Shown here: in pieces, positions 1 to 59,658 of the stretch
Numbering within the stretch: position 1 is the stretch's first letter
Layout of the letters: every line of letters starts with the position of its first letter
Assembly (NCBI GenBank): GCA_003344655.1
Contig: MAIU01000002.1
Coordinates: 1-59,658, forward strand
Source: Candidatus Korarchaeota archaeon NZ13-K
GTDB lineage: Archaea; Korarchaeota; Korarchaeia; Korarchaeales; Korarchaeaceae
Direction: 5' to 3'
DNA length: 59,658 bases
The notes under the pieces: model-generated
The model's input: only the letters and a program-made list of their open reading frames with translations
Told to the model about the DNA's origin: nothing
The model's database searches: none
Translations under genes and position numbers: made by a program

Positions 1-141
1 GGGATAGGGATAACGGGGTCGTGGCAGACCCCTTGCTTCTAAGGTGGGATGGATGCAGGTGGGAGCCTAGAAGGGCTGTGAACACCGAAGAGATGAACGC
101 CGTAGAAGCAAGAATCCCTCTTAAGCAGGGGGAGTGTCAAC
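1..141 (+). mobile_element. Right-end remnant of an IS200/IS605-type element (tnpB tail and omega-RNA region), cut by window edge
   Basis: Frame 3 is open from the window edge through this stretch. The end of the stretch has a 'gtagaagcaagaatccc' segment, a short hairpin (116-119 with 127-130) and a 'gggagtgtcaa' segment. That layout is typical of right ends of IS200/IS605 elements, where the tnpB 3' end overlaps the omega-RNA scaffold. The transposase or TnpB body would lie left of the window, so this is a recognition from end structure only. It could instead be a non-autonomous or decayed copy. Nothing else in these bases looks like a host gene. Confidence 0.45.
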
Positions 142-152
142 TGTGGCTCCGT

Positions 153-1190
153 TCAGGGATCGCTCAGTCTCCCCACCCAGATCCTCCTGGTCAGGGATCT
201 GTGCTCCCTCACATCGAACCATTTGATGACGTCAAAGCCGACCTCCTCGAAGTCCTTCGAGCTCAGAAAGTCCGCGGGCACGGAGATGGATACCCATCCG
301 CCGCTCCTCAGGTACTCGGGGATCTTAAAAATGAATCTAGACGCGAGCTCCCTGGGCGCGTATCCCCTGGAGACGCTCATCCTCCCATAGGGGGGATCCG
401 TGACTATCCTGTCCACCTTCTCCCCCAGATCGAGCTTGAGGGCATCGCCAACGAGGAGGCTGTAGCCTTCGAGGAATCCGTATGTGATCATGTTGTTCTT
501 CGCCTTCACGACTGTCTTCTCATCTATGTCAACACCTATTAGCCTCGCTCCCACCGAGAGGACCTCTAAGGCTATACCGCCAACCCCTAGGAAGGGATCT
601 AGCACCTTGTCTCCCCTCCTCGTCCTGGCCAGGTTCACCATGGCCCTCGCCAACGTGGGCCTCATGGAGGCAGGGTGGACGTAGGGTCTGGCAGCAACCT
701 CCTTCACCCTGAACAGGGATCTGTCAACCTCCCCCTCCTTCAGGTAGACCACTATGGTATCCGATGTGAGGACCGCTATCACCTCATAATCTGGATTCTC
801 GAGATCAACCTTGGCTCCCTCATTGGCCATCAGGATCCACTCTCCCAGCTTCGATTCAACCTCATACCTCTTGATGGATCTGCAGCAGCCCTCGATCCTG
901 AAACTTCTGACCCTAAACCTCCCGCTCAGCCTAGGGGGCTCGAGGTCCCTGAGTATCGCAGGGAAATCCGATGGGTCCATGATAGAGAGGACCCTGCCGA
1001 AGCTCCTCGTGAAGGAGAGCCTCTCAGCTAGGTCCCTAAATAGCCCTTCGGAGGGGCTGATGTCCAGCAGTAGGCATGATCTCATCTCCCCAACGACGGA
1101 GTAGGGGACTTCCAAGGCCTCCAGCACCGCCTTGACCTCCTCCCCCGGTATGCCCGGGTGCTCACCCGATAGGAGGAACGCCAACCTCAT
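153..1190 (-). CDS. tRNA (guanine-N2) methyltransferase, Trm-G10/Trm11 family
   Basis: The 345-residue protein has an N-terminal THUMP-like part (about residues 1-150) and a C-terminal Rossmann methyltransferase domain. SAM-binding glycines lie in 'DPFLGVGGIALE' and the catalytic motif is 'TDPPYG', the N-methylase (N/D)PPY signature. Family members methylate N2 of guanine 10 in the D-arm of tRNA using S-adenosylmethionine. The start overlaps the 3' end of the NOG1 gene by 29 bp, so it is translated from the same transcript. Family is well supported; the exact base modified is inferred from the archaeal family. Confidence 0.85.
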   Translation of the reverse strand: MRLAFLLSGEHPGIPGEEVKAVLEALEVPYSVVGEMRSCLLLDISPSEGLFRDLAERLSFTRSFGRVLSIMDPSDFPAILRDLEPPRLSGRFRVRSFRIEGCCRSIKRYEVESKLGEWILMANEGAKVDLENPDYEVIAVLTSDTIVVYLKEGEVDRSLFRVKEVAARPYVHPASMRPTLARAMVNLARTRRGDKVLDPFLGVGGIALEVLSVGARLIGVDIDEKTVVKAKNNMITYGFLEGYSLLVGDALKLDLGEKVDRIVTDPPYGRMSVSRGYAPRELASRFIFKIPEYLRSGGWVSISVPADFLSSKDFEEVGFDVIKWFDVREHRSLTRRIWVGRLSDP

Positions 1191-2217
1191 CTCGGATCTC
1201 CCTGAGGATCTTATCGAGGATGTTCAGGAGCTCCTCCATGCCATCACCTCTCTCCGCAGATATCCTTAGGCTCTCAACACCGACTCCTCTCAACTCGGCC
1301 TCCACCCTAGTGAAGTTATCTCTGAAGTCCTCGAACATGTCGCTCTTGTTGAGGACCGCCAGGTAGCGCTTCCTCAGCGTGCCCATCAGCTCATTGAGTA
1401 ATGAGAGCTGCTGCTTCAAGCTGTAACCGCATGTCTCGGTCGGATCGAACAGGTAAAGCACGGGTCCTCTGAGATGCCTCAGAGCAGCTATGGCCTGAAG
1501 CTCCATCCTATTCCTCTCCGCCAGGGGCCTATCCAACAGGCCGGGCGTGTCGACGAATTGAACCCTGCCTACGGAGGGTATCGCCCCATGCCCTATTATG
1601 AGGCCCTTAGTCGTGAAGGGATAGGGGGCTATCTCGGGCCTCTTGGTGGTCAGCTTGGATAGTAGGGTGCTCTTTCCGGTGTTCGGCATGCCTGCTATTA
1701 TAACGGTGGGTGAAGTAGTGTCTAGATCAGGTAGATCCTTGAGCTTCGGGATCAATTCCCTCAGGAAGTCCACCTCCTTGCTGATCCTCCTCAGAATGGA
1801 GACTGTTCTCCCTAGAAACTCCCTTCTAAGCTCAGCGATCCTTTCCGGATCTTCCTCCCTCCTTATCAAGGATGAGTAGGTTCTGAGAAGTCTCTTCATG
1901 GTCCTAGAGGCCCAAGATAATGCCCCAAGGGAATGCTTAACTTCATCTATTCCTCCCATTATCTCAAGCAGCTCTCTGTAGAGGGGATCCAGCTTCTCCA
2001 CGCTCGGAAAACTTTTCACAATACTATCCAACTTTGATGAAATTGTATCATAAATTGACTGTATTCTTGAAATTTCTTTCGCTCTTATTCCCGATATCAT
2101 GTCGCGTCTCTTCCCGATGGCCCTGGGCCTTGAGAAGGCCCTCCTGAAGGATATGTCTATCAGCTCCTCGACTCCGAAAGGATCGGGGACCGAGGAGAAA
2201 GGATTCCTCAACCCCAA
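1162..2217 (-). CDS. NOG1-family GTPase (ribosome assembly)
   Basis: This 351-residue protein has an all-helical N-terminal domain (about 1-165) followed by a TRAFAC GTPase domain: P-loop GMPNTGKS at 176-183, DTPG at 223-226 and NKSD at 290-293. That arrangement is NOG1/Nog1p, an Obg-family GTPase needed for large-subunit maturation in eukaryotes and inferred to act in archaeal ribosome assembly. Its start abuts the stop of the upstream M50 protease gene, and its end overlaps the tRNA methyltransferase start, so all are co-translated from one messenger. Length fits archaeal NOG1. Confidence 0.88.
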   Translation of the reverse strand: MGLRNPFSSVPDPFGVEELIDISFRRAFSRPRAIGKRRDMISGIRAKEISRIQSIYDTISSKLDSIVKSFPSVEKLDPLYRELLEIMGGIDEVKHSLGALSWASRTMKRLLRTYSSLIRREEDPERIAELRREFLGRTVSILRRISKEVDFLRELIPKLKDLPDLDTTSPTVIIAGMPNTGKSTLLSKLTTKRPEIAPYPFTTKGLIIGHGAIPSVGRVQFVDTPGLLDRPLAERNRMELQAIAALRHLRGPVLYLFDPTETCGYSLKQQLSLLNELMGTLRKRYLAVLNKSDMFEDFRDNFTRVEAELRGVGVESLRISAERGDGMEELLNILDKILREIRDEVGVPPIG

Positions 2218-3357
2218 TCATCCCAGGAAGAATATAAGGGCATTGTATATCAGCATGAGGGCGAAGGGTGCCGACACCGCCCAAGCCAGTTTCCTAGCCA
2301 GGCTCTCATCAGCATACCTGCTGAATATCTCGGAGAGCATCAGACCTCCGTCCAGTGGGAGTATCGGGAGCGCATTTATGGCCGCCAGACCCAAGCTGAA
2401 GATCATTGTGAGCACGAGGAACTCGAGCAGCTGCATGGTCACGCCCGGGGGGATGGGTATCAGGGGGTCGAAGTATGGGATCGGATCGAGCTGAACCCCC
2501 AGGTACGGCAAGGTAGGGTCATCGGGTCTGGAGCCAAGCTTCACCGTTATATTCCCCTTATCGGTCACTAGTATCACGGAATCTCCTGGTTTGAACTTCC
2601 TAAGGGCTTCTGAAAGCGAGTTCAGGTCCCTGACCTCATAGCCCCCTATCCCCCTTATCACGACCCCGGCTGGAAGGGAACCCCATGAGGGTCCTCCCTC
2701 GAAGACCCTCTCGACGTAAACGCCCGAGGGCCTGGCTGAGCCCGCGTCTATTGAGAACCCGGGGAACAGGGAGATCGTTATTATTAGGAACAGCAGGAAA
2801 GTTAGGATGTTAGCGAAGATGCCGGCCGAGTATATGCCCATCTTCCTCATCCGATCCGCCTTCCTCAGGCGCTCCTCCTCCGGCTCCACGAAAGCCCCCA
2901 GGAGGAAGAAGAGTACGAAGAATGCTATCTTCTTCACGGGAATCCCAAAATAGTGGCTGAGCGTGGCGTGACCCAGCACCTCATGCGCTAGGAGGACGAC
3001 GAATATCGAGAGGAGGGCCGGCAGCGTTATGTCCAAGGTGACCCCGGGTATCACGGGAACTATCTGAGCAACCCTGGGACCAAAGAGGGAGTCCACGGTT
3101 ATCTTGATCAGGTAGATGGATGAGAGCATCGATAAGACCAATGTAAGGGCTATCGATGCCTTATAGGCTGGACCCATTAGCTTAGACGCTGGACCTATCA
3201 GCCTGGAGAACTTCCTCGGGTCCGCCGATATCTCCAAGTAAAAGAGGCCCAGTCTGATGGACTCCAACCTCCTGAACCTCCTTATCAGGATTCCCAGAGC
3301 ATATAGGGCGACCCAGAAGACGATCAGCCCCCTCAAGAAGGTCCACAGGTCCGTCAT
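2218..3357 (-). CDS. M50 (site-2 protease-like) membrane metalloprotease with PDZ domain
   Basis: The 379-residue protein is multi-spanning. The zinc motif HEVLGH is at 125-130 in a transmembrane helix and the second active-site motif LPLDGG at 333-338 near the C-terminus. Between them is a soluble PDZ-like segment (about 205-285). This is the arrangement of S2P/RseP-type intramembrane proteases, which cut transmembrane substrates to release signalling domains or clear signal peptides. The substrate is unknown. It lies 3 bp after the M20 peptidase gene and directly before nog1 in a tight minus-strand operon. Confidence 0.85.
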   Translation of the reverse strand: MTDLWTFLRGLIVFWVALYALGILIRRFRRLESIRLGLFYLEISADPRKFSRLIGPASKLMGPAYKASIALTLVLSMLSSIYLIKITVDSLFGPRVAQIVPVIPGVTLDITLPALLSIFVVLLAHEVLGHATLSHYFGIPVKKIAFFVLFFLLGAFVEPEEERLRKADRMRKMGIYSAGIFANILTFLLFLIITISLFPGFSIDAGSARPSGVYVERVFEGGPSWGSLPAGVVIRGIGGYEVRDLNSLSEALRKFKPGDSVILVTDKGNITVKLGSRPDDPTLPYLGVQLDPIPYFDPLIPIPPGVTMQLLEFLVLTMIFSLGLAAINALPILPLDGGLMLSEIFSRYADESLARKLAWAVSAPFALMLIYNALIFFLG

Positions 3358-3360
3358 TTT

Positions 3361-4467
3361 TTAACCCTTCAACAGCTCACTCAGGAGCTCGGCCAGGGTG
3401 AAGACCGATGGCAGTTTCACGTACTCGTCGGGGGAGTGATGATTCCCTCCCTCGGGGCCGAGTATCACGGACTTTATGTTGCCGAGTCTGCTTAGGTAGT
3501 TGGCATCGGATACCGTCCAGTAAACGGATGTCTCCATCCTGCCACCAAGCACGCTGCTCGCCACCCCCTGGATGTACTCGACGAAATCATCCCCCTCGGG
3601 CAGCTCATAAGGCTCCATGAACGGGGTAGGCCTCTTCATCAGCGAAATCGACACCTTGGCCTTCAGCTCCGGCGTCCTCCTTATGTACTCCATGAACCTC
3701 TTCCTGATGACGCCCGGATCCTGCCCCGGTGGGTAGTGCCTGTCCAACCTGATCAGGCACTTATCCGGATGGGCTATTATGAGCTCCGGCGATTTTATCG
3801 TCAGGGGGGCGACGCTCCCCCCTATACCATCCACCTTGGGAAGCTCTATGGCCCAGAGTATTATCTTAGCGGCCTCAACGATCGCGTTGATCCCGCTCTC
3901 CTCAGTCCCCGAGGATGAGACGCCGGTCACGTCGATGTCGAAGACGAACCTCCCGTATGCCCCTCTGAAGAGCCTCATGTTGGTCGGGCCGGCGACTATG
4001 GCCCCCCTGACCTTTGGGAGCAACCCGCTCCTGAGCAGCTCATAGGTCCCCCTGCTGAATCCCTCTGCATCGCAAACGGCGGCCAGAACCAAACCTTTTC
4101 CATCATCTGGTGAGTTTATCAGGGCCTCTATCATCGCCGCGAGGGTGCTCTTATCATCGTAAACCCCTAGCCCGTAGAATCTCTCCCCCTCCAGCTCCCC
4201 CCAGGGGTTCCTGGTCCAGTTAGAGTATATCTCAAATGTATCCATATGAGCCAAAAATAGAATGTTATCTGAATCTTTTATGTTCTTATAGGCTATAACA
4301 TTTCCTGCACATTCCTTAACAGGCTGATGTATCACCTTATCGGCGTACCTGGCCAGCAGGTCCTGGAGGTAATATACGAGCTCCCCCTCCTTCCCCCTGA
4401 AGCTCTTTATGCTCACCAGGTCTATCAGCACGTTCTTAAGTCTATCTGTGTTTACCATTCTAGCCAT
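3361..4467 (-). CDS. M20-family peptidase/deacylase homologue with altered active site
   Basis: Length (368 residues) and fold markers match M20/ArgE/DapE/LysK metallopeptidases: HMD at 74-76, the bridging aspartate in 'GVYDDK' (101-106) and a C-terminal 'HHSPDEY' histidine. Two usual positions differ. The 'DEE' motif that carries the catalytic glutamate reads 'DAE' (133-135), and the 'EPT' ligand motif reads 'GPT' (160-162). It may be a divergent peptidase, use other residues, or be non-catalytic. It starts 12 bp after psmB and is followed by the M50 protease, so it shares the tRNA-Thr/psmB transcript. Confidence 0.75.
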   Translation of the reverse strand: MARMVNTDRLKNVLIDLVSIKSFRGKEGELVYYLQDLLARYADKVIHQPVKECAGNVIAYKNIKDSDNILFLAHMDTFEIYSNWTRNPWGELEGERFYGLGVYDDKSTLAAMIEALINSPDDGKGLVLAAVCDAEGFSRGTYELLRSGLLPKVRGAIVAGPTNMRLFRGAYGRFVFDIDVTGVSSSGTEESGINAIVEAAKIILWAIELPKVDGIGGSVAPLTIKSPELIIAHPDKCLIRLDRHYPPGQDPGVIRKRFMEYIRRTPELKAKVSISLMKRPTPFMEPYELPEGDDFVEYIQGVASSVLGGRMETSVYWTVSDANYLSRLGNIKSVILGPEGGNHHSPDEYVKLPSVFTLAELLSELLKG

Positions 4468-4478
4468 CCGGGATCTCC

Positions 4479-5096
4479 TCAGACGGTTCTGATGGGTATG
4501 AATTCCGATCTGCTCCCCCTCTCCGTTATGATCAACATGTCTATGCCATCCCCCGAGAGGGCGTCCCTGGCTATGGCCTCCCTCATCGCCCTCTCGGACA
4601 GCTCGATCGCCTCCTCCTCACTCATGCCCTCCCTGAATCCCCTCTCAAGGACTCCCGTCGCTATCTGGGCCCCCGTACCGATGGCCGCGAAGCTCTCCTC
4701 CATCAGCCCTCCAGCGGGGTCCAGTACGAATATCCTCGGACTCGAACCGTCCATGCCACCCACTATGACCTCAGCGTAGTATATGCCGCTGAACCTCCCC
4801 TGGTAAAGCAAGAGGGATAGGATCTTGGCCACGTTAGTTGGTGTCGCCACCCTATCATTCTCCAGCTCGTACATCGCTATGTTGTACTTGAGGATGTCGA
4901 CCAGCTCCTGAAAGTCTCCCGGAAGTCCAGCCGTAGATACTCCCACCCTATCGTTTATCAGGAAGACCTTCCTGGCGGACTTGCTCAGGATGAAGCTGCT
5001 ATAGGAGACTCTCCTGTCTGCTGCAAGGACCACCCCCTTGTCGAACCTCAGTCCCAGAGCGGTTGCTAGTACCACCTTAACACCCCATCCTCCCAT
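4479..5096 (-). CDS. psmB: Proteasome beta subunit, probably non-catalytic paralogue
   Basis: A beta-type 20S core subunit of 205 residues from the ATG at 5096, which follows the tRNA-Thr 3' end by 6 bases. The fold is clear: 'GVVLAADRR', the lysine equivalent to Lys33 in 'SARK', and 'RDALSG' matching Asp166/Ser169. Aligning Asp17 and Gly5 without gaps puts alanine at position 1 ('VVL-A-T-A-L-G'), and the glycine before the cleavage site is a leucine. The catalytic Thr1 is therefore missing, as in the inactive beta subunits of crenarchaea, and an active paralogue should exist elsewhere. psmA lies at 35762-36475. An in-frame reading upstream through the tRNA is not coding. Confidence 0.88.
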   Translation of the reverse strand: MGGWGVKVVLATALGLRFDKGVVLAADRRVSYSSFILSKSARKVFLINDRVGVSTAGLPGDFQELVDILKYNIAMYELENDRVATPTNVAKILSLLLYQGRFSGIYYAEVIVGGMDGSSPRIFVLDPAGGLMEESFAAIGTGAQIATGVLERGFREGMSEEEAIELSERAMREAIARDALSGDGIDMLIITERGSRSEFIPIRTV

Positions 5097-5102
5097 TTCA
5101 TA

Positions 5103-5177
5103 AGCCCCGGGCGGGATTCGAACCCGCGCCCTCCGCCTTACCAAGGCGGCGCTCCGACCGGGCTGAGCTACCGGGGC
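5103..5177 (-). tRNA. tRNA-Thr (anticodon GGT)
   Basis: A complete cloverleaf is visible: acceptor GCCCCGG paired with CCGGGGC, D-arm GCTC/GAGC, anticodon stem CCGCC/GGCGG around loop TTGGTAA, and T-arm GCGGG-TTCGAAT-CCCGC. The discriminator is T, usual for archaeal tRNA-Thr. CCA is not encoded. There is no intron. A TATA box lies at about 5203-5212. The psmB start codon comes 6 bases after the 3' end. Confidence 0.96.
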
Positions 5178-5200
5178 CATGTAGCCAGCAGTGTAACTCA

Positions 5201-5214
5201 CTTATAAATGATGC
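5201..5214 (-). promoter_or_regulatory. TATA box for tRNA-Thr and the psmB operon
   Basis: On the minus strand the sequence reads CATTTATAAGTG, with its centre about 30 nt before the tRNA-Thr 5' end. No other promoter-like sequence occurs before psmB, so it probably drives the whole tRNA-Thr/psmB/M20/M50/nog1/methyltransferase unit. Confidence 0.6.
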
Positions 5215-6848
5215 TAGCGGCGCCTCACCAGCTGTATCAGGCTAATCGCCACCGTGATCATCAGTAGGAAGTAGGGGATGATCCCTATCTCAGCAATAGG
5301 TTTCCTCATCTCGACCTTCACGCTATCCCCTGATTCGAAGTAACCAGCATAGCTCGTGGAGAGTGTCGTGATGTATATGAAGATCCCCTCCTCATCCCCG
5401 TACCACTTCACGTGCAGCCCCGGCACCCCCGAGGTCACGGAGGGAACTCCCTCCTCCCGCACCCTGAGGAAAAGCGTTGGTGTCGCCCCATTTATCTCTA
5501 TGATGTACCTTCCTCCCCTGCCTGAGACCCTGAAGGGGAGTCTTCCGGGCCCTATTCTGAGCGTAGGATCCCCCAGGAGGACCTCGCTGGCCGAATCCCT
5601 TCTCCCTCCCGAATCTCCGATCTTCAGATTGTTCACTATCTTAACGGCCTCCCCCAGGCTGGTCCCGTTCATGAGGAGTGAGAGCAGTAGGTCGGGGTAT
5701 GATGTGCCGAACTCCGAGCCCACGCTGAACTCCACCCTGGTGGATCCCACGTATGCCAGGGCCCCGGAGTCCAAGAACGCGTACGCTATTGACCCATTTG
5801 GGCTCTCCATTTCCGAGAATTTCAGCGTGCTGCAGGATAATGTGATTATCATTGAACCAAAAATGTCCAATCTTCTGACGGTCGAGGCCCCAAGGAGAAC
5901 GTAACCATCTGATCTCAGGGCCATCACGCTAGGGTTTCCGTGAAGGGACAGGTAAAAGATGCCCCTTCCCGAGCTCAGGATGGAGCTCACAGCATCCTCC
6001 GTCATGTTGGAGTGACTCAGATCCGGATGGTAAACCTCAGTGGGGAGCCCCATCATCGAAGCGACTCTCTCCACCTTCCAGGCGAGCGGCAGATCCTCGA
6101 TTATGGATATCCCCACGAACCTCGCTGGAGGGATTCTGCGGAGTATCTCGTCGGACATCAGCATGAGGAAGGGAGTCTCAATGCTGTTCCCAGTCAATAT
6201 GCCGAAGGAGACATCCAAATAGGGATCCTCATCTATTTTCGTGAAGTGCTCCATCATCCTCTCGTACCTCACGGAGTTGTTCGCCCAAAGCGGCCTCGTC
6301 ACCACGATCACGGTCGATGAGCCCCTCAGGAGGGATGCATCGAAGCCCCTATCCATGTCCAGGAGCTTCGCGTCCTTGAGCACCGCCGCGTAGGCTGCTA
6401 GGAAGGCGTAATCGCTCCCGTCCGAGCTGAAGAACACCACCGAGACATCGCTCCTTCGCTGCGAGATCTCCTTCTCCAATTCCCTTGCGCGATCGCGAAG
6501 CAGTGGTAGCTCGCTGGCATCCACTCGCTCCAGCCCAGACGCGAGGAGGAGCGCGTAGGCCAGGTCGTGAGGATCCATCGCCCTCAAGAAGTCATCTCCG
6601 GGACTTTCTCGCAATATCTTGAAAGACATATTCATATTCTCCATTATATTTTTAACTTTTTCAGCGTTCTGTGTTAGGATAAATCTGCACCTACCCTCCC
6701 TCACCTGATGCAGGTATGGGAGGAAGCTGGCGGGACTATCGGATATGAGCACAGTCACCTCATCGGTCTGGCACGAATCAAAGGTCGGTATGAGCAGTAT
6801 GAAAACCAGCATCAGGATTTCCTTCCTTAGCACATTCTCCCAGCTCAT
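5214..6848 (-). CDS. Membrane-anchored C25 (gingipain/caspase-like) cysteine protease
   Basis: The protein has 544 residues. It begins with a signal peptide-like hydrophobic segment (about 10-22) and ends with one transmembrane helix (about 520-540) followed by RRR, so the body should face outside. A caspase-fold dyad is visible: His303 in 'SLHGNP' and Cys339 in 'TLSCS', with the 'LLGDPTL' motif near residue 430 that is common in peptidase C25. These point to a clan CD protease. Substrate and role are unknown. The start overlaps the stop of the 113-residue upstream gene by 4 bp, so the two are coupled. Confidence 0.7.
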   Translation of the reverse strand: MSWENVLRKEILMLVFILLIPTFDSCQTDEVTVLISDSPASFLPYLHQVREGRCRFILTQNAEKVKNIMENMNMSFKILRESPGDDFLRAMDPHDLAYALLLASGLERVDASELPLLRDRARELEKEISQRRSDVSVVFFSSDGSDYAFLAAYAAVLKDAKLLDMDRGFDASLLRGSSTVIVVTRPLWANNSVRYERMMEHFTKIDEDPYLDVSFGILTGNSIETPFLMLMSDEILRRIPPARFVGISIIEDLPLAWKVERVASMMGLPTEVYHPDLSHSNMTEDAVSSILSSGRGIFYLSLHGNPSVMALRSDGYVLLGASTVRRLDIFGSMIITLSCSTLKFSEMESPNGSIAYAFLDSGALAYVGSTRVEFSVGSEFGTSYPDLLLSLLMNGTSLGEAVKIVNNLKIGDSGGRRDSASEVLLGDPTLRIGPGRLPFRVSGRGGRYIIEINGATPTLFLRVREEGVPSVTSGVPGLHVKWYGDEEGIFIYITTLSTSYAGYFESGDSVKVEMRKPIAEIGIIPYFLLMITVAISLIQLVRRR

Positions 6849-7186
6849 CTTTCCCCACAGAGCCTCTTGAGCATCAATACGTAGTGAGAGTCCCCAAACC
6901 CGTACTCCCTAACTACCGCCTCGAGATCATGGGATACGAAGCAAGGACTGCTACAAACCGGAGTCCTCTTCACGTAGAAAGCCACTGACCTCCATTCCTC
7001 CTCGCCCCTGAGTATCTCGGATATGCCGGAGAACTTCTGCTTGGAGGATAGGACACCCCTCAGGAAAGCTAAAGTCAACTCAGATATAAATCTCAGAGAC
7101 CTCTCCGATGAAAATCCGTATCTTTTGGCTAGTTCCATAACGGCTGAGGAGATCCTCTCCTCTAAGCCCTCTATATCATCCCTCAT
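6845..7186 (-). CDS. Uncharacterised 113-residue protein coupled to C25-like protease
   Basis: I do not recognise a family. The protein is largely helical in its first half (residues 5-60) and has two cysteines close together at 'VCSSPC' (about 79-84) plus one near the C-terminus. It has no signal peptide or membrane segment. The stop overlaps the start of the protease gene by 4 bp, which suggests a cytosolic partner or regulator of that protein. The ATG at 7186 is the first start after the upstream non-coding stretch. Confidence 0.6.
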   Translation of the reverse strand: MRDDIEGLEERISSAVMELAKRYGFSSERSLRFISELTLAFLRGVLSSKQKFSGISEILRGEEEWRSVAFYVKRTPVCSSPCFVSHDLEAVVREYGFGDSHYVLMLKRLCGER

Positions 7187-7373
7187 AAGCTCTCCTCCCG
7201 TGAAGCCGTGCTGCCTTAAAAAATTGATGTTGAGTTGCCTCGGGAACTGATCAGGCGCATGGCACAGTCGGATCCCATTCGATGAATCTCAAGAGGTAAA
7301 TGTGACTGCACTCAAATACCTGTCGACCTTTCACCCGAGCGAGCACCCTCACCGGCTTTGAAATTGGGGTGAA

Positions 7374-7447
7374 TGCGGCCGCCGGGATTTGAACCCGGGT
7401 CTCCGGCTTGGAGGGCCGGCATCCTGTCCAGGCTAGACTACGGCCGC
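7374..7447 (-). tRNA. tRNA-Gly (anticodon TCC)
   Basis: Acceptor GCGGCCG pairs with CGGCCGC. The anticodon stem CCGGC/GCCGG surrounds loop CCTCCAA, giving anticodon TCC, and the T-arm is CCGGG-TTCAAAT-CCCGG. The discriminator is A and CCA is not encoded. A TATA-like AGTTTTTAGC lies about 30 nt upstream (7473-7482). The 187 bases between its 3' end and the 113-residue gene hold nothing I can name. Confidence 0.95.
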
Positions 7448-7638
7448 TCCCGCGCTGAGCGAGGGGCGGTGAGCTAAAAACTTTGGGGTCCACGGCGATC
7501 GGTAGCACTCACTTAATCCCGCATAGTGCTGAATTATTTTTGTTATCTCTTCCACGATGCTACATAATATTAATAATTGCTGGGCTGGATCTGGAAGCAG
7601 TACCCCTTACTTGCGCGATTTTCTGGCGAAAGTTTCAT

Positions 7639-7655
7639 GGAAAAATTTATATATG
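7639..7655 (+). promoter_or_regulatory. TATA box/BRE of the TFB gene
   Basis: A purine-rich BRE (GGAAAAA) runs into TTTATATATG at 7646-7655. Transcription would start near 7675, leaving a leader of about 29 nt that contains the Shine-Dalgarno GGTGGTGA (7691-7698). The box is nearly identical to that of the TBP gene. Confidence 0.7.
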
Positions 7656-7703
7656 ACTTCCCCCAAATTATTTCGGCAATCTACGAAGAGGGTGGTGAGT
7701 TAA

Positions 7704-8714
7704 CTGTCTGAAGATCTCGGGGAGCGACGGGCCAGAAGGAGTGAGCCCGTCGACGAGGAGAGCATATCCTGCCCCAGGTGTGGTAGCAAGAATGTCGTCG
7801 AGGATCCCAACACCGGGGACTTGATATGTCAGAACTGTGGACTCATACTCGATTCTAGTGCTTTGGATTTCTCTAAAGACTGGAGGGCATTCGATTCCGA
7901 TGAGTACATAGAGAGAGCTCATGCGGGAGCCCCGATAACACCCCTGAGACCTAGCTTCGGTCTGGATACCGATATAGTGCTGACCAAGGGGGCTAGCAAG
8001 AAGTCTGTGAACCAGTTGAAGAGAGCCCAGAAGCATGCCGCTGATTCCAAGGAGAAGACCATAGAGCCGGCGCTCAGGAAGATAAGGGATGCCGCTGATT
8101 CCCTAACGCTGCCGCAGGAGACGATAGAGGATGCAGCCACCCTCTACAGGATGGCTGCCAGGGCTGGTCTCGTCAAGGGGAGGAGCATGGATGCCATGGT
8201 CGCGGCCGTGATATACGCCGCCTGTAGGAGAACGGACGTGCCCAAGACCTTGGAGGAGATATCCAAGTTCTTCGCCCTGGAGGAAAAGGAGGTCGGTAGA
8301 AGCTTCAGGTTCCTCTTCAGGAAGTTGAGGATAAGGATACCACCACCCAAGCCGGAGAACTTCGTCTACCTGATAGCGTCGAAGCTCTCCTTACCGGAGG
8401 AGGCAGCGACGCAGGCGATAAGGATAATAAAGATAGCCAAGAGGAATGGGGCCACCATGGGAAGGGAGCCTGTCGGTGTCGCCGCAGCGGCTGTCTACAT
8501 GGCCTGCCAGGAGTTGGGCATCCACAGGACCCAGAGGGAACTCGCTCAGGCAGCCAACGTGACGGAGGTCACCGTGAGGAACAGGTACAAGGAGCTGCTG
8601 GCGAGGGCCAGAGCTGACTGGCTGGAGGAGATAGGGGAGGAGAAGCTGAATGAACTAAGGAAGAGGGTCTCTGAGCATCTGAAGACCTCTCAGGCGGTGC
8701 AGCCGGTTAAGTAG
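7704..8714 (+). CDS. tfb: Transcription initiation factor B (TFB), CTG start
   Basis: TFB recruits RNA polymerase to the TBP-TATA complex. An N-terminal zinc ribbon (CPRC...CQNC) is followed by the B-reader/linker and two cyclin repeats ending near residue 320. The frame has a stop at 7701 and no ATG, GTG or TTG before the zinc ribbon except a TTG at 7821, which would remove the first two zinc cysteines. The CTG at 7704 lies 8 nt after GGTGG of the Shine-Dalgarno GGTGGTGA, so I take it as the start, giving 336 residues, a normal TFB length. Confidence 0.93.
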   Translation: MSEDLGERRARRSEPVDEESISCPRCGSKNVVEDPNTGDLICQNCGLILDSSALDFSKDWRAFDSDEYIERAHAGAPITPLRPSFGLDTDIVLTKGASKKSVNQLKRAQKHAADSKEKTIEPALRKIRDAADSLTLPQETIEDAATLYRMAARAGLVKGRSMDAMVAAVIYAACRRTDVPKTLEEISKFFALEEKEVGRSFRFLFRKLRIRIPPPKPENFVYLIASKLSLPEEAATQAIRIIKIAKRNGATMGREPVGVAAAAVYMACQELGIHRTQRELAQAANVTEVTVRNRYKELLARARADWLEEIGEEKLNELRKRVSEHLKTSQAVQPVK

Positions 8715-8728
8715 AACTACCGAAAGGT

Positions 8729-8778
8729 TAATATATACTTGACAGTGACGCCTCAGGCGTGAGGGCTGAGCGGGGGGA
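8729..8778 (+). promoter_or_regulatory. Promoter and leader of the Rpo12 gene with inverted repeat
   Basis: TAATATATACTT at 8729-8740 follows a purine-rich BRE and fits a TATA box. A perfect inverted repeat ACGCCT-C-AGGCGT (8748-8760) sits at the expected transcription start. A run of six G (8772-8777) serves as Shine-Dalgarno for the TTG at 8784. Whether the repeat is an operator is unknown. Confidence 0.45.
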
Positions 8779-8783
8779 CCCTG

Positions 8784-8927
8784 TTGTACCAGTGCCTCAG
8801 GTGCGGGTACGTGTTCACGAAGGAGGAGATGGAGGAGTACTTCAAGGACTACAAGTGCCCGAGATGTGGTTACAGGATACTCAGGAAGGTGAGGAAGGAG
8901 GAGCCTAAGGTTGTGAAGGCGATTTGA
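8784..8927 (+). CDS. rpo12: DNA-directed RNA polymerase subunit Rpo12 (RpoP)
   Basis: This small gene encodes 47 residues with a four-cysteine zinc ribbon (CLRC...CPRC) and the family tail 'GYRILRKVR'. Rpo12 (eukaryotic Rpb12/RPABC4) bridges the Rpo3-Rpo10 platform of archaeal RNA polymerase. The start is the TTG at 8784, which gives the usual 'x-Y-x-C' N-terminus; a CTG lies one codon earlier. Its stop runs directly into the ATG of the signal peptidase gene, so both are on one transcript. Confidence 0.88.
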   Translation: MYQCLRCGYVFTKEEMEEYFKDYKCPRCGYRILRKVRKEEPKVVKAI

Positions 8928-9473
8928 ATGAACAGGTATAGGGGCATAGTTAGGGAGATAGCTTCCCTGCTCGCGGTTCTGATCATCTTTCTGGTGATAT
9001 TTCAGGTCATAATTCCTCAGGTATCTGGAGTTCCGACACCGTTCACCGTCGTGACCTCCGGATCCATGAGACCGACCCTAGAGCCGGGGGATCTAGTTAT
9101 AGTCGTTGGCTGTGACCCTTATCAGCTCGCGGAGGGTGACATAATCGTATTCAGGGTTCCCTGGTCCGAAAACATGGTTGTCCACAGGATAGTGAGGATC
9201 GTGAGAAGTCCCGCGGGCCCCATGTTCTACACGAAGGGGGACAACAACGCGATAGCGGACCCGGGTTACAGGACGCCCTCCGACATATATGGTAAGGTTG
9301 TTTTCAGGGTACCTCTGGTTGGATTTTTTCTAGAATTTTTCCAATTGCTGCCAGTTAAGGTGGCAATAATCGGGTTAATTGTGGGATATATAATATATGA
9401 TTACTCGAAGGATCTGAGGGTCGACAGGGATGTCGATATGACCACTCAGCATAAAAACGGATCGGGAGAATAG
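8928..9473 (+). CDS. Signal peptidase I (S26, archaeal/Sec11 type)
   Basis: The 181-residue protein removes signal peptides from exported proteins. A transmembrane helix at about 12-30 is followed by the catalytic serine in 'TSGSMRPT' (Ser46) and His86 in 'MVVHRIV'. The histidine replaces the lysine of bacterial enzymes, as in archaeal and ER Sec11 peptidases. A second transmembrane helix lies near the C-terminus (about 138-158). The ATG follows the Rpo12 stop without a gap. Confidence 0.9.
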   Translation: MNRYRGIVREIASLLAVLIIFLVIFQVIIPQVSGVPTPFTVVTSGSMRPTLEPGDLVIVVGCDPYQLAEGDIIVFRVPWSENMVVHRIVRIVRSPAGPMFYTKGDNNAIADPGYRTPSDIYGKVVFRVPLVGFFLEFFQLLPVKVAIIGLIVGYIIYDYSKDLRVDRDVDMTTQHKNGSGE

Positions 9474-9634
9474 CTTAAGGGCACTGAACCCCGGGATCGT
9501 CGCTGGAGGTGACTCCATCCCCACTGCGAGAACTTAAAATTCACGAAGCGACGGATCCCCGCTAGCTATTAGGATCGGGTCGTCAGCTCTTCGTAAAATC
9601 CTTAATAATTGAGGCAATTTTATGGAATTTCTTT

Positions 9635-9690
9635 AACATTAATTTATATATAGGGTGGCCGAGTCACTTAAATAGGCCGGCCGCGGATTG
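9635..9690 (+). promoter_or_regulatory. Promoter and 5' leader of the TBP gene
   Basis: TTTATATATA at 9643-9652 is a strong TATA box matching that of tfb. The leader contains the 8-bp palindrome GGCCGGCC just after the expected start, and GGTGA precedes the ATG by 7 nt. Nothing identifiable occupies the 160 bases upstream (9474-9634). Confidence 0.65.
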
Positions 9691-9700
9691 GTGAAAAATT

Positions 9701-10336
9701 ATGTCCCTCGAGGATGATGAGAGGGAGGGTTCCTCCAGCGTCCTGTTGGAGGATGAGAAAGCCCTTGAGGTACTCAAGAAGATAAGGGAGCCCGAGATCA
9801 CCATACAGAATGTGGTTTCCTCCGCTGATATCAGGCAGAGGCTCGATCTTCATGAGATATCCAAGAGAATCAAGAAATCTAGGTACGATCCTGATAAGTT
9901 CCCCGGTCTAGTTCTGAAGTTGGATGAGCCGAAGGCCGCATTATTGTTGTTCAGCAGTGGGAAATTCGTTTGTACTGGAACCAAATCCGTTGAGGAATCC
10001 GCACATGCAATAAACGCGGCCATAGAGGTGCTCCAGAAGCACGGCATAGAGGTGAGGGGGAGACCGCTCATAAAGGCCGAGAACATAGTCGCCTCCGCCA
10101 AGCTTCACGTCAAGGTTGACATAGAGAGACTTGCCCTGGAGCTTGAGAACACCCTCTACGAGCCCGAACAGTTCCCGGGACTCATATTCAGGATGAGGGA
10201 TCCAGACGTCGTCTTCCTGATATTCGCGTCCGGGAGTCTCGTTTGCACCGGGGCAAAGAAGGAGTCCGACGTCAGGAGGGCGGTCTACAAGCTCAGGGAA
10301 ATATTGGCTAGGAGAGGCTACTTAGTCGTCGAATGA
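9701..10336 (+). CDS. tbp: TATA-binding protein (TBP)
   Basis: Two direct repeats of the TBP saddle are visible: 'NVVSSADI'/'FPGLVLKL'/'FVCTGTK' (about 37-115) and 'NIVASAKL'/'FPGLIFRM'/'LVCTGAK' (about 128-205). TBP binds the TATA box and recruits TFB. The protein has 211 residues, longer than the usual about 180-200, because of an acidic and serine-rich N-terminal extension of about 30 residues. It has its own promoter. The close spacing of TFB, Rpo12 and TBP genes places most of the initiation apparatus within 2.6 kb. Confidence 0.95.
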   Translation: MSLEDDEREGSSSVLLEDEKALEVLKKIREPEITIQNVVSSADIRQRLDLHEISKRIKKSRYDPDKFPGLVLKLDEPKAALLLFSSGKFVCTGTKSVEESAHAINAAIEVLQKHGIEVRGRPLIKAENIVASAKLHVKVDIERLALELENTLYEPEQFPGLIFRMRDPDVVFLIFASGSLVCTGAKKESDVRRAVYKLREILARRGYLVVE

Positions 10337-10374
10337 TTTTTATTCTGAGGACCAGATGTATAGGAGGGATCAGC

Positions 10375-11472
10375 ATGGTCAGAACCACGGTATCTGTGAT
10401 AAAGGCCGATGTCGGTAGCCTGGCTGGGCACCACGTGGTCCACCCGAGATTGAAGGAGATCGCCTCCCAAGAGCTATCGGAGGCGAGGTCATCCAGACTC
10501 ATAGAGGACTTCTATGTGACGGCCGTGGGCGATGATCTTCAATTGATAATGACACACAGAAAAGGGGTGGAGAACTCAGAGATTCATGGATTAGCTTGGA
10601 AGATCTTCAAGAGGTGCGCGGATGTGGCTAAGGACCTCGGCCTCTACGGGGCCGGTCAGGATCTCCTGAAGGAGGCCTTCTCGGGGAACCTGAGGGGGAT
10701 GGGCCCAGGAGTGGCCGAGATGGAATTCGAGGAGAGACCCTCCGATCCAATAGTCGTTTTCATGGCTGATAAGACGGAGCCCGGCGCCTTCAACCTTCCC
10801 ATATTCAAGATATTCGCAGATCCCTTCAACACGGCGGGTCTCGTGATAGATCCGAAGCTTCACTCGGGCTTCGTCTTCGAGATAATGGATGTGATCGAGA
10901 GTAGGGTCGTGGAGCTCTCCTCACCCGAGGAGATGTACGATATACTCTCACTGATAGGGACCCCGTCCAGGTACGTGATAAGGAGGGTCTTCAGGAAGAC
11001 CGATAGGGAGATAGCGGCATCCATCAGCACGACCAGGTTGAGCCTCATAGCAGGGAGGTATGTGGGTAAGGATGATCCTGTGGCCATAGTGAGGGCTCAG
11101 GCAGGATTTCCTGCGGTGGGAGAGATACTGGAGCCCTTCTCCTTCCCCTTCCTGGTCGCAGGGTGGATGAGGGGCTCTCACGTGGGCCCACTGATGCCGG
11201 TCAGTGAGAGGGACGCGAGACCCACTAGGTTCGATGGGCCGCCGAGAGTGGTGGCCCTGGGGTTCCAGGTGAAGGAATCTAAGCTCATAGGACCGAGCGA
11301 TCTCTTCTCGGACGTCGCATTCGATGAGACAAGGAGGATGGCCAACCTGATAGCTGATTACATGAGGAGGCACGGTCCCCTGATGCCCCACAGGCTCGGC
11401 CCCGAGGAGATGGAGTACACGACCCTCCCCGAGGTCCTGAAGAAATTGGAGGAAAGGTTCAGGCACGAGTGA
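10375..11472 (+). CDS. fbp: Fructose-1,6-bisphosphate aldolase/phosphatase (class V FBPase)
   Basis: The bifunctional archaeal enzyme joins glyceraldehyde-3-phosphate and dihydroxyacetone phosphate and hydrolyses the product to fructose 6-phosphate, which drives gluconeogenesis. Family signatures are the N-terminal 'KADVGSLAGHH', the metal-binding 'DPFNTAGLVIDP' region and 'GWMRGSHVGPLMPV'. I chose the ATG at 10375 (365 residues) because 'aggaggga' lies just upstream and 'VSVIKADVG' matches the family start. Its 3' end overlaps that of the convergent triosephosphate isomerase gene by 14 bp; the two enzymes act in sequence. Confidence 0.92.
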   Translation: MVRTTVSVIKADVGSLAGHHVVHPRLKEIASQELSEARSSRLIEDFYVTAVGDDLQLIMTHRKGVENSEIHGLAWKIFKRCADVAKDLGLYGAGQDLLKEAFSGNLRGMGPGVAEMEFEERPSDPIVVFMADKTEPGAFNLPIFKIFADPFNTAGLVIDPKLHSGFVFEIMDVIESRVVELSSPEEMYDILSLIGTPSRYVIRRVFRKTDREIAASISTTRLSLIAGRYVGKDDPVAIVRAQAGFPAVGEILEPFSFPFLVAGWMRGSHVGPLMPVSERDARPTRFDGPPRVVALGFQVKESKLIGPSDLFSDVAFDETRRMANLIADYMRRHGPLMPHRLGPEEMEYTTLPEVLKKLEERFRHE

Positions 11473-12142
11473 AAGAAATCACGGGCTCCACCAACTCCCT
11501 GATTTTTCTATATGGATCGGGACTCTTCGTGACGGCAGAGGCCACCAGAACACCGTAACTTCCGAGCTCCAATGCCGCTTTGACGTCCTCCCCGCTCGAT
11601 ATGCCGGCCCCGCACAACAGGGGGATCCTCTCATTCACCCCCCTGATCGCCCTGAGCGAACCCAATATGACATCAGGCTTGGCCTTGGACACGGGAATGC
11701 CGCTTCCTATCAGCTCGGGCGGCTCCACAGCGACGGCATCTGGCGAGAGCGCCGCCACGGCAGCAGATTCACTGGGGGTCGGGGAGCAGACTATTGAGAT
11801 GAGCCCCAGCTCCCTCATCATCGAGATAGCCTCAGCTATGTGATGCAGGGATATCTGCCTCTCGGAGTGGTTAAGTAGCGATCCCCTGGCGCCTACTTCC
11901 CTCACCAGGGCGGGGGGCACGTGCCCCGTGAAGGCACCGGGAGGCAAGGGGTCCACGTGCTGCGCGAAGATCGGTATTTCCACCGAGGAGGAGACCTCCC
12001 TCAGGTCCAAGAAGTTGGGGGCCACCCCTATCAAAACTCCCGTCTCCTTCCAGACCCTCTCAGCGAGTTTTGCTATTAAGATCGCTCGATCACCCGACGA
12101 CTCGGTATATGCCTTGAGGTTGACCAGCAGTCTGGGTAGCAT
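11459..12142 (-). CDS. tpiA: Triosephosphate isomerase (archaeal short form)
   Basis: The enzyme interconverts dihydroxyacetone phosphate and glyceraldehyde 3-phosphate. Signatures are 'VNLKAY' at the N-terminus, the histidine electrophile in 'LNHSER', the catalytic glutamate in 'EPPELIGSG' and the phosphate-gripping 'CGAGISSGED'. Length (227 residues from the ATG at 12142) fits the compact archaeal form. An ATG at 12154 in the same frame would add four residues; GAGG just inside that stretch favours 12142. Convergent with the FBP aldolase/phosphatase gene. Confidence 0.92.
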   Translation of the reverse strand: MLPRLLVNLKAYTESSGDRAILIAKLAERVWKETGVLIGVAPNFLDLREVSSSVEIPIFAQHVDPLPPGAFTGHVPPALVREVGARGSLLNHSERQISLHHIAEAISMMRELGLISIVCSPTPSESAAVAALSPDAVAVEPPELIGSGIPVSKAKPDVILGSLRAIRGVNERIPLLCGAGISSGEDVKAALELGSYGVLVASAVTKSPDPYRKIRELVEPVISFTRA

Positions 12143-12330
12143 GAGGAACCTCATACCCGAATCCTTTTAACTCTTCACCATACTGTGGCGTTGTCCGTTG
12201 ACGATTCGCGACGGGTCGCTGCACCCAGATTGCGGATCGGCTTGGGAGCTCGAGATCCCTCATCCCAAAGCGGCGGAATCCCCACCACATCGATCAGAGG
12301 TGACTTTTATTATGTGACGCTCGAGATCAC

Positions 12331-12948
12331 ATGATGCTCGAGCTCACGCTGGAAGAGGGTGCTTTCTTGGTCAGGCTGGCTAGGGCGTCCATAGCCTCAT
12401 TCTTCGCTAGCGGAAGGGTTCTGGAAATGAGGCCACCTTATCCTAGGTTGGAGGAGAAAGCCGGCGCTTTCGTCACGCTGAACACGTACCCTGAGGGTGA
12501 GCTCAGGGGGTGCATAGGTTTCCCGGAGCCGATATATCCTCTCTACAAGGCCGTGATAAGGGCCGCCCTGGCCGCGGCCCTCGAGGACCCCAGGTTCCCA
12601 CCATTGTCCGAGGGCGAGCTGAGCGAGGTCACGGTTGAGGTGTCGGTGCTGACGCCTCCCGAGAGAATAGACAACCTCGTTGAGAGGAGGGAGGACCTAC
12701 CCAAGCTCATAGAGGTGGGAAAGCACGGTATCATAGTGAGGAGAGGACCCTTCTCCGGCCTGCTCCTCCCTCAGGTCGCCGTTGAGTATGGCTGGAGGTC
12801 CAGCGAGTTCCTAGATCACACGTGCATGAAAGCGGGGATGAGACGTGACTGCTGGCTGATGGAGGGAACCGAGGTTTACAGATTCTCAGCAATAGTCTTC
12901 TCCGAGAGGAGTCCGAATGGAGAGGTACTGAGGGAAGAGCTAGGTTAG
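12331..12948 (+). CDS. AMMECR1-family protein
   Basis: The 205-residue protein carries the invariant AMMECR1 motif 'LRGCIGF' (about 51-57), with 'DPRFPP' and 'HTCMKAGM' further on. The family is found in archaea and eukaryotes and is structurally known, but its biochemical function is not settled. A TATA-like cttttattatg at about 12304-12314 puts transcription start at or next to the ATG, so the mRNA may be leaderless; the second ATG at 12334 is an equal alternative. The following glycosyltransferase gene starts 3 bp after the stop. Confidence 0.9.
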   Translation: MMLELTLEEGAFLVRLARASIASFFASGRVLEMRPPYPRLEEKAGAFVTLNTYPEGELRGCIGFPEPIYPLYKAVIRAALAAALEDPRFPPLSEGELSEVTVEVSVLTPPERIDNLVERREDLPKLIEVGKHGIIVRRGPFSGLLLPQVAVEYGWRSSEFLDHTCMKAGMRRDCWLMEGTEVYRFSAIVFSERSPNGEVLREELG

Positions 12949-12951
12949 AGG

Positions 12952-14124
12952 ATGCCCAAAGCTTACATATCCCCCCTGGGGATAGGCTACGGCCATGCCT
13001 CGAGGTGCGTCAACCTAGCGAGGAGGCTGATGGATGAGGGCTTCTCAGTCTACTTCTCCGCCAGGGGAGATGCGCTGGCCTACCTCAAGGGGCTCCCCTA
13101 TGATTTGAACGTGCTCGGCGAGGGGAGAGAGATACTCTGGAGGCAGAGGGAAGACGGATCGCCCGACTTCTGGGGAACCCTTAGGGAACCGAGGATACTT
13201 AAGGAGTTCATAGCTCAGACCCTGGAGGAGAGGGATTATCTCGAGGCCATAGCTCCTGATGTAGTCATCTCCGACTCCAGGCTCCAGACCCTGATTGCTT
13301 CTGAGTACCTGGGCCTACCCACGGTCTCCATACTGAATCAGCCCAGGCTACTCCTGCATCCCCTGATCGCCAAGAGATCTCCCTTATCATTCTCGAAGGG
13401 ATCATCTATGGCTAAGTGGTTGGAATCGTTGGTAAATTCAGCTATAACTAGGTTCTGGGCCCTCTCGCAGGCCTCTCTGATTGCCGACTTTCCCCCGCCG
13501 TTCAGCATATCCAAGTACCAGACCTCGAACCTCCCGAAGGCCCTGATGGACAGACTCGTGTTCACGGGTCCCCTTTTGGAGCCCAGATGCACAGAATCTA
13601 GAGAGGAGATTGTCTTGATAATGATATCCGGTCCTGAGCATGAGAGAAGATCCATAATTGGGGACATATTGGCCCTGATGGAGAGGATCCCCGAGGAGTT
13701 TGGGGGGCTGGAGTTCGTGATCTCTCTGGGTGAACCCGGTGCCCTCAGTGTTGAGAACCTCTCCAGCAACGTCAAGGTCTTCACGTGGCTCCCTGATAAG
13801 TGGGAGTTCCTATCCAAGGCCAGGGTCGTGGTTTCTAGGGCCGGGCACACGATAATATCGGAGTCCCTCCTATGCGGGAAACCCATGCTCCTGATCCCGG
13901 TGCCGGGGCAAACGGAGAAGATGGAGAACGCCAGGAGCGTCCAGGAGCTCGGTTTGGGATTGTGTTTAGATCAGAATAGGCTGGCTGAGGAGTTCTTTGA
14001 CTCCCTGAGGCTGATCTTGAGGGACGATGGTTTCTCCAGGAGGGCGACGGAGTTCAGGGATAGGTTCTCGGAGTGGGACTTCCTGGGAAGGGCCGTCGGT
14101 GCCGTGGAGAGTGTGATATATTGA
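12952..14124 (+). CDS. MurG-like glycosyltransferase (GT28/GT-B fold)
   Basis: A 390-residue GT-B protein. The N-terminal half begins 'SPLGIGYGHASRC', resembling the glycine loop of MurG-like enzymes, and the C-terminal half has 'SRAGHTIISESLLCGKP' and 'PGQTEKMENA', the nucleotide-sugar binding region. It transfers a sugar from a nucleotide donor, but donor and acceptor cannot be read from sequence. Archaea use such enzymes in lipid-linked or surface glycan assembly. It probably shares a transcript with the AMMECR1 gene. Confidence 0.8.
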   Translation: MPKAYISPLGIGYGHASRCVNLARRLMDEGFSVYFSARGDALAYLKGLPYDLNVLGEGREILWRQREDGSPDFWGTLREPRILKEFIAQTLEERDYLEAIAPDVVISDSRLQTLIASEYLGLPTVSILNQPRLLLHPLIAKRSPLSFSKGSSMAKWLESLVNSAITRFWALSQASLIADFPPPFSISKYQTSNLPKALMDRLVFTGPLLEPRCTESREEIVLIMISGPEHERRSIIGDILALMERIPEEFGGLEFVISLGEPGALSVENLSSNVKVFTWLPDKWEFLSKARVVVSRAGHTIISESLLCGKPMLLIPVPGQTEKMENARSVQELGLGLCLDQNRLAEEFFDSLRLILRDDGFSRRATEFRDRFSEWDFLGRAVGAVESVIY

Positions 14125-14154
14125 GGCGGAGTTCCTGGCGGCTGACCGCTCATG

Positions 14155-14241
14155 TGCGGGGGGTGGGATTCGAACCCACGAGGGCCTGGCGCCCAACGGA
14201 TCTTGAGTCCGTCGCCTTGAACCTGGCTCGGCCACCCCCGC
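14155..14241 (-). tRNA. tRNA-Leu (anticodon CAA)
   Basis: A class II tRNA of 87 nt with acceptor GCGGGGG/CCCCCGC, anticodon stem ACGGA/TCCGT around loop CTCAAGA (anticodon CAA), a long variable arm and T-arm GTGGG-TTCGAAT-CCCAC. The discriminator is A and no CCA is encoded. A TATA box TTTTAAATAG lies at about 14283-14294. The remaining 200 bases up to the NAD kinase stop hold no feature I can support. Confidence 0.95.
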
Positions 14242-14497
14242 ACGCCTGCAACCCCGCTACACTCCCTCCTCACCGTCTCTCCCTATTTAAAACTTGCGGT
14301 ACCCCGTCGCGAGGGCCCGCCCACAGTCTCCATCGGATTTCAGGCTCATTCGCGGCGGTTGAATCCAACGGAGCTGGCTCCCGTCAACATTATCGTCTAG
14401 ATTATTTTTTCGACCCAGGATCAATCTACCCCGGTGAGGGCAGCCCAATGCGAAAAAGTCACCACTCAGCGTTTCATTCGGATCTTGAGGTCCTGCC

Positions 14498-15352
14498 TCA
14501 TGGTCTAAGCCTGGGATAGTTGAGTATTCCAGTTAGTGTCTTCGGGAACATCCTCTTAGTCAATCTCCTGTAGAAATCTGCTGGATCTCTGGATTTCCTC
14601 ACGAACACAGCCTTCTTCTCTGACTCAGATATCCTGAGGGGGGGCCTGATCCTCACCGGGGAGAGCCCGTCCGCTATCACGTAGAGATAGGGGGTCACGG
14701 ACCAGACCTCTATCAGGGAGGAGGAGGGGATCACCAGGGACCTCAGGGATGGCACCAGGCTCGGGGGCCAGGGGGCCACGTAGGATATCACGACGTCATC
14801 GCACCTGGGGTCCAGCACGGGCCCCCCTGCTGCCAGGGAGTATGCGTAAGATCCCGTCGGGGTGGCCACTATTATCCCATCGCATATGCACTCTCCCACG
14901 GGTGCGTAATCCACCGCTATCCCTAATCTGGAGGATTTGCCGAGCTTCCCGCTCCTTATCAGGAACTCGTTGAGGGCTATTAGATGCGGCTCCGGTTCCT
15001 TGACTTCCAGGGTCTTGGCGTGCTCCAGCCAGAAATCCCCCGTGCTGAGCATTTCCGGCACAATGTTCAGTTCACTCTGATCGAGCTCAAGCAGGGTGCC
15101 GAATGTTCCATCTTTTATCCCGAGTATCGGAAGGCTTCCCAGCTGATGGAACGCCCTTAGGATCGTTCCATCACCGCCCACCACTATGGCCAGATCAGCT
15201 TCTCTATGATCCTCAACAAGATCTATTCCTGTTGAGATGAGCATGCCCTTGAGCCTCTCTGAGATCCTCAGGGCCCCTCTCTTATCCGTGTTCGATATTA
15301 TCATAACTCTCCTCACGGGGAATCCTTTCTCGTACATACCGAGTGGATCCAC
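14498..15352 (-). CDS. nadK: NAD kinase
   Basis: The enzyme phosphorylates NAD to NADP. The 'GGDGTIL' motif (about 58-64) and 'TPTGSYAYSLAAGGPVLDP' identify the NAD kinase/diacylglycerol-kinase fold with its catalytic aspartate and glycine-rich nucleotide loop. The protein has 284 residues from GTG at 15352; an ATG five codons later is also possible. The gene is divergent from gins23 with only 15 bp between start codons, and a TTAAATA box lies in that overlap. Confidence 0.92.
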   Translation of the reverse strand: MDPLGMYEKGFPVRRVMIISNTDKRGALRISERLKGMLISTGIDLVEDHREADLAIVVGGDGTILRAFHQLGSLPILGIKDGTFGTLLELDQSELNIVPEMLSTGDFWLEHAKTLEVKEPEPHLIALNEFLIRSGKLGKSSRLGIAVDYAPVGECICDGIIVATPTGSYAYSLAAGGPVLDPRCDDVVISYVAPWPPSLVPSLRSLVIPSSSLIEVWSVTPYLYVIADGLSPVRIRPPLRISESEKKAVFVRKSRDPADFYRRLTKRMFPKTLTGILNYPRLRP

Positions 15353-15367
15353 GGGCCAAAGTATTTA

Positions 15368-15898
15368 ATGTTGGCAGCAGGTGAACTTCCCGTGCTGATC
15401 TCCGTGAGGATGGCTGAGTGCCTGCGGAACATTCAGAACGTGAAGATAATTGCCAAGAGAGATCTTTCCTTCGAGAGACTCGGCATAAAGATTTACAAGG
15501 GTGTTGAGTCGGAGGTGCCCAGGTGGCTCGCGGACATACTGGAGGAGGAGGGTCTGTGCGATGTTGTGACGGAGAACCCGAGTGTGCTGAGTGAGAGGCT
15601 CTACAGGGAGAAGGTATCCCTGGTCCTCTCGGAGCTACCCCAGGAGACGTTCCAGATGATCAGGGAAGTCCTGAGGAGGAGCCCCGAGGGATCCCTCATA
15701 AGGAGGGATGTCCTTGAACTTGTTAACAGGAGGTTGAGTAAGCTTATGGATCATCTCAAGGCATCCATCCTTCTGGCATCCAAGAGACCGCCAAAGAACC
15801 TGCTCATTGAGGAGCTAATACTTTATAACGCCCTAAAGTTCTTGATGACTGAGTGGTTGCGTTCGTTCCTGGGAATAAGGGATGATTCGCATGGTTGA
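15368..15898 (+). CDS. gins23: GINS complex subunit, Gins23 type
   Basis: GINS links MCM with Cdc45/RecJ in the replicative helicase. The 176-residue protein has the small B-domain first (about 25-60) and the helical A-domain after it (about 75-170). That order marks Gins23 rather than Gins51. Placement directly before mcm, with a 17-bp overlap, is the arrangement known from crenarchaea. Sequence similarity in this family is weak, so the call rests on domain order and context together. The ATG at 15410 is an alternative start. Confidence 0.75.
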   Translation: MLAAGELPVLISVRMAECLRNIQNVKIIAKRDLSFERLGIKIYKGVESEVPRWLADILEEEGLCDVVTENPSVLSERLYREKVSLVLSELPQETFQMIREVLRRSPEGSLIRRDVLELVNRRLSKLMDHLKASILLASKRPPKNLLIEELILYNALKFLMTEWLRSFLGIRDDSHG

Positions 15899-18005
15899 GA
15901 GAGCCCCCCTGATGAATTTGGAGGAGCTTGTGGAGAAGTATAAGTACTTCCTGAGGTACTACAGGGACGAGGAGGGTGAGCCTCTCTACAGCTCCGAGAT
16001 GGCCCGCCTCATAGAGGAGCAGAGAAGATCTCTCAGCGTGAACTGGTATCACATATACAACTTCGGCCCAGATTTCAGGGAGATAGCTGAGGACATAGTT
16101 ATTCATCCAACCCTGCACATCATGGCCGGCTCCTCTGCCCTCAGGGAGCTCGTTATGGAGCTGATCCCCTCCCTAACGGAGGATATGAGGATATACGCTG
16201 AGGGGGACTTTCACCTGAGGTTCTACAACGTACCTACGAAGACCCCCTTCAGGGATCTCACCAAGGTGTCAATAGGGAGGCTCATAGAGGTCGAGGGGAT
16301 AATAACGAGGGTTTCTGATGTTTACGACAAGCTCGTCAGGGCCTCATTCGTCTGCAACAACTGCGGGAGAATTGAGGAAGTGGAGGTCTTGGGTGAGAGG
16401 CTCAGAGCTCTGGAGAGATGCCCCGAATGCGGGGCACCCATGAAATTGGATCACGAGATGAGCAGGTTCATGAGGTGGAGATCTGTGAGGGTTCAGGAGA
16501 GGCCCGAGGATCTCCCTCCCGGGATGATGCCGGAGCACATAGATGGCATACTGACCGACGATATAGTGGATGATGTGAAGCCCGGGGACAGGGTCAGGAT
16601 AACAGCCATAGTGAGAATAAAGCCTTCCAGGAGAGAGGAAGGGAAAGAGGGCCTTATATACAAGAGGTACCTCGAGATAGTTCACGTGGAGGTCCCTAAC
16701 AGGGTTTACGAGAAGCTGGAGATAACCCCAGAGGATGAGAGGGAGATACTCAGGCTGGCCGAGAGGAGGGACTTGGAGGACCTCATCGTGAGGTCCATCG
16801 CACCCTCCGTCTTCGGGTGGAATGAGGTTAAGAGGGCGATAGCCTACGCTCTGTTTGGAGGCAGCACGAAGATCCTAGCCGATGGCTCGAAGGTGAGGGG
16901 TGAGATAAACGTCCTCCTTGTGGGAGATCCTGGTGTCGCGAAGAGTCAGCTTCTCAAGTACACAGCCCAGCTCGCACCCAGGGGGCTCTACACGACCGGT
17001 AAAGGATCGACCGCCGCGGGGTTGACCGCTGCTGTCGTCAGGGACTCTGCCACGGGAGGCTGGACCCTAGAGGCCGGAGCCCTCGTGCTGGCCGACATGG
17101 GAGTGGCGTGCATTGACGAGTTCGACAAGATGAGTGAGGACGATAGGAGATCCATTCATGAGGCTATGGAGCAGCAGACCATCTCGATAGCGAAGGCCGG
17201 GATTGTAGCAACCTTGAACGCTAGAACGACAATAATAGCCGCTGCTAATCCGAAAAAAGGAAAGTATGATGACTTCGTGACCGTAGCTGAGAACATAAAC
17301 CTACCGCCGACCGTGCTCTCGAGGTTCGACCTGGTCTTCATAATGAAGGACAGGCCCAGGGTTGAGGCCGACAGCATGGTGGCCGACCACATACTGATGA
17401 CGAGGATGGGGAGAAACCCGGAAGCGAGGCCCCCGATAGATCCGACTCTCCTGAAGAAGTACATAGCCTACGCGAGGCAAAACATAGACCCCGTGCTCAC
17501 GGATGAGGCCGCTGAGAAGATAAAGAACTACTACGTCGAGGTGAGGAAGAGGGGTGTGAGGGAGGGGGAGGAGGAGATCCTGCAGGACTTCATAGCCATC
17601 ACCCCGAGGCAGCTGGAGGCCCTCATCAGGCTCAGCGAGGCCAGGGCCAGGATGCACTTGAGAAGGGAGGTCACGGCCGAGGACGCTGAGATGGCGATAA
17701 ACCTGATGGAGGTGACGCTAAGGGGAGCAGCTTACGACATAGTCTCTGGATACTTCGACATAACAGGTTGGATGACCGGCACGTCATTCCCCGAGGTGAA
17801 GAGGAGGGAGGTAGTCTTTCAGATAATAAAGCAGCTGGCTGAGGAGAGCGAGGATGGCATGGTCGACAGGGATGTGGTCGTCAGGATCTCGGCTGAGAGA
17901 CTCAACCTCAGGGGGAAGGAGTACGTCATAGAGGAAATACTGAGGAGACTGAACGAGGATGGTCTCATAATATTCCCGCCCGGCGGAAAGATAAAACTCA
18001 TCTAA
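15882..18005 (+). CDS. mcm: Replicative DNA helicase MCM
   Basis: The hexameric AAA+ helicase unwinds DNA at the replication fork. In order there are an N-terminal helical and OB domain with a zinc site (CNNC...CPEC, about residues 158-186), Walker A 'GDPGVAKSQ', Walker B 'DEFDKM', sensor 1 'AAANPKKGKYD', the arginine-finger region 'LSRFDLVF', and a C-terminal winged helix. The 707-residue length is typical. The start overlaps gins23, with a second in-frame ATG three codons on. Hel308 follows after 9 bp, forming a replication-repair operon. Confidence 0.97.
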   Translation: MIRMVERAPLMNLEELVEKYKYFLRYYRDEEGEPLYSSEMARLIEEQRRSLSVNWYHIYNFGPDFREIAEDIVIHPTLHIMAGSSALRELVMELIPSLTEDMRIYAEGDFHLRFYNVPTKTPFRDLTKVSIGRLIEVEGIITRVSDVYDKLVRASFVCNNCGRIEEVEVLGERLRALERCPECGAPMKLDHEMSRFMRWRSVRVQERPEDLPPGMMPEHIDGILTDDIVDDVKPGDRVRITAIVRIKPSRREEGKEGLIYKRYLEIVHVEVPNRVYEKLEITPEDEREILRLAERRDLEDLIVRSIAPSVFGWNEVKRAIAYALFGGSTKILADGSKVRGEINVLLVGDPGVAKSQLLKYTAQLAPRGLYTTGKGSTAAGLTAAVVRDSATGGWTLEAGALVLADMGVACIDEFDKMSEDDRRSIHEAMEQQTISIAKAGIVATLNARTTIIAAANPKKGKYDDFVTVAENINLPPTVLSRFDLVFIMKDRPRVEADSMVADHILMTRMGRNPEARPPIDPTLLKKYIAYARQNIDPVLTDEAAEKIKNYYVEVRKRGVREGEEEILQDFIAITPRQLEALIRLSEARARMHLRREVTAEDAEMAINLMEVTLRGAAYDIVSGYFDITGWMTGTSFPEVKRREVVFQIIKQLAEESEDGMVDRDVVVRISAERLNLRGKEYVIEEILRRLNEDGLIIFPPGGKIKLI

Positions 18006-18014
18006 GGTTCGAGT

Positions 18015-20132
18015 ATGGATCTCAACGCTCTTCTGAGCAAGTTGGGTCTCAGGGAGCTCTACCCGACGCAGCGGGAGGTCCTGAGCAGGGGCCTGGTGAG
18101 CAAGGGGAACTTCGTCCTCGCCGCACCAACGGCATCCGGCAAGACCTTGGTGGCTGAGATGGTGATGTATGAGGAGCTTGAGAGAGGTGGGAAGGTCCTG
18201 TACCTGGTTCCGCTGAGATCCATAGCCTACGAGAAGTATGAGGAATTCCTGAGGGTGTTCGATGGATGGAGCGTCAGGGTCTCCATCGGGGACTACGACT
18301 CCTCGGAGGAACCGCTGGGGAGGAGCGATGTGATAGTGATGACTTATGAGAAGTTCGATTCCGTCCAAAGGCACAGGAGCTCCTGGTTGAAGGATGTGAG
18401 CCTGCTCGTCCTTGATGAGGTGCACTACGTCGGTGACCCGAGCAGGGGTCCCACGATCGAAATGGCGATCTCCAAGTTCATCTATGAGAACGAGTTCTGC
18501 AGGAGGGTCGCTTTGAGCGCAACCATAACTAACTTGGATGAGATAGCGGACTGGTTATCCGCCATCCCGGTGAGGGTGGACTGGAGGCCCGTGCCCCTGA
18601 GGGTGGGAGTCTACGTTGGGGGGAAGCTGATCCGCCCGGACGGTGAGGTGGAGGGGCTCGAGGGCGAGGGGGTGCTCCCCCTGATCAGGAGATGCCTGGA
18701 GGGCGGTGGTCAAGCCCTGATCTTCTACAACAAGAGGAGCGATGCCGTGTCCTGGGCTGAGAGAATAGCCTCCAGCCTTAGGATCGACGGAGCTTCCAAG
18801 GAGGAGGTCTTCGAAGGGATCAACATGTCTTCCTACGGATCATCCAAGCTCCTGGAGAGACTCTCCAATGTCGTTGAAAGGGGAGTGGGCTTCCATCATG
18901 CCGGTCTCCCATTCGAGCTGAGGAAGTCCGTTGAGAGGGCTTTCAGGGCGGGGATCATAAAGGTTCTGACTGCAACACCGACGCTGGCGGCGGGCGTGAA
19001 CTTACCAGCCAGGACGGTGATAGTGAGCTCTTACATGAGGTACGACACCAAGCGGGGTAGGATGACGCCCATCTCCATCATGGAGTTCTGGCAGATGGCT
19101 GGGAGAGCCGGAAGACCGAGGTACGATCCCTACGGGGAGGCTTACATAATAGCCAGAAGCCAGAACGAGGCTAGGAGGGTCCTCGATACCTACGTAAGAT
19201 CGGATCCCGAGCCCATAACATCTCACCTCCACGATACCTCGCTCCTTAGGAACCACCTGCTCGCCCTAGTGGCTAGCAGGGACGGCATCACGCTCAAGGA
19301 GGTATCGGAGGTCCTGAGGAGGACGTTGTTCCACTCCCAAGGTGGCGAGAGGTTCCTGGAGAGGGCGGTCCCTCACATTCTGGAATCCCTGAGGGAGGGG
19401 GGATTCCTGAAGGAGTTCAGAGGGGGTTACATGGCCACTCCCATCGGAAAGAGGGTCTCCGAGCTCTACATAGATACCTACTCAGCTCAACTCATGATAG
19501 AGTCCTTGGAGGAGCTCTCCAAGAGGTTCAGGAGATCTGAGGATCCTGAGCTCCCGGCGCTCCATCTCATCTGCGCCCTTCCGGACATGCCCAAGTTGTA
19601 TGGAGGTAGAAGGAACGAGCTGTTGGAAAGGACCCTCGAGGAACTCGATCCCCTGATCCCCCTGGAGGATATTCCCATCTCCTCATACTCGGAGCTGCTC
19701 CAGATTGTCAGGGGGGCCCTCTCCCTCAAGATGTGGATATCCGGGATCAGCGACGGCGAGATAGAGGAGAGGCTGGGAGTTGAGCCGGGGGACCTGAGAA
19801 GCCTGGCTGAGAACGGTGAGTGGCTCTGCTACTCTTTTTCTGAGATAGCTAGGCTCCTGGGTGAGAGGGGAGTCTCTGAATGGCTCAGGATCCTTTACCT
19901 GAGGATAAAGCATGGCGTGCCCGAGGAGTTGCTGCCCCTGGTCACGCTGAGAGGGGTTGGGAGGTTCAGGGCGAGGCTTCTTTACGAAGCCGGTTACAGG
20001 ACCGTTAGGGATATAGCTGATGCTGAGCCCGAGGACCTCGAGAGGATACCAGGTATAGGGAGGCAGCTGTCCAAGGAGCTGGTGGAGCAGGCGAGGTCGT
20101 TGGTCCATGTGGGTTCACCCGGTGGAGAGTAG
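18015..20132 (+). CDS. hel308: Hel308 DNA repair helicase (Ski2-like, HelQ homologue)
   Basis: A 705-residue SF2 helicase with 3'-5' polarity that acts at stalled forks. It shows Walker A 'APTASGKT', the DEVH box in 'LDEVHYVGD', 'SATITNLDE' (motif III), 'QMAGRAGRP' (motif VI), then winged-helix and ratchet domains. The end is a helix-hairpin-helix region ('LRGVGRFRARLLYEAG' and 'IPGIGRQLSKEL'), as in Hel308. It follows mcm closely and overlaps the purB start by 26 bp. Confidence 0.95.
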   Translation: MDLNALLSKLGLRELYPTQREVLSRGLVSKGNFVLAAPTASGKTLVAEMVMYEELERGGKVLYLVPLRSIAYEKYEEFLRVFDGWSVRVSIGDYDSSEEPLGRSDVIVMTYEKFDSVQRHRSSWLKDVSLLVLDEVHYVGDPSRGPTIEMAISKFIYENEFCRRVALSATITNLDEIADWLSAIPVRVDWRPVPLRVGVYVGGKLIRPDGEVEGLEGEGVLPLIRRCLEGGGQALIFYNKRSDAVSWAERIASSLRIDGASKEEVFEGINMSSYGSSKLLERLSNVVERGVGFHHAGLPFELRKSVERAFRAGIIKVLTATPTLAAGVNLPARTVIVSSYMRYDTKRGRMTPISIMEFWQMAGRAGRPRYDPYGEAYIIARSQNEARRVLDTYVRSDPEPITSHLHDTSLLRNHLLALVASRDGITLKEVSEVLRRTLFHSQGGERFLERAVPHILESLREGGFLKEFRGGYMATPIGKRVSELYIDTYSAQLMIESLEELSKRFRRSEDPELPALHLICALPDMPKLYGGRRNELLERTLEELDPLIPLEDIPISSYSELLQIVRGALSLKMWISGISDGEIEERLGVEPGDLRSLAENGEWLCYSFSEIARLLGERGVSEWLRILYLRIKHGVPEELLPLVTLRGVGRFRARLLYEAGYRTVRDIADAEPEDLERIPGIGRQLSKELVEQARSLVHVGSPGGE

Positions 20133-21477
20133 GTACGGATCCGAGAGGATGAGATCCGTATTCAGGCAGGAGAGCAGGATAAGGATGATGGCTGAGGTAG
20201 AAGCCATTTACGCGAGGGCGCTGGCCAAGAGGGGAGTGATACCAGCGGAAGCCGCCGAGGCCATCGAGAGGGCATCCAAGGAGATCACTCCTAGCGATGT
20301 CCTTGAGGAGGAGAGGGTGACGAAGCACGAGACGATGGCCCTCGTCAGAGCCCTCTCAAAGAGGGCCGGCGCTTACGGTGAGTACTTACATTTGGGCCTC
20401 ACCTCGAATGATGTGCTAGATACCGTGATGGGCATTCAGATAAGAGAGGCGGGGAGTCTCATAGTGAGGGAAGCCGCCTCGCTCCTGAGGAGCATAATCA
20501 GGAGGGGGGAGGAATCCATAGATGTTGTTTGTCTGGGGAGGACTCACGGAGTCGTGGCCGATCCGATACCCCTCTCCATGAAGTTCGCCTACTGGTCCTA
20601 CCTCGTCAGGAGCTCCCTGAGGAGGTTCATGTCGGCCCTGGATGAGGCCTGCGTTGGCAAGCTGAGGGGGGCCGTCGGCACTCTGGCCGCCTCGGTTGAG
20701 CTTGGCGTGGGGGATCCCCTAGAGGTGGAGTCTGAGGTTCTTAGTTATTTTGGATTGAAGCAACCTGAGATAACCACTCAAATAGTGCCTAGGGATAAGC
20801 TGGCCTTCCTCATAGTCTCGATGTCTCTCTTCTCATCGGCCCTTGACACGATAGCCAATGAGATAAGGAACCTGCACAGGACAGAGATAGGGGAGATCAG
20901 GGAGCACTTCGAGGAGAGCCAGGTTGGGTCGAGCACGATGCCCCATAAGATGAACCCCATAGGCAGTGAGAAGGTCTGCGGATTGGCTAGGTTGATGAGA
21001 TCACTAGCCCTCGCTGCTATGGAGAACATCGTCCTGGAACACGAGAGGGACCTGACCAACAGCTCTGTCGAGAGGATGATGTTGCCTGAGGCCTTCCTCG
21101 TCCTGGAGGAGCAGATAAGAACGCTTACCAAGGTGATCGAGGGCCTAGATATTGACAGGCTCAGGATAGAGGAGAACCTGAGGAGGTACGCTGATCTGGC
21201 TCTGAGCGAGAGGCTCATGATCTCCCTAGTGAGGAGAGGTTTGGGAAGGCAGGAGGCGCATGAGATCGTGAGGAGGATATCCCTGAAGTCTCAAAGGAGC
21301 GGTAGAAGGTTCTTAGATGAGGTCATGGAGGATGAGGAGATATCGAAGGTCCTGAGGAGGGAGGAGATAGAGGGCATATTCAAGCCCGAGAGCTACGTGG
21401 GGCTGGGCAGGGAGATATCGATCAAGGAGTTCGAGGTGGCTAAGGAGTTCTTGAAGGGGGTGCTCGCAAACGAGTGA
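20107..21477 (+). CDS. purB: Adenylosuccinate lyase
   Basis: The enzyme cleaves SAICAR and adenylosuccinate in purine synthesis. The 456-residue protein has the fumarase/aspartase superfamily signature 'GSSTMPHKMNP' (about 278-288), the catalytic histidine in 'LGRTHGV' and the N-terminal 'SRYGSERMR' seen in archaeal PurB. The ATG at 20107 lies inside the Hel308 end, and its reading gives a normal PurB N-terminus. The RNase gene follows 4 bp after the stop. Confidence 0.95.
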   Translation: MWVHPVESRYGSERMRSVFRQESRIRMMAEVEAIYARALAKRGVIPAEAAEAIERASKEITPSDVLEEERVTKHETMALVRALSKRAGAYGEYLHLGLTSNDVLDTVMGIQIREAGSLIVREAASLLRSIIRRGEESIDVVCLGRTHGVVADPIPLSMKFAYWSYLVRSSLRRFMSALDEACVGKLRGAVGTLAASVELGVGDPLEVESEVLSYFGLKQPEITTQIVPRDKLAFLIVSMSLFSSALDTIANEIRNLHRTEIGEIREHFEESQVGSSTMPHKMNPIGSEKVCGLARLMRSLALAAMENIVLEHERDLTNSSVERMMLPEAFLVLEEQIRTLTKVIEGLDIDRLRIEENLRRYADLALSERLMISLVRRGLGRQEAHEIVRRISLKSQRSGRRFLDEVMEDEEISKVLRREEIEGIFKPESYVGLGREISIKEFEVAKEFLKGVLANE

Positions 21478-21481
21478 GCTA

Positions 21482-22798
21482 GTGATAAGGTTTTTAGGAG
21501 GGGCCAGGTTCGTAGGGAGGTCTGGAGTGGAGATATTAGGGAGTAGTTCGCTTATCTTAGACTACGGCATTGACCTGGGTGCCGTCAGCTCAAGGCTGAC
21601 CCCGCTAGATCCCAAGAACGCCCCTGAGGCCCTGATACTCACCCACGCTCACCTCGATCACTACGGTGCGAGCCCCCTGTTGGTGAGGCGGTGGGACTGC
21701 GAGGTCTACGCTACCCCTCCGACCGTGGACATAGGGGAGATCCTGCTGAAGGATTTCCTCAACGTCTCATCGGAGTATGCAGAGAAGCCCTACTCAATGC
21801 AGGAGGTCCAGCTGCTGAGGAAGAAGGAGAGATCCGTCAGGCTAAATGACCTGATCCATTTGGATGGATGGGAGCTTAGGACATTCAACGCCGGTCACGT
21901 CCTAGGATCCGTGATGATACACCTGACATCACATGATGGCAAGACCCTGCTATACACTGGGGATCTCAACACAGCGGGGACCAGAACGCTGAGGGGGGCC
22001 GAGACGGAGCTTCCTAGGGTGGATTACCTCATAATGGAGGCCACATATGGCGGGGACGATGACGTGCATCCTTCAAGGAAGAAGGTGGAGAAGCAGTTCG
22101 TTGATGACATAAGGAACGTTGTGAGCAGGGGAGGGGTCACCATAATACCCGCATTCGCTCTGGGCAGGGCCCAAGAGGTGCTCCTCACCTTGATACATTA
22201 CATGGAGTCCGGGGCCCTCCCTGAGGTGCCCATCTTCGTTGACGGAATGATAAGGGAGATCTCGAGGTACTACAACGCCTACTGGTCCTGGCTGAGGCCG
22301 GAGATACAGAGGATGATAAGGGAGAGTAAGAGGAGCCTTTTCGACCACAGGGCCATAGAGGAGGTCAGGAACAGGGAGGAGTTGCTCGAGTTGAGGGAGC
22401 CTTTCATCGTGGTCACAACATCGGGGATGCTTCAAGGAGGGCCCGTCCTCACCTACCTCAAGCACTTCGGGACCAAGAGCGGGAACCTGATATACCTGAC
22501 CGGCTATCAGGTGAAGGGGACCAGGGGGAGGATGCTGCTCGACGGGATCAGGCAGATACCGATGCCGGACGGAAGCATCATAGAGGTGAGGAGCGATGTC
22601 AGGTTCGTTGACTTCTCGGCGCATGCTGACCAGCCCAACCTGATAAACTTCGTGAGTAAGATCGCGAGCAAGGGCCTGAGGGAGGTCTTCTTGGTTCATG
22701 GAGAGTACGAGAAGCTCATCCAGTTGAGGAGGAAGCTCGAGGGGAGGGGGATAAGGACTTATATACCGCAGGAGGGGGAAGTCGTAATCCTGAGGTAG
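21482..22798 (+). CDS. Beta-CASP metallo-beta-lactamase RNase (aCPSF2-like)
   Basis: A 438-residue RNase of the CPSF73/RNase J superfamily. The metallo-beta-lactamase motif 'THAHLDHYG' (about 54-62), 'NAGHVLGS' and 'YTGDLN' supply metal ligands. The beta-CASP part has 'EATYGGDDD', 'PAFALGRAQE', 'TTSGMLQGGP' and 'DFSAHADQ'. There is no N-terminal KH domain, so it is aCPSF2-like rather than the aCPSF1 termination factor. It probably processes or degrades RNA. The start is GTG at 21482. Confidence 0.88.
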   Translation: MIRFLGGARFVGRSGVEILGSSSLILDYGIDLGAVSSRLTPLDPKNAPEALILTHAHLDHYGASPLLVRRWDCEVYATPPTVDIGEILLKDFLNVSSEYAEKPYSMQEVQLLRKKERSVRLNDLIHLDGWELRTFNAGHVLGSVMIHLTSHDGKTLLYTGDLNTAGTRTLRGAETELPRVDYLIMEATYGGDDDVHPSRKKVEKQFVDDIRNVVSRGGVTIIPAFALGRAQEVLLTLIHYMESGALPEVPIFVDGMIREISRYYNAYWSWLRPEIQRMIRESKRSLFDHRAIEEVRNREELLELREPFIVVTTSGMLQGGPVLTYLKHFGTKSGNLIYLTGYQVKGTRGRMLLDGIRQIPMPDGSIIEVRSDVRFVDFSAHADQPNLINFVSKIASKGLREVFLVHGEYEKLIQLRRKLEGRGIRTYIPQEGEVVILR

Positions 22799-22840
22799 CT
22801 CATAACTCATTATTCCGCGCGCATTACATCCGTCGACCCC

Positions 22841-22852
22841 TCTTTTTAGCCG
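22841..22852 (+). promoter_or_regulatory. Possible TATA box of the Era-like GTPase gene
   Basis: The sequence ctttttagcc resembles the tRNA-Gly TATA box in this window and lies about 34 nt before the ATG at 22880, with GATGAGGA as Shine-Dalgarno. It might equally be a T-rich terminator of the upstream operon. Confidence 0.35.
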
Positions 22853-22879
22853 GCCCCCGATAGGGGTCCCCGATGAGGA

Positions 22880-23533
22880 ATGCAGGCTAGTCAGGAGCTG
22901 GGGCATCAGGAGAGCGGCATCCTGCCCAAACTCCTATCGGGTTTGTTCAACAGAAGGAAAAAAGTTGTTCTTGGCATTTACGGACCCGTGAACTCTGGGA
23001 AGACCACGCTGGCCAATAGGATATGCATGGACTTCGCCAACAGGAAGATGGGAACCGTCAGCAGGATACCCCATGAGACGAGATCCGTCAGTGTTGTTGA
23101 GAACGTATCGTTGAGGTTGAGGAACGGGTCAATATTGATGGACGTGATTGACACCCCCGGAATAGCCACAAGGATAAGTTACAGGAGCTTCCTCAGGTAC
23201 GGGTTCAAGAAAGAGGAGGCCATTGAGAGAGCCGCTGAAGCAGCTAAAGGAGTTGTTGAGGCTATAAGAAGTATGGAAACTGTCGATTTAGCCCTACTAG
23301 TCCTCGATTCGACCAAAGATCCGACATCCCAGGTCAACTGGGTGATCGCCGGGAACCTGAAGGCCAGGTGCATCCCGTACATAGTGGTCGCGAACAAGAT
23401 AGATCTACCTTACGCCAGACCCAGGAGCGTTGAGAGGACCTTTCCGGAGGACAGGGTCATTCCCATATCGGCGCTGCGCGGGGACAATGTGATCTCTCTG
23501 TATGAAGCAATAGTGGAGCTGGCCAGATCCTAG
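22880..23533 (+). CDS. Era-like small GTPase
   Basis: The 217-residue protein has the P-loop 'GPVNSGKTT' (about 35-43), the G3 motif 'DTPGIA' and the G4 motif 'NKID', ending with the 'SALRGDN' G5. It lacks the KH domain of bacterial Era. GTPases of this short type occur in TACK archaea and are uncharacterised. The gene is 7 bp before a zinc-ribbon gene, and the two look like a conserved pair. Role in ribosome or RNA biology is only an inference. Confidence 0.8.
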   Translation: MQASQELGHQESGILPKLLSGLFNRRKKVVLGIYGPVNSGKTTLANRICMDFANRKMGTVSRIPHETRSVSVVENVSLRLRNGSILMDVIDTPGIATRISYRSFLRYGFKKEEAIERAAEAAKGVVEAIRSMETVDLALLVLDSTKDPTSQVNWVIAGNLKARCIPYIVVANKIDLPYARPRSVERTFPEDRVIPISALRGDNVISLYEAIVELARS

Positions 23534-23540
23534 TGGGAGG

Positions 23541-23873
23541 ATGCCCACCAGACTCTCCCTTAGGTGCAGGAGCTGCGGCTTTGAGGTGGATGCATCCAGC
23601 TCCGACGACCCCCTGCCCGGGAGCTGTCCCTCCTGTGGGAGTAGTGATCTGGAGTTCTCGGTGTCCCTAATTCCTCTCTGTGAGGGGGAGATGGAGGAAC
23701 GCCCGGAGGAGGTGTCCGCCCCCATGATTGATGGAGCTCTCGTGAGGCAGGTCTCGCCCGGGGAGTACCTGATAGATCCCTCGGCAATGTCTGGGGAAGT
23801 TATTATAGCAGAACTCGAGCCTGGAGTTTATGAAATAGTCATTAGAGCATACCATATGAGATTTTCTAAGTAA
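23541..23873 (+). CDS. Zinc-ribbon protein paired with Era-like GTPase
   Basis: The 110-residue protein has an N-terminal zinc ribbon (CRSC...CPSC, about residues 9-35) followed by a predicted beta-rich domain with no match I recognise. The start ATG is preceded by GGGAGG and lies 7 bp after the GTPase stop. The close coupling suggests that both act together. No catalytic motif is visible, so it may bind RNA or protein. Confidence 0.7.
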   Translation: MPTRLSLRCRSCGFEVDASSSDDPLPGSCPSCGSSDLEFSVSLIPLCEGEMEERPEEVSAPMIDGALVRQVSPGEYLIDPSAMSGEVIIAELEPGVYEIVIRAYHMRFSK

Positions 23874-23896
23874 ATATTTTCTCTGTATTATTTATG

Positions 23897-24688
23897 TTAA
23901 GAGCTTTCCAAAATCTTCCTGCCCATCACTATGAACCCGGTGTGCCCTATCATCCTAGGGAGGGGCCTGGTCCTCCTCTCGTTACTCTCGTATTCCCTAT
24001 CCAATATCTCGTGAACTTCTATCAGTCCAAACCCCACTTCTCTGGCTTTGCTGACGGTCTTGCTTATCTGCTCACATGAGGGGACGAATGCTATGAACGC
24101 GCCGTTCGGCTTGAGCCTCTCGTGAACCTGAGGGAGCAGCTCCCATGGATCAGGTATATCCAAGAATATGGCATCCACGTTGGATTCCTCTATCCCCTCC
24201 TTGGCATCCTTGTGCTTTATTATCACGTTATTCAGCCCCAAAAGCTTTATGTTTCTCTCGGCCATCTCAATGGATTCCTTCCTCACCTCATAACTGAAGA
24301 GCCTCCCCGATGGTCCTAGGAACGTGGAGAGAGCCATTGTGAATGCCCCGGAACCCGTGCCTACCTCGACCACGGTGTCGCCGGGTTTTATCCCGGACTT
24401 GAGGATCATGAAGCCCGCGTCCTTCGGGTATATTATCTGAGTTACCCTCCCTATCTTCTCCATGTGATCCGCGAGGGTGGGTCTGTGGACCTCCACCCTC
24501 TCACCCTTGCTCGTCTCCACGACGCAGCCCCACTCCTTGCCTATCAGATCCGAGAGATCTATGGATCCCCTGTGCGTGTGGAGGACCTTTCCCCTCTTCA
24601 CCCTAACTAGGAACTTCTTGGGCCTTCCTTTCTTCCCGTAGATCACCAAGAGGACCAGGTCATCCTCGCATATAGGCAGTGCCGGCAC
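23897..24688 (-). CDS. trmI: tRNA (adenine-58-N1)-methyltransferase TrmI
   Basis: The enzyme makes m1A at position 58 (in archaea often also 57) of the T-loop, which stabilises tRNA in thermophiles. The 263-residue protein has a small N-terminal beta-domain, the linker 'IGRVTQIIYPKDAGFMI', and the Rossmann motif 'VVEVGTGSGAFTMAL' (about 110-124). 'FLDIPDPW' is the characteristic catalytic segment. It starts 3 bp after the geranylgeranyl reductase stop, so the two form a short operon. Confidence 0.92.
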   Translation of the reverse strand: MPALPICEDDLVLLVIYGKKGRPKKFLVRVKRGKVLHTHRGSIDLSDLIGKEWGCVVETSKGERVEVHRPTLADHMEKIGRVTQIIYPKDAGFMILKSGIKPGDTVVEVGTGSGAFTMALSTFLGPSGRLFSYEVRKESIEMAERNIKLLGLNNVIIKHKDAKEGIEESNVDAIFLDIPDPWELLPQVHERLKPNGAFIAFVPSCEQISKTVSKAREVGFGLIEVHEILDREYESNERRTRPLPRMIGHTGFIVMGRKILESS

Positions 24689-24691
24689 CCC

Positions 24692-25837
24692 CTAGAGGAG
24701 GGCCCTCGCCACCTTGGAGGCGAGTATGGGATGTTTCATGAGCTTCATAGCGACTTTCCCTATCTCTATGCCGTTAGCCAGATTCAGCACATCCTCATAG
24801 TCTAGGACATCAGCAAGTTGGTTCAGATCTTCATCATTCAACCTCTCAAAGACACGCATGGCCTTCAGGCTGTCCCTTATTCTCTTGATCCAACCCTCGT
24901 ATTCCCTTTCGAAGGTCATCAGACTGCGCTTCGACACATCTCCCCTCATTATGGCCGATCCTATCACCTTGCTCGCGGCCTTGCCGGCGGCTATTGATGA
25001 GTGTATGCCGGCGCCTGTGAAGGGTATCACCGTCCCCGCGGCATCCCCTATGAGTATGACACCGTCCCCTATGTACTCCCTGGCCATCCCACCTATGGGG
25101 ACGACGAAGCCGCCGAAGCCTATTATTTTAGCCTTCCTGAAGATCTCCGACCTCTCCTTTATGAACTTATCCAAGTACTGCTTCGGGGAGCCGTTCCTGA
25201 CACCTATTCCAACGTTTGAAACCTGATCGTCCTTCGGAAAGATCCAGGCGTAGCCACCGGGCGCCATGGACCCCACGTATATGTGACCAGTCGTGTGGGA
25301 GTCGAGCTCCAGACCCACCATCTTGTACTGGTATGTGGGTATCGGTTCCGTGCTGTTGTCCAAGCCGGAGGACTTGGCCACCACAGAGTTATAGCCATCG
25401 GCTCCCACGACCACCTTCCCTCTAACGGACTCCCCCTTGGATGTTCTGACCCCGATCACCCTGCTACCCTCTTTGAGCACACCTTCAACCCTCTCTCCCA
25501 CCCTTATCTCCGCTCCCGCGAGCACGGCTTTCTTCGCGAGCTCCTGAAGGAAGAGATCCTTGTTTATCGCGTATCCATGCATCGGGATCTCTACGTACTT
25601 ACCGGAAGGGGCATAGACCCTCATGTTGAGTTCGTTAGTCACTATGCCTGGTTTCGGCTCTATGCCAGCCGTCTCGAATGTTGATTTGCTCGTCCCCTCG
25701 CCACAGGGTTTCCAGGCCTTTATGTCGGAGTGCGATTCGAACAGAATCACTTTTAGACCGAGCTCAGCTGAAAATCTCGCTGCAGAGAGTCCCGCTGGAC
25801 CCCCTCCCACGACTATCACGTCCCATTCCTCCTCCAT
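24692..25837 (-). CDS. Digeranylgeranylglycerophospholipid reductase (GGR family)
   Basis: This FAD enzyme saturates the isoprenoid chains of archaeal membrane lipids. The 381-residue protein has the dinucleotide fold 'VVGGGPAGLSAARF' at residues 10-23, the family motif 'KPCGEG' (about 42-47) and the second FAD motif 'GVILIGDAAGTVIPFTGAGI' (about 267-286). Archaea often hold several GGR homologues, some for quinones or chlorophyll-like substrates, so the lipid assignment is family-based. GGGP synthase, an earlier step of the pathway, lies at 51274-52014. Confidence 0.88.
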   Translation of the reverse strand: MEEEWDVIVVGGGPAGLSAARFSAELGLKVILFESHSDIKAWKPCGEGTSKSTFETAGIEPKPGIVTNELNMRVYAPSGKYVEIPMHGYAINKDLFLQELAKKAVLAGAEIRVGERVEGVLKEGSRVIGVRTSKGESVRGKVVVGADGYNSVVAKSSGLDNSTEPIPTYQYKMVGLELDSHTTGHIYVGSMAPGGYAWIFPKDDQVSNVGIGVRNGSPKQYLDKFIKERSEIFRKAKIIGFGGFVVPIGGMAREYIGDGVILIGDAAGTVIPFTGAGIHSSIAAGKAASKVIGSAIMRGDVSKRSLMTFEREYEGWIKRIRDSLKAMRVFERLNDEDLNQLADVLDYEDVLNLANGIEIGKVAMKLMKHPILASKVARALL

Positions 25838-25942
25838 GCACGCACCCCGTTAGGCCCACCGCTGATCTATTTCAGCATTACCCCCTCCCGCGATGTTCGT
25901 TGATCAACGAAAAATATGGCGAGATGCTCGACAGATGGTAAA

Positions 25943-25954
25943 AGTTTTATAGAG
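25943..25954 (+). promoter_or_regulatory. TATA box of the wHTH gene at 25976
   Basis: The segment gttttatag is centred about 26 nt before the ATG at 25976. This spacing implies a leaderless messenger starting at that ATG and argues against longer readings from upstream codons. Confidence 0.5.
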
Positions 25955-25975
25955 ATGAATGTTAAGGAACCATCA

Positions 25976-26269
25976 ATGAGAGGGGCGAGACCCCATCCCT
26001 CAGTGGAACTGAAGGGAGTGAAGGGTGAAGATGACTTGAGCGTCCTGATGGATGCGCACCTTAGGATCCTAAGGAGGCTGGAAAAGGCCGGTTCTGAGGG
26101 TGTCGTCGCATCGGAGCTCATCCCGGATAGGTTCGCTAGGGAGTTCGTCCTCAAGTACCTCGCGAGTAAGGGTCTCATAGTCAGGAGGAGGAAGTTCAGG
26201 GGGGAGAGGGTCTTCATAACGGCCAAGGGGTTGGTCATCCTGAGGGATTACGGTGACGGGATCACCTGA
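25976..26269 (+). CDS. Winged-helix DNA-binding protein
   Basis: From the ATG at 25976 the gene encodes 97 residues. A helical start is followed by a winged helix: 'LRILRRLEKAG', 'VASELIPDR', the recognition helix around 'FVLKYLASKGLIVRR' and the wing 'GERVFITAKG'. It resembles small archaeal wHTH regulators, but no target is visible. An upstream in-frame start would add 20 residues, some of which would lie over the promoter. It is followed by ArcTGT after 50 bp that contain a separate TATA. Confidence 0.65.
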   Translation: MRGARPHPSVELKGVKGEDDLSVLMDAHLRILRRLEKAGSEGVVASELIPDRFAREFVLKYLASKGLIVRRRKFRGERVFITAKGLVILRDYGDGIT

Positions 26270-26320
26270 CTCCCTCAAAAATTTATTTTATTGTTCCCTC
26301 TCGCGCTCACCCAGAGGGGG

Positions 26321-28072
26321 ATGACGCTCTACTTCAGGGTCAGGAAGTTCGATGCATCAGCAAGGCTCTCGGAGCTCAGGACGAAGTCAGGGGTCCTGTC
26401 TTTACCGGAGTTCTTTCCCGTCTACAACCCGAACAAGCCGACCGTGAGTGCGAGGGAGATGTCGGAGATGGGTGTGAGGGCCCTCATAACGAACTCCTAC
26501 GTGATTTATAGGGATACTGAGCTAAGGACCGTGGCGCTCGAGAGAGGGCTCCGTTCCCTGCTTGACTTCGACGGGGTCATCATGACAGATTCCGGGGCTT
26601 ACCAGATGTATAGGTACGGGGACGTGGAGGTGACCAACAGGGAGATACTCGAGTTCCAGCACGCGATAGGCTCGGATATAGGCTCCATCTTGGATGTTCC
26701 TATGTCCTCTGAGATCAGCAGAGAGAATTCCGAGGCTGGCGTGGAGGTCACGATAAGGCACGCCGAGGAGTGGGCCTCCATGAGGGATGAGCTTTCCGGA
26801 ACTCTCTGGGTCGGAACCCCACAGGGCTCCGTCTACAGGGATCTCGTGATCAGGTGCTCTGAGAGGATCAGAGAGCTCGATTTCGACTACAACGGGGTCG
26901 GCTCCATAAAGGTCGCCCTTGAGAGATATGACTTCACCACTCAGGTGGACCACTTCATGCTTGTCAGGTCCCTGCTCCCGGCCGGCAAGCCCTTCCACTT
27001 CTGGGGGATAGGTCATCCATCGACGTTCGCCTTCTTCGCCGCAATGGGGGCCGATTCCTTCGACTCAGCCTCCTACTCGCTCTACGCTGAGCAGGACAGG
27101 TACATGACCCCCAGCGGGACCCTCCTGCTGAGCGAGATAGAGGAGTTCCCATGCTCCTGTCCCATCTGCTCCAAGTACACCCCCAGTGAGGTGAGGGAAT
27201 TGGGCAGGAGGGAAAGAACCCGCTTGATAGCTAAACACAACCTCTACGTCTGTTTGAGTGAGATCAGAAAGGTTAGGGAAGCCATTAGGGGGGATTGGTT
27301 ATGGGAGTTGGTCCAAGAGAGATCTAGATTCCATCCAAACCTCTATTTCGCTCTGATAAACCTCTTCAGGAATTACGATGATCTTCTAGAGTTGAGGGAG
27401 CCTCTATTCAAGTCCTCCGGGCTTCAGTACTCAGGACCAGAGACCTTCCTGAGACCCGAGGTGGTGAGGGCCAGGAGGAGATTGAAGAACGTTCCAGCCG
27501 AGAGGATCTTCAGGAGAACTCTGTATGGTGATGTTCCCATCGGTCTGAGGTACACTTACCCCTTCGGGCAAACGGTGTGCCCCTACGATGAGGAGCCCCT
27601 TGAGGAACCCTGCGATGGCGAGGTGCTATCGGCTGTCCTCTCTTATCAGTTCAACTTCCCCTTCCCGAAGTTCGATGGCGTCACCATAAGGAGATCCAGG
27701 GTCACTGGGACCTTGAGGGAGGTCAGACTCGGGAAGATCACGCTGGGGCATTTCAGGCCGAGCGATGGGGCTTTCATCCCCACCCTAGAAGGGGCCTCAC
27801 TCCTGCTGAAGCATCTGCCCCACCCCAAGGGCAGGGTGGTCGTGAAGGATCAGTTCGCCGACATCGTGGCCAGAGGCACCACGGTCTTCGTGAAGTTCGT
27901 GAGGGAAGCCGATCCGGATATAAGGCCGAGAAGTGAGGTGATTGTCGTCAGCGAAGGAGATGAGCTCCTAGCGACGGGCAGGTCCCTGCTCTCAGGCGCC
28001 GAGTATGGTGAATACCCTGGGGATCACGCCTTCATCGCAGTCAGGAGACACTCCAAGGAGAGAGCCCAATGA
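26321..28072 (+). CDS. tgtA: tRNA-guanine(15) transglycosylase (archaeosine TGT) with PUA domain
   Basis: ArcTGT inserts preQ0 at G15 of tRNA, the first step to archaeosine. The catalytic TIM barrel includes 'ALITNSYVIYRD', the nucleophile region 'MTDSGAYQMYRYG' and 'LDVP'. A zinc site is built by 'CSCPICSKYTP' and a following histidine. C-terminal lobes end in a PUA domain (about 500-583). I chose the ATG at 26321 (583 residues), preceded by AGAGGGGG, over a TTG at 26291. An upstream AT-rich box at about 26279-26290 is its promoter. Confidence 0.95.
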   Translation: MTLYFRVRKFDASARLSELRTKSGVLSLPEFFPVYNPNKPTVSAREMSEMGVRALITNSYVIYRDTELRTVALERGLRSLLDFDGVIMTDSGAYQMYRYGDVEVTNREILEFQHAIGSDIGSILDVPMSSEISRENSEAGVEVTIRHAEEWASMRDELSGTLWVGTPQGSVYRDLVIRCSERIRELDFDYNGVGSIKVALERYDFTTQVDHFMLVRSLLPAGKPFHFWGIGHPSTFAFFAAMGADSFDSASYSLYAEQDRYMTPSGTLLLSEIEEFPCSCPICSKYTPSEVRELGRRERTRLIAKHNLYVCLSEIRKVREAIRGDWLWELVQERSRFHPNLYFALINLFRNYDDLLELREPLFKSSGLQYSGPETFLRPEVVRARRRLKNVPAERIFRRTLYGDVPIGLRYTYPFGQTVCPYDEEPLEEPCDGEVLSAVLSYQFNFPFPKFDGVTIRRSRVTGTLREVRLGKITLGHFRPSDGAFIPTLEGASLLLKHLPHPKGRVVVKDQFADIVARGTTVFVKFVREADPDIRPRSEVIVVSEGDELLATGRSLLSGAEYGEYPGDHAFIAVRRHSKERAQ

Positions 28073-28657
28073 TTAGATGGGGATGAATGCCTCCTCCAGG
28101 AGTTCCAAGGCCTCCTCTCTGGTCCTCTCATCGACCCTCACAATCACCATACCGACGTCCGGTTGTCCATAGGTGAGGATCCAGTCATCAGGTGATAGGA
28201 TCACCGCGGGGAAGCCGAGCAGGTCCTCCTCACCTTCTATTAGCAGCACAACGCTTGCTCTCGAGGAAAGCTCCAAGGCTCTGGCGAACTTGTTCCAAGC
28301 CTCCCTAGTCAGCCTTCCCGGCGGGTTCCTGGCCGTCAAGATTATGAACCCATCTAGGAGGTATGCGATCGAGGGGTCCGCCTCCCTCTTCTCCCTCAGG
28401 TCTATGACGGCCACCCTAGGCCTCAGGCCGGCCTCTAGGAGCGTCCTAGTCACCCTGTCTCCTACACAAACGAGATCCTTCCCCCTCAAAATATTAATAT
28501 CTTTTACTAATTCTCCCTTTATCTTGGAAATTTTCCACCTTTTATCGGGAAGAAGCGCCAGATCGCTCCCGAGATCGGCGAGGTTCCCTCGCGTGAACAG
28601 TTTATCTCTCACAGCTGAGAGCGCTCCCGATGTTCCTAATATTGGATGCGCTCGCAT
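28073..28657 (-). CDS. GTP-dependent dephospho-CoA kinase (DUF359)
   Basis: The enzyme performs the last step of archaeal coenzyme A synthesis. DUF359 signatures are 'VCVGDRVTRTLLEAG' (about 63-77), 'IDLREKR', 'VEGEEDLLGFP' in the variant 'IEGEEDLLG', and 'LTYGQPDVGMVIV'. The first ATG (28657) gives 194 residues but overlaps the divergent radical SAM gene by 28 bp. A GTG at 28612 would give 179 residues and a family-like start, leaving 17 bp between the genes, so the true start is unsettled. Confidence 0.88.
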   Translation of the reverse strand: MRAHPILGTSGALSAVRDKLFTRGNLADLGSDLALLPDKRWKISKIKGELVKDINILRGKDLVCVGDRVTRTLLEAGLRPRVAVIDLREKREADPSIAYLLDGFIILTARNPPGRLTREAWNKFARALELSSRASVVLLIEGEEDLLGFPAVILSPDDWILTYGQPDVGMVIVRVDERTREEALELLEEAFIPI

Positions 28658-30159
28658 CCGGCGGGGGAAGGAGGCTCTCCTCCCTCGACGTGATAGGCGC
28701 CGGACCCAGGCTAATAGCTGGAATTCTAGAAAAATTCGGCTTGGAATATAGGTTAATGAGGATAGAGGACTTCCTGATGAGGGGAAAGCCCTTCAGAGGA
28801 GTTTCCCTAGTCAGCGCTATGAGCATGGATGAGGCGGCCGCTCGCAGGGCCTCCAAGCTGCTTCTCGGCGTGAAGATACTAGGGGGTCCCATAACATCTG
28901 ATCTCACGGTCGTCAAAAGGTTGGGGTTCGATTTAGGGGTCTGGGGTGAGGGAGAGGTGTCCATAGAGTCACTCCTGCGTGGAGGATTGGCCGATGGACT
29001 CCTACCTGATGCGCGCGGTATCCCCAACTTAGTGTTCAAGGACGGGACCTGCAATGAGTTAAGACACCTCTCTAGGGAGGAGTTCCTAACCTTCAGGCCC
29101 TCGGTGAAAGCCGTGATGTTTTACAGCACCATCCCTCACTATAAGTGCTCCAGGATATACGTGGAGGTCGTAAGGGGTTGCTCCAACTTCAACAGGCCTA
29201 AGCTCCTAGCGGATGAAGTTTCTTGCGAGAGATGCTCGTCCTGCTACTCTGGGAGACCGGGTGTTTCGATTTGCCCGCAGGGCATCCCCCCGGGCTGTGG
29301 TTACTGCTCCATCCCCCTCCTCTACGGTCCCCCCAAGTCCAGGGATGAGGAGGCGATACTGGAGGAGGTGAAAGGGCTCGCTGAGATTGGTGTTAGGAGG
29401 ATCGTCCTCAGCGGCGCTGATTTCCTCGAGTATGGGAGGGATCTCCTTTCTCAATATCCGAGGAATCCAATGGACCCGGAACCTAATATTGAAGCGATAG
29501 ATTCCCTCCTATGTGGGGTGAGGGAGCTCTCCCTGAGGCACGGTTTCTTCTTCGAGGTGGAGAACGTTAAACCGTGCCTCGTGAATGAGGATGTCGCGAG
29601 GATCCTAGGGAAGTACTTGAGAGGTACCCCCATACACGTTGGGGTGGAGACGGGGGATCCTGAGCATGCGAAAATTATAGGAAGGCCCTGCGGCCCGGAT
29701 GATTCTTTGAGGGCCATTAGGCTACTCAAGAGATACGGCTTGAGACCCTATGCCTACTTCATACATAGCCTGCCGGGTCAGAGCGGACCCATCGTGAACA
29801 GCACGGTGAGGCTGATGAGGCTGATCTTCAGAGAAGGTGCGGAGAAGATAACCGTTTACAGGTTCAAGCCGCTACCTGGGACGTCCTTCCAAGACTTTAG
29901 GGTAAAAGTTGATAGGAATTCTAAGAAAATGGTAAAAATTGCGATAGAATTGAACAGGAGGAGGAAGAGGGAGCTACTGGGAGAGGTCATCGAGGCTGTG
30001 GTGGCGCCCAAGGTGGGGAGGCACTGGTACGCCTACCCGGTTAGGGGAGGACCCACCATAAGGCTGACCCCCGCGGAGGGGCTGAGGGTGGGCAAGATAG
30101 TTAACGTGCTCGTGAGGAATGTCCTATCTGATAGACTCGTTGAGGGATCGATTGTATAG
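28630..30159 (+). CDS. Radical SAM protein with unusual cysteine spacing and TRAM-like end
   Basis: The 509-residue protein has a first part like a B12-binding Rossmann domain (about 1-140), then a radical SAM TIM barrel. The cluster cysteines appear in 'CPQGIPPGCGYC', which is C-x7-C-x2-C rather than the usual C-x3-C-x2-C. Extra cysteines just before it ('CERCSSC') could carry another cluster. A GVETG-type SAM contact is at about 336 and the tail (about 455-509) looks like a TRAM domain. It resembles archaeal COG1031-type enzymes; substrate unknown. Confidence 0.75.
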   Translation: MFLILDALASGGGRRLSSLDVIGAGPRLIAGILEKFGLEYRLMRIEDFLMRGKPFRGVSLVSAMSMDEAAARRASKLLLGVKILGGPITSDLTVVKRLGFDLGVWGEGEVSIESLLRGGLADGLLPDARGIPNLVFKDGTCNELRHLSREEFLTFRPSVKAVMFYSTIPHYKCSRIYVEVVRGCSNFNRPKLLADEVSCERCSSCYSGRPGVSICPQGIPPGCGYCSIPLLYGPPKSRDEEAILEEVKGLAEIGVRRIVLSGADFLEYGRDLLSQYPRNPMDPEPNIEAIDSLLCGVRELSLRHGFFFEVENVKPCLVNEDVARILGKYLRGTPIHVGVETGDPEHAKIIGRPCGPDDSLRAIRLLKRYGLRPYAYFIHSLPGQSGPIVNSTVRLMRLIFREGAEKITVYRFKPLPGTSFQDFRVKVDRNSKKMVKIAIELNRRRKRELLGEVIEAVVAPKVGRHWYAYPVRGGPTIRLTPAEGLRVGKIVNVLVRNVLSDRLVEGSIV

Positions 30160-30201
30160 GATTCATCGCAATGTTCTGTAATTTTTAACCTAGAACTCGG
30201 A

Positions 30202-30275
30202 TGGGGCCGCCGGGATTTGAACCCGGGACCACCAGCGCCCCAGGCTGGCATCCTACCTAGCTAGACCACGGCCCC
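30202..30275 (-). tRNA. tRNA-Pro (anticodon GGG)
   Basis: Acceptor GGGGCCG/CGGCCCC, anticodon stem CCAGC/GCTGG around loop CTGGGGC, T-arm CCGGG-TTCAAAT-CCCGG and discriminator A are all present; no CCA is encoded. A TATA-like GTTTAAAAATTG lies at about 30294-30305. It is convergent with the radical SAM gene. Confidence 0.95.
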
Positions 30276-30333
30276 CGCATCCGGGGCTCCTCAATTTTTA
30301 AACGATTATCATCAAGCCCTCCCAGGACTGCGG

Positions 30334-31134
30334 ATGCCCATCGAGGAGATCGCGACCTTAGCGAGCTTCGCATCCATCCTAGTGGTCGGATCGATCGGTT
30401 ACAGCAAGGGCACCGTGGATAGAAGCGGTCTGATGGCGGGGGTTCTGTTGGGATCCTTATTCGTCCTGCTCGGAGGATATGCCGCTGTCATCATGCTACT
30501 AACCTTCTTCCTCCTCGGAAGCGCCTTCACCAAGTACAGGTACTCCTACAAGAGGAGGATAGGGGCCGCGGAGGCGAGGGGAGGGGCCAGAGGCTGGAAA
30601 AATGCTTTCTCCAATCTCCTCTTTCCATCACTAGCTCTTTTGCTTCATCAGATTAGCGGTGACCATGCCTACACCATAGCGTTCCTCTCCTCCATCTCCT
30701 GTTCCCTAGCCGATACGCTGGCCAGTGAGCTCGGTCCCCTGGATGGGAGGGGAGCTTGGATGATCGTCAGCTTCAGGAAGGTACCTCACGGCACCTCAGG
30801 CGCCATATCAATTCTGGGCACCCTCTCCGGTTTCTTAGGTTCATTCATAATACCCATGGAGGCCCTGCTGCTTGGGATGGTGAGCACAGGGGCCTTCATA
30901 TTATCGTCAGCGCTAGGGTTCCTCTCCTCCACTCTGGATTCCCTGTTGGGAGCCACATTGCAGGCTAGGTTCCTCTGCGAGTCTGATGGATCCGTGGTCG
31001 AAGATCCGAATGACTGTGAAGGTGCTTTTTCTCACCTCAGCGGCCTTCCCCTCATAGACAACCACGCCGTCAACCTGATCTCAACGGGCTTCGGTTTTCT
31101 GATGGCCCTTATCCTGGGGGATAAGGTCCAATGA
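30334..31134 (+). CDS. DUF92/TMEM19-family membrane protein
   Basis: A 266-residue protein with about six or seven membrane helices. Conserved DUF92 residues include 'ADTLASELGP' (about 129-138), 'HGTSGAIS' (about 151-158) and 'DSLLGATLQARF'. The plant member VTE6 phosphorylates phytyl phosphate, so a polyprenyl phosphate kinase role in archaeal isoprenoid metabolism is a reasonable inference only. The stop overlaps the ATG of the GT2 gene by 4 bp, so both are translated together. Confidence 0.85.
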   Translation: MPIEEIATLASFASILVVGSIGYSKGTVDRSGLMAGVLLGSLFVLLGGYAAVIMLLTFFLLGSAFTKYRYSYKRRIGAAEARGGARGWKNAFSNLLFPSLALLLHQISGDHAYTIAFLSSISCSLADTLASELGPLDGRGAWMIVSFRKVPHGTSGAISILGTLSGFLGSFIIPMEALLLGMVSTGAFILSSALGFLSSTLDSLLGATLQARFLCESDGSVVEDPNDCEGAFSHLSGLPLIDNHAVNLISTGFGFLMALILGDKVQ

Positions 31135-31856
31135 GAGTCTCCGTCATCGTGCCAACATACAATGAGGAGAGCTTCATAGAGCGGACCCTTAGGGCCTTGA
31201 GGAAGGTTGGCGTTCATGAGATAGTCGTTGTGGATGGCGGAAGCGAGGACAGGACTTTGGAGATAGCTAAAAGCTATGCTGACATAGTAGAGAGCTCCAG
31301 CTCCCTGGATTCCCCTGCGAAGGCTAGGAACGCGGGGATAAAACTATCAACCGGTGATCTAGTCGCTTTCGTCGATGCCGATACCGTAGTGTCAACGGGA
31401 TGGCTCGATGCGATAATCAGGTGCTTCTCCAGGAGCAGGCAGATGATAGGCGCAACGGGTCCAGCTTATCCCCTTGAGAGGGAGGCACTCCTGACAGCTC
31501 CCTATGTGTTCTCCTACGATATACTCGTGAGACTCACGCTGCTCATAGGTAGGCCTCACTTCCTAGGGTTCAACTGCGTTTACAGGAGGGAATTCTTGGA
31601 AGATGTCTCTGGCTTTGATGAGAGGGTAATGGTATCCGAGGACGCCCTGCTATCGATGAAGGCCGTTGCCCATGGCAAGCTGGAGTTCATCAGGGACATG
31701 GTCGTCTATACTTCCGCGAGGAGGCTGAGGTCCAGAGGGTTGGGCGAAAGCATATTCTACCTGTTCTACAACGGGCCTTCGGTTATCTTCTTGGAGAGAC
31801 CTTTCGGATATTACCCTAGGTCCTCAGGAGCTCGGAGATCCCTTCAAAGAGGCTGA
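31131..31856 (+). CDS. Family 2 glycosyltransferase
   Basis: The 241-residue GT-A protein starts with 'VSVIVPTYNEESFI', has the 'VVDGGSEDRT' loop and the metal-binding DxD at 'FVDADT' (about 82-87). The acceptor-side motif is 'SEDALL'. It transfers a sugar from a nucleotide donor, possibly to a polyprenyl phosphate, given its coupling with the DUF92 membrane protein. There is no C-terminal membrane segment. Its 3' end overlaps the convergent pcc1 gene by 41 bp. Confidence 0.85.
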   Translation: MRVSVIVPTYNEESFIERTLRALRKVGVHEIVVVDGGSEDRTLEIAKSYADIVESSSSLDSPAKARNAGIKLSTGDLVAFVDADTVVSTGWLDAIIRCFSRSRQMIGATGPAYPLEREALLTAPYVFSYDILVRLTLLIGRPHFLGFNCVYRREFLEDVSGFDERVMVSEDALLSMKAVAHGKLEFIRDMVVYTSARRLRSRGLGESIFYLFYNGPSVIFLERPFGYYPRSSGARRSLQRG

Positions 31857-32043
31857 CCATCCTGAGGACGCTGTTCGCTATGGCCCTCGCCCTGGCGGTC
31901 CTCTCCTCCACCCTCACCACGACATCCCTTCCCAAGAGCTTCGGTTTCAGGTCACTGAAATCTGGGAAGAAAGATTTGAAGAACTCCTCAGCTTCAGCTT
32001 CGTCCTCAAACCTTATCCTCAGAGTGATCAGTACCCTCGCCAT
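31816..32043 (-). CDS. pcc1: KEOPS complex subunit Pcc1-like
   Basis: KEOPS adds threonylcarbamoyl to A37 of tRNAs that read ANN codons; Pcc1 is its small dimerisation subunit. The 75-residue protein has the KH-like order strand-helix-strand-strand-helix, with 'TLRIRFEDEAEAEEF' and the final helix 'ARAIANSVLRMVSLFE'. It closes the exosome superoperon, overlapping the Brix gene by 38 bp. Archaea commonly place pcc1 here, which supports the call. Confidence 0.8.
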   Translation of the reverse strand: MARVLITLRIRFEDEAEAEEFFKSFFPDFSDLKPKLLGRDVVVRVEERTARARAIANSVLRMVSLFEGISELLRT

Positions 32044-32578
32044 ACTCCCTTATCTCCGATATGCTCATCCTGGGCCCCAGCTCCTCTATGGGCCTCACAT
32101 TGTAGAAGGTCCCTCTCATCCGCTCCCCCTCCTGCCTCAGGAGGAACACCACCTCGCACATCCCGGGATGAAGCGCCTCCAAGCTCCTAGCCAGGATGGC
32201 CGTCCCGAGGGATCTCGCCAGGATCCTCGCCTCATCCTCCAGGTCCTCATGCGAATAAACTATCCCCAGTCTGCGGGCATAAGGAGCCCTTTTATCGCAT
32301 ACTTCCCTCCTCAAGGAGACTCCATCCAATTTCAAAATCGATAGGGGCTTCAGATAGCTTGGAGATGGCTCATAAAAGGCTAGAAACGATGGGTTGCCCC
32401 TCTTGGTCCCCACCACAATGACCCTATCCATGCCCTCCCTGATCGCCAGCTCATTCAGGTCCTCCATCGACATCTTTCCCCTGTTTATCCTCTTGGAAGC
32501 AGGAATTACATGATATAGATCTCTGACAAAAGATCTCGTCCTTCTGGAGGGTCTTCTAGTTGTCGTTATCAGTATCAA
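32006..32578 (-). CDS. Brix-domain ribosome biogenesis protein (Imp4-like)
   Basis: The 190-residue protein begins 'LITTTRRPSRRTRSFVRDL', the Imp4/Brix start, and has 'VVGTKRGNPSFLAFYE' in the middle. In eukaryotes Brix proteins act in pre-rRNA processing; the archaeal protein is taken to do the same for rRNA folding. It overlaps the eL43 stop by 4 bp and precedes pcc1, the standard archaeal order. Confidence 0.85.
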   Translation of the reverse strand: MILITTTRRPSRRTRSFVRDLYHVIPASKRINRGKMSMEDLNELAIREGMDRVIVVGTKRGNPSFLAFYEPSPSYLKPLSILKLDGVSLRREVCDKRAPYARRLGIVYSHEDLEDEARILARSLGTAILARSLEALHPGMCEVVFLLRQEGERMRGTFYNVRPIEELGPRMSISEIREYGEGTDHSEDKV

Positions 32579-32823
32579 GAGCTCTCCCTTGATATTTCAG
32601 CGCTCCTGGCCACCGAGGTGAAAGGTTCCCATGCACCACCTGTGAACTCCTTCCCGCACTTCCCGCACTTCCAGATCCCCAACCTGATCCTCTTGACGGC
32701 GATGGCACCGCAATAGGGACACCTATACGTGCTCTTGCTCTTCTGCAGTATCATCTCAACCCTCTTCCTTATCTTGAGACCGTACCTGGGGGTCCTCAGC
32801 TTGCTCCTTGGTGCCCTCACCAT
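32575..32823 (-). CDS. rpl37ae: Ribosomal protein eL43 (L37Ae)
   Basis: An 82-residue zinc-ribbon protein of the large subunit. It has 'GLKIRKRVEMI' and the four cysteines 'CPYC' and 'CGKC' (about 35-55), then 'TGGAWEP'. It starts directly after the rrp42 stop with no gap. Length and motifs match archaeal eL43. Confidence 0.95.
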   Translation of the reverse strand: MVRAPRSKLRTPRYGLKIRKRVEMILQKSKSTYRCPYCGAIAVKRIRLGIWKCGKCGKEFTGGAWEPFTSVARSAEISRESS

Positions 32824-33633
32824 TCATATCGCCCCTCTAACTACCTCTGCCAGCTCGGGCCACTTGCGCCTAGCCACGTCCACCATATTTAAAATCTCGT
32901 CCACCTTGAAGGTGCCGTGCCTCTTCTGTATTGAGCACACCTTGCCCTCCTTGTTCACGGCTATCGTGATTGAAGCATCACAAACGCTTTCCTCCTCTAT
33001 CGTCGGATCTAGGAGTATCTTGCTACCTATCTTGACGAAGGTGAAGTTTATCGGTATATCCCTGAGCTCCAGCCTCCTCTTGGTCTCCTTCACCTCCACC
33101 TCTCCGTTCTCCTTGAGCTCGACCTCGGGTATTTCGGTCCTTCCCAGAGCTATCAGACTAGCAAGGGTCAGGGAGTCCTCCAGATTGCCGTCATAATCGA
33201 GCACGTACATATCCAGGAAGAGCATGTAAACCAGTTTGCCCTCCAAGATCACAAGGGACGATAGATCCACAGCATCGGCGCTCCTTATTGCCCTATCTAC
33301 CACCCTAGCCAGCTCTATGGCCCCCTCGTCGGGAGGACCCGGCTCGAAGGATGGTGAAGCCACTGGGAGGAGTTCCACATTTGATACGAGGACACCCTTG
33401 TCTGGTGTATCCGGAAAGGGCTCTCCTAGATCTGCTTTAACCCCAACAAGCACTTGCGTATCCCCAAGCTTCAGCCAGGACTCACCCTCGGCCTTCGTGA
33501 AGGTGCCGCTGAGCACCTCGATGGGCCTGTAATCGTAAAGACCCCTACCGTCCAATCTCTGATCTTTCTCAACGAGATCCCTTATGTAATCCTTCATCAG
33601 ATTGTGGGTCAGGATCTCCTGGTCGAACATCAC
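32824..33633 (-). CDS. rrp42: Exosome core subunit Rrp42
   Basis: One of the two RNase PH-fold proteins of the archaeal exosome ring. The 269-residue protein has 'RLDGRGLYDYRPIEV' near the N-terminus, 'EPGPPDEGAIELARVVDRAIR' and the C-terminal 'DEILNMVDVARRKWPEL'. Rrp42 lacks the phosphorolytic residues and supports Rrp41 in binding RNA. It overlaps the rrp41 stop by 4 bp and may begin at the second ATG (33630). Confidence 0.95.
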   Translation of the reverse strand: MMFDQEILTHNLMKDYIRDLVEKDQRLDGRGLYDYRPIEVLSGTFTKAEGESWLKLGDTQVLVGVKADLGEPFPDTPDKGVLVSNVELLPVASPSFEPGPPDEGAIELARVVDRAIRSADAVDLSSLVILEGKLVYMLFLDMYVLDYDGNLEDSLTLASLIALGRTEIPEVELKENGEVEVKETKRRLELRDIPINFTFVKIGSKILLDPTIEEESVCDASITIAVNKEGKVCSIQKRHGTFKVDEILNMVDVARRKWPELAEVVRGAI

Positions 33634-34385
33634 ACCAACCTCCCGACGCTCCTCTCAACCATCTGATAGGGTCTCTTCAGGGCCTCCTTCTGGACCTCGT
33701 AGATGAACCTTATGGCCTTCCTACCCAGGTCGAGGGCCTCCCTGAACTGGTCCCCCGTGAGCGTGCCATCCGCCTGAAGCAGGGTTATCTCCTCGGATTC
33801 CATCATCATGGCCAGAGGCATGTCGGAGTCTCCCCACATGTCCTCGTCGTGGTTCGGGTCCACGACTATGAAGTCGCCTACCCTGCCGATGGAGCATGCC
33901 GCCACGAGTCCTCTCATCGCTATTCCGGCGCTGGCCAGGGCCAGGGATGCGGCGTTCACCCCCGCCACCCTAGTGCCGGCATCGGACCTCAGGACCTCCA
34001 CGAATATGTCTATTACGGCTCCGGGATAGTTTTCAACGAATATAGCCGGTTTCAGAGCTTCTCTTATGACTTTTGAGAGCTCTATGCTCCTCCTGTCAGG
34101 TCCGGGCCTCCTCCTCTCAGGCGTTGAGAATGGAGCCATGTTGTACCTCGCCCTGACCAGGGCCCTGTCGGGGAGCACCATGTGCTTGGGATGGACCTCC
34201 CTAGGTCCGAAGACCGCAGCCAGTATCCTGTTTCCTCCCCACTCTATGAAGGCGGAGCCATCCGCTCTCTCCAAGACGCCGACCATCATCTTGATCGGTC
34301 TCATCTCGTAGGGGAGCCTTCCATCCGTCCTGACTCCCCCTTCTGTTATCAACCTCTCGGGTCTCCTCTCAAAGTAAAGGGGCAT
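33630..34385 (-). CDS. rrp41: Exosome core subunit Rrp41 (catalytic)
   Basis: The RNase PH-type subunit that degrades RNA from the 3' end with phosphate or adds tails with ADP. The 251-residue protein has 'RTDGRLPYEMRPI', 'RRRPGPDRRSIELSKVIREAL' and the active-site aspartates in 'VDPNHDEDMWGDSDMPL', as in known archaeal Rrp41. It lies 10 bp after rrp4 and overlaps rrp42. Confidence 0.96.
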   Translation of the reverse strand: MPLYFERRPERLITEGGVRTDGRLPYEMRPIKMMVGVLERADGSAFIEWGGNRILAAVFGPREVHPKHMVLPDRALVRARYNMAPFSTPERRRPGPDRRSIELSKVIREALKPAIFVENYPGAVIDIFVEVLRSDAGTRVAGVNAASLALASAGIAMRGLVAACSIGRVGDFIVVDPNHDEDMWGDSDMPLAMMMESEEITLLQADGTLTGDQFREALDLGRKAIRFIYEVQKEALKRPYQMVERSVGRLV

Positions 34386-34395
34386 GCGCGATCAC

Positions 34396-35109
34396 CTACG
34401 CGAGTTCCTGGGATAGGAGGGATGTGACCCTGTCGCTCAACCCCGCCACGTGGGACTCCTCCTCTATCTTCCTCAGGGCCTTCTCGAGGGCCACCAGCTC
34501 CTTGACTGAGGGAGGCTTCACCCAGACCCTCCCATTGTTGGCCACTATTATCTCGCTCCTAGTCTTCTCCTTCAATATGGACAGCATGGATTGCCTCTTC
34601 CCTATTACCCTAGGCACCTTCGCTGGGTTTATCTCGAGCAGATATCCTCCTTCGAGCTTCCCCAGGCCCTCGGAGTCTATTGTGAGTATGAGGGAGGAGG
34701 CCCCATCGAAGGACCTGACCTTCGCGAGTATTACGTCACCCACCTTGAGATCGTACTTCCTCATGTCCACCCTCTCGGCGATCCTGCTCCTGGGTATGGG
34801 TATGGCTCCCTGATAGGGCGACCTTATGTCCACCAGCATGGTGCTCCCGCTTATCTTGACCACAACGCCTATCACTATGTCCTCCTCCTTGGGCATGTAA
34901 GCCCCGGCCAGAGGAACCACGGAAACCTCGTCATCCTTGAACTCCGCCAATCCCAACTTCTTGGATCTTATCACTCCGGCCTCATCAACGTAAACTTCCC
35001 TACCCAGCCTGAACCTCCCCTTGGCCAGGGGCTGTCCTGGCACGACGACCTCCCTATCCCTCACTAAGACCACTCTCTCACTCAACTTTGGCCTGCCCTC
35101 CCATCTCAC
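34396..35109 (-). CDS. rrp4: Exosome cap subunit Rrp4 (S1 and KH domains)
   Basis: Rrp4 sits on the exosome ring and feeds RNA to it. In order there are an N-terminal domain ('[11 protein letters not shown]'), an S1 domain (about 72-140, '[15 protein letters not shown]') and a KH domain (about 150-215, '[12 protein letters not shown]'). The ATG at 35109 overlaps the SBDS end by 32 bp. A TTG at 35085 at the SBDS stop is an equally good coupled start and would shorten the protein by eight residues. Confidence 0.94.
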
Positions 35110-35755
35110 CTATCCTCTCAAGAAGCAGCATCTGGGCACCAACGGGGACCTCAACCGTGAACGTGACCTTATCACCGTCCTCTGACCACTTCTCGGAAAG
35201 AATATTGCCCTGTCCGAGTAGAAGGGCTCTAGCCTTCGCCCAAGCGGAGGAGGGAACTGTGATCACCATCTTAACCTGACCCGTCTTTAGCGGAAGCACC
35301 TTCCTCAATTGATCAACCACCTCCTTGACCTGCTGCTCGGGCTCCTTCATGGGGTCTATCTTCACCTTGGCCTCCTTCATCGCCCTCTCTATTCTGGAGG
35401 GGGGATGGGGTAGGTTCGTCTGGGGGTCGACGAAGTTCTTGTGTATGTAGTTTATTATCCACCTCAGCTTCTCCTCCTGCAGCCTCCTGCGGTACTCGGC
35501 GGTCAGCTGAACCTCTCCCTCCCTGAGTATCCTCTCAGCCACACTGTATACATCGGTCGTCCCGAAGAACCTCTTCAGATCGGAAGTGGGAGCGATCTCC
35601 GACTTCTTGGCATCCGTGAAAACCGCCTCAACCGCTAGCACACTCTTTATATCCACACTCTTCCCTTCCCTGAACTGATAGGCCTTTTCCGGGTAAACGT
35701 ATATCTCAAATTTCTTCCCCGCCCGGGTGATCCTGGCTATGACGGGTTCCGGCAA
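35078..35755 (-). CDS. sdo1: SBDS family ribosome maturation protein
   Basis: SBDS/Sdo1 releases the anti-association factor eIF6/aIF6 from new large subunits in eukaryotes. The 225-residue protein has an N-terminal domain with '[16 protein letters not shown]', a helical middle ('[22 protein letters not shown]') and a ferredoxin-like C-terminal domain. It lies 6 bp after psmA, its usual place in archaea. Confidence 0.95.
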
Positions 35756-35761
35756 GAGGAA

Positions 35762-36475
35762 TCACTCCCTCGCCATCCTCACGTACTTCACTATCTCCTC
35801 CTTGGACAGCTCCCTGAACCTCCTGGTGGTCGTGTCTATCACAGCAACCTCCAAGTAGTTCTCATTCACCTCCTCCTCCTCGGACTCCATGGCTATCTTC
35901 ACAGCGTAGCTCAGGCATTCCTCGAGGGAGAATTCCGGTTTAAATGTCTGTCTGAACGTCTCGTTCACCTTATCGGAGTTCTTGCCGACGGCGAAAGCCA
36001 TGTAGTCGTAGTAAGCGCCTCCGGGATGCGTGACGTAGAGCTCGGGTCCCTCGTCTATGCCTCCCAGTATGATCATCACGCCGAATGGCCTCAGACCGGC
36101 ATACTGGGTGAACTGCTGCTTGTAGAGGGCGAGCCTCTTGGCCAGATTCTTCACGGTTATCGGCTCCCCGTAGACCAGCCTGTTGTACTGAGCCTCCATC
36201 CTTCCCCTCTCTATCAGGACCAGGCCATCGCCCACCAGCCCCGCGGCTATCGCCCCTATGTGCTCATCTATCTTGTATATCTTCTCGGGTGGCGTGGCCA
36301 GGGGGGAGATGTACTTCCTTATCGCCAGAAGGACAACCCCGTCTTTGCACTTCATCCCTATAGCCAATGGAGTTCTCCTTGTGGCTGAGAGAGCGTACTC
36401 CACCTGCAGGAGTCTCCCATCAGGGCTGAATACGGTTATGGCCCTATCGTATCCGGTCACTTGAGGGAACATCAT
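35762..36475 (-). CDS. psmA: Proteasome alpha subunit
   Basis: Seven of these form each outer ring of the 20S proteasome and gate substrate entry. The 237-residue protein has 'GYDRAITVFSPDGRLLQVEYA' in two parts (gate region then helix H0), plus 'GAIAAGLVGDG'. It lies in the exosome superoperon, apart from psmB at 4479-5096. The first ATG (36475) comes directly after the stop of a 29-codon open frame, and an A/T box at about 36604-36610 suggests an internal promoter. Confidence 0.97.
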   Translation of the reverse strand: MMFPQVTGYDRAITVFSPDGRLLQVEYALSATRRTPLAIGMKCKDGVVLLAIRKYISPLATPPEKIYKIDEHIGAIAAGLVGDGLVLIERGRMEAQYNRLVYGEPITVKNLAKRLALYKQQFTQYAGLRPFGVMIILGGIDEGPELYVTHPGGAYYDYMAFAVGKNSDKVNETFRQTFKPEFSLEECLSYAVKIAMESEEEEVNENYLEVAVIDTTTRRFRELSKEEIVKYVRMARE

Positions 36476-36565
36476 TCAACACCCCAGTTCACTCAACCCC
36501 AGCATCAACGATTTAATAGAGTTTCCCTCGAGTCCCCCCATCAGGGCCAGTCTCTTGGGGAGCAT
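36476..36565 (-). CDS. Possible 29-residue leader peptide before psmA
   Basis: A short frame opens with ATG at 36565 and its TGA is followed at once by the psmA ATG. It lies in the only sizeable gap of the superoperon (164 bp), downstream of an A/T box near 36604-36610. The predicted peptide is mixed hydrophobic and basic with no family match. It may be a translated leader that couples psmA expression, or it may be chance. Confidence 0.25.
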   Translation of the reverse strand: MLPKRLALMGGLEGNSIKSLMLGLSELGC

Positions 36566-36599
36566 GATGAATCCGCCGGAATGCTTTTACAGGGATGGG

Positions 36600-36612
36600 A
36601 GGCTTTATAACG
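36600..36612 (-). promoter_or_regulatory. Internal promoter TATA before psmA
   Basis: On the minus strand CGTTATAAAGCC lies about 130 nt before psmA and 35-40 nt before the small leader frame. It would allow psmA, SBDS and exosome genes to be transcribed independently of the RNase P genes. Confidence 0.4.
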
Positions 36613-36639
36613 TCATATGAATGATGGAAGTAAGCCAGA

Positions 36640-36957
36640 TCACTCCATTCTCTGACAAATCTCCTTCACCTTTCTCATGTTCCCTGAGATTCCGAGCACC
36701 TCCATCTCACCACATTCCGTGTATTTTAGGATCAGTAGAGCCGTTAATATGGCCTTCAGGGATTTCTCATTTGTTCTTATGATTGAGAAACCGCTTTTGA
36801 TGCTTATGATGGAGAATTTACTGAAGGAGCAGCATTTGATTCCACCGATCCTCATGAGGGCATCCCTGATCCTCTTGGATAGCTGGTATCCCACGGGGTG
36901 CCTTACGCAGACGTACCTCCTCCTCTCCTTGAGGTCCACCGGTACCTCGAACCTCAA
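36640..36957 (-). CDS. rnp2: RNase P protein Pop5 (Rnp2)
   Basis: Pop5 pairs with Rpp30 on RNase P RNA to mature tRNA 5' ends. The 105-residue protein begins with the beta strand 'RRYVCVRHPVG' and has the helix 'SKRIRDALMRIGG'. Sequence is divergent, but its position between rpp30 and psmA is the standard archaeal order. It overlaps rpp30 by 4 bp. Confidence 0.82.
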   Translation of the reverse strand: MRFEVPVDLKERRRYVCVRHPVGYQLSKRIRDALMRIGGIKCCSFSKFSIISIKSGFSIIRTNEKSLKAILTALLILKYTECGEMEVLGISGNMRKVKEICQRME

Positions 36958-37580
36958 AGGACCTCCCTTCCCTTGAGTTTCAGCTTCCTCTCCTTGCTTA
37001 TCATGTAGATCGGGAAGTCCTTAACCATCCTCTTCGCCTCTTCCCTTCTCAGATCGAAGAAAAACTCTACGAAGGATATCATCAGCCTGGGTGGAACCTG
37101 CTCGCGCGGTTCAGATGCTAAGCTGCAGATGATCGGATAGACGCCAGCCCTCATTGCCATCCTCAGCTCCAAGCCCACGGATCTCAAGCTCAGCGAGTTT
37201 CCGCTTATCTCCCTCACTAGGTGCGTTAAAGGTATTATTAAGGCTCCTTCGTTCCTCTTGAGCTGCTTAAGGCTGATGTAGTCCACTCTGGGCCTATCGG
37301 AGTCGTAGGTGGCCATGACCCCATCGACCAGGGAGCTGAAGGTGAGCCTCCTGGCCTCCTCCAAGGACCCAGGTCTGGCCAGGATGAGGTCGGCCCTTCC
37401 CCTCAACCTCCCCCTCAGCTCCGGATCTATCCTCTCTATCAAAGTTACCCTGAAGTTAGTGATGCCCTCAGCCCTCACGTCCCCTACTATACCCAAGATC
37501 CCGTAGCCAAGGGACCTGGCCCTCTCGGCCATCTTCCTGGCATCTTCCTCAGACCTGGGAGCTATTATGTCTGAGTACAA
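36954..37580 (-). CDS. rnp3: RNase P protein Rpp30 (Rnp3)
   Basis: Rpp30 is a TIM-barrel protein of RNase P. The 208-residue chain has 'YSDIIAPRSEEDARKMAERARSLGY' split across the first strand and helix, 'RADLILARPGS' and 'LELRMAMRAGVYPI', all typical of the PHP-like Rpp30 barrel. Position before pop5 supports it. The start overlaps the COG1325 gene by 16 bp. Confidence 0.88.
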   Translation of the reverse strand: MYSDIIAPRSEEDARKMAERARSLGYGILGIVGDVRAEGITNFRVTLIERIDPELRGRLRGRADLILARPGSLEEARRLTFSSLVDGVMATYDSDRPRVDYISLKQLKRNEGALIIPLTHLVREISGNSLSLRSVGLELRMAMRAGVYPIICSLASEPREQVPPRLMISFVEFFFDLRREEAKRMVKDFPIYMISKERKLKLKGREVL

Positions 37581-38011
37581 CCCTCACCAACTCTCATCAT
37601 CTCTTCCCTTATTCGATCAGAGCCCGATATCCTGAGGAGGAACCTCAACCTGAGGTAACCTCCAGGATCCCCCCTGTATAGTTTGAATCTCCCCAGGGCC
37701 AGATCCTGCTTTGAGAGCCTGATGTAGAGGTTCCTTCCCTCCACGTGAGAGTCGAGGTTCTCCAAGAGGCTTATAAGGTCGAACCTGTCAAGCGAGCAGA
37801 TGATCCTCCTGAGTAAGCTCTCAGCAGGCTCCCCGGAGAGCGTGCACGTTAGGACCCTGAAGGAGTATCCGTAGTGACTGGAGAACCTCTCCTCCCTTAT
37901 TTCGCACCCCTCTCCACAGAGCGAGAGAATGAGCTCTTTCACCCTACTCTCAACCTCAGTTGGATAAATCATCGTTGAGATCTCGGCTGTAAAATAGGTC
38001 ATCTTCTTCAA
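37565..38011 (-). CDS. COG1325-type RNA-binding protein, exosome-associated by context
   Basis: The 148-residue protein resembles the archaeal COG1325 family (distant to UPF0201 and L5-like folds) found in the exosome superoperon between eL15 and rpp30. 'TAEISTMIYPTEVESRVKELI' split over strand and helix is the family start. No experimental function is settled; a role in RNA processing is inferred from neighbours only. It starts 4 bp after the eL15 stop. Confidence 0.75.
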   Translation of the reverse strand: MKKMTYFTAEISTMIYPTEVESRVKELILSLCGEGCEIREERFSSHYGYSFRVLTCTLSGEPAESLLRRIICSLDRFDLISLLENLDSHVEGRNLYIRLSKQDLALGRFKLYRGDPGGYLRLRFLLRISGSDRIREEMMRVGEGCTQT

Positions 38012-38015
38012 CCGT

Positions 38016-38615
38016 TCAGGCTCTCAGCTTCCTCTTCCTCTTAAACCTCTTGACTACCTCAGGTATTCCCCTGGACGATCTAAGTCCCCTGGCTTTCTTC
38101 CCGGCGCTCGTGAGCCCCCTGAAAACCCTCCTCTTGTTGGCGGGGTTCAGTATCCAGTTCACCCTGGGATCCGAGGCCACGACGGGGTGATGCGGATCCA
38201 CCATTATGACCTCGTACCAGTAGTACTTCCCATCCTCCGCCACGTAATACGAGTTGAGGACCTCCAGGTTTGGGAACTTTCTAGCGGCTCTCTCCTCAGC
38301 TATCCACCTTATGCTCTTCTTCGGAGTCAATTTGAGAACTCCCAGACCTGCTGGCTTTCTCCCACTCCTGGGCCTTCCCTTCCTTCTTCCGCCCTTCCTG
38401 ACCCTAACCCTCACAACTATGAATCCCTGCTTAGCCCTGTACCCCAGGGACCTGGCCCTGTCCGGTCTCGTGGGTTTATCTATCCTGACCACAGCCGGTT
38501 CCCTTCTCCAGAGGATCAGCCTCTCCCTCCAGAGTTTCACCAGCTCTGGATCCTCCTTCCTCCTCCTCCAGACGAGCTTCTCCATGTACCTCCCGGCGAT
38601 CACCAAGTTTGACAC
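38016..38615 (-). CDS. rpl15e: Ribosomal protein eL15
   Basis: A large-subunit protein rich in arginine and lysine. Family residues '[15 protein letters not shown]', '[18 protein letters not shown]' and 'GLRSSRG' are conserved. The long form has 199 residues from 38615; an ATG at 38585 starting 'MEKLVWRR' is the alternative and would lose ten residues. It is the first gene of the superoperon and is divergent from the OLA1-like GTPase. Confidence 0.93.
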
Positions 38616-38668
38616 CTCTGGGGGTCACCACCTCCCTCATTTTAAAGCTTGACACGTGGGATCTGTCG

Positions 38669-39862
38669 ATGCTGATAGGGGTGGTCGGAAAGACCAACGT
38701 GGGGAAAACCACCTTCTTCTCCGCGGCGACTCTAGTCGATGCAGCCAGGGAAAACAGGCCTTTCGTGACGATAGAGCCGAATGAGGGTATCGGCTACGTT
38801 AGAGTCCCCTCCGTATGCACGGAGTTCGGGCTGAGGTGCCAGCCAAAGTACGGTTGGTGCAATGGGAGGTACAGGTACGTTCCCGTGAAGCTGCTTGACG
38901 TTGCTGGACTGGTAAGGGGAGCTCATAGGGGTAGGGGACTCGGGAACAAGTTCCTGGATGACCTGAGGAGAGCCAGCGTTAACATAATAGTTGTTGATGC
39001 ATCGGGCTCGACGGATCCGGAGGGCAATCCAGTCCCTCCCCTCACGCACGACCCCCTCGAGGACGTCAGCATAGTTAAGGAGGAGTTCTCCCACTGGATA
39101 GCTTCGATAATCGAGAGGTCGAAGGGGAGGATAAGGGGTAGGATCCTCAGCGGGGTCCCTCCTGACGAGGCGCTTCATGAGGTATTGACGGGTCTCGAGA
39201 TCGGGAGGGAGGTGATAAGGGAGAGCCTCGAGGCACTATCGCTCAGGGGATCTCCCCTGGACTGGGGCCCTGAGGGGCTCCTGAGGTTCTCCGAGGAGGT
39301 CATGAGGAGGGGAAAGCCCTTCGTCGTTGCAGCAAACAAGATAGATGTTCCGGGTTCTGAGAACAACTTAGAGAGGCTTAGGAGTTCCTTGAGGGAGCCT
39401 GTCATCCCTGTCTCAGCGGAGGCTGAGCTCATACTCAGAAAGGCCTCCAGATCGGGCTTGGTTAGGTATGAGCCTGGTGATAGGGATTTCGAGGTAGTCG
39501 ATGAGGGCAAGCTCACGCAGTCCCAAGCCAGGGCCTTGAGGGTGATAAGGGAGAGGGTCTTCGATAGGTTCGGAGGGACGGGGGTTCAGGATACCCTTGA
39601 GGTGGCCTCATTCGACTTGCTCAAGATGAAGGTAGTCTTTCCGGTTGAGAATGAGGTCAAGCTTTCCGACAAAGATGGCAATATCCTTCCGGATGCCATA
39701 ATGCTTCCAGCCGAGGGAACTGTGCTGGACCTGGCCGAGAGGATCCACAGCGAGATAGCAAGGAAGGCGCTCTACGGGGTGGATGTCAGGAACAGGATGA
39801 GGATCTCCCTGGATCACGTGCTCAAGCACCGAGATATAGTTAAAATAGTTGCAACTAGATGA
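38669..39862 (+). CDS. OLA1/YchF-like GTPase with TGS domain
   Basis: A GTPase of the Obg superfamily with P-loop 'GKTNVGKTT' near the N-terminus, 'DVAGLV' (G3), 'NKID' (G4) and a C-terminal TGS domain (about 325-395) where 'PDAIMLPAEGTVLDLAERIH' lies split over strand and helix. It is a translation-associated GTPase. I chose the ATG at 38669 (397 residues) because a tttaaag TATA box lies about 25 nt upstream and the chain then begins 'MLIGVVGKTN', typical for the family; a longer reading adds 20 unlikely residues. Confidence 0.88.
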   Translation: MLIGVVGKTNVGKTTFFSAATLVDAARENRPFVTIEPNEGIGYVRVPSVCTEFGLRCQPKYGWCNGRYRYVPVKLLDVAGLVRGAHRGRGLGNKFLDDLRRASVNIIVVDASGSTDPEGNPVPPLTHDPLEDVSIVKEEFSHWIASIIERSKGRIRGRILSGVPPDEALHEVLTGLEIGREVIRESLEALSLRGSPLDWGPEGLLRFSEEVMRRGKPFVVAANKIDVPGSENNLERLRSSLREPVIPVSAEAELILRKASRSGLVRYEPGDRDFEVVDEGKLTQSQARALRVIRERVFDRFGGTGVQDTLEVASFDLLKMKVVFPVENEVKLSDKDGNILPDAIMLPAEGTVLDLAERIHSEIARKALYGVDVRNRMRISLDHVLKHRDIVKIVATR

Positions 39863-40886
39863 CATTTTCGCTAAATTCTTTGCATATTATCTCCACGTTA
39901 GCGGGAGTTATCGATCCCAGCAACCTCGAATCCGAGATGCTCACCCCCATGGAGACTATCGAGGAGATCACCTCGGAGCCGAGCAGGAGGGAGCCCCTCA
40001 TCACCACGGAGTCCCTGACCCTCGATCTCATCACCTTGGACTCCTGCAGGTAGACGTTGGGCCCTATCGTTGAGCTCTCGACCTCGGCGTCTATGCATGA
40101 TGGACCCTCAAGCCTGGATTCCGATATCGATGCATGCTCGCCGATTATGAGAGAGCCCTCGACCCTGAACCCGCTAGGAATCTCCCTGAGCCCGGACAGG
40201 AGGTCCCTGAGCAGGAGTTCTTGGGCCTTCAGGAAGTCCTCCCTCCTCCCGGCATCCACCCAGGGCTTGACCTCAATCACCCCGACCCTCTCTCCCCTCT
40301 TGGCCGCCTCGGTCAACGCGGAGGTGAGCTCAACCTCACCCCTAGGGGAGGGCCCCAGCCTCCTCAGGACATCGAATATGGACTGCGAGAGCACGAAGGC
40401 ACCTGCCACCACGAGGTTGGAGGGTTCCTCCCCCTTCCTCGGTTTCTCCACTATTCCTTTGAGCAGGGGACCATCCCTCCTGACGACCCCGAACTCCCAG
40501 GGCCTCTCAACAGGGGATACGGCGACCAGATGGTCGTATCTGTCCTTCTCAGCCAGCATGACATCGAGAAACCCGGGGGGAAGGTAGACATCCGAGTAAA
40601 CTAACAGCAGATCCTCCTTCACGAGATCAGCCAACTTCAGGACGGCGTGACCCGTCCCGAGGGGCTCACCTTGATCCACGAGCCTCAGGTCGTATCTCGT
40701 CTCGTACTCCCTGAAGAGCTCCTTCTTGTGGCAGACAACGACGTAAACCTCTCCGAACCGTCTAACCTGAAGTAGATTGCTCTCGAGAAGGGTCGAGCAT
40801 GCTATGGGAAGCAAGGGTTTTGGTATGTAGTCAGTTGCGGGCCTTAGCCTGTTTCCCTTACCCGCCGCTAGAAGGGCTGCTTTCAA
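39855..40886 (-). CDS. Sugar-1-phosphate nucleotidyltransferase with left-handed beta-helix
   Basis: The enzyme would activate a sugar phosphate with UTP or another NTP. It begins 'LKAALLAAGKGNRLRP', the pyrophosphorylase signature, has 'PKPLLP', 'YSDVYL' and 'EKPRKGEE', and ends in hexapeptide repeats (about 265-340) of a left-handed beta-helix. This resembles archaeal GlmU/ST0452-like proteins, but the substrate cannot be told. I chose TTG at 40886 because it gives the standard start; a start at 40913 adds nine odd residues inside eS1. Confidence 0.85.
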   Translation of the reverse strand: MKAALLAAGKGNRLRPATDYIPKPLLPIACSTLLESNLLQVRRFGEVYVVVCHKKELFREYETRYDLRLVDQGEPLGTGHAVLKLADLVKEDLLLVYSDVYLPPGFLDVMLAEKDRYDHLVAVSPVERPWEFGVVRRDGPLLKGIVEKPRKGEEPSNLVVAGAFVLSQSIFDVLRRLGPSPRGEVELTSALTEAAKRGERVGVIEVKPWVDAGRREDFLKAQELLLRDLLSGLREIPSGFRVEGSLIIGEHASISESRLEGPSCIDAEVESSTIGPNVYLQESKVMRSRVRDSVVMRGSLLLGSEVISSIVSMGVSISDSRLLGSITPANVEIICKEFSENVI

Positions 40887-41493
40887 TCTCCCCCTCGGCC
40901 TCTCTAATCTCAATCGGCTTGAGCAGGACCATCTTCCTGAGCTCTACGTACTTCACTGGGGCCACCTTAGAGGCTATCCTCTGTATCTCGGACGTGACGG
41001 GAAGGGGGTTCCCGAATATGAAGGATCTAACGAGGTCCTCAACCGTGTAGTTCTGAATCACGCCCCTGACATACCTGTCCACCTCCTTCCTTATCGCATG
41101 CTTCTGGCTGCTCCTTATCCTAGTTAGCGTTATTATCAGCGTGAACAATCTCACGTAGTTCCCATCCTTGGCCGTCTCCTCTGATTGTATATCTATCCTC
41201 GAGCTCCTCCTCTGAACTATGGACCTCAGGTAGTCCTTGTTCAGCATCTCCTTGATGAACCTGGCGTGGGCCCTGTTCCCATCTACCTTGAATATCTTGA
41301 ACCAGAGCTTGTACTTCTCATGCATGAAATCCCCTGTTATGTCCCTGACGACCACCTCAACGTTCCTACCGATCAGGTTCTCAGGATCGTCGGCCAGGGT
41401 CTCTCCTATCCACTGCCCCGGGAACACATCGACCGCATAAACATTGTACCAACTCTTCGTCCCGGCCTTCCTGCGCGATCTCCTACTCGACAT
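40858..41493 (-). CDS. rps3ae: Ribosomal protein eS1 (S3ae)
   Basis: A small-subunit protein. 'KSWYNVYAVDVF' and 'GRNVEVVVRDITGDF' are typical, and the chain has 211 residues from the ATG at 41493, which follows GGGGGTT as Shine-Dalgarno. A GTG at 41517 adds eight residues. The TATA box at 41521-41530 is shared with the divergent ecfA1 gene. Its end overlaps the nucleotidyltransferase by 29 bp. Confidence 0.94.
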   Translation of the reverse strand: MSSRRSRRKAGTKSWYNVYAVDVFPGQWIGETLADDPENLIGRNVEVVVRDITGDFMHEKYKLWFKIFKVDGNRAHARFIKEMLNKDYLRSIVQRRSSRIDIQSEETAKDGNYVRLFTLIITLTRIRSSQKHAIRKEVDRYVRGVIQNYTVEDLVRSFIFGNPLPVTSEIQRIASKVAPVKYVELRKMVLLKPIEIREAEGEIESSPSSGG

Positions 41494-41518
41494 TGAACCC
41501 CCAGGGTGGGCGGGCACA

Positions 41519-41533
41519 TGCTATTATAATCTT
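41519..41533. promoter_or_regulatory. Shared divergent TATA box of eS1 and ecfA1
   Basis: The near-palindromic ctattataat lies about 30 nt from the eS1 ATG on one side and about 20 nt from the ecfA1 ATG on the other. A single symmetrical box may serve both directions, with ecfA1 leaderless. Confidence 0.5.
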
Positions 41534-41545
41534 TTTTGACAGATC

Positions 41546-42373
41546 ATGCCTGTGAGTGCGCTGGTGATATTCGAGGGCGTCAGCTTCAGGTACGAGGGGA
41601 ACGACTCCTACGCCATCAGGGATGTTTATCTGGAGATTAGAAGGGGGGATTTCGTTCTCATAGCCGGGATGAGTGGCTCCGGGAAGTCGACCCTGCTGAG
41701 GATGATGAACGGGCTCATACCCCACTTCTACAGGGGTGAGATGAGGGGGAGGGTCTTGGTCGATGGTGTTGACACTAGAGACGCTAGTGTGGCCCAGCTG
41801 GCTAGGAAGGTTGGGTTGGTTTTTCAGAACCCGGATAATCAGGTGGTGACTCTCAGGGTTGATAGGGAAATAGCTTTCGGCCTAGAGAACCTAGGGCTGC
41901 CTAGGGAGGAGATAGTGAGGAGGGTGGACTATGCCCTCTCCAAGCTGAGGATAGAGCACCTGAGGAGGAGATCCACCTATGAGTTGAGCGGTGGCGAGAA
42001 GCAGCTGGTGTCGATAGCTTCGCTAATCGCCATGAAACCGGAGGTGATAGCCTTGGATGAACCGACGAGCGAGCTGGATCCCTACAGCGCAGCTAGGATA
42101 GTTAGGGCCCTAAAGGAGTTGAACAGGGACGGTGTCACCGTGGTGGTGGCTGAGCACAGGCTGGACCTCTTCGCCCCAGCATCCAACAGGTTCATAGTCG
42201 TCCATGACGGTAGGATAGTGATTGAGAGCGATCCAAGGGATGCGTTATATTGTAAAGACCTTCAGGTCTTCGGTGTTAGGGACCCAGGTGTTGTGAGGTA
42301 CGCGAAGAGCAGGGGCGTCAGCGCCAGGAGGCCCCTGACCGTCGGTGAGCTCTTCAGGGCCATGGTGAGGTGA
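41546..42373 (+). CDS. ecfA1: ECF transporter ATPase, first copy (EcfA)
   Basis: An ABC ATPase of 275 residues with Walker A 'GMSGSGKST' (about 41-49), Q-loop 'FQNPDNQ', signature 'LSGGEKQ' and Walker B 'VIALDEPTSELDP'. It powers vitamin or metal uptake together with EcfA2 and EcfT. A 161-bp part of the gene (41675-41835) is identical to part of ecfA2. The stop overlaps the ecfA2 start by 4 bp. No substrate-binding S-component is present nearby, so the substrate is unknown. Confidence 0.9.
   Translation: MPVSALVIFEGVSFRYEGNDSYAIRDVYLEIRRGDFVLIAGMSGSGKSTLLRMMNGLIPHFYRGEMRGRVLVDGVDTRDASVAQLARKVGLVFQNPDNQVVTLRVDREIAFGLENLGLPREEIVRRVDYALSKLRIEHLRRRSTYELSGGEKQLVSIASLIAMKPEVIALDEPTSELDPYSAARIVRALKELNRDGVTVVVAEHRLDLFAPASNRFIVVHDGRIVIESDPRDALYCKDLQVFGVRDPGVVRYAKSRGVSARRPLTVGELFRAMVR
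41675..41835 (+). repeat. 161-bp perfect direct repeat, copy 1 (in ecfA1)
   Basis: Every base from 41675 to 41835 matches 42493-42653, an offset of 818. The tract covers Walker A through the Q-loop. It stops at t41674/c42492 on the left and t41836/g42654 on the right, and homology drops at once outside it. Confidence 0.97.
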
Positions 42374-43176
42374 ATTCTTTGATAAAGATAGAGAACGCTA
42401 GCTTCAGATATGAAGGAACTGATCGTTTTGCTATAAAAGATGTCTCCATCGAGTTCGATAGGGGGAGGATCTATGGGGTAGTGGGGCCCAACGGCTCCGG
42501 GAAGTCGACCCTGCTGAGGATGATGAACGGGCTCATACCCCACTTCTACAGGGGTGAGATGAGGGGGAGGGTCTTGGTCGATGGTGTTGACACTAGAGAC
42601 GCTAGTGTGGCCCAGCTGGCTAGGAAGGTTGGGTTGGTTTTTCAGAACCCGGAGCACATGTTCTTCTCGGAGACCGTGGAGGAGGAGGTTTCTTTCGGGC
42701 CCAGATCCATCGGTATGAGTGAAAGTGAGGTTTCTGAGTCAGCGAGGTCGAGCTTGGAGGAGGTGGGACTCTGGGAGGTCAGGAAGAGGAGTCCTTGGTC
42801 CCTCAGCGGTGGGGAGATGAAGAGACTCTCCATAGCATGCATACTAGCGATGAGACCCTCATTCCTGGCGTTGGATGAACCCACGATAGGGCAAGACGCG
42901 CTCTCCAAGGACTCCCTCACCAAGATACTGAGGGACCTGAGAAGTGAGGGGAGGGGCATAATAGTGGTGACGCATGACCTGGATTGGTTGAGCGAACTGG
43001 ACCCGGATGAGGTGGTGGTACTCAACAGGGGATCTGTTTACAGGAAGGGGACACCTGGTGAGGTGTTCTCCGATCTCAGGGGGTTGGTCATGAGCCAGCT
43101 CATTCCTCCAGTTCCCTACCTGATCGAACGCCTGTGTGGGAGGTGCTTAGATGTTCGATCCATTGGGAATGTTTGA
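42370..43176 (+). CDS. ecfA2: ECF transporter ATPase, second copy (EcfA')
   Basis: An ABC ATPase of 268 residues with Walker A 'GPNGSGKST', Q-loop 'FQNPEHM', signature 'LSGGEMK' and Walker B 'FLALDEPTIGQDAL'. It should form a heterodimer with EcfA1. Outside the 161-bp identical tract the two proteins are clearly diverged, so the tract was copied between them. The start is TTG or the codon at 42370 overlapping the ecfA1 stop. The 3' end overlaps ecfT by 26 bp. Confidence 0.88.
   Translation: MNSLIKIENASFRYEGTDRFAIKDVSIEFDRGRIYGVVGPNGSGKSTLLRMMNGLIPHFYRGEMRGRVLVDGVDTRDASVAQLARKVGLVFQNPEHMFFSETVEEEVSFGPRSIGMSESEVSESARSSLEEVGLWEVRKRSPWSLSGGEMKRLSIACILAMRPSFLALDEPTIGQDALSKDSLTKILRDLRSEGRGIIVVTHDLDWLSELDPDEVVVLNRGSVYRKGTPGEVFSDLRGLVMSQLIPPVPYLIERLCGRCLDVRSIGNV
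42493..42653 (+). repeat. 161-bp perfect direct repeat, copy 2 (in ecfA2)
   Basis: Identical to 41675-41835. The repeat encodes the ATP-binding core from 'GSGKST' to the Q-loop in the same frame in both genes, so recombination between the copies would delete 818 bp and fuse the two genes in frame if 818 were a multiple of three, which it is not. Confidence 0.97.
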
Positions 43177-43915
43177 GATATTCAGAACGTACGCCGGGGA
43201 GACCCCCTACTCCAAGCTGAACCCCACCTCCAAATTCATACTTTTCCTGACTTTCTTGATCCTCCCCCTGATCTCGCCCAGCATCGTGCTGCAGGTATTA
43301 TCAGTGGCCGCTCAAGTGCCTCTGGTGGTGATGTCGAGGTCCGGTAGGAGGGTGCTGAGGTCCCTGAGGGCATCGATCCTCTTCATCCTGCTACTCTTGA
43401 TCTTGAACTATGCGACCACAGGTAACATCTTTTTCAGTGCTGCGATGGTGATGAGGCTCTTAGCGATGATAATAGCCTCAGCGATATTCATGAATGGATC
43501 AAGTCCGTCGGAAATAGGCGATCTTCTGGCGAAGCTCAGGGTGCCGACCTCCATCTCTTTCTCCTTCATAATAGCCCTGAGGTTCATCCCGGTCCTGGCC
43601 GACGACTTCATGAACATACTCTCGTCCCAGGCGAGCAGAGGGTATGAGATCGAGAGGGGCAGCCTCGTGAGGAGGGCCAAGAGCCTGATACCGGTGCTTA
43701 TCCCTCTGATAGTCATAGCCATCAGGAGGGCCCAGCAGCTGGCTGAGGCTCTGGAGAGCAGATGCTTCGGTTCCGGATTGAGGAGGACAAGCTATGTCGT
43801 TTATGAGGTTAAGTTAGCGGATGTACTGGCTGTGGTGTACTCCCTCTCACTGCTGGTCTTGGGGGTTTACATGTCCACACTCCCCGTTGGTCTTCCACTC
43901 CTTCAGTTCCGCTAA
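43151..43915 (+). CDS. ecfT: ECF transporter transmembrane protein EcfT
   Basis: The 254-residue protein has five or six membrane helices and the two coupling motifs 'ASRGYE' (about 160-165) and 'ESRCFG' (about 200-205), the A-R-G type motifs that touch the ATPases. It completes the energising module. An S-component must come from elsewhere. The start ATG lies inside the ecfA2 end, and a long non-coding stretch with repeats follows the stop. Confidence 0.9.
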   Translation: MFDPLGMFEIFRTYAGETPYSKLNPTSKFILFLTFLILPLISPSIVLQVLSVAAQVPLVVMSRSGRRVLRSLRASILFILLLLILNYATTGNIFFSAAMVMRLLAMIIASAIFMNGSSPSEIGDLLAKLRVPTSISFSFIIALRFIPVLADDFMNILSSQASRGYEIERGSLVRRAKSLIPVLIPLIVIAIRRAQQLAEALESRCFGSGLRRTSYVVYEVKLADVLAVVYSLSLLVLGVYMSTLPVGLPLLQFR

Positions 43916-43925
43916 TTACCCGGTG

Positions 43926-44110
43926 GAGTTGAAGAAGTATCATTTCAACTCGGAGTCTTATTGAGCGGATGTGAAGGAGTGGAAGTAGTGCGGTCTGCGG
44001 GGGGGACCGGAGATGATGGAGTTGAAGTGTATCACCAAGACGTCATCATAAACATAATATCATTCTTCCAATGTGATATGATACTTTCATGAAGAACCCT
44101 TTAAAAGGAC
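43926..44110 (+). other. Candidate replication origin upstream of orc1/cdc6
   Basis: The 259-bp gap before orc1/cdc6 has a perfect dyad GAGTTGAA-(10 nt)-TTCAACTC (43926-43951), and GAGTTGAA recurs at 44019-44026, both times followed by a GTATCA segment. A nearby A/T-rich patch (about 44040-44090) holds TATCAT-(14 nt)-ATGATA and the motif AGTATCAT in reverse. A seven-to-eight G run lies between (about 43998-44005). Repeats, an A/T-rich stretch and a neighbouring initiator gene fit an archaeal origin; none matches the known ORB consensus exactly. Confidence 0.4.
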
Positions 44111-44174
44111 ATCAAGTTTAAAGGTGGAGTGGATGGCTTAGTTATTCAGGTCGGGGCGGAGGGGAAGCGGTGAT

Positions 44175-45365
44175 ATGCCTGCAAATAATAGTATCTTCTA
44201 CGATGTCTCCTATACGACCTTCTCAATAATAAAGGATAAACGAGTCCTCAGGGATTCATTCATTCCTGATACACTCCCGGGGAGGGAGGAGCAGATATTC
44301 CAGTTCACTAGGGCGCTGTCCGACCTGCTCGCCGATCAGCCGCCCAACGATATAGCCTTCATAGGAAAGCCTGGTACCGGAAAAACGGCAGTTGCTAAGA
44401 ACGTCACGGCCAAGTATAAGCAGGAATATCCGAATTTGAGGGCAAAATTCATCTACATTAACTGCAGCCAGGCAACGACATCCTATAGGGTGATGTACCA
44501 GCTCAACAGGGCCCTGGGGGTGCTGGTCCCTCCCTCCGGTTATCCCTTCGACGTCCTCTGGGACAAGTTCATGGAGGCATACTCATCCTCCAACTCCCGC
44601 CTCGTCGTCATCTTGGATGAGGTCGACCTGCTGGTGAGGAGGGACGGGGGGAGGATACTCTACTCACTCTCCAGGTTGAACTATGAGCTGAGGAGAGATC
44701 TCAGCATAAGTATGGTCGTGATAAGCAACACACTTGACTTCCTGGAGAGACTGGATCCCAGGGAGAGGAGCAGCTTCGAACCCCTGAGGATACACTTCCC
44801 GCCCTACACTCAGCCCCAACTCTACAGCATCCTCAGGCAGAGAGCAGACCTGGGATTGAAGTTGGGCACCTGGGAGGATGAGGCCCTGCACTTCATCGCC
44901 TCCAAGGTGGCCCAGGAGTCGGGTGATGCGAGAAGAGCCATAGATGTCCTGAGGATGGCTGCAGAGCTGGCCGAGGATGAGGGGGCTGAGAAGCTAACGG
45001 TGGAGTATGCGGAGAGAGCATTGGGTTGCGTGAGTGAGGAGGAGATTTCCGTCACGATAAGAACACTCCCACTGCATCACAGGCTCATATTGGCAGCCAT
45101 AACGGATATACTCGAGAAACCGAACATGAGACCAGGCACTGGCGTGATATACGCGATCTACAGTAAGAAGGCTCAGAACTACGGGGTGAGACCGCTCACG
45201 ATGAGGAGGGTCTCAGGCATACTCAGGGAGCTGGAATCGCTGGGCCTCATAGAGCTCAGGATAGATTACGGAGGGGCCAGGGGGAACACGAAGGTCGTCG
45301 AGAGGATGACCCTACCGCCCAGGCAGATGAAGTCACTGCTGGGCCAGATGGGAGTTAAGGTTTAG
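44175..45365 (+). CDS. cdc6: Orc1/Cdc6 replication initiator
   Basis: An AAA+ initiator that binds origin boxes and loads MCM. The 396-residue protein has Walker A 'GKPGTGKTAV' (about 63-72), Walker B 'VVILDEVD' (about 143-150), sensor 2 'GDARRAIDVLR' and a C-terminal winged helix (about 300-390). GCGGTGAT precedes the ATG. A TATA-like tttaaaagg lies at about 44100-44108. It is convergent with the DP1 gene by 4 bp. Origins in archaea commonly lie next to such genes. Confidence 0.95.
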   Translation: MPANNSIFYDVSYTTFSIIKDKRVLRDSFIPDTLPGREEQIFQFTRALSDLLADQPPNDIAFIGKPGTGKTAVAKNVTAKYKQEYPNLRAKFIYINCSQATTSYRVMYQLNRALGVLVPPSGYPFDVLWDKFMEAYSSSNSRLVVILDEVDLLVRRDGGRILYSLSRLNYELRRDLSISMVVISNTLDFLERLDPRERSSFEPLRIHFPPYTQPQLYSILRQRADLGLKLGTWEDEALHFIASKVAQESGDARRAIDVLRMAAELAEDEGAEKLTVEYAERALGCVSEEEISVTIRTLPLHHRLILAAITDILEKPNMRPGTGVIYAIYSKKAQNYGVRPLTMRRVSGILRELESLGLIELRIDYGGARGNTKVVERMTLPPRQMKSLLGQMGVKV

Positions 45366-46780
45366 GAGAAGTCCATCACCTCCACGCTCAAATTTTTTAG
45401 GTCCAAGACGACGACCCTTCCCACGGTCACCTCTATCCCCAAGCTCCTTATATACGGTGTCTCATTCTCAAACGTCCCGGAGTTGATGAGCTTGACACCC
45501 TTGTACTCTCCCACCCCGTAGACGTGCACATGACCAGTGTGTAGGACGTTCGGGACCTCCTCCAGCAGGAGCCAATCCCTATCCTCCGGGGAGATGGGAT
45601 GCTCCCCGTAAATGGGGGCCAGGTTCCTCAGCTTGAGCATCCAAGACATAGCCTCAACGACGGTGCTCGGGGTCACCGGCTGCAGTCCCGGGATGTGCTT
45701 CATTACCGCGTTGAGGCTCCTGCCGTGGTACAGCATGATCCTGACTCCTCCCAATCCCACGACGGATGGGTTCGGGAGGGGTGTCACATTGGGATTGGCA
45801 TCCATCAGGACCTCCAGGTACTCGTCGGGGACCTCTGGCTGAGGTTCGGCCTGCCTGACCGGTTCGTGATTTCCCGGCGCATATATTATCTTTATGTGAC
45901 TGGGAACCCCGGAGAGAATCCTGCCAGCGTACTCGAACTGCTTGTGAACGTCAGCTATCCTCAACTCCTCCTCCTGGTTCGGGTAAACTCCTATACCATC
46001 GACCAGGTCCCCGCAAATCACCAGGTACCTGACGTCCCTGGCCTCATCGCTTCTGAGCCACCTGATGAATTTATTGAAGGCCCTCTCGTTGAAGTACTTA
46101 CTCCCCACGTGGACATCGCTCACGAGCGCAGCCCTACCCTCGTGGGATCCGGGCCTGACCTCCTCCTCTGAGATCTCAGGGAGCATCAGACTCTCCGCGA
46201 TGATCTTACCGTTCACATATGTCCCCCTGATGGCTATAACACTGTCCACTGGCACTCTATCCGCGACCTCCCAAAACCTGCTGTCCCTCCTGAAGACCAC
46301 CATGATGGAGCCCGTCTCATCCTCGACCGTCATGCGGATCGAGCGATCCTTCATCATACCCTTGTCCAGCACCATCCCCACTATGACCAGGTTGTCCCCG
46401 TTCCTGCTGGTGGAGGTCCTGAGCTCGACTATAGGTATGGGCTCCAAATCGATCCTCTTGAGGAGCATGGATCTCAGCTTCTCGAATCTGAACCTGATGA
46501 ACCTCACGAATTCCTCAGGGGCGCCTGAAACCCCAAGATCCGATGGTCTGAGAAGCACGGACAGCTCCTCCTGGCCGATCCCCCGTCCCTCGCCCTCCCT
46601 GAGGAGAGTCAGTACGTCCTCCAGGCCCAGGACCACCTTATCGGGGAGGTGATCGAGCAAGGTGTCCAGCTCATCTCCCCCTCTGCTGGAAAGGAAGCTA
46701 AGGGCCTCGGGGGACAGGTTGATCCCTCTCCTAAGCGCCCTCCTGAGCACCTCGAGCTCCGCACCCATCCATCCACGCAC
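45362..46780 (-). CDS. polB: DNA polymerase D small subunit DP1
   Basis: DP1 is the proofreading exonuclease subunit of polymerase D. The 472-residue protein has an N-terminal helical part, an OB domain (about 110-205), and the phosphoesterase domain with 'SDVHVGS', 'CGDLVDG', 'APGNHEP', 'YHGRS' and 'GHVHVYG', the metal ligands of the calcineurin fold. Its presence excludes most Crenarchaeota. The start is GTG 46780 or ATG 46768. It shares the locus with orc1/cdc6, as in some euryarchaea. Confidence 0.95.
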   Translation of the reverse strand: MRGWMGAELEVLRRALRRGINLSPEALSFLSSRGGDELDTLLDHLPDKVVLGLEDVLTLLREGEGRGIGQEELSVLLRPSDLGVSGAPEEFVRFIRFRFEKLRSMLLKRIDLEPIPIVELRTSTSRNGDNLVIVGMVLDKGMMKDRSIRMTVEDETGSIMVVFRRDSRFWEVADRVPVDSVIAIRGTYVNGKIIAESLMLPEISEEEVRPGSHEGRAALVSDVHVGSKYFNERAFNKFIRWLRSDEARDVRYLVICGDLVDGIGVYPNQEEELRIADVHKQFEYAGRILSGVPSHIKIIYAPGNHEPVRQAEPQPEVPDEYLEVLMDANPNVTPLPNPSVVGLGGVRIMLYHGRSLNAVMKHIPGLQPVTPSTVVEAMSWMLKLRNLAPIYGEHPISPEDRDWLLLEEVPNVLHTGHVHVYGVGEYKGVKLINSGTFENETPYIRSLGIEVTVGRVVVLDLKNLSVEVMDFS

Positions 46781-46802
46781 CTCACCATCACACTAAAAAT
46801 AA

Positions 46803-47345
46803 TCATGGTCTGGAGTGGGGAAGCGGGAGCAGAAATAAGCCTTCGGAGCCCTCTATCACCTCGGTCAATCCCCTAACGTGGAGCATCCCGACCGCCAGGC
46901 AGGTGAGCGCATCCACATCATCTCTGCTCTTGGGACCCGGGCAGAAGGAGTACTTGGACATGAGGGCGACGAGCTCTGACTCGCTGAGGCCCATTATTGC
47001 CCTGGCCGTCTTGGGATGGGTCTCGTAGAGTGTAACCCCCAGGCCCTCCAGCTCCCTCCTCAGCTCGCACCCCAGCTCGGTCAACTTGATCATCGAGCCC
47101 ATGTTGAGGGGCAGGAGCCTGAACCCCCTGGCCAGGAGGACTCTCTCGAAATCCCTGTAGACACCATCCCTCGCTCTGGATAGAGGGGCATCCACGATCA
47201 CCAGATCGAATGAGGAGAGGAACTTCACCAGATCACCCCTGGGGATCCTCTCCAACCTTATGCAACCCTCGATGAAGGCGATAGAGGACTTCCTGACGAC
47301 TGAGAGGTCAACCCCGGCTAAGTGAGATCTCCACAAGAGCACCAC
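46803..47345 (-). CDS. DUF429 predicted RNase H-like nuclease
   Basis: The 180-residue protein begins 'LAGVDLS', the first acidic motif of the RNase H-like fold, continues with 'VIVDAPLS' and 'YETHPKTA', and ends with 'SRDDVDALTCLAVG', all DUF429 landmarks. Function is untested in this family. It overlaps the GPN GTPase gene by 28 bp, so both are co-translated. Confidence 0.78.
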   Translation of the reverse strand: MVLLWRSHLAGVDLSVVRKSSIAFIEGCIRLERIPRGDLVKFLSSFDLVIVDAPLSRARDGVYRDFERVLLARGFRLLPLNMGSMIKLTELGCELRRELEGLGVTLYETHPKTARAIMGLSESELVALMSKYSFCPGPKSRDDVDALTCLAVGMLHVRGLTEVIEGSEGLFLLPLPHSRP

Positions 47346-48070
47346 ACCTCGTTCATCGCATCGAAAACCTCTTCGAATCCCCTGCCGTACTTAGCGGAGA
47401 TCGCTATGACCCTGATCGGGGATCTGAATGAGGAGACGGCCCTGAGAAGCTCGCTGAGTGCGTCCGTGTAGGTGCTGCCCCCCTCGATGCGGAGGGCCTC
47501 CCCCCTCATAACGGCACCCCAAACCCTCTCGGCATTCTTCCCCTCCCAGAGGTCCGATTTGTTCAGGAGGGGGATCACCTTGACCCCGAGCTTGAGCTCG
47601 AGTATCTTGGCCAGCAGGGCTGATGAGAGAAGATCCTCCACCTCCCTGCTCGGATCGTAATCCCCAAGATATACTGAGAGGAGCCTCAATCCACTTGATA
47701 ATCTCTCACACAGGGATCTCCCAGTGGGTCTGAAGGCGAATATCTCCATCTGGCCGGGCGTGTCTATTATGAGGTATTCGCAGTTCAGGGAGAGGAGTGA
47801 GGAAACTATCCCCTCCGAGAGCTCAACCATGAGCTCGGCAGCTCTCACCATCGCCCCATTTGGACCCAGGCCCTCCTCCCTCATCAGGCGACTCACATCG
47901 ACGAGCTCCCTCACGTCGTACGATGGATCGTACGGGAGGGAGGAAGCCCCGGGATCCAAGTTCACCGGACAAACCTTCAGTGGGATCCTGCTGGCCAACC
48001 AGCTCGAGAAGTTAGCTGTGAATGTGGTCTTGCCGGAGCCAGCCGTCCCGACCACGATCACGGCCTGCAT
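47318..48070 (-). CDS. GPN-loop GTPase
   Basis: The 250-residue protein has P-loop 'GTAGSGKTT' (about 7-15), the eponymous 'GPN' in 'GLGPNGAM' (about 72-79), 'DTPGQ' (G3) and 'NKSD' (G4). Eukaryotic homologues help assemble and import RNA polymerase II; the archaeal role is open. The gene is divergent from the tRNA-Ser gene with a 46-bp gap. Confidence 0.92.
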   Translation of the reverse strand: MQAVIVVGTAGSGKTTFTANFSSWLASRIPLKVCPVNLDPGASSLPYDPSYDVRELVDVSRLMREEGLGPNGAMVRAAELMVELSEGIVSSLLSLNCEYLIIDTPGQMEIFAFRPTGRSLCERLSSGLRLLSVYLGDYDPSREVEDLLSSALLAKILELKLGVKVIPLLNKSDLWEGKNAERVWGAVMRGEALRIEGGSTYTDALSELLRAVSSFRSPIRVIAISAKYGRGFEEVFDAMNEVWCSCGDLT

Positions 48071-48083
48071 ACCCGCTCACCAA

Positions 48084-48095
48084 AGATTTATAGGG
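48084..48095 (+). promoter_or_regulatory. TATA box of tRNA-Ser
   Basis: The segment agatttatagg lies 25-30 nt before the tRNA 5' end at 48117, the same spacing as for the other tRNA genes here. Confidence 0.6.
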
Positions 48096-48116
48096 GTTAC
48101 GGCCCGATTATCCGGT

Positions 48117-48218
48117 GCCGGGGTACCCTAGCCAGAGGGCCGAGCCCGGCTAAGAAAGGGGCCGGACTCGAGATCCGGTGGCCTACGGGCCTCGTGGGTT
48201 CAAATCCCACCCCCGGCG
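48117..48218 (+). tRNA. tRNA-Ser (anticodon CGA) with enlarged D-arm or short intron
   Basis: Acceptor GCCGGGG/CCCCGGC, anticodon stem CCGGA/TCCGG around loop CTCGAGA, a long variable arm and T-arm GTGGG-TTCAAAT-CCCAC mark a tRNA-Ser. Its total length is 102 nt, against about 86-88 for class II tRNAs. The excess lies between the acceptor and anticodon stems (38 nt instead of about 20). An internal AGCC/GGCT and GGGC/GCCC stack could form a bulge-helix structure, so a short non-canonical intron is likely but unproven. The discriminator is G; CCA is not encoded. Confidence 0.9.
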
Positions 48219-48224
48219 CATCCT

Positions 48225-50561
48225 CTAACTTAATATCCTGTGAAGTCTCACGAGATCCGCTTTGAACGGGGAGAGCTCCTCTGGTATCTCTACCCTTATG
48301 GGCTCTCTCATACTCAGATTCTTCTCCTTCCTCATCCTCCAGACGCTGCTGTTGAACTCCATTATGGCATCTCCGAGCTTCGCGTAATCACTCTCATACT
48401 CTGTCTCGACCTCAGGCAGGCTCTGGAGGTGAACGGAGCCCCCGTAAATTCGCCTCCATATGTAATCTGTTATATGGGGTATTATCGGTGCTGCTAACCT
48501 AAGCACGACCCTTAGGATGTGATGGAGGGTCCACCTAGCTGCGTCCCTCTCTGAATCACTGAATCCTATCCCATAAGCTCTCTCCTTCACCATCTCTATG
48601 TAATGAGGTGCGAAAACCTCCCAGACGAATGTCCTCACCTCGTTGGCCGGATCGAAGAAGTCGAAGTTCCTGTAACCGTTCAAGGCCCTCTCTATGGCCT
48701 TGTTCAACCTCCCCAGTATCCAGAGATCGGAGGGCTGAAGCTCTACCCTCCCATCAGGCTCCTCGAAATGGGAAACGAACCTGGCGACGTTCCAGAGCTT
48801 CTGAAGGAACTTATAAGCTCCTTCGATCTTCCTCTCGGATATCCTAAGGTCGGACCCATGGTGAGCCTCGGCGGCCCCGAAGAACCTCACGGCATCAGCT
48901 CCGTACTTCTCGAAGAGGGGCCAGGGGTAGATGACGTTCCCCAAGCTCTTATGCATGGCCCTCCCCTGAGCGTCCAGCCCCATCCCAGAAAGCCAGACGT
49001 GCCTGAAAGCCTGCCTCCCGAGCAGCTGATGAACCCTCAAGAACGTGTAGTGGAGCCAAGTCCTAACGATGTCCTTACCCTGCGGCCTCAGATCGCTCGG
49101 ACCAAGCTTCTCGAACATCTCCCGGTTCCAGAGGTAGCCGTTGTAGACCAGGGGTGATATCGAGGAGTCGAACCACGTGTCGAAGACCCTGACCTCCCCC
49201 TCGAAGCCCTCCGAGGAGCCGCAGTGGGGGCATTCATTGAAGGGAGGATCCTCCTTCCAGGGCCTGTAGTACCTCCCCGGGGGAGGCAGAACAGGCTTTC
49301 CGCATCCCTTGCAGTACCAGATCGGTATCTCGGTGGCGTAATACCTCCTCCTAGATATAGGCCAGTCCGAGCTTATCGATCTCAACCAATCCCTCCAGTA
49401 GTTGACTGACCATTCCGGGTGGAATCTGACGGTCCCCAAGTACTTCTCCAGATCCTTCACGAACTCCAATTGCTTCAGGTAGTACTCCCTCATCGGTATT
49501 ATCTCCAGCGGGGTCTTGCACCTCCAGCAGACGGGGGTCCTGTGCGAGATGACCTCAACCCTTTCCAGCAGCCCCTCCCTCCTCAGATCCTCCAGAATCC
49601 TCCCTCTGGCCTCCCTTATGGTGAGGCCCGCGTACTCACCGGCCGACTCGTTCATCGTCCCGTCCTCGTTCACCACTATCCTTGGCTCCAGCCCTAGCTC
49701 CCTGAAGAGCTGCACGTCAACCTTGTCCCCGTAAGAGCACACCATCACGAGACCGGTTCCGAACTCAGGGTCGGCGTATGGATGCTCGAACACCGGGACG
49801 CGATCGCCCAGTGGGGTGATGAGCCTTCTCCCACTGAGCCACTGATATCTTGAGTCACTGGGGTTGTATATCACGGCCCTGCAGGCTGGAAGAAGCTCAG
49901 GTCTTGTCGTGGCTATCGTGACGTGCTCATCGCTCCCCTCCACTCCGAACCTTATGTAGACGAGCTCCGTCTGGAGCTCCATGTACTCGACCTCGGCATC
50001 CGCCAAAGTTGTCCTGCACCTCGGACAGTAAACGTTCGGCCTGTAATCCTCGTACACGTACCCCTTGTTCCAGACATCTATGAAGGTGGCCTGGGTGACG
50101 GCTCTCCAGAGGTCGCTGTCCGTCTGGAAGTGCTCCTCAGTAGTGAAGCTGATCCCCAGTCTCCTGCATATCGCTACTATATCCCTCTCGGCCTCGTCCA
50201 AGAACTCCCTGCAAAGTCTTATGAACTCCTCCCTTGGGTACTCGAACATCCTTATCCCGTACCTCTTCTCCGTCTCCACCTCCACCGGAAGCCCGTTCCT
50301 GTCTATGCCCAGCGGGAAGTAAACCTCATAGCCCATCATCCTCATCGTCCTAGCTATCATGTCTATCTGCGAGTAGTGTATGGCGGCTGCCACGTGCCAC
50401 TTCCCGCTAGCGTAGGGAGGAGGGGTATCTATGGAGAACTTGGGCCTCTCGGAGTTGAGATCGAACCTGTAGAGACCCTCCTCACTCCAAATCCTCTGAA
50501 TCTCCAACTCCATCTCGGGGGACCAGTGCTTTTCCCTGAGCTTGGGATCCCTCTCCGACAA
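48225..50561 (-). CDS. valS: Valyl-tRNA synthetase
   Basis: A class I synthetase of 778 residues, the length of archaeal ValRS. It begins 'TPPPYASGKWHVAAAIHY', where HVAA takes the HIGH position, and later has 'GLDAQGRAMHKSLGN', where MHKSL takes the KMSKS position. Editing-domain residues 'TTRPELLPACRAV' and zinc-ribbon cysteines (CPRC, CWRC) are present. Isoleucyl-tRNA synthetase is the main alternative, but the shape and 'DTWFDSS' favour valine. The convergent tRNA-Ser 3' end lies 6 bp beyond its stop. Confidence 0.82.
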   Translation of the reverse strand: MSERDPKLREKHWSPEMELEIQRIWSEEGLYRFDLNSERPKFSIDTPPPYASGKWHVAAAIHYSQIDMIARTMRMMGYEVYFPLGIDRNGLPVEVETEKRYGIRMFEYPREEFIRLCREFLDEAERDIVAICRRLGISFTTEEHFQTDSDLWRAVTQATFIDVWNKGYVYEDYRPNVYCPRCRTTLADAEVEYMELQTELVYIRFGVEGSDEHVTIATTRPELLPACRAVIYNPSDSRYQWLSGRRLITPLGDRVPVFEHPYADPEFGTGLVMVCSYGDKVDVQLFRELGLEPRIVVNEDGTMNESAGEYAGLTIREARGRILEDLRREGLLERVEVISHRTPVCWRCKTPLEIIPMREYYLKQLEFVKDLEKYLGTVRFHPEWSVNYWRDWLRSISSDWPISRRRYYATEIPIWYCKGCGKPVLPPPGRYYRPWKEDPPFNECPHCGSSEGFEGEVRVFDTWFDSSISPLVYNGYLWNREMFEKLGPSDLRPQGKDIVRTWLHYTFLRVHQLLGRQAFRHVWLSGMGLDAQGRAMHKSLGNVIYPWPLFEKYGADAVRFFGAAEAHHGSDLRISERKIEGAYKFLQKLWNVARFVSHFEEPDGRVELQPSDLWILGRLNKAIERALNGYRNFDFFDPANEVRTFVWEVFAPHYIEMVKERAYGIGFSDSERDAARWTLHHILRVVLRLAAPIIPHITDYIWRRIYGGSVHLQSLPEVETEYESDYAKLGDAIMEFNSSVWRMRKEKNLSMREPIRVEIPEELSPFKADLVRLHRILS

Positions 50562-50669
50562 GCTTTATTCCCTCCGGCTGCAGGGCTCGGGGTGGAAATA
50601 AAAATTTTCGGCCGATCTTTGCTGATGGTTCAGTAGCTATCGTGAGAACCCTCCACTCCTAGGGGATCG

Positions 50670-51218
50670 CTAGATCCCCTGGAAGAGCCTAGCGACTATG
50701 TCGACTATCCTGAGCTGCTCAGGCAACTTCGATTCCAGTGAATATCTCAGGATCATTTCCCCAGCCTCCCTCTCGCTCAGACCTATCGAGGAGTAGTAAC
50801 AGAGGCCCCTAGGGGTCCTGAGCGCCCGGTAGGGAGGGTTCCTCCTGACTATCGTGAGCTTCTCGTGCAGACCCGCCGATTCGATCGCCCTCTCTATCTC
50901 CTCCGTTGGCATCCTCGATGTGATCGCTATGAGTGGAACGCCCGTCTCTTCGTGAAAGCGGAGCATATCCAGCACGTTGAGGCCGGCGAACGTTGTGCCA
51001 TGAGTCATCACAAGCTTGACCTCCCCCTTTATCTTGGGGCTCATCACGATCCTCACCAGGGCCTCTGTTGAGTCGTCCCCATCCACATGGATCGTCTCCC
51101 TGATCGCGTGCTCCAGAGTAAGATCCCTGAACATCAATCCTATCAGGAAGGCCCTGGTATCCCTCCCCCTCTCGAAGGGAGTGTCATCGACCGCTAGCAC
51201 CCTCACCTTGCCCTTCAA
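50670..51218 (-). CDS. DUF99 (UPF0215) family protein
   Basis: A 182-residue protein with 'VDDTPF' near the N-terminus and 'KLVMTHGTTFAGLNVLD' and 'PLIAITSRMP' in the middle, the DUF99 pattern. The family is placed near endonuclease V by fold, but activity has not been shown. The start is TTG at 51218. The gene stands alone, divergent from GGGP synthase with 55 bp between. Confidence 0.75.
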   Translation of the reverse strand: MKGKVRVLAVDDTPFERGRDTRAFLIGLMFRDLTLEHAIRETIHVDGDDSTEALVRIVMSPKIKGEVKLVMTHGTTFAGLNVLDMLRFHEETGVPLIAITSRMPTEEIERAIESAGLHEKLTIVRRNPPYRALRTPRGLCYYSSIGLSEREAGEMILRYSLESKLPEQLRIVDIVARLFQGI

Positions 51219-51243
51219 ATCGGCTCAACCCTGATCGGATTCA

Positions 51244-51255
51244 ATTTATATCTTT
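51244..51255 (+). promoter_or_regulatory. TATA box of the GGGP synthase gene
   Basis: The sequence aatttatatc is centred about 26 nt before the ATG at 51274, so the messenger would start at or next to the start codon and be leaderless. Confidence 0.55.
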
Positions 51256-51273
51256 CCCCGGTGAGGTTCGGGG

Positions 51274-52014
51274 ATGAGCCTAGAGGAGCGCATGAGGAGG
51301 GAGTCCGCAGAGAGGTCCCTGTTGGCCGTTCTCATAGATCCCGCCAAGGTGGGAGGCGATGAAGCTAGGAGATTCGCTAGAGCCGCTGCCGAAGGTGGAG
51401 CGGACCTCATATTCGTCGGAGGATCTATAGGGGCTGGTTTCGGGCTTAATGATGTTATCATGGGGGTTAAGGAGGAGTCGAAACTACCCGTGATACTTTT
51501 CCCCGGTAACGTCGATGGAGTATCCCCGCACGCCGATGCGATACTCTTCATGTCACTCCTGAACTCAGCGAATCCATATTGGATAATCCAGGCCCAGGCC
51601 CTGGCGGCCATACCCATAAGGAGGATGGGGCTGGAGGCGATACCGACGGCCTACCTCATAGTGGAACCCGGTCATAGGAGCGCGGCCGGCTGGGTGGGCG
51701 CGGCCAACCCCATACCCAGGGACAGGCCGGAGATAGCCCTAGCCTACGCCTTGGCGGCCGAGATGCTGGGGATGAGGTGGGTCTACTTGGAGGCGGGCAG
51801 CGGCGCCGAGGCGCCCGTACCCCCCGAGATGGTGAGGCTAGTGAGGGAGGGAACGCGGCTCGGCATAATAGTGGGGGGCGGAATAAGGTCCCCCGAGATG
51901 GCGAGGGAGAGAGCAATGGCTGGAGCCAACGTGATAGTTGTCGGGACTCACTTCGAGGAAGGAGGGAACCTGGTGGCCAAGATAAGGGAGATGAGACTGG
52001 CTCTTTCGCCTTAG
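51274..52014 (+). CDS. Geranylgeranylglyceryl phosphate synthase
   Basis: The enzyme makes the first ether bond of archaeal lipids from sn-glycerol-1-phosphate and geranylgeranyl diphosphate. The 246-residue TIM barrel has 'LIDPAKV' at about 20-26, 'VGGSIG', 'FPGNVDGVS', 'YLEAGSGAEAPVP' and the phosphate-binding 'VGGGIRSPEMA'. Length and motifs fit the archaeal family. Another lipid enzyme, the geranylgeranyl reductase, is at 24692-25837. Confidence 0.94.
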   Translation: MSLEERMRRESAERSLLAVLIDPAKVGGDEARRFARAAAEGGADLIFVGGSIGAGFGLNDVIMGVKEESKLPVILFPGNVDGVSPHADAILFMSLLNSANPYWIIQAQALAAIPIRRMGLEAIPTAYLIVEPGHRSAAGWVGAANPIPRDRPEIALAYALAAEMLGMRWVYLEAGSGAEAPVPPEMVRLVREGTRLGIIVGGGIRSPEMARERAMAGANVIVVGTHFEEGGNLVAKIREMRLALSP

Positions 52015-52088
52015 CTCGGCATCACTGGATCCGAGGAGCGGGCTCGCCATGGGAAAATTTATAACCTATGAGGCCCTTCTACCGGGGA

Positions 52089-52161
52089 AGCCCCGTGGTG
52101 TAGTGGCCAAGCACGCCGGGCTCTGGACCCGGAGACCCCGGTTCGAATCCGGGCGGGGCTA
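52089..52161 (+). tRNA. tRNA-Gln (anticodon CTG)
   Basis: Acceptor AGCCCCG/CGGGGCT, anticodon stem CCGGG/CCCGG around loop CTCTGGA (anticodon CTG), T-arm CCCGG-TTCGAAT-CCGGG. Discriminator A; CCA not encoded. A TATA box aaatttataacc lies at about 52054-52065. The stretch to the convergent tRNA-Lys (109 bp) has no other feature. Confidence 0.95.
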
Positions 52162-52270
52162 CTAAAATTTAAACCAAGGCCCTTTCTCATGCAGCATCAG
52201 GGAATCTGATTAAAAACCTTCAATGGGGCTCGTTGAGGGGAGAGGACTCAGGCTTCAATTCAATCCTCAG

Positions 52271-52344
52271 CGGGCCCGGGGGGCTTCGAACCCCCGACCC
52301 CCCGGTTAAGAGCCGGGTGCTCTACCATTCTGAGCTACGGGCCC
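52271..52344 (-). tRNA. tRNA-Lys (anticodon CTT)
   Basis: Acceptor GGGCCCG/CGGGCCC, D-arm GCTC/GAGC, anticodon stem CCCGG/CCGGG around loop CTCTTAA (anticodon CTT) and T-arm GGGGG-TTCGAAG-CCCCC. Discriminator G; CCA not encoded. A TATA-like ATTTTTTAGTC lies at about 52365-52375, next to the sucC stop. Confidence 0.95.
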
Positions 52345-52377
52345 CTCACCGACGATCCACTCATTGACTAAAAAATG

Positions 52378-53514
52378 TTACGCCCCCTGGGCGAGCCTCA
52401 CCGCGTAGCTGACTGCCTCCTCGGCCGACTCCGTGGCCTTTATTCCGATCTCCTCGAGGACTCTCTTCCCTTCATCGGCCTGATTTCCGCTCATCCTGAC
52501 CACAACGGGGACCCTCAGGAGTCCCCTCTCCCTCACTGATCTGACCCCCATGGCGACCTCCAGGGCGCTGGTGATACCGCATAGCGCGTTTATGAGGACC
52601 ACCTTGACCCTCGGATTGGAGACTATGATCTCCAGAGCTCCGGCCACCCTGTCAGCTGAGGCGCCCCCTCCCACATCGCAGAAGTTGGCCGGCCTACCCC
52701 CGAACGTGTGAACCAGGTCCATGGTTGCCATGGCCAAGCCAGCCCCGTTGGCCATCGTCCCTATGTCGCCGTCAAGCTCGACGTAGGCTATATCCCTCCT
52801 CCTGGCCTCGTTCTCCCTGGGGTTCTCCGAGGAGTAATACCTCTTCTCGAGTTCCTTATGCCTGAAAAGGGAGTTGTCATCGACCTCTATTCTGGCATCC
52901 AGGGCCAGCAACCTCCCGTCCCTGGTAAGGGCCAGCGGGTTTATCTCCAGCATCAAGGCATCGTACTCCACGGCCACCTCCCACATGGAAAATATGATTC
53001 TCTCTATCTCACTCATCTTATCTGGGACGTTCTTCGATGCGTTCCTCGCGAGAGCCCTGGCTATGTGGCTCCTCATCCCTATGAGGGGGTTCACCGTTCT
53101 CCTCTCTATTGACTCCGGGTGCCTGGCAGCTACCTCCTCGACGTCCATACCCCCGTAGGGGGTCGTTATGAAAGTCATCCCCCTGGCGTTTCTGTCAATT
53201 ATCGCTCCAACGTATATCTCGGTGACCACGTCGATTGGTTCCTCTACGAGCAAGGAGCTTACCTCATATCCATAGAAACTCCTCGAGAAGAGCTCCTCAG
53301 CTATCTTCTCGGCTTCCTCTGGTGATCTAGCTATCCTTATCCCACCGGCCTTCCCTCTCTGTCCATGCGGTATCTGTATCTTCAGGACGCCACTTCCTCC
53401 CAAGCTCCTAACGGCCGAGGATGCCTCCTCTGGACTCCTCACCAGAATTCCCCTTGGAATCGGGATTCCCTTCGATGAGAAAGCCTCCTTTGATTCGTAC
53501 TCTAGGAGCCTCAT
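52378..53514 (-). CDS. sucC: Succinyl-CoA synthetase beta subunit
   Basis: The ATP-grasp subunit of the TCA-cycle enzyme that joins succinate and CoA. The 378-residue chain begins 'RLLEYESKEAFSSKGIPIP', has 'LEINPLALTRDG' (about 196-207), 'LDGDIGTMANGAGLAMATMD' split in the core, and 'FCDVGGGASAD'. It is normal in length. It is transcribed away from sucD with a 68-bp A/T-rich gap rather than sharing an operon. Confidence 0.94.
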   Translation of the reverse strand: MRLLEYESKEAFSSKGIPIPRGILVRSPEEASSAVRSLGGSGVLKIQIPHGQRGKAGGIRIARSPEEAEKIAEELFSRSFYGYEVSSLLVEEPIDVVTEIYVGAIIDRNARGMTFITTPYGGMDVEEVAARHPESIERRTVNPLIGMRSHIARALARNASKNVPDKMSEIERIIFSMWEVAVEYDALMLEINPLALTRDGRLLALDARIEVDDNSLFRHKELEKRYYSSENPRENEARRRDIAYVELDGDIGTMANGAGLAMATMDLVHTFGGRPANFCDVGGGASADRVAGALEIIVSNPRVKVVLINALCGITSALEVAMGVRSVRERGLLRVPVVVRMSGNQADEGKRVLEEIGIKATESAEEAVSYAVRLAQGA

Positions 53515-53582
53515 GACGCATCAGGGGTGCAACATTAGAATATTTTTTAATATTTTTTGATCCGTCCACCCGAGGTGAACGC
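53515..53582. promoter_or_regulatory. Divergent promoter of sucC and sucD
   Basis: Two A/T-rich blocks (atattttttaatatttttt, about 53542-53560) give TATA boxes in both directions. GAGGTGA lies just before the sucD ATG. A single region could thus balance the two subunits. Confidence 0.6.
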
Positions 53583-54464
53583 ATGGCGATACTCGTCAGG
53601 GAGGGAATGAGGGTCCTGGTCCAAGGGATAACTGGGAGGCAGGGAACGATACACACGAAGCTCATGCTGGATTACGGGACCAAGATAGTGGCGGGGGTCA
53701 CCCCCGGGAGGGCTGGTTCCAGCGTTCACGGGGTCCCCGTCTTCGACTCTGTGGAGGAGGCCGTCAGGGAGAAGGGACCGATAGACGCCTCCATAGTTTT
53801 CGTGCCGGCTCCTTTCGCGATGGATGCTGTGATAGAGGCCGTCGACAACGGGATCCCCCTGGTAGTGGTGATAACCGAGGGGATACCCGTTCACGATACC
53901 GCGAAGTTCGTGAACTACGCCAGGAGCATGGGTACAGTGATAATAGGACCGAACTGTCCCGGGATAATAGCTCCAGGGAAGGTTAAGATAGGGATAATGC
54001 CGGCTGACTCATTCGCGCCCGGTAACATAGGTATAGTCTCGAGGAGCGGCACCCTGACATATGAGATCTCACTCTCACTTAAGGAGGCGGGCTACGGCTC
54101 GAGCACTACTGTAGGGATAGGGGGAGATCCCATAACAGGTTTGAACTTCATAGAGGTCTTAGAGCTGTTCAAGGAGGATCCTGAGACGGATGCTGTCGTT
54201 ATAGTGGGTGAGATAGGGGGGGATGCGGAGGAGAGGGCCGCTAGGTACATAATGGAGAGCAACTACCCGAAGCCCGTGGTCGCTTATGTAGCCGGCAGGA
54301 CCGCCCCACCTGGCAAGAAGATGGGACACGCTGGGGCCATAATAACGGCTGGTCAGGGAACTGTAGAGAGCAAGGAGAGGGCGTTCGCCGAAGCGGGGGT
54401 TCCCGTGGCGAAGACCCCATTCGATGTGGCCCCTCTCATAGGAAGAGTCCTGAGGAAGCGGTGA
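53583..54464 (+). CDS. sucD: Succinyl-CoA synthetase alpha subunit
   Basis: The CoA-binding subunit, 293 residues. '[13 protein letters not shown]' is the N-terminal CoA fold, '[11 protein letters not shown]' follows, and the phosphohistidine is in 'KMGHAGAII' (about 241-249). It pairs with sucC, which diverges from the same intergenic region. The 3' end is convergent with a wHTH gene. Confidence 0.94.
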
Positions 54465-54499
54465 ACTCAACGGATGGTCTGAGCGGCATCGGAGGGCTG

Positions 54500-54766
54500 C
54501 TAACTCGAGGGCTCATCATCCGGCGCCTCGCTCGAGGCTCCCTGGGAGGCACCTCCCGCGAGGTGACTCCTCCCCTCGGCGGTTATGCGATAAAAGGTGT
54601 ATCCCCCATGGGAGAACCTCTCAAGAAGCCCCTCCTCAACCATCTCGTTCAAAACTTGCCTCAAAGCGGATATCGGGACATTCAATCTGTTCAGTATTTC
54701 CCTGACGTGAAGCACCTCATCCTTGCTGAGCTCCCTGAGCACCCTCTCCCTCAGCTCCGAGTTCAT
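54500..54766 (-). CDS. Winged-helix DNA-binding protein
   Basis: From the ATG at 54766 the protein has 88 residues: a winged helix with 'LRERVLRELSK', 'VREILNRLNVPISALRQVL', 'MVEEGLLERF' and the wing 'YTFYRITAEGR', then a serine- and acid-rich tail. The target is unknown. The TATA GTAAATAAAG lies about 27 nt before this ATG, suggesting a leaderless messenger, and the same A/T block serves eL40 in the other direction. A start at 54832 would run over that promoter. Confidence 0.65.
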   Translation of the reverse strand: MNSELRERVLRELSKDEVLHVREILNRLNVPISALRQVLNEMVEEGLLERFSHGGYTFYRITAEGRSHLAGGASQGASSEAPDDEPSS

Positions 54767-54782
54767 CCCGGTAACGGGGGGT

Positions 54783-54802
54783 GAAGCTTTATTTACCTTT
54801 AG
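54783..54802. promoter_or_regulatory. Shared A/T-rich promoter of wHTH gene and eL40
   Basis: The block agctttatttacc lies about 25-30 nt from both start codons (54766 on the minus strand and 54826 on the plus strand). Confidence 0.5.
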
Positions 54803-54825
54803 CCCACCTGAGCCGGGGACCGGGA

Positions 54826-54990
54826 ATGCCAATAGAGGATCCTTTCAAGAGGAGTGTAGCGGCCAAGGCCCTACTCAACTTCAAGATATGCAGGAAATGC
54901 GGGGCTAGGAATCCGATATCCGCCACCAAATGCAGGAGATGCAGGAGCACGAACCTCAGGTTGAAGAAGTCCAAGCTAGTGAGGAAGTGA
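54826..54990 (+). CDS. rpl40e: Ribosomal protein eL40
   Basis: A 54-residue large-subunit protein with the zinc ribbon CRKC...CRRC (about residues 24-42) and 'TNLRLKKSKL'. The ATG at 54826 gives 'MPIEDPFKR', the family start; an upstream ATG at 54781 in frame adds 15 residues that overlap the promoter and are not coding. Confidence 0.93.
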   Translation: MPIEDPFKRSVAAKALLNFKICRKCGARNPISATKCRRCRSTNLRLKKSKLVRK

Positions 54991-54994
54991 TGGT

Positions 54995-55008
54995 GGCATT
55001 TATTAGGT
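54995..55008 (+). promoter_or_regulatory. TATA box of tRNA-Arg
   Basis: The segment gcatttattagg lies about 25 nt before the tRNA-Arg 5' end at 55027. No second promoter is seen before the membrane regulator gene that follows. Confidence 0.6.
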
Positions 55009-55026
55009 GAGGGAGTGATGCTGAGC

Positions 55027-55102
55027 GGGCCCGTAGCTCAGCAAGGATCAGAGCGTCGGCCTGCGGAGCCGAAGGTCGCGGGTTCAAGTCCCGCCGGGCC
55101 CG
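55027..55102 (+). tRNA. tRNA-Arg (anticodon GCG)
   Basis: Acceptor GGGCCCG/CGGGCCC, D-arm GCTC/GAGC, anticodon stem TCGGC/GCCGA around loop CTGCGGA, and T-arm GCGGG-TTCAAGT-CCCGC. Discriminator G; no CCA. A frame that reads through it is an artefact of the downstream protein gene. Confidence 0.95.
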
Positions 55103-55110
55103 CTTTACTC

Positions 55111-56088
55111 CTGCTGTTTTTGGTCCTGATCCCCTCGATCGCTCTCCAGGTGAGGTGCGGGCCGCCCTTCGATGCCGTCATCGTCAGGGGGGATATATAC
55201 ACGGATTGGGTGGTTGCCATGTCATACGGCATGACGCACGGATCCTGGATAGTGCAGCTAACCCCTGAGAATGAGGAGGAGGTCCTGAGGTTGGTTTCCG
55301 GACTCTCCAGCTTCAAGCGGGGAATCTCCATACTGATAGTGGGCTCCCCTAATGCCGTTCCGGCGGAGTTCGAGGGGAGGCTGGAGAGAATGGGGATCAC
55401 CGTCAAGAGGGTGGGGGGAGCGACGAGGTTGGACACATCCCTATACCTGGTGATAAACTACTGGAGGGACTGCGAGTCGCTCGTGCTGGTTGATGGGTTC
55501 AACTCGTCCTACTACCTGGCTGCCCTCAGCGTCGCCGTGGACAGGGGGGCTCCGGTCATATACACGAAGGGAGGGAGGCCCCCTGAGGGCTTCTACGATG
55601 CCCTGAGGGATCAGCTCAGGTACGTCAAATCCCTGGTCATCGTTGGAAATAGTCTAAACCCTGAGGACGCTGAATCCCTCAGGATGAGCGGCTATTCTGT
55701 TGAGTTCATCTCAGAGCTGAACGTGAGCTCCGGATCCCCGGAATCCCCTTACTCTGTAATCCCCTCACTGCTCAGGGAGCTCTCAAGCCCGATCCCGATC
55801 CTAACAGGATTCATCTCCGGCTCCCTCGTGACCATAATGCTCGGCAGGTTGAGGAGGAGGGAGAGGGAGGAGCTGGAGGAGTTCCTGACATTGGATGAGA
55901 GGAGATTGGTTGAGATCGTGAGGGAAAAAGGGGAGGTGCTCCAGGAGGAGCTTCCAGAGCTCACGGGATTCTCGAAGCCCAAGATAAGCAGGATGATCGC
56001 TGAACTCTCCGATAGGGGGATATTGGCGAGGGAGAAGTATGGGAAGACCTATGTGGTGAGGCTGAGCGATAGGGTCAAGAACCTTTAA
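55111..56088 (+). CDS. Membrane regulator: CWB2-like extracellular domain, TM helix, cytoplasmic wHTH
   Basis: The protein has about 325 residues. A short hydrophobic start (signal) is followed by a domain like cell-wall-binding repeat 2: 'ILIVGSPNAVP', 'VGGATRLDTSLYL', 'LVLVDGFNSSYYLAAL' and 'LVIVGNSL'. One transmembrane helix ('ILTGFISGSLVTIMLG') precedes a cytoplasmic winged helix ('LVEIVREKGEVLQEEL', 'SKPKISRMIAELSDRG'). A one-component sensor regulator is inferred. The start is uncertain: no ATG lies after the tRNA, and CTG 55111 or TTG 55120 is the likeliest, 8 to 17 bases after the tRNA 3' end. Confidence 0.72.
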   Translation: MLFLVLIPSIALQVRCGPPFDAVIVRGDIYTDWVVAMSYGMTHGSWIVQLTPENEEEVLRLVSGLSSFKRGISILIVGSPNAVPAEFEGRLERMGITVKRVGGATRLDTSLYLVINYWRDCESLVLVDGFNSSYYLAALSVAVDRGAPVIYTKGGRPPEGFYDALRDQLRYVKSLVIVGNSLNPEDAESLRMSGYSVEFISELNVSSGSPESPYSVIPSLLRELSSPIPILTGFISGSLVTIMLGRLRRREREELEEFLTLDERRLVEIVREKGEVLQEELPELTGFSKPKISRMIAELSDRGILAREKYGKTYVVRLSDRVKNL

Positions 56089-56121
56089 ATTGACCTGCCC
56101 CGGGGTTGGGGAGGTGATACG

Positions 56122-56328
56122 GTGTCCAAGGAAAGGCTGGTGCTCACACTGCTACCCCTGGATCGGGAGATATTCTGCACCTCCTGCGGCAGGAAGGTGA
56201 CGTACGAGAGGGGGGTGGTCGCATTTAGGTGCCCCAACTGCGGAGAAGCGGTGATAGTGAGGTGCGGTGTATGCAGGAAACAGTCCAATGAGTACACATG
56301 TCCGAACTGCGGTTTCACGGGCCCGTGA
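56122..56328 (+). CDS. Zinc-ribbon RNA-binding protein (COG2888/HVO_2753-like)
   Basis: A 68-residue protein with four zinc knuckles: CTSC, CPNC, CGVC and CPNC. This matches a small archaeal family that precedes the aEF1-beta gene and is thought to act in translation or RNA binding. GTG at 56122 follows GGAGGTGAT. The aEF1-beta ATG follows after 10 bp. Confidence 0.82.
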   Translation: MSKERLVLTLLPLDREIFCTSCGRKVTYERGVVAFRCPNCGEAVIVRCGVCRKQSNEYTCPNCGFTGP

Positions 56329-56338
56329 GGTGATTCGG

Positions 56339-56608
56339 ATGGCCAGGATACTCGCGATCTATAGGATCCTCCTTGACGGCACGCTGGAGGAGGGTGAGGT
56401 GCTGGAGAGGATGAGGGGCGAGCTGGAGGGGAGGGGCTTCAGGCTGGAGGGTCATGAGGTCAATCCGATAGGGTTCGGAATAGTCTCCATCACCGTTAGG
56501 GTTACGGCCCCGGAGGAGGACGGGATAACGGACGAGATATCAAACATACTCGAGGGGATGGAAGGGGTTAGCAGCGTCGAGCTCGACATGGTGAGCAGGG
56601 TGGGTTGA
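56339..56608 (+). CDS. ef1b: Translation elongation factor aEF1-beta
   Basis: The nucleotide exchange factor of aEF1A. The chain has 89 residues with the ferredoxin-like pattern 'LAIYRILLDG', 'EVNPIGFGIVSITVRVTAP' split across strands, and 'EGMEGVSSVELDMVSR' at the end, the family signature. GAGGTGAT precedes the ATG at 56339. An earlier frame start (56267) lies in the zinc-ribbon gene and is not used. Confidence 0.92.
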   Translation: MARILAIYRILLDGTLEEGEVLERMRGELEGRGFRLEGHEVNPIGFGIVSITVRVTAPEEDGITDEISNILEGMEGVSSVELDMVSRVG

Positions 56609-56857
56609 GTGCCCAGGAACCTACCGCTGACTCACTTGATATATGAGGTGCTGAAGGAGAGGAAGCAGATGGATGATCAGGAGCTATACGAGGAGCTCTC
56701 ATCGAAGGTCCAGGACCTCTCGCTCTCGGAGATGGAGAAGGCGCTGATGAAGCTGGAGGTCATGGGGAAGATAGTGACCTCTAGCAGCGGAAGGAAGGGA
56801 GGCCTCCTGATAGAGCTGGTGACGGAGAGGAGGTACGTGACACCGGATGAGGAGTAG
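56609..56857 (+). CDS. Small winged-helix-like protein
   Basis: The 82-residue chain starts with GTG directly after the aEF1-beta stop and ends next to the convergent FEN1 gene. It looks like a winged helix: 'LIYEVLKERKQMDDQELYEEL', 'SEMEKALMKLEVMGKIV' (recognition helix region) and a wing. I do not recognise a named family. Its position suggests a role linked to translation or the neighbouring transcript. Confidence 0.65.
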   Translation: MPRNLPLTHLIYEVLKERKQMDDQELYEELSSKVQDLSLSEMEKALMKLEVMGKIVTSSSGRKGGLLIELVTERRYVTPDEE

Positions 56858-57886
56858 TCAGAACCAGGATTCCAACCCCCCTCCGGAGAACATCCTATAA
56901 GCTTCCTCTATCTCGGCTATCACCTTTTTGACCCTCTCCTCCGAGAACTCGTGCTCCTTCACCATGAACTCCAGGAGCTCCTCTCCCCTCGGTCTCCTAA
57001 GCGTCAGATCATAATCGTCGCTCCTCGGGGGGTTCAGGAAGAACTCGTAAATCGACATGGGATCAGGCTCGAACTCCCAGGGTATCTTGGAGAAGAGCTC
57101 CTCCGGCTTCCTGTATCTCTTTACGAGCTCGAGGGCCCTCTTCACGCCTATCCCCTTAACTCCTCCCAGGTTGTAATCCGTCCCAACTAGGATCCCTATC
57201 ATTATCAGCTGCTCCCTAGTTATCCCGTTGGCCCTGAGGACGTCATCTAGCTCTATGAGCTCCGGATTCACGTCAACGTAAACGTCTTTCCCTGGGAGCT
57301 TCCTCTTTCCAGTTATCGTGAGATTCCTGACGAGCCTAGGGGCCCCGAAGAGAAGGGAGTCATAGTCCTGGGAGGCGGCGGCCCAGACATCACCCTTGGA
57401 TGCCATGTAAGCCGCTTGGGCCTCCCCCTCGCTCGGTGCCTGAACGACAGGAACGCCCATTAGCCTCAGTATGGTCTTGCAGTCCTCCACCATCTCCTCG
57501 TTCACGTTAAGCGCCGCCTGCGCGTACTTCCTAGCCTCCTCAATATCCCCCATCTCCAGGGCCTCCCTCCACTTGATCTCGGCCTCCTCCCTGGTCCTGA
57601 CTCTCTCCTCTATGGCCTTGGATTTGAACGTTGGCTTCTCCCCGTCGAACACATATACTGGTATCACGCCCTCCTTCAGCAGGTTCGCCGTCCTGTAGAA
57701 AACCCCGGAGTGGACGCTCGTCACCTCACCCCTGCTGGTCATGAGAGGGGTTCCGTCCGGCTGTCTGACCTTAGCTAAGAACTGGTACATCGCGTTGAAG
57801 GCATCCAGCGCGACCCTCTTCCCCGATAGGTCGGGAAGCCTGAGCTCGATCCTCCTCTCTATGAGCTCACCTATCTTGACCCCCAT
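56858..57886 (-). CDS. fen: Flap endonuclease FEN1
   Basis: FEN1 removes 5' flaps in lagging-strand synthesis and repair. The 342-residue protein has the N-terminal '[12 protein letters not shown]', '[11 protein letters not shown]', the I-domain metal-binding '[14 protein letters not shown]', '[12 protein letters not shown]' and the H3TH '[13 protein letters not shown]'. The C-terminus ends 'GGLESWF', a PIP box-like motif for the sliding clamp. It is convergent with the aEF1-beta group. Confidence 0.96.
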
Positions 57887-57951
57887 CAGAGGTCACTTCA
57901 AGTGGGAGCACTCGGTTAAAAGCGGAGCGCTCCCTCATCGGTGGGTGCCGG

Positions 57952-59016
57952 ATGAGGATAGCTTTGGTGGGCCCGTATCACCCAGCAGTCGGCGGGGTCC
58001 AGGTTTACATGACCTACCTGGCGAGGGAGCTGGCCTCCATGGGTGAGGATGTCTTCGTGGTCAGCTACAGGGGGGCTAGGAGCAGGTGGGGCGAGAGGGT
58101 CTTGGAGGCACCCACAGCTGACCTCAAGGGCCTTAGGGGCCTCAGCTTCACGCTTGCCTCCTCCGCGATCCTGAGGAGGGAGAGGCCTGAGCTGGCGATA
58201 TGCCACTACGCTACGACCTCGGGCATGGCCGGCTTCCTTTCGAGCGCCTCGGGTCTCAGATACTTCGTGGTCTTCCATGGGAGCGACGCTGGCATGCCCG
58301 GGCTCATATCCAAGCTGGTCGCCTCTAGGGCCTCCGCGGTGATCGCGGTGAGCGGCTGGCTGAGGGGGAAGCTCGAGGGCATGGGCCTGAGGGTGGACTC
58401 TGTTATACCCGGTGGGGTCGATGAGAGGATCTTCTCATCCCTCCCCCCCAAGGAGGAGCTCAAGAGTCGCCTTGGGCTTGAGGGGAACTTGGTCCTCTCG
58501 GTGGGGTCCCTGACGCGCGTCAAGGGTTTCGACATGATTCCGAGGGTGGCAAGACTCGTGAACGAATCAATCGACGCGACCTTCCTCATAATAGGGAGCG
58601 GGCCCGAGGAGGGGAACCTGAGGAGGATTTCGGCCACGCTTGGGGTCGAGGAAAAGGTCATCTTGATCGGTAGGAAGGGTTACGAGGAGACGGCCCTCTA
58701 CTACGGTGCGGCGGACGTGCTGCTACACCCCGCCAAGCTCGAGGGCTATGGGTTGACAGCACTGGAGTCCCTGGCTGCGGGGACGCCGGTCGTGGCGAGC
58801 GACGTGGGGGGCCTCAGGGATGCCGTCCTGGATGGTGTGGATGGCTTTCTGCTCCCTAGGGATGAGAGGATTTTCGCCAACAGGATAATTCAGCTCCTCA
58901 GGGATGAGGAACTGAGGAGGGAGATGGGAAGGAGGGGCAGGGAGAGGGCCCTCAGGAGGACCTGGAGGGTCGTGGCCGAGGAGTACGAGAGGCTGATAGG
59001 GGAGGTGATGTCCTGA
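57952..59016 (+). CDS. Family 4 glycosyltransferase
   Basis: A GT-B glycosyltransferase of 354 residues. It begins 'LVGPYHPAVGGVQVY', has 'FHGSDAG', 'VGSLTRVKGFDMIPR' and the donor-binding 'HPAKLEGYGLTALESLAAGTPVVASDVGG' region in part, with the E-x7-E pair. Surface glycan or lipid glycosylation is likely but the substrate is unknown. The stop overlaps the CTG start of pth2, so the genes are coupled. Confidence 0.88.
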   Translation: MRIALVGPYHPAVGGVQVYMTYLARELASMGEDVFVVSYRGARSRWGERVLEAPTADLKGLRGLSFTLASSAILRRERPELAICHYATTSGMAGFLSSASGLRYFVVFHGSDAGMPGLISKLVASRASAVIAVSGWLRGKLEGMGLRVDSVIPGGVDERIFSSLPPKEELKSRLGLEGNLVLSVGSLTRVKGFDMIPRVARLVNESIDATFLIIGSGPEEGNLRRISATLGVEEKVILIGRKGYEETALYYGAADVLLHPAKLEGYGLTALESLAAGTPVVASDVGGLRDAVLDGVDGFLLPRDERIFANRIIQLLRDEELRREMGRRGRERALRRTWRVVAEEYERLIGEVMS

Positions 59017-59369
59017 GGTACAAGCAGGTCATAGTGGTCAGGAGGGACCTGGGCATGAGCTGCGGCAAGCTGGCCGCTCAGGTAGCTCACGCGTCCCTGG
59101 AGGCAGCTGATGTTGTTAGGAATAGATATCCCGAGGTTTACGAGGAGTGGAAGAGGGAAGGGGCTAAGAAAGTGGTGCTGCAGGTGATGAGCGAGGAGGA
59201 TCTCATGAAAGTGTACAGGGAGGCCTTGGAGAGGGGGCTGGCCGCTGTACTCATAAGGGATGCCGGCCTCACGGAGCTGGAACCCGGGACGGCCACCGCC
59301 GTGGGGATAGGTCCCCATGAGTCGGAGAGAATAGATGGGGTCACGGGGAGGTTGCGGTTGCTGAGATGA
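59013..59369 (+). CDS. pth2: Peptidyl-tRNA hydrolase 2, CTG start
   Basis: Pth2 frees tRNA from stalled peptidyl-tRNA. Family motifs are 'VIVVRRDLGMSCGKLAAQVAHAS', here split over strand and helix, and 'IRDAGLTELEPGTATAVGIGP' near the end. The first strand needs codons before the GTG at 59034, and the only start there is CTG at 59013. It overlaps the glycosyltransferase stop and follows GGAGG (59001-59005) by 7 nt. This gives 118 residues, the usual length. TruD overlaps its stop. Confidence 0.92.
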   Translation: MRYKQVIVVRRDLGMSCGKLAAQVAHASLEAADVVRNRYPEVYEEWKREGAKKVVLQVMSEEDLMKVYREALERGLAAVLIRDAGLTELEPGTATAVGIGPHESERIDGVTGRLRLLR

Positions 59370-59658
59370 GGGTCCCAAGCATAGATCGGGATCTAGGGAT
59401 GCTCGCCTACATGAGCGATTCCAGGCCGGTGGGTGGGAGGCTCAGGGAGAGGCTCAGCGACTTCATAGTGGATGAGGTCCTCTCAGGTAGGAGGGCGTCC
59501 AGGGTCTTCCTCGGGGTCGAGGGGCTCGGGGGCGGTGGACCCTTTCACACATACGTGGTCTTCAAGCACGGGAGGATCGATGGGAGGGAGCTGATCTCAA
59601 GGATCTCCGAATTGATCGGAGGTAAGGTCGGGTTCTCCGGAATGAAGGATGCGAGATC
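59366..59658 (+). CDS. truD: tRNA pseudouridine synthase TruD (5' part)
   Basis: The first 97 residues are visible; the rest lies beyond the window. 'DFIVDEVL', 'YVVFKHGR' and the last bases 'FSGMKDA' match the N-terminal part and the catalytic 'G-x-K-D' region of TruD/Pus7, which converts uridine 13 in tRNA. The ATG overlaps the pth2 TGA, as in the archaeal pth2-truD operons. Confidence 0.85.
   Translation, partial: MRVPSIDRDLGMLAYMSDSRPVGGRLRERLSDFIVDEVLSGRRASRVFLGVEGLGGGGPFHTYVVFKHGRIDGRELISRISELIGGKVGFSGMKDAR

Follow-up and report, generated by a model that had tools for sequence, protein, structure and literature searches.

Adjacent ecfA1 and ecfA2 ATPase genes of korarchaea share a sharply bounded tract, very probably maintained by continuing gene conversion

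The window analysed here is the whole contig MAIU01000002.1 (C2; 59,658 nucleotides) of Candidatus Korarchaeota archaeon NZ13-K, an archaeal draft genome of 1.37 Mb in 148 contigs. Three overlapping genes on its forward strand are of interest. The first open reading frame (41546-42373, +) encodes an ATPase of 275 amino acids, which matches the Pfam family ABC_tran and has the NCBIfam model TIGR04520 (ECF_ATPase_1) as its best hit (3e-67). The second (42370-43176, +) overlaps the end of the first and encodes an ATPase of 268 amino acids with TIGR04521 (ECF_ATPase_2) as its best hit (2.2e-66). Both proteins fall short of the curated equivalog cutoffs, with 226.9 bits against 315 for the first and 223.8 against 330 for the second, and are more remote than the members of the curated set; best match and gene order are the grounds for calling the genes ecfA1 and ecfA2. 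The third gene, ecfT (43151-43915, +), encodes a CbiQ-type T component of 254 amino acids (PF02361, 1.4e-24) and is the partner of both ATPases. In its product, ..SRG.. and ..SRC.. were picked out by eye as candidates for the two X-R-X coupling motifs. The Walker A motif, the signature motif and the Q-helix region are present in both ATPases, as an ECF energising module (A1-A2-T) requires. No S component was found at the locus between 43915 and 44175. The Q-helix residue that is usually Gln is a Met in A2 (NPEHMF, window 42646-42663) in all 11 korarchaeal genomes compared, and the Gln is kept in A1.

The sequence-only reading had reported a perfect 161-bp repeat in the two ATPase genes. Its coordinates (41675-41835, +, in ecfA1 and 42493-42653, +, in ecfA2) were confirmed, as was the absence of any mismatch. 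The copies are spaced by 818 bp, and the adjoining base differs on each side. The remainder of the two genes is indeed diverged, with a synonymous difference of 0.72-0.90 outside the tract, and the longest identical run obtained in 5000 codon shuffles of the pair was 40 bp. The tract comprises about 53 codons, starting inside Walker A and ending at the Q-loop. It had been described as covering the ATP-binding core, which holds for the first part of this core; Walker B, the signature motif and the H-loop lie outside.

The comparison used the 11 korarchaeal genomes in which a single contig carries both genes, each a separate species in the collection. Candidatus Methanodesulfokora washburnensis, of the class Korarchaeia, is among the relatives in the public collection. 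The nearest relatives compared that lack the conversion fall in the order (G024) and in the class (G025) of the window genome, and the word korarchaeal is therefore restricted here to family group f1. The tract was found in 11 of 11 genomes, from Walker A to the Q-loop. Eight genomes have exact runs of 161, 162, 162, 162, 162, 163, 274 and 103 bp; in the remaining three, runs of 77-113 bp are broken by one or two changes. Within a genome, tract pS is 0-0.05 in ten genomes and 0.28 in Methanodesulfokora. Flank pS within a genome is mostly 0.6-0.9; it falls to 0.04 and 0.16 in the 5' flanks of G013 and G020, respectively, which have been converted. Comparing genomes with one another gives a tract pS of 0.31-1.0, the same range as in the flanks, and most of these comparisons are close to synonymous saturation.

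These values bear on the idea that constraint at the DNA or RNA level, or extreme purifying selection, keeps the copies alike without conversion. The region is functionally important and its between-genome pN is low (0.00-0.18), as constraint would have it. However, synonymous divergence between genomes is as rapid in the tract as in the flanks, and yet the synonymous sites of the tract agree within each genome. Shared constraint cannot align species-specific synonymous choices, which refutes this explanation; it is almost certainly wrong.

The phylogenies of the tract and of its surroundings differ. In the tract tree, A1 and A2 pair by genome, with 11 label changes, and a single A1 clade is rejected (AU test, p=1.2e-5). 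The tree of the 3' flank has one clean split between A1 and A2, with support of 100/100, and the adjacent A1-A2 order is conserved. This order and this split together exclude re-duplication of the genes. In nine of the 11 genomes, the tract contains bases that are private to that genome but fixed in both paralogues; these are substitutions that originated in one of the genes and were then passed to its partner. In the tract only, paralogues are thus closer to each other than to their orthologues, with orthology fixed by flanks and synteny, in at least five species, which is the Wang and Chen criterion for concerted evolution. The comparison with related genomes that the sequence-only reading had proposed gives, both in pS and in the trees, the outcome it predicted for a conversion.

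That reading attributed the repeat to one recent conversion. Such a single event in the window genome alone would account for the perfection and the sharp edges of the tract there, but ten other korarchaeal genomes have the same tract, each with a different sequence that its two paralogues share exactly or almost exactly. The between-genome pS and the trees of tract and flanks refute it as the sole explanation, and we regard it as most improbable. Gene conversion as such is upheld; "recent" is too narrow, since the tract of every testable korarchaeal genome has been homogenised with its own sequence, in most lineages independently, and conversion has therefore been recurrent throughout the family. 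Repeated replacement in each lineage, whether through new tandem duplications or through tracts imported from other strains, would likewise make paralogues alike within a genome. Against it, each gene has flanks that still follow their own orthologues, and the order of the genes does not vary. Only the internal tract therefore moves, which amounts to conversion in effect, and its donor molecule could come from the sister chromosome or from a different strain; replacement as a process of its own is most unlikely.

In a draft of 148 contigs, a repeat of this kind could also be produced by assembly or polishing, one sequence being copied over the other. Contigs of relatives do break in the tract, and a scaffold of a Methanodesulfokora bin, L047, joins A1 to A2 over 100 Ns. 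Several independent assemblies nevertheless hold both copies, including a single contig of 1,590,757 bp (G010) with a 162-bp repeat, and the codons past the edges are intact and gene-specific. The breaks themselves argue in the same direction: contigs end inside the tract in G002, G003, G004, G008, G018 and G019, the G004 contig ending in A1 shares exactly 143 bp with the one that begins in A2, and two contig ends of G008 overlap by 79 bp. Contigs that end inside the tract with overlapping ends indicate that the reads themselves share the sequence, as is typical of short-read assemblers at a true exact repeat. An artefact is extremely unlikely.

The L047 scaffold is also relevant to a programmed or reversible recombination served by the repeat, for instance a deletion to a single hybrid ATPase. 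In silico, a crossover between the copies gives an in-frame A1-A2 hybrid of 270 amino acids, and at 1973-2072 of L047 the 5' half of A1 is joined to the 3' half of A2. This joint, however, is a scaffold gap of 100 Ns at the tract, as assembly collapse predicts; it is probably such a collapse, although it may be a real deletion hybrid. No gap-free hybrid ATPase gene was found among the loci examined. A crossover would cost one gene, and selection would remove the loss if both subunits are needed. A role of the repeat in programmed recombination is considered very unlikely.

The edges of the tract are formed by two codons. At the 5' edge, ecfA1 has a Ser codon (AGT, 41672-41674, +) and ecfA2 an Asn codon (AAC, 42490-42492); the second base of this Ser/Asn codon differs between the paralogues in 10 of the 11 genomes. 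The 3' edge lies at the first acid of the Q-helix, Asp in ecfA1 (GAT, 41834-41836, +) and Glu in ecfA2 (GAG, 42652-42654), whose third base differs, again in 10 of 11 genomes. In 56 pairs from outside the korarchaea, the 5' edge position is Ser in A1 at a frequency of 0.85 and Asn in A2 at 0.92; one residue past the 3' edge, these pairs have Asn (A1) and His (A2) at 0.84 and 0.84. The tract ends at the Q-helix acid (D/E). The Q-helix motif, X-P-D/E-X-Q, directly follows the Q-loop and helps to form the groove that binds the T subunit (PMC6828968). Two genomes depart from this pattern. In G020, an island of unconverted sequence just upstream of Walker A has converted stretches on either side, and both genes have Glu at the 3' edge codon. 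In G013, the 274-bp tract reaches the gene start and A2 now has A1 residues; since this tract crosses it, the 5' edge is not absolute. Judging from the conserved residues, the edges are likely set by selection for subunit identity.

The composition of the tract was typed as A1 or A2 by log ratios from profiles of the 56 outside pairs. The 5' half, from Walker A through an IPHFYxG insertion, is A1-type in both genes (summed log ratio +45 and +45). The 3' half, to the Q-loop, is A2-type in both (-18.7 and -18.2). The flanks of each gene keep their own type, with log ratios of opposite sign. An A1-type 5' half and an A2-type 3' half in both copies imply that each gene has been the donor at some time. 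The 5-residue IPHFYxG insertion is carried by korarchaeal A2 and is missing from non-korarchaeal A2, so it has gone into A2, and the A2-type strand leading to the Q-loop into A1. The GC3 of the tract minus that of its flanks averages +0.117 in the 11 korarchaeal pairs (raised in 10 of 11) and -0.006 in the 56 controls, with a Mann-Whitney p of 1e-4 that is optimistic because the korarchaeal genomes are related and yet treated as independent. Raised tract GC3 is as expected if repair is GC-biased.

The controls were 56 archaeal A1-A2 pairs from outside the korarchaea (Bathyarchaeia, Thorarchaeia, Baldrarchaeia, Caldarchaeum and others). They were judged by aligned identity, and exact-run lengths, inflated by overlapping frames, were ignored. 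The homogenised tract is absent from these 56 pairs, whose nucleotide identity from Walker A to the Q-loop is 0.46-0.66, as in the flanks.

Taken together, the tract is very probably the product of continuing gene conversion between ecfA1 and ecfA2, probably trimmed by selection for subunit identity. The two genes are old, diverged neighbours encoding the two halves of the ATPase dimer of an ECF transporter. Homologous recombination or repair would pair the near-identical copies, about 0.8 kb apart, and patch one from the other. Longer patches would be lost to selection, as they would swap the residues that confer subunit identity: the Ser/Asn before Walker A GSGKS, and the D-N versus E-H start of the Q-helix, part of the EcfT-docking groove. 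The outcome would be an identical block that maintains itself, bounded by two edges that hardly shift. A stronger version, in which the sameness of the Walker A to Q-loop block is itself selected in Korarchaeia and GC-biased conversion is a maintained tool and not a by-product of chance repair, is possible but rather doubtful. If sameness were selected, the two ATP sites of unlike ATPase halves might, for example, be kept mechanically matched.

Homogenisation that repeatedly halts at the same two codons is a natural experiment on which residues distinguish the halves of an ECF ATPase. The tract is short and well bounded, and suited to measuring conversion bias in archaea. It also explains the breaks of korarchaeal assemblies at the ecfA operon, and trees of whole EcfA proteins and orthologue calls in korarchaea blend two histories.

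A general proneness of these genomes to partial conversion was considered and set aside, as no general excess was seen in G010 over a distant control archaeon, G030. In the whole of G010, 7 of 232 paralogue pairs of 35-75% identity have exact runs of at least 60 bp; in about 70% of the genome of G030, the one control, 8 of 116 such pairs do. Among adjacent paralogues of G010, a genuine long run occurs only in ecfA and in an unknown family at 100-105 kb; the other long runs are artefacts that arise where ORFs drawn from stop to stop overlap.

Several further observations were made in these genomes. Contig C1 of G010 encodes two CDC48/VCP-type ATPases (192820-195045, -, and 226978-229215, +), about 33 kb apart and in opposite orientation (also loci L203-L208 and L211-L216). 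Per 40 codons, the D1 domain of the pair is near-identical, at 0.89-1.00 in G010, G011 and G012 and 0.86-0.96 in G009 and G001, and most of the rest is at 0.45-0.85; between genomes the D1 domain is mostly at 0.77-0.93. From these identities, the two genes look like a second domain-limited concerted pair. In the window genome (G000, contigs C32, C41, C49 and C3), the CDC48-type genes are split, with contigs ending at residue 239 (twice) and restarting at 329-361, a pattern that an assembly break at the shared D1 core would produce. A CDC48-type gene of G012 (C2, 67612-69825) has one in-frame TAG in the assembly. On the same G010 contig, C1, two aminotransferase-like genes (330577-331659, -, and 352313-353518, +) with 51% amino-acid identity have a 67-bp exact run in common. 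A long CRISPR-like array lies at about 444200-451600, with a repeat of about 25 bases, GTCTCGATGAAAAGAGGATTGAAAG, a spacing of about 64 bases, and a 280-bp exact repeat pair at 450829/451082.

Prokaryotes offer documented cases of long-lasting concerted evolution (PMC6053082), and for mtrA conversion limited to one domain has been described (PMC4632066). In the open-access literature, no report was found of such conversion in ECF or ABC ATPases or in korarchaea. The only study found that combines ecfA1/ecfA2 and gene conversion deals with an operon cluster of Bacilli and Gammaproteobacteria, and the conversion there concerns tuf and rpsN, not ecf. The case of korarchaeal ecfA, with its long-lasting conversion and sharply fixed edges, is apparently unreported, a provisional statement because the search covered open-access papers only.

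The genes with recurrent concerted evolution tabulated by Wang and Chen in 2018 (PMC6053082), among them tuf, psbA and amoCAB, resemble ecfA in that paralogues are closer than orthologues in at least five species, but the 26-gene tables hold neither an ABC/ECF ATPase nor a korarchaeon. With Group II ECF modules EcfA1-EcfA2-EcfT (4HUQ, 4HZU, 4RFS), the korarchaeal genes share the A1-A2-T order, the ATPase motifs and the Q-helix region after the Q-loop; korarchaeal A2 differs by its Met for the usual Q-helix Gln and by the A1-type IPHFYxG insertion. The closest precedent is mtrA-1/mtrA-2 of Methanococcales and Methanomicrobiales (PMC4632066). These are also adjacent archaeal paralogues, with orthology given by synteny, in which long-lasting conversion preserves the likeness of one domain and the remainder diverges. 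In mtrA, however, conversion overwrites the entire MtrA domain, and fusion accounts for the difference in the partner transmembrane domains, whereas in ecfA a 53-codon piece within one ATPase domain is concerned, a two-parent mosaic with its edges at subunit-identity residues.
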